From Candidatus Mcinerneyibacteriota bacterium (GTDB taxonomy: Bacteria; AUK180; JAQVHJ01), in contig DAOVMD010000195.1 of NCBI GenBank assembly GCA_030630935.1, forward strand, positions 1-6,211: DNA of 6,211 bases, in the 5' to 3' direction. Below, one piece after another: positions 1-6,211 of this stretch (the stretch's first letter is position 1; the number at the start of each line of letters is the position of its first letter). The notes under the pieces are model-generated. The model saw nothing but the letters and a program-made list of their open reading frames with translations, was not told the DNA's origin and did not search any database. A program made the translations under genes and the position numbers.

Positions 1-123
1 CTGTGAGGGGCGGTCGTTCTCACTATTAAATTTATGAGGACGACACGTCTACTCGACACTATATATGATAATGCTTTAATCTATAAAACAACTGCTCTCG
101 GTTCTCTGATATCTGCTCTCTAT

Positions 124-158
124 TCAAGCAACAGAGTTGCTTGAGAATGGGACATTCT
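124..158. repeat. Two overlapping hairpins, first with a perfect 9-bp stem
   Basis: TCAAGCAAC (124-132) pairs exactly with GTTGCTTGA (136-144) around the 3-nt loop AGA. A second perfect palindrome follows directly: AGAATG (144-149), loop GGA, CATTCT (153-158). The two share position 144. No run of T follows, so it is not an intrinsic terminator. It could be a mobile-element end, a REP-like palindrome or a structured RNA; the sequence does not decide between these. Confidence 0.55.
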
Positions 159-245
159 GTTAATGAAAAAGAGTAGCATTATTGATAAAACTTTCTTCTG
201 TCTCCAAAGAAATGTATTTTTCGAATTTCTCAAGAGTGTCCCATT
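146..245. repeat. Inverted repeat, 13 bp arms 74 nt apart
   Basis: AATGGGACATTCT (146-158) is the inverted complement of AGAGTGTCCCATT (233-245), with a single G-T pair. A further inverted pair, CTTGAGAA (140-147) and TTCTCAAG (227-234), overlaps these arms, but the order is crossed rather than nested. The enclosed 74 nt has no gene. It may be the remnant of a small nonautonomous mobile element or a noncoding RNA; no flanking target duplication is evident. Confidence 0.45.
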
Positions 246-257
246 AATCACTCCTTA

Positions 258-382
258 CGAAAGAAAACAAAAAATAAAAACAAAAGAAAAAAAAAGAAAA
301 AATATTTCTTCAGCAGGTTAACGACCGAAGGGAGGAAATCCCGTATAGAGAAGCGTATCGGGAGACTTTTACGAGACTTTTA
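258..382 (+). repeat. Composite repeat, copy A
   Basis: This is the most diverged of three clear copies of one element. It has an A-rich leader (258-302), then a 20-nt box at 306-325 matching the box of copies B and C at 17 of 20 positions, then GGGAGG and ATCCCG, an 11-nt variable middle (344-354), and GTATCGGGAGA (355-365). The tail holds GAGACTTTTA twice (362-371 and 373-382, period 11). TCCCG (339-343) can pair with CGGGA (359-363). It can also pair as TCCC with the upstream GGGA (330-333). It lies on the same strand as copies B and C and has no coding capacity. Confidence 0.75.
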
Positions 383-444
383 ATGGATTATTAAAATATT
401 GTTATGTTTGTTTAGAGCGAATGATATTTAAAGATTCGATTGAG

Positions 445-610
445 TGCAAAAAAATAAATTCTTTAGCAGGTCGACGACTGAAAGGAGGAGATCCCGCTCG
501 TACCGATGTGAATCCGGGATAAACTCCACGCATCGGGAGAACTTAAGAGTAAGGAACCACGTAGGGTTCCCTATTAAAAAACTAACGAAAACTAAGAAAA
601 ACAAAAAGAG
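445..610 (+). repeat. Composite repeat, copy B, interrupted by a 30-nt insert
   Basis: Two 20-nt blocks are identical to copy C: TTCTTTAGCAGGTCGACGAC (459-478) and GCATCGGGAGAACTTAAGAG (530-549). Between them the middle segment is 33 nt, against 9 nt in copy C and 11 nt in copy A, and includes an extra CCGGGA at 514-519. After 549 the similarity to copy C breaks for about 30 nt (550-579), then resumes with AACTAACGAAAACTAAG and an A-rich tail. Frames of about 60 codons on both strands cross this repeat; I regard them as chance. Confidence 0.75.
550..579. repeat. 30-nt hairpin insert within repeat copy B
   Basis: Relative to copy C, this segment is extra sequence inside the GAGAACT-type tail. 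It carries GGAACC (553-558) and GGTTCC (565-570), a perfect 6-bp stem around the loop ACGTAG. The GTAG tetranucleotide (561-564) sits in the loop. The GTAG-plus-palindrome make-up links it to the other hairpins of this window. Whether it was inserted into B or lost from C cannot be decided from two copies, but copy A also lacks it. Confidence 0.55.
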
Positions 611-665
611 CAAAATAAATATTAAATCTTGATCTACGGAACAACTATTCGCTATAAATTCTTTT

Positions 666-683
666 AAAATCGTTTACGATTTT
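666..683. repeat. Hairpin with TTTA loop
   Basis: AAAATCG (666-672) pairs exactly with CGATTTT (677-683) around the loop TTTA. It shares the core CGTTTACG with the hairpin at 742-753, while the flanking stem bases differ in a paired way (ATCG/CGAT against GCCG/CGGC). Confidence 0.55.
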
Positions 684-697
684 TATGAAAATGATGC

Positions 698-721
698 GTA
701 GCCTGGGGCTTCAGCCCTAGG
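698..721 (+). repeat. REP-like element: GTAG plus hairpin
   Basis: GTAG (698-701) is followed directly by CCTGGGGC (702-709), loop TTCA, and GCCCTAGG (714-721), an 8-bp stem with one G-T pair. A GTAG or similar tetranucleotide next to an imperfect palindrome is the known layout of REP elements mobilised by RAYT (REP-associated tyrosine transposases). No RAYT gene is in the window, so the assignment rests on architecture only. Confidence 0.55.
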
Positions 722-741
722 AAAAGGTTAGAAGAACATCC

Positions 742-753
742 GCCGTTTACGGC
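742..753. repeat. Short hairpin with TTTA loop
   Basis: GCCG (742-745) pairs with CGGC (750-753) around the loop TTTA. It is GC-rich within very AT-rich sequence and shares its loop with the hairpins at 666-683 and 826-845. Confidence 0.45.
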
Positions 754-790
754 TAGTATGAAAACAATAAAAAAAATAAAAACATTTTTA

Positions 791-808
791 ACAGGGATTA
801 TCCTGTAG
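791..808. repeat. REP-like hairpin with GTAG at its 3' edge
   Basis: ACAGG (791-795) pairs with CCTGT (802-806), and GTAG (805-808) overlaps the end of the stem. TCCTGTAGG (801-809) recurs exactly at 870-878, which suggests the two belong to one family. Confidence 0.4.
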
Positions 809-821
809 GAATAAAGTGATA

Positions 822-845
822 GTAGCCCCGCAATTTATTGCGGGG
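822..845 (+). repeat. REP-like element: GTAG plus perfect 8-bp hairpin
   Basis: GTAG (822-825) is followed directly by CCCCGCAA (826-833), loop TTTA, and TTGCGGGG (838-845). The stem is perfect and the most GC-rich structure of the left region. TTAGATTAAAA follows rather than a T run, so it is unlikely to be a terminator for + strand transcription. This is the cleanest REP-like unit in the window. Confidence 0.6.
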
Positions 846-866
846 TTAGATTAAAAAAAGACAGAA

Positions 867-886
867 CAGTCCTGTAGGGACGGCTG
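867..886. repeat. REP-like hairpin with GTAG in the loop
   Basis: GTCC (869-872) pairs with GGAC (878-881) around TGTAG, and outer CAG/CTG bases can extend the stem imperfectly. It shares TCCTGTAGG with the element at 801-809. An A-rich stretch and ATTTTTAACA (906-915) follow. Confidence 0.4.
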
Positions 887-918
887 AAAAAAAACAAGAA
901 AAAAGATTTTTAACAATG

Positions 919-943
919 ACAGGAGGAGACGTGTCCGGGATAA
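919..943 (+). repeat. Remnant of the composite repeat (copy D)
   Basis: GGAGGAGA (922-929) and TCCGGGATAA (934-943) match copy B at 484-491 and 513-522 in the same order, with the sequence between them shortened. The AGCAGG box and the AACTTAAGAG box of full copies are absent. The match is short and could be partly chance. Confidence 0.35.
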
Positions 944-1088
944 TTTAAAAACGGCTTAGTGAAATAATTTAATATTGTAAGGATTAACAAACAATAGCAG
1001 AGTTGGTTTATCACTTTATTGCATCACTCTATATTTGAAAAACATTTCATATGATAATAATAAAAAAACTCAGTAACTTAAAAAAATC

Positions 1089-1117
1089 TTGACATTAAGA
1101 GTTATCTATTGTATAAT
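1089..1117 (+). promoter_or_regulatory. Exact-consensus sigma-70 promoter for the barrel gene pair
   Basis: TTGACA (1089-1094) and TATAAT (1112-1117) are both perfect consensus hexamers with the optimal 17-nt spacer. An A-rich stretch directly upstream (1077-1086) resembles an UP element. Transcription should begin near 1124, giving a leader of about 125 nt before the ATG at 1249. This is the form used by most bacteria, not the TTTG / TAnnTTTG form of Bacteroidetes. A strong constitutive promoter suits an abundant outer-membrane protein. Confidence 0.85.
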
Positions 1118-1132
1118 TAAGTATTGTGTTGA

Positions 1133-1159
1133 ATATAATATAGTGTATGTATATTATAT
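1133..1159 (+). promoter_or_regulatory. 10-bp inverted repeat at the start of the leader
   Basis: ATATAATATA (1133-1142) pairs exactly with TATATTATAT (1150-1159) around a 7-nt loop. It starts about 9 nt after the expected transcription start. A 5'-terminal hairpin like this can protect an mRNA from decay; as DNA it could be an operator for a dimeric regulator. All pairs are A-T, so in RNA it would be only moderately stable. Confidence 0.45.
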
Positions 1160-1178
1160 ATATATTAACAAAGAAGTT

Positions 1179-1202
1179 CTTTAAAAGTTTTAAAGGAGGT
1201 GA
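1179..1202 (+). promoter_or_regulatory. Upstream Shine-Dalgarno sequence in a leader hairpin
   Basis: AAAGGAGGTGA (1192-1202) is a near-perfect complement of the 16S rRNA 3' end, yet no ATG, GTG or TTG lies at a proper distance. Only a CTG at 1211, opening a five-codon frame ending in TAA (1226-1228), is near. The palindrome CTTTAAAAGTTTTAAAG (1179-1195) abuts it and its last base is the first G of the motif. It could be a ribosome standby site, or the start of a tiny leader peptide. Confidence 0.5.
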
Positions 1203-1234
1203 AATTTAAACTGCAAATTTTACATTAACAAAAA

Positions 1235-1241
1235 AAGGAGG
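1235..1241 (+). promoter_or_regulatory. Ribosome-binding site of the first barrel gene
   Basis: AAGGAGG lies 7 nt before ATG 1249. This spacing favours the ATG over the in-frame TTG at 1246, which would be only 4 nt away. Confidence 0.85.
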
Positions 1242-1248
1242 CATCTTG

Positions 1249-2751
1249 ATGAAAAGAAGCTTAGCAGTTGTTTTTATTCTTGCACTTTTAGTAACAAGTG
1301 CATTTGGTTATTCATTGCGTATGGAGACGATGGGTCGTATCTCATATGCACTTGAAGATTTTGAAACTGATGTAATGCGGAATCCTGCTTGCATTTCAAA
1401 TCTTGATCAAAACTATTTCAGGTTATCTCTTGGTATGGAGGGTGCTGCAACAGAAATAGAGACCAAATATGATGAAGTAGCCGTCGGTAACTGGATAGGA
1501 AAAGGTTGGGATAACTGGGGCTATTCCAGTATGCCGATAAATATTCTTGGATTCTATAAGTTTGGCACTATTGCAATTGGCCTTCAGTTTGATATGCCGA
1601 GTGAGTCCTGGACTTATGAGCGCGGGACTGATGAAGCGCAAATCGGTGGAACTGACATTGAAATTGATAAATGGAACGATGAGTTTTCTCAAAGTATCAC
1701 AAATTTTGCTTTAACCTTAGGGTCAAAGTTTGGAAATTTTGCAGTTGGTTTAAATTTTGGTCAGACCAAACATATAGGTACATATACAGATGAATATCAA
1801 GAAGACGGAGAAGGAGTCTGGGATCATGATTGGGATAAGAATGAATCTGATCTTACAGCTGATAATACCTTCTATGGTTTTGGTTTAGTATACCCTACCG
1901 GTAAGCTGAAACTTGAATTTGCATATAAGATGTCAAGTGTATTAGTAGAAATTGAGGAGACCAAAGATGATGATTATGACAGCGCCACTGATACAACAAC
2001 AACGGGTGATGTTGCAGATCATGATATTTATCCTATTGAAGAGACTACTTTAGACAGCAGTTTAATTCATCTCATGGCAAAGTATAAATATACAGAAGAG
2101 ATTGATGCAACAGCTGTAGTTGGCATTATTGTTCATAATGCAGAGCCGGTAAGTAAGTATTCAACATTTCCTGACTTTACTAATACAGAAGTTGCAATTA
2201 ACCAAACCAATATTGGCTTTGCCGTAGGTTTCCATAAAGAGAAATACAAGTTTGGTATTGAGATGGACTATAATATGTTTGACCTTGAAGTATCTGAATA
2301 TCGTGTAGATACCTGGATTCCATGGGCTACATATAAGAGAACAGACATTACTGCTTCAGCAAAAATGATAATTTGGAAAGCCGGTGCAGAATATCAGGCG
2401 ATGGATAAATTAACATTAAGAGCCGGAGTTATTAAATATGCTCCACTTTCAGCAACAATGGAAGTTACTAATTATAATGCACTTGGAGAAATTACTAATA
2501 CCCAGGAAACGACTTATGACTTACTAAATACCGGAAATTTTATGGTTGCTTCTTTTGGTTTTGAATATAAACTTTCAAATCAGATGAGTCTTGAATATGG
2601 CTATATTGGTGGTAAAGCATTACTTAATCTTGATGCACTTACTCTCGTAACGGATCTTGGCGGTTATGCTTATTCATTTGATGAAGGTATAACAGCATTT
2701 ACTCCGATGTCATTTACGACTCATAAGTTCTCAATAAAGTATAACTTCTAA
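1249..2751 (+). CDS. Outer-membrane beta-barrel protein, FadL/PorV-like (paralog 1)
   Basis: The product is a 500-residue exported protein, probably an outer-membrane barrel. Residues 1-20 form a signal peptide: MKRS, a hydrophobic core, then cleavage after SAFG. The mature N-terminus reads YSLRMETMG, followed by ALEDFETDV and RNPA (44-47). This resembles the MGGAG...ALADD...NPA pattern at the start of FadL and PorV/PorQ-type barrels. Alternating hydrophobic and polar stretches rich in Tyr, Phe and Gly follow, separated by acidic Asp/Glu/Thr-rich segments that look like external loops (around residues 180-205 and 235-270). It ends in IKYNF, with the terminal Phe typical of barrel proteins recognised by BamA. 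The start is ATG 1249, 7 nt after AAGGAGG. It is first in an operon with a paralog 30 nt downstream. Substrate and exact family are not identifiable from sequence alone; a generic porin is the main alternative to a FadL/PorV-type protein. Confidence 0.8.
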   Translation: MKRSLAVVFILALLVTSAFGYSLRMETMGRISYALEDFETDVMRNPACISNLDQNYFRLSLGMEGAATEIETKYDEVAVGNWIGKGWDNWGYSSMPINILGFYKFGTIAIGLQFDMPSESWTYERGTDEAQIGGTDIEIDKWNDEFSQSITNFALTLGSKFGNFAVGLNFGQTKHIGTYTDEYQEDGEGVWDHDWDKNESDLTADNTFYGFGLVYPTGKLKLEFAYKMSSVLVEIEETKDDDYDSATDTTTTGDVADHDIYPIEETTLDSSLIHLMAKYKYTEEIDATAVVGIIVHNAEPVSKYSTFPDFTNTEVAINQTNIGFAVGFHKEKYKFGIEMDYNMFDLEVSEYRVDTWIPWATYKRTDITASAKMIIWKAGAEYQAMDKLTLRAGVIKYAPLSATMEVTNYNALGEITNTQETTYDLLNTGNFMVASFGFEYKLSNQMSLEYGYIGGKALLNLDALTLVTDLGGYAYSFDEGITAFTPMSFTTHKFSIKYNF

Positions 2752-2770
2752 TTATAATCATAAGGATAAT

Positions 2771-2774
2771 GGAG
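2771..2774 (+). promoter_or_regulatory. Ribosome-binding site supporting a CTG start
   Basis: GGAG lies 7 nt before CTG 2782, an ideal distance. It is 31 nt before the first in-frame ATG at 2806, too far to serve that codon. The site therefore decides in favour of the unusual start. Confidence 0.6.
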
Positions 2775-2781
2775 AAAATAT

Positions 2782-4275
2782 CTGAGTAAATTAGCAGTTA
2801 TTATAATGGCTTTAGGTCTTCTGTTTGTAGGAGCCTTTGGCTATTCATTAAGAATGGAAACAATGGGGTGTTTAACAATTGCCCTTGAGGATTTCGAGAC
2901 AGATGTTTCACGGAATCCTGCAAATATTACCACTCTTAACGAGAATTATTTAAGATTATCATTAGGTATGGAAAGTGCAGATTTAGTAATATCAGATAAA
3001 TGGGATGACATTGTTCCTAACTCTGAATATCAAACGACTAATACTGATTATTCTTATTTCAGTATGCCGATAAGTGTTCTCGGTTTCTATAAAATGGAAG
3101 CATTAGTAATAGGTCTCCAGTTTGATATGCCGAAAGAAACCTATACTTATAATTGGAAATCTGATTGGACACGGCATGGTCAGGAACTTACAAATTACGA
3201 AAATCAAACTCAAAATGATGAGATTGTCAGTAGTATTATCAATATGAATATTGTCCTTGGTTATCAGCTTGGTGAAATTGGAGTTGGAGTAAACTTCGGT
3301 CAGTTAAAAGATGAGTTTACTCTTACACATTCATATACACAGCTTTCCAGTGGTGGTGACACCTCCGAAGAAAGAGAGATTGGGGTTACAACCGATAATG
3401 CATTCTATGGTTTCGGAGCAACTTATCCAACAGGTAATATGGTAGTTGAATTTGCGTATAAAATGTCAACTTTAACAGGCGAAGGCGATTTTAAAAAGGT
3501 AGTTAATGATGGTATTGCAGAAGATCCAACTGATCGCGATGCTTACCCGCTTTTTTTAGCTGAAATTACAACTGATCTGATTCATCTAAAAGTAAAATAT
3601 AAATATACTAAAAATATTGATATTTCCTTTGGAATGGATATGACGACTACTGACCTTAAAGCCGATGTTGAAACAGCATCCTTACCGAAATTTTCACCTG
3701 TAGAAGGTTCACTTAAAGATAATAATATTATGTTTGGTATTGGTTTTCACGAAGATGCTTTTAACTTTGGTCTTGAATTAAATTATAATATGTTCACAGT
3801 TGAAGGAACAGGTTCTGATACCATAGGGAAATCAATGGAGGTTTCAGCCGATGCTAAAATGATAGTATTAAAGGCTGGTGCAGAGTACCAGGCTACCGAT
3901 AAACTCGCATTGAGAGTCGGTGCTTTAAAGTATGTACCTCTTAGTGGCTCAGACGAAAAGAAAGAGTTTGATCCAGCAACAGTAGAATTAGTTGATGCTG
4001 AGAAGTATACCGGTGACGTATTAAATACAAGTAACATGATTATTACTTCATTTGGTGTCGAGTATCAATTTAATAAACAGATGACATTAGAATATGGTTA
4101 TATTGGTGGTAAATACCTTTATAATCAGAATGCAATGAATTTAGTAGCCGAACTTGCTCCTTATGGTGTTGATACGGGATTCAGGATTTATAATGCTGTC
4201 ACGGGATTAGGGACGGCATTGTTTACCCCAATGTCATTCACAAAACATGTATTCTCAGTAAGATATAACTTCTAA
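2782..4275 (+). CDS. Outer-membrane beta-barrel protein, FadL/PorV-like (paralog 2), CTG start
   Basis: The product is 497 residues long when read from CTG 2782 and is a clear paralog of the upstream gene product. Shared blocks include GYSLRMETMG (20-29), ALEDFETDV, RNPA (44-47), LGFYK, IGLQFDMP, FYGFG..YPTG, EFAYKMS, KAGAEYQA.DKL.LR, LEYGYIGGK and a C-terminal FTPMSFT..H.FS..YNF. Differences concentrate in the polar, probably external, loops. Starting at CTG gives a signal peptide of exactly 20 residues (MSKLAVIIMA...GAFG) that aligns gap-free with paralog 1. Starting at ATG 2806 would leave only 12 residues with no positive charge. In-frame TAA at 2767 limits any further extension. It lies 30 nt after paralog 1 with no promoter between, so it is co-transcribed, and it ends 22 nt before a terminator. 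As for paralog 1, substrate and exact family are open. Confidence 0.8.
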   Translation: MSKLAVIIMALGLLFVGAFGYSLRMETMGCLTIALEDFETDVSRNPANITTLNENYLRLSLGMESADLVISDKWDDIVPNSEYQTTNTDYSYFSMPISVLGFYKMEALVIGLQFDMPKETYTYNWKSDWTRHGQELTNYENQTQNDEIVSSIINMNIVLGYQLGEIGVGVNFGQLKDEFTLTHSYTQLSSGGDTSEEREIGVTTDNAFYGFGATYPTGNMVVEFAYKMSTLTGEGDFKKVVNDGIAEDPTDRDAYPLFLAEITTDLIHLKVKYKYTKNIDISFGMDMTTTDLKADVETASLPKFSPVEGSLKDNNIMFGIGFHEDAFNFGLELNYNMFTVEGTGSDTIGKSMEVSADAKMIVLKAGAEYQATDKLALRVGALKYVPLSGSDEKKEFDPATVELVDAEKYTGDVLNTSNMIITSFGVEYQFNKQMTLEYGYIGGKYLYNQNAMNLVAELAPYGVDTGFRIYNAVTGLGTALFTPMSFTKHVFSVRYNF

Positions 4276-4297
4276 TTTTATCTGAAAGGAAATCTTT

Positions 4298-4334
4298 GGG
4301 CGCAAGGATTTTTCTTTGCGCCCTTTTTATTTTT
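4298..4334 (+). terminator. Intrinsic terminator after the barrel gene pair
   Basis: GGGCGCAAGGA (4298-4308) pairs with TCTTTGCGCCC (4313-4323), an 11-bp stem with one G-T pair and the loop TTTT. TTTTTATTTTT (4324-4334) follows. This is a textbook strong rho-independent terminator. It ends the operon of the two barrel genes and lies only 11 nt before the ATG of the phosphoesterase gene. Confidence 0.9.
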
Positions 4335-4345
4335 AATTGAGAACT

Positions 4346-5929
4346 ATGATCATATCAAAAAAAACAATTAGATTTATCTTAATATCTCTTATCTTTATAC
4401 TTCAGGTTTCAGTATTTGGTTATGAACCTTTTGAAAGAATTGAGTTGTTCTCAGTCGGAGTTGATAATGTAATAATTTCTTACGAGACACACGACCCTTC
4501 GGATACTATTATAAAATATGGAACATTGTCAACAAATCTTGATTCAGAATTTAAAATTAATAACTCAACTTTATTTCATTATGCAGAGATAACAGGCCTT
4601 ATTCCTGAAACACATTATTATTTCCGGATTGAAGATAGTCTTGGAAATGCAGCAGAAGTGGATGAGTTTACAACGTTTAAAGACCCGGGGAATTATTTAT
4701 TCTCTTTTGGAGTATTTGCTGATCTTCACCATACTTTTAATCAACCGGATGATCTTTCAACAGGTTACCTGTTTGGGCATGCAGATTTTTTCCTAAATAA
4801 TTTAAAGAATGATTTTTCAAGGAACACTTCTTCGTTCATAATTTTAAAAGGTGACATTACTAATGACGGAACACAGGAACAGTTTGATGATTTTATCCTG
4901 TTTACAAGTACACCGGGGTTTGATTCAACTTTATATTCTGTAATCGGGAATCATGATAAAAGAACTGCATATTGGGAAACTGCATTCTTGAGCTTGACAT
5001 CAACCGGGGCAACAAATTATTCAATTAACTATTCAAGCTGGCACTTTATAATCCTGGATTCTGCAATTGAAGGAGATGATGCGGGACATTTCAGTGAAGA
5101 GACTCTTTTATTTCTTGAGAATGACCTTAATTTAAATAAAGGGAAGAAGACTTTAATTTTTATTCACCATCTGGTTAATCCAATACGGGGAGTAACAGAT
5201 AATCCTTATTTAGACGGCAGCTCTCTCCTTGCGGATAATTATCAGGAATTTAAAAATGTTCTTGACAACTATCCAAATGTCTGGATAGTCTTCTCCGGAC
5301 ATGCACACTTCAATGATGTTTCATTTGACAGAGGTGTTTTATATGTAGTCTCAGCTTCTGTGATTCATTATCCATGTCAGTATAATATTGTTCATATCTA
5401 TGAAAATGCTGTTGTCCAGGAAGCAAGGAAGGTCAGTAACTCAATATCATGGAGCGAGATCTCAAGGCAAGCAATATATGATTGGGTAGAAGCAAATTAT
5501 GGTTTCCTGGGTGATGATATCCCTGATCAGGTTGTTGATGGAATATACGGTGAATTGAAAGACAGATGCTTCCTTTATATTCAGGGTGAATACTATGACC
5601 CGGTTCGCAGAGATGAAAATAAAATAAAAGTTTACCCTAACCCGGTTAAACAAACAACTAAGATTAATTTTGAAATGGAGTTTAAAAAGTTTGAAAAGAT
5701 ACTGGGAACGAAACTGATGATATTTGATATCTCAGGAAAAAAAATATTCTCAGGGAATAATCTAAATACTCAAATAGTTAGTTTCTCACCATTTAAAATA
5801 AAAATTGTCCTGGATATAAATACAGACCTCGATAAAAAACCCGCCTCAGGAATTTATATTTATATATTGAAAGTAAAAACTTCTCAGAATGAATTTGACT
5901 ATTCCGGTAAGATCGCATTTATAAAATAA
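4346..5929 (+). CDS. Secreted metallophosphoesterase with FN3-like domain and T9SS sorting tail
   Basis: The product is a 527-residue exported hydrolase. Residues 1-25 form a signal peptide ending in SVFG. Residues 28-115 resemble the fibronectin-III-like N-terminal domain of purple acid phosphatases (IKYGT, YAEITGLIPETHYYFRI). Residues 118-350 are a calcineurin-like metallophosphoesterase with all metal-binding motifs: D126-L-H128, G169-D170, GNHD (201-204), H274/H275 and GHAH (318-321). The DxH first motif, and GDITN in place of GDxxY, make it closer to CpdA/Icc-type phosphodiesterases than to true purple acid phosphatases. Residues 350-425 are unassigned. Residues 426-527 are a type IX secretion C-terminal sorting domain (KVYPNPVKQ, MIFDISGKKIFSG, SGIYIYILKV), so it is probably exported across the outer membrane and attached to the surface or released. 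Substrate unknown. I chose ATG 4346 over TTG 4337, which lacks a ribosome-binding site; the ATG also has only a weak GAGA at 4339-4342. Confidence 0.9.
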   Translation: MIISKKTIRFILISLIFILQVSVFGYEPFERIELFSVGVDNVIISYETHDPSDTIIKYGTLSTNLDSEFKINNSTLFHYAEITGLIPETHYYFRIEDSLGNAAEVDEFTTFKDPGNYLFSFGVFADLHHTFNQPDDLSTGYLFGHADFFLNNLKNDFSRNTSSFIILKGDITNDGTQEQFDDFILFTSTPGFDSTLYSVIGNHDKRTAYWETAFLSLTSTGATNYSINYSSWHFIILDSAIEGDDAGHFSEETLLFLENDLNLNKGKKTLIFIHHLVNPIRGVTDNPYLDGSSLLADNYQEFKNVLDNYPNVWIVFSGHAHFNDVSFDRGVLYVVSASVIHYPCQYNIVHIYENAVVQEARKVSNSISWSEISRQAIYDWVEANYGFLGDDIPDQVVDGIYGELKDRCFLYIQGEYYDPVRRDENKIKVYPNPVKQTTKINFEMEFKKFEKILGTKLMIFDISGKKIFSGNNLNTQIVSFSPFKIKIVLDINTDLDKKPASGIYIYILKVKTSQNEFDYSGKIAFIK

Positions 5930-5990
5930 TAGTTTCACTGCGTTCCACATTTATGATTTATGGTTGATAATTATTAATTGAAGATTAATT

Positions 5991-6011
5991 TGCATTATAT
6001 ATTACAATGCA
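5991..6011. repeat. Inverted repeat abutting a GTAG hairpin
   Basis: TGCATT (5991-5996) is the inverted complement of AATGCA (6006-6011) with a 9-nt spacer. The second arm directly abuts GTAG (6012-6015) of the next hairpin. Confidence 0.35.
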
Positions 6012-6033
6012 GTAGGGGCGAAGGCCTTTGCCC
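6012..6033 (+). repeat. REP-like element: GTAG plus hairpin
   Basis: GTAG (6012-6015) is followed directly by GGGCGAA (6016-6022), loop GGCC, and TTTGCCC (6027-6033), a 7-bp stem with one G-T pair. The layout matches the units at 698-721 and 822-845, on the other side of the gene cluster. It could slow or partly end transcription from the phosphoesterase gene, but no T run follows. Confidence 0.55.
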
Positions 6034-6057
6034 TGATCATAAGAAATAAGACACCCA

Positions 6058-6211
6058 TACGAAAAAAATAAAACAAACAAAAGAAAATAAAAATAATATT
6101 TCTTTAGCAGGTCGACGACCGAAGGGAAGTCATCCCGACACGAAGTGCATCGGGAGAACTTAAGAGAACTGACGAGAACTAAAACAAAAAAAAAGAACAA
6201 AAATTTTAACA
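6058..6211 (+). repeat. Composite repeat, copy C, possibly cut by the window end
   Basis: This is the least disturbed copy. It has an A-rich leader (6058-6096), the 20-nt box at 6100-6119 identical to copy B, GGGAAGTCATCCCG (6124-6137), a 9-nt middle, and a second block (6147-6166) identical to copy B. It ends in an A-rich tail and AATTTTAACA (6202-6211). TCCCG (6133-6137) can pair with CGGGA (6151-6155), with CAC/GTG inside. GAGAACT occurs three times at an exact 10-nt period (6154, 6164, 6174). All copies face the same way as the genes. Confidence 0.8.

Follow-up and report, generated by a model that had tools for sequence, protein, structure and literature searches.

A composite intergenic repeat with a conserved hairpin and an exchangeable middle in a Candidatus Mcinerneyibacteriota genome

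The BOX elements of Streptococcus pneumoniae are composite repeats with the organisation boxA-boxB(n)-boxC (PMC3049150). The family reported here resembles them in being short, composite and intergenic, in having hairpins, and in placing a middle that varies or is multiplied between 5' and 3' modules that stay constant; moreover, it clusters with other repeats and, like them, is non-autonomous and likely parasitic (PMC3049150). With the GTAG/CGTC REPs and the BIMEs it shares the high copy number of intergenic hairpins, a short tag at the 5' foot and a preference for gene ends, as well as mosaic intergenic regions in which repeats are nested in one another (PMC3733652). The mosaic of short modules between genes also recalls the Neisserial intergenic mosaic elements (NIME, named in PMC3049150), and a small, non-coding unit that is possibly mobilised in trans recalls MITEs, which, however, have terminal inverted repeats (TIRs) and target site duplications (TSDs) (PMC3733652), neither of which is present here. 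A search of titles and abstracts found no description of this family. We consider it rather probable that it is a lineage-specific, composite, non-autonomous repeat of intergenic hairpins, which was added to pre-existing scaffolds and then shuffled.

Copies in the window and in the host genome

The window, i.e., the whole stretch of 6,211 nt that was analysed, is contig G000:C402 of the metagenome-assembled genome (MAG) of a Candidatus Mcinerneyibacteriota bacterium (3.16 Mb in 471 contigs, 80% complete). It carries three copies of the repeat, A (313-365), B (466-540) and C (6107-6157), which lie on the + strand, as do all the parts of the copies given below. A first-pass annotation, made from the letters alone, had described a shared 5' box, a shared 3' box and a middle of variable length, and the sequence and the boxes are as it stated: the 5' box TTCTTTAGCAGGTCGACGAC is identical in B and C and agrees at 17 of 20 positions in A, the 3' box GCATCGGGAGAACTTAAGAG is identical in B and C, and the middle, taken from TCCCG to ATCGGGAGA, measures 13, 35 and 11 nt in A, B and C, respectively.

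The core unit of copy A (covariance model E 3e-28) consists of a 5' box running from GCAGG to ATCCCG (313-343), the middle TATAGAGAAGCGT (344-356) and the 3' box ATCGGGAGA (357-365). It is preceded by an A-rich leader ending in TTTCTTCA (258-312), delimited by the flank profile, and followed by a tail of type t2, CTTTTACGAGACTTTTAATGG...GAGTGCAAAA (366-458), a scaffold module that occurs without the core too. In copy B (E 5e-24), the 5' box (466-496) and the 3' box (532-540) enclose the middle CTCGTACC..CCACGC (497-531), inside which a CCGATGTGAATCCGGGATAAACTCC hairpin module is nested, and the t1 tail with its A-rich end (541-604) embeds a GTAG-tagged hairpin, CGTAGGGTTCCCTA, at about 559-573. 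Copy C (E 9e-25) is made of the 5' box (6107-6137), the middle ACACGAAGTGC (6138-6148), which is a CAC(GAA)GTG mini-hairpin, and the 3' box (6149-6157); its A-rich leader, again delimited by the flank profile, ends in TTTCTTTA (6060-6106), and its t1 tail, ACTTAAGAGAACTGACGAGAACT with an A-rich end (6158-6211), runs on into TTTTAACA of the next module.

The 31-nt 5' box has 43 genomic matches at ≤3 mismatches, 23 forward and 20 reverse, whereas the reversed pattern, used as a control on the host MAG at the same threshold, has none, so that the matches are far in excess of chance. With a covariance model derived from 45 copies, the family grew from the three copies originally noticed to about 116 at E<1e-6; for the analyses below, 108 copies, 99 of them full length, were extracted from copy-bearing contigs totalling 653 kb. 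The number of copies is a minimum, since the assembly breaks at copies, 39 of 107 (36%) lying ≤300 nt from a contig end against 7.5% expected, and the repeat helps to account for the fragmentation of the MAG into 471 contigs.

Nearly all the copies are intergenic, and they are found on both strands of the host genome. Five fall within ORFs of at least 100 codons, which look like chance ORFs, and no ORF was found within the unit. Promoters are avoided, convergent contexts (17) exceeding divergent ones (6), and in tandem contexts, 12 (+,+) and 11 (-,-), the strand of the element shows no preference with respect to that of the genes. No replichore bias was detected by GC skew (62 of 108 copies), which here mostly follows the gene strand. 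The excess of convergent contexts, together with T-rich sequence downstream on the - strand, could indicate an intrinsic terminator or insulator between convergent genes. We judge this very unlikely, as the T-rich tract does not adjoin a stable stem, many copies are held by tandem and divergent contexts, and some neighbouring genes, e.g., that of an aminotransferase in locus L119, have terminators of their own.

Outside the host genome, the element was not found in a DNA search of 59 other genomes, and no copies were present in the plasmids, phages and viral contigs searched. When nine genomes were searched with the model, there was one strong match; the others were weak, showed no recognisable element and in several cases resemble coding sequence. 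The strong match, which is also the sole match in GTDB, lies on a contig of 'Bacteroidota bacterium CSMAG_443' whose two halves differ in their identity to the host genome, 72% on the left and 94% on the right; the contig is best read as a chimera and was therefore not counted as an insertion event. At this one site, on a chimeric contig, the intergenic DNA beside the 94%-identical aminotransferase gene is entirely different, and the element is present only in the relative, which speaks for turnover at this site. Searched against Rfam, the element as it stands in the window matched nothing at E<=1, and five loci had no match at the gathering score; a PreQ1-like match (557-591) and an Acido-Lenti-1-like match (694-721, minus strand) were rejected, both being below the gathering score and outside the units.

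Folds of the two hairpins

The 5' hairpin, H1, spans 316-340 in copy A (GGTT aa C ga CC GAA GG ga G ga AATC), 469-493 in copy B and 6110-6134 in copy C. Counting from 0 at GCAGG, position i faces position 30-i, with the pairs G3-C27, G4·T26, T5-A25, Y6-R24, G7·A23, A8·G22, C9-G21, G10·A20, A11·G19, C12-G18 and C13-G17. Among these are two steps of tandem G·A, and the triloop reads GNA in about 60% of the copies. When APC-corrected mutual information was calculated with no structure given, pairs 8-22, 12-18, 13-17 and 6-24 were among the top five column pairs; these four lie on one fold register, i+j=30, whose mean (0.057) is seven times that of the next best (0.008). The counts were C-G 64, T-A 26 and T·G 13 for pair 6-24; A·G 82, C-G 11 and G·T 11 for 8-22; C-G 94 and T-A 3 for 9-21; C-G 57, T-A 13 and A·A 25 for 12-18; C-G 98 and T-A 4 for 13-17, where copy B carries T-A in place of C-G, a compensatory change. 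Over 74 distinct boxes, the set on which the covariation in copy A also rests, 91.5% of the H1 cells are paired and both sides have changed in 28 cells against 11.9 ± 2.6 after shuffling, a value reached by none of 500 shuffles, which leave the relatedness of the copies unremoved. Sliding the partner out of register, a control that retains relatedness, lowered the H1 signal greatly. Thus, the covariation check suggested with the first description of the repeat did reveal a conserved pairing, in H1.

The 3' stem, H2, is formed by TCCCG and CGGGA and is nearly invariant (339-363 in copy A, with TCCCG at 339-343 and CGGGA at 359-363; the pair is kept in 42-45 of 45 copies), while its loop is hypervariable and nested. 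The predicted stem is consistent with the data, its invariance giving covariation nothing to test. Within the loop there is often a closed C(GAA)G mini-hairpin with co-varying arms (ACAC/GTGC, ACGC/GCGT, ATGC/GCAT; p 0.0015 vs shuffled halves). The first-pass annotation had proposed two exclusive folds, in which ATCCCG pairs either with CGGGA or with an upstream GGGA. The latter has a second G that is A in about 40% of the copies, with no compensation, and the conserved upstream hairpin is H1 instead; since GGGA/TCCC pairing is not maintained across copies, the two exclusive folds are unsupported. RNAalifold, run on 45 copies, returned only the invariant TCCCG/CGGGA stem, without covariation, and missed H1, probably due to the G·A steps; H1 was found by analysis position by position. 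For the whole unit, the folding energy of most copies is no better than that of shuffles, and standard energy folding does not pick out the units.

To judge by the mismatches in H1, the folded strand is probably the + strand: G·T (30 cells) is accepted more readily than A·C (16 cells; nominal p 0.03), and the fixed G·A and G·T, read from the opposite strand, would become T·C and C·A. This asymmetry, the covariation of H1 and the preference of the copies for gene ends are what would be expected of a functional structured RNA transcribed from the + strand, such as a 3'-UTR stabiliser or a small RNA. However, we regard such a function as unlikely, since the orientation of the copies relative to the genes is random, (+,+) 12 vs (-,-) 11, and nothing is conserved beyond the lineage, relatives included; moreover, Rfam gave no match, the folding energy of the unit is, in most copies, no better than that of shuffles, and H2 is hypervariable.

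Ends, modules and scaffolds

The layout of the unit is (A)|GCAGG-H1-H2-CGGGAGA|. The left end is sharp at A|GCAGG, the first six letters being conserved at 93-100% per base, and is preceded, in the 99 full-length copies, by TTCTTTA (39), TTCTTCA (33), GAGAATA (10) or other letters (17). At the right end ATCGGGAGA is conserved at 94-100%, followed by divergence into three tail types, ACTKAAGAGAACTRACGAG, CTTTTACGAGACTTGTAATGG and TGGACGGGATTGACGGGATG. Restriction to three places, lack of conserved pairing and lack of defined ends had been named as arguments against a family, and none of them applies, although only the left end is truly sharp. The A-rich flanks noticed at the window copies are not general: about 10 of the 99 full copies are preceded by TTGAGAATA and not by TTCTTYA. 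A check for flanking target duplications gave none, the identity of the flanks being barely above that of shuffled ones, with no defined length or offset, and TIRs are absent, as the ends GCAGG and CGGGAGA are not inverted repeats of each other. A CTTYAG/CTRAAG terminal stem was rejected, since it is confined to t1-tailed copies, in which no clear covariation was seen by eye. A subfamily, GCAAGTCTGCGACC...ATCGGGATAA, has both hairpins and different flanks at several loci.

The repertoire of the middle comprises one or two ATAGNGAAGCG units, CAC(GAA)GTG, TTTT loops, a CCCCGAAAAAACGGGG or CCCGAAGTGAATTCGGGATAAACTCC hairpin, and a TTGAGTTTACCCCGATNNNTCGGGG insert preceding the hairpin. An identical 26-nt box is found in 14 copies with 14 different middles and 3 tail types, another identical box in ten copies with ten different middles, and identical middles occur with differing boxes and tails. 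Mutual information between pairs of modules is mostly near zero, with the exception, within the box, of the 6-24 pair; box, middle, tail and leader assort almost freely. Copying of whole units is rare, an example being copy C of the window, which is near-identical, tail included, to G000:C428:9366-9438.

Neighbouring copies less than 600 nt apart are head-to-tail in 20 of 20 pairs and inverted in 0 of 20, with a spacing of 100-405 nt, and the spacers are repeat modules themselves. Integron attC core sites lie between cassette ORFs, and CRISPR arrays have an invariant repeat and unique spacers of constant size. Both kinds of array were rejected on the spacing, on spacers made of repeat modules and on the variation of the repeats; attC, CRISPR and guide-RNA readings are also at odds with middles that are recurring hairpin motifs.

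The unit sits on A-rich/'CAGGGA…' scaffolds that are present without the core as well. In the contigs analysed, a short head, (A-rich)TTTAACAGGGA, is joined to the same tails with no core in 14 cases for t1, 32 for t2 and 10 for t3. The short head ACAGGGA is not the product expected of clean excision, and there is no simple match between empty site and target. Of the short-head t2 scaffold, the host genome G000 has 48 examples and the coreless sister genus G001 has 7, and the t1 scaffold is limited to the host genome among eight genomes searched. Most simply, the core is a lineage-specific addition to an older scaffold, since the t2 scaffold is found in the coreless sister genus. Both genomes are incomplete (80% and 72%), and the absence from G001 could be a loss.

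Scaffolds of this kind would also allow the unit to spread with no transposase, by ectopic gene conversion or template switching on their own: the hairpin head would have arisen once on a scaffold and been copied by way of the A-rich leader and the tail that the scaffolds have in common. We consider this possible, though less likely than not: the orientation is always that of the scaffold, no TSD is seen, the modules assort freely, and coreless scaffolds with the same tails are abundant and appear older than the core. On the other hand, about ten copies are preceded by the unrelated TTGAGAATA module, and the GCAAGTC subfamily is flanked differently on both sides, so that the core is able to lie outside its usual scaffold.

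Routes of spread and relation to known repeats

If the family is, as we prefer, a composite non-autonomous repeat, the unit would have joined pre-existing A-rich/CAGGGA scaffolds in the host lineage, in the orientation of the scaffold and with no target duplication, either through transposition of an ssDNA hairpin by a Y1 (HUH) transposase acting in trans or through conversion from one scaffold to another. Thereafter, recombination of direct repeats, together with hairpin-driven template switching, would have shuffled the tails and rewritten the H2 loop. The host genome encodes three Y1 proteins, namely one IS200-type TnpA, whose C-terminal end is replaced by a tandem repeat, and two RAYT-like proteins, which score under the RAYT cut-off; no copy of the element was found in the 2-3 kb around any of the three genes. 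An ssDNA hairpin element that is non-autonomous and relies in trans on IS200/IS605 TnpA or on a RAYT-like Y1 protein, similar to REP or PATE, would agree with a hairpin-based unit having no TIR or TSD, with the fixed TTYA/AATA-like letters preceding the left end, with the resemblance of the GCAG tag at the foot of H1 to the GTAG tag of REPs, and with the three Y1 genes. We find it rather doubtful, given that these genes are not flanked by the element, that two of the proteins fall short of the RAYT cut-off while the third has lost its usual C-terminal end, and that no inverted pairs occur. The tandem G·A/GNA hairpin offers a concrete putative ligand for Y1 transposases.

A more specific proposal, which we hold to be improbable, is that a dedicated enzyme, of the host or of the element, recognises H1 of the + strand, with its tandem G·A steps and GNA triloop, as ssDNA and installs the unit one-way at CAG|GGA junctions, rewriting the H2 loop at each copying. 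If true, the repeat would be orientation-locked and self-diversifying, with nearly every identical-box copy having its own middle. Returning to the composite repeat, the element most likely persists downstream of genes as a tolerated passenger, selfish or neutral, and is not a regulator. The initial description spoke of a small structured mobile unit or of a noncoding RNA family; of this, the structure, by covariation, and the dispersed, lineage-specific, repeatedly added unit have stood, whereas the proposed folds have not, and neither a target duplication nor an Rfam match was found; mobility via a named enzyme and function as an RNA are conjectural.

The element is BOX-like in organisation and REP/BIME-like in habitat. 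As in BOX, the outer modules are constant and the middle can be multiplied, with single or double ATAGNGAAGCG units and nested hairpins. The comparison is one of organisation, the hosts being unrelated, and unlike BOX the middle derives from several unrelated hairpin modules, the copies are always head-to-tail, and the A-rich scaffolds exist also without the unit. As for REPs, the family is a high-copy intergenic hairpin (~116 copies, H1 covariation). It differs from REP and BIME in having the tag GCAG nearly everywhere, with GTAG in one copy (L079), two distinct hairpins per unit and tandem G·A steps in the 5' hairpin; no RAYT gene flanked by the repeat was found in the 2-3 kb around the three Y1 genes. 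Moreover, GTAG REPs mostly form inverted pairs, as expected of RAYT-associated REP/BIME/REPIN elements, whereas here 20/20 pairs are direct. Since the tests for GTAG tag, RAYT linkage, inverted pairs, TIR and TSD all failed, we file the family in neither REP nor MITE.

The family provides a countable case of the evolution of small intergenic repeats, in which a folded head is conserved, the middle can be exchanged, and coreless relatives of the scaffold exist in the host and in a sister genome, and it separates two questions often merged in work on REP and BOX, i.e., what gets copied and what gets shuffled later. Taken with these known systems, it looks like a new family among the composite intergenic repeats, BOX/REP-like rather than a new functional RNA.

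Repeats and junctions at the left end of the element

Some copies of the element, which begins with GCAGG, lie immediately 3' of a second dispersed hairpin repeat, TATCTGTTCTCTGTTCAAGCAACAGAGTTGCTTGAGAAT, giving the junction TTGAGAATA|GCAGG. This second repeat is found in the window at 108-148, where it has a different continuation (GGGACATTC), and also in the extracted loci L073, L074, L080, L095, L102 and L107. In a contig of a public Bacteroidota MAG (JAUVJB010000080.1), which is apparently a chimera, the junction falls exactly at the left end of the element, and joins alaS and a truncated M23 peptidase gene to sequence 94% identical to the host MAG.

Hairpins in intergenic and coding DNA

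Hairpins with a stem of at least 4 were counted in the host contigs analysed, leaving the element copies unmasked. The C(GAA)G triloop hairpins amounted to 38 in 139 kb of intergenic DNA, against 3.8 expected, and to 19 in 512 kb of coding DNA; for C(GNA)G the count was 84, against 8.8. In the IS200-type TnpA gene (L045, 740-1207; host contig C247), an in-frame tandem hairpin repeat (KISLLQSYKDIALTELQRYRSY...) stands in place of the C-terminal part.

Window genes and GTAG-tagged hairpins

Weak Pfam matches indicated two tandem paralogous outer-membrane beta-barrel genes, porin/OMPP1-like (1249-2751 and 2806-4275), and after them a calcineurin-like phosphoesterase (4346-5929) whose C-terminus carries a type IX secretion signal. 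The window also carries several hairpins with the GTAG tag typical of RAYT-type REPs, among others GTAGCCTGGGGCTTCAGCCCTAGG, GTAGCCCCGCAATTTATTGCGGGG and GTAGGGGCGAAGGCCTTTGCCC, at 559-573, 694-721, 823-848, 872-884 and 6011-6039. The one at 694-721 is overlapped, on the minus strand, by a covariance match to the Acido-Lenti-1 RNA (27.7 bits, gathering threshold 37), an Rfam family that may have REP-like repeats among its members.
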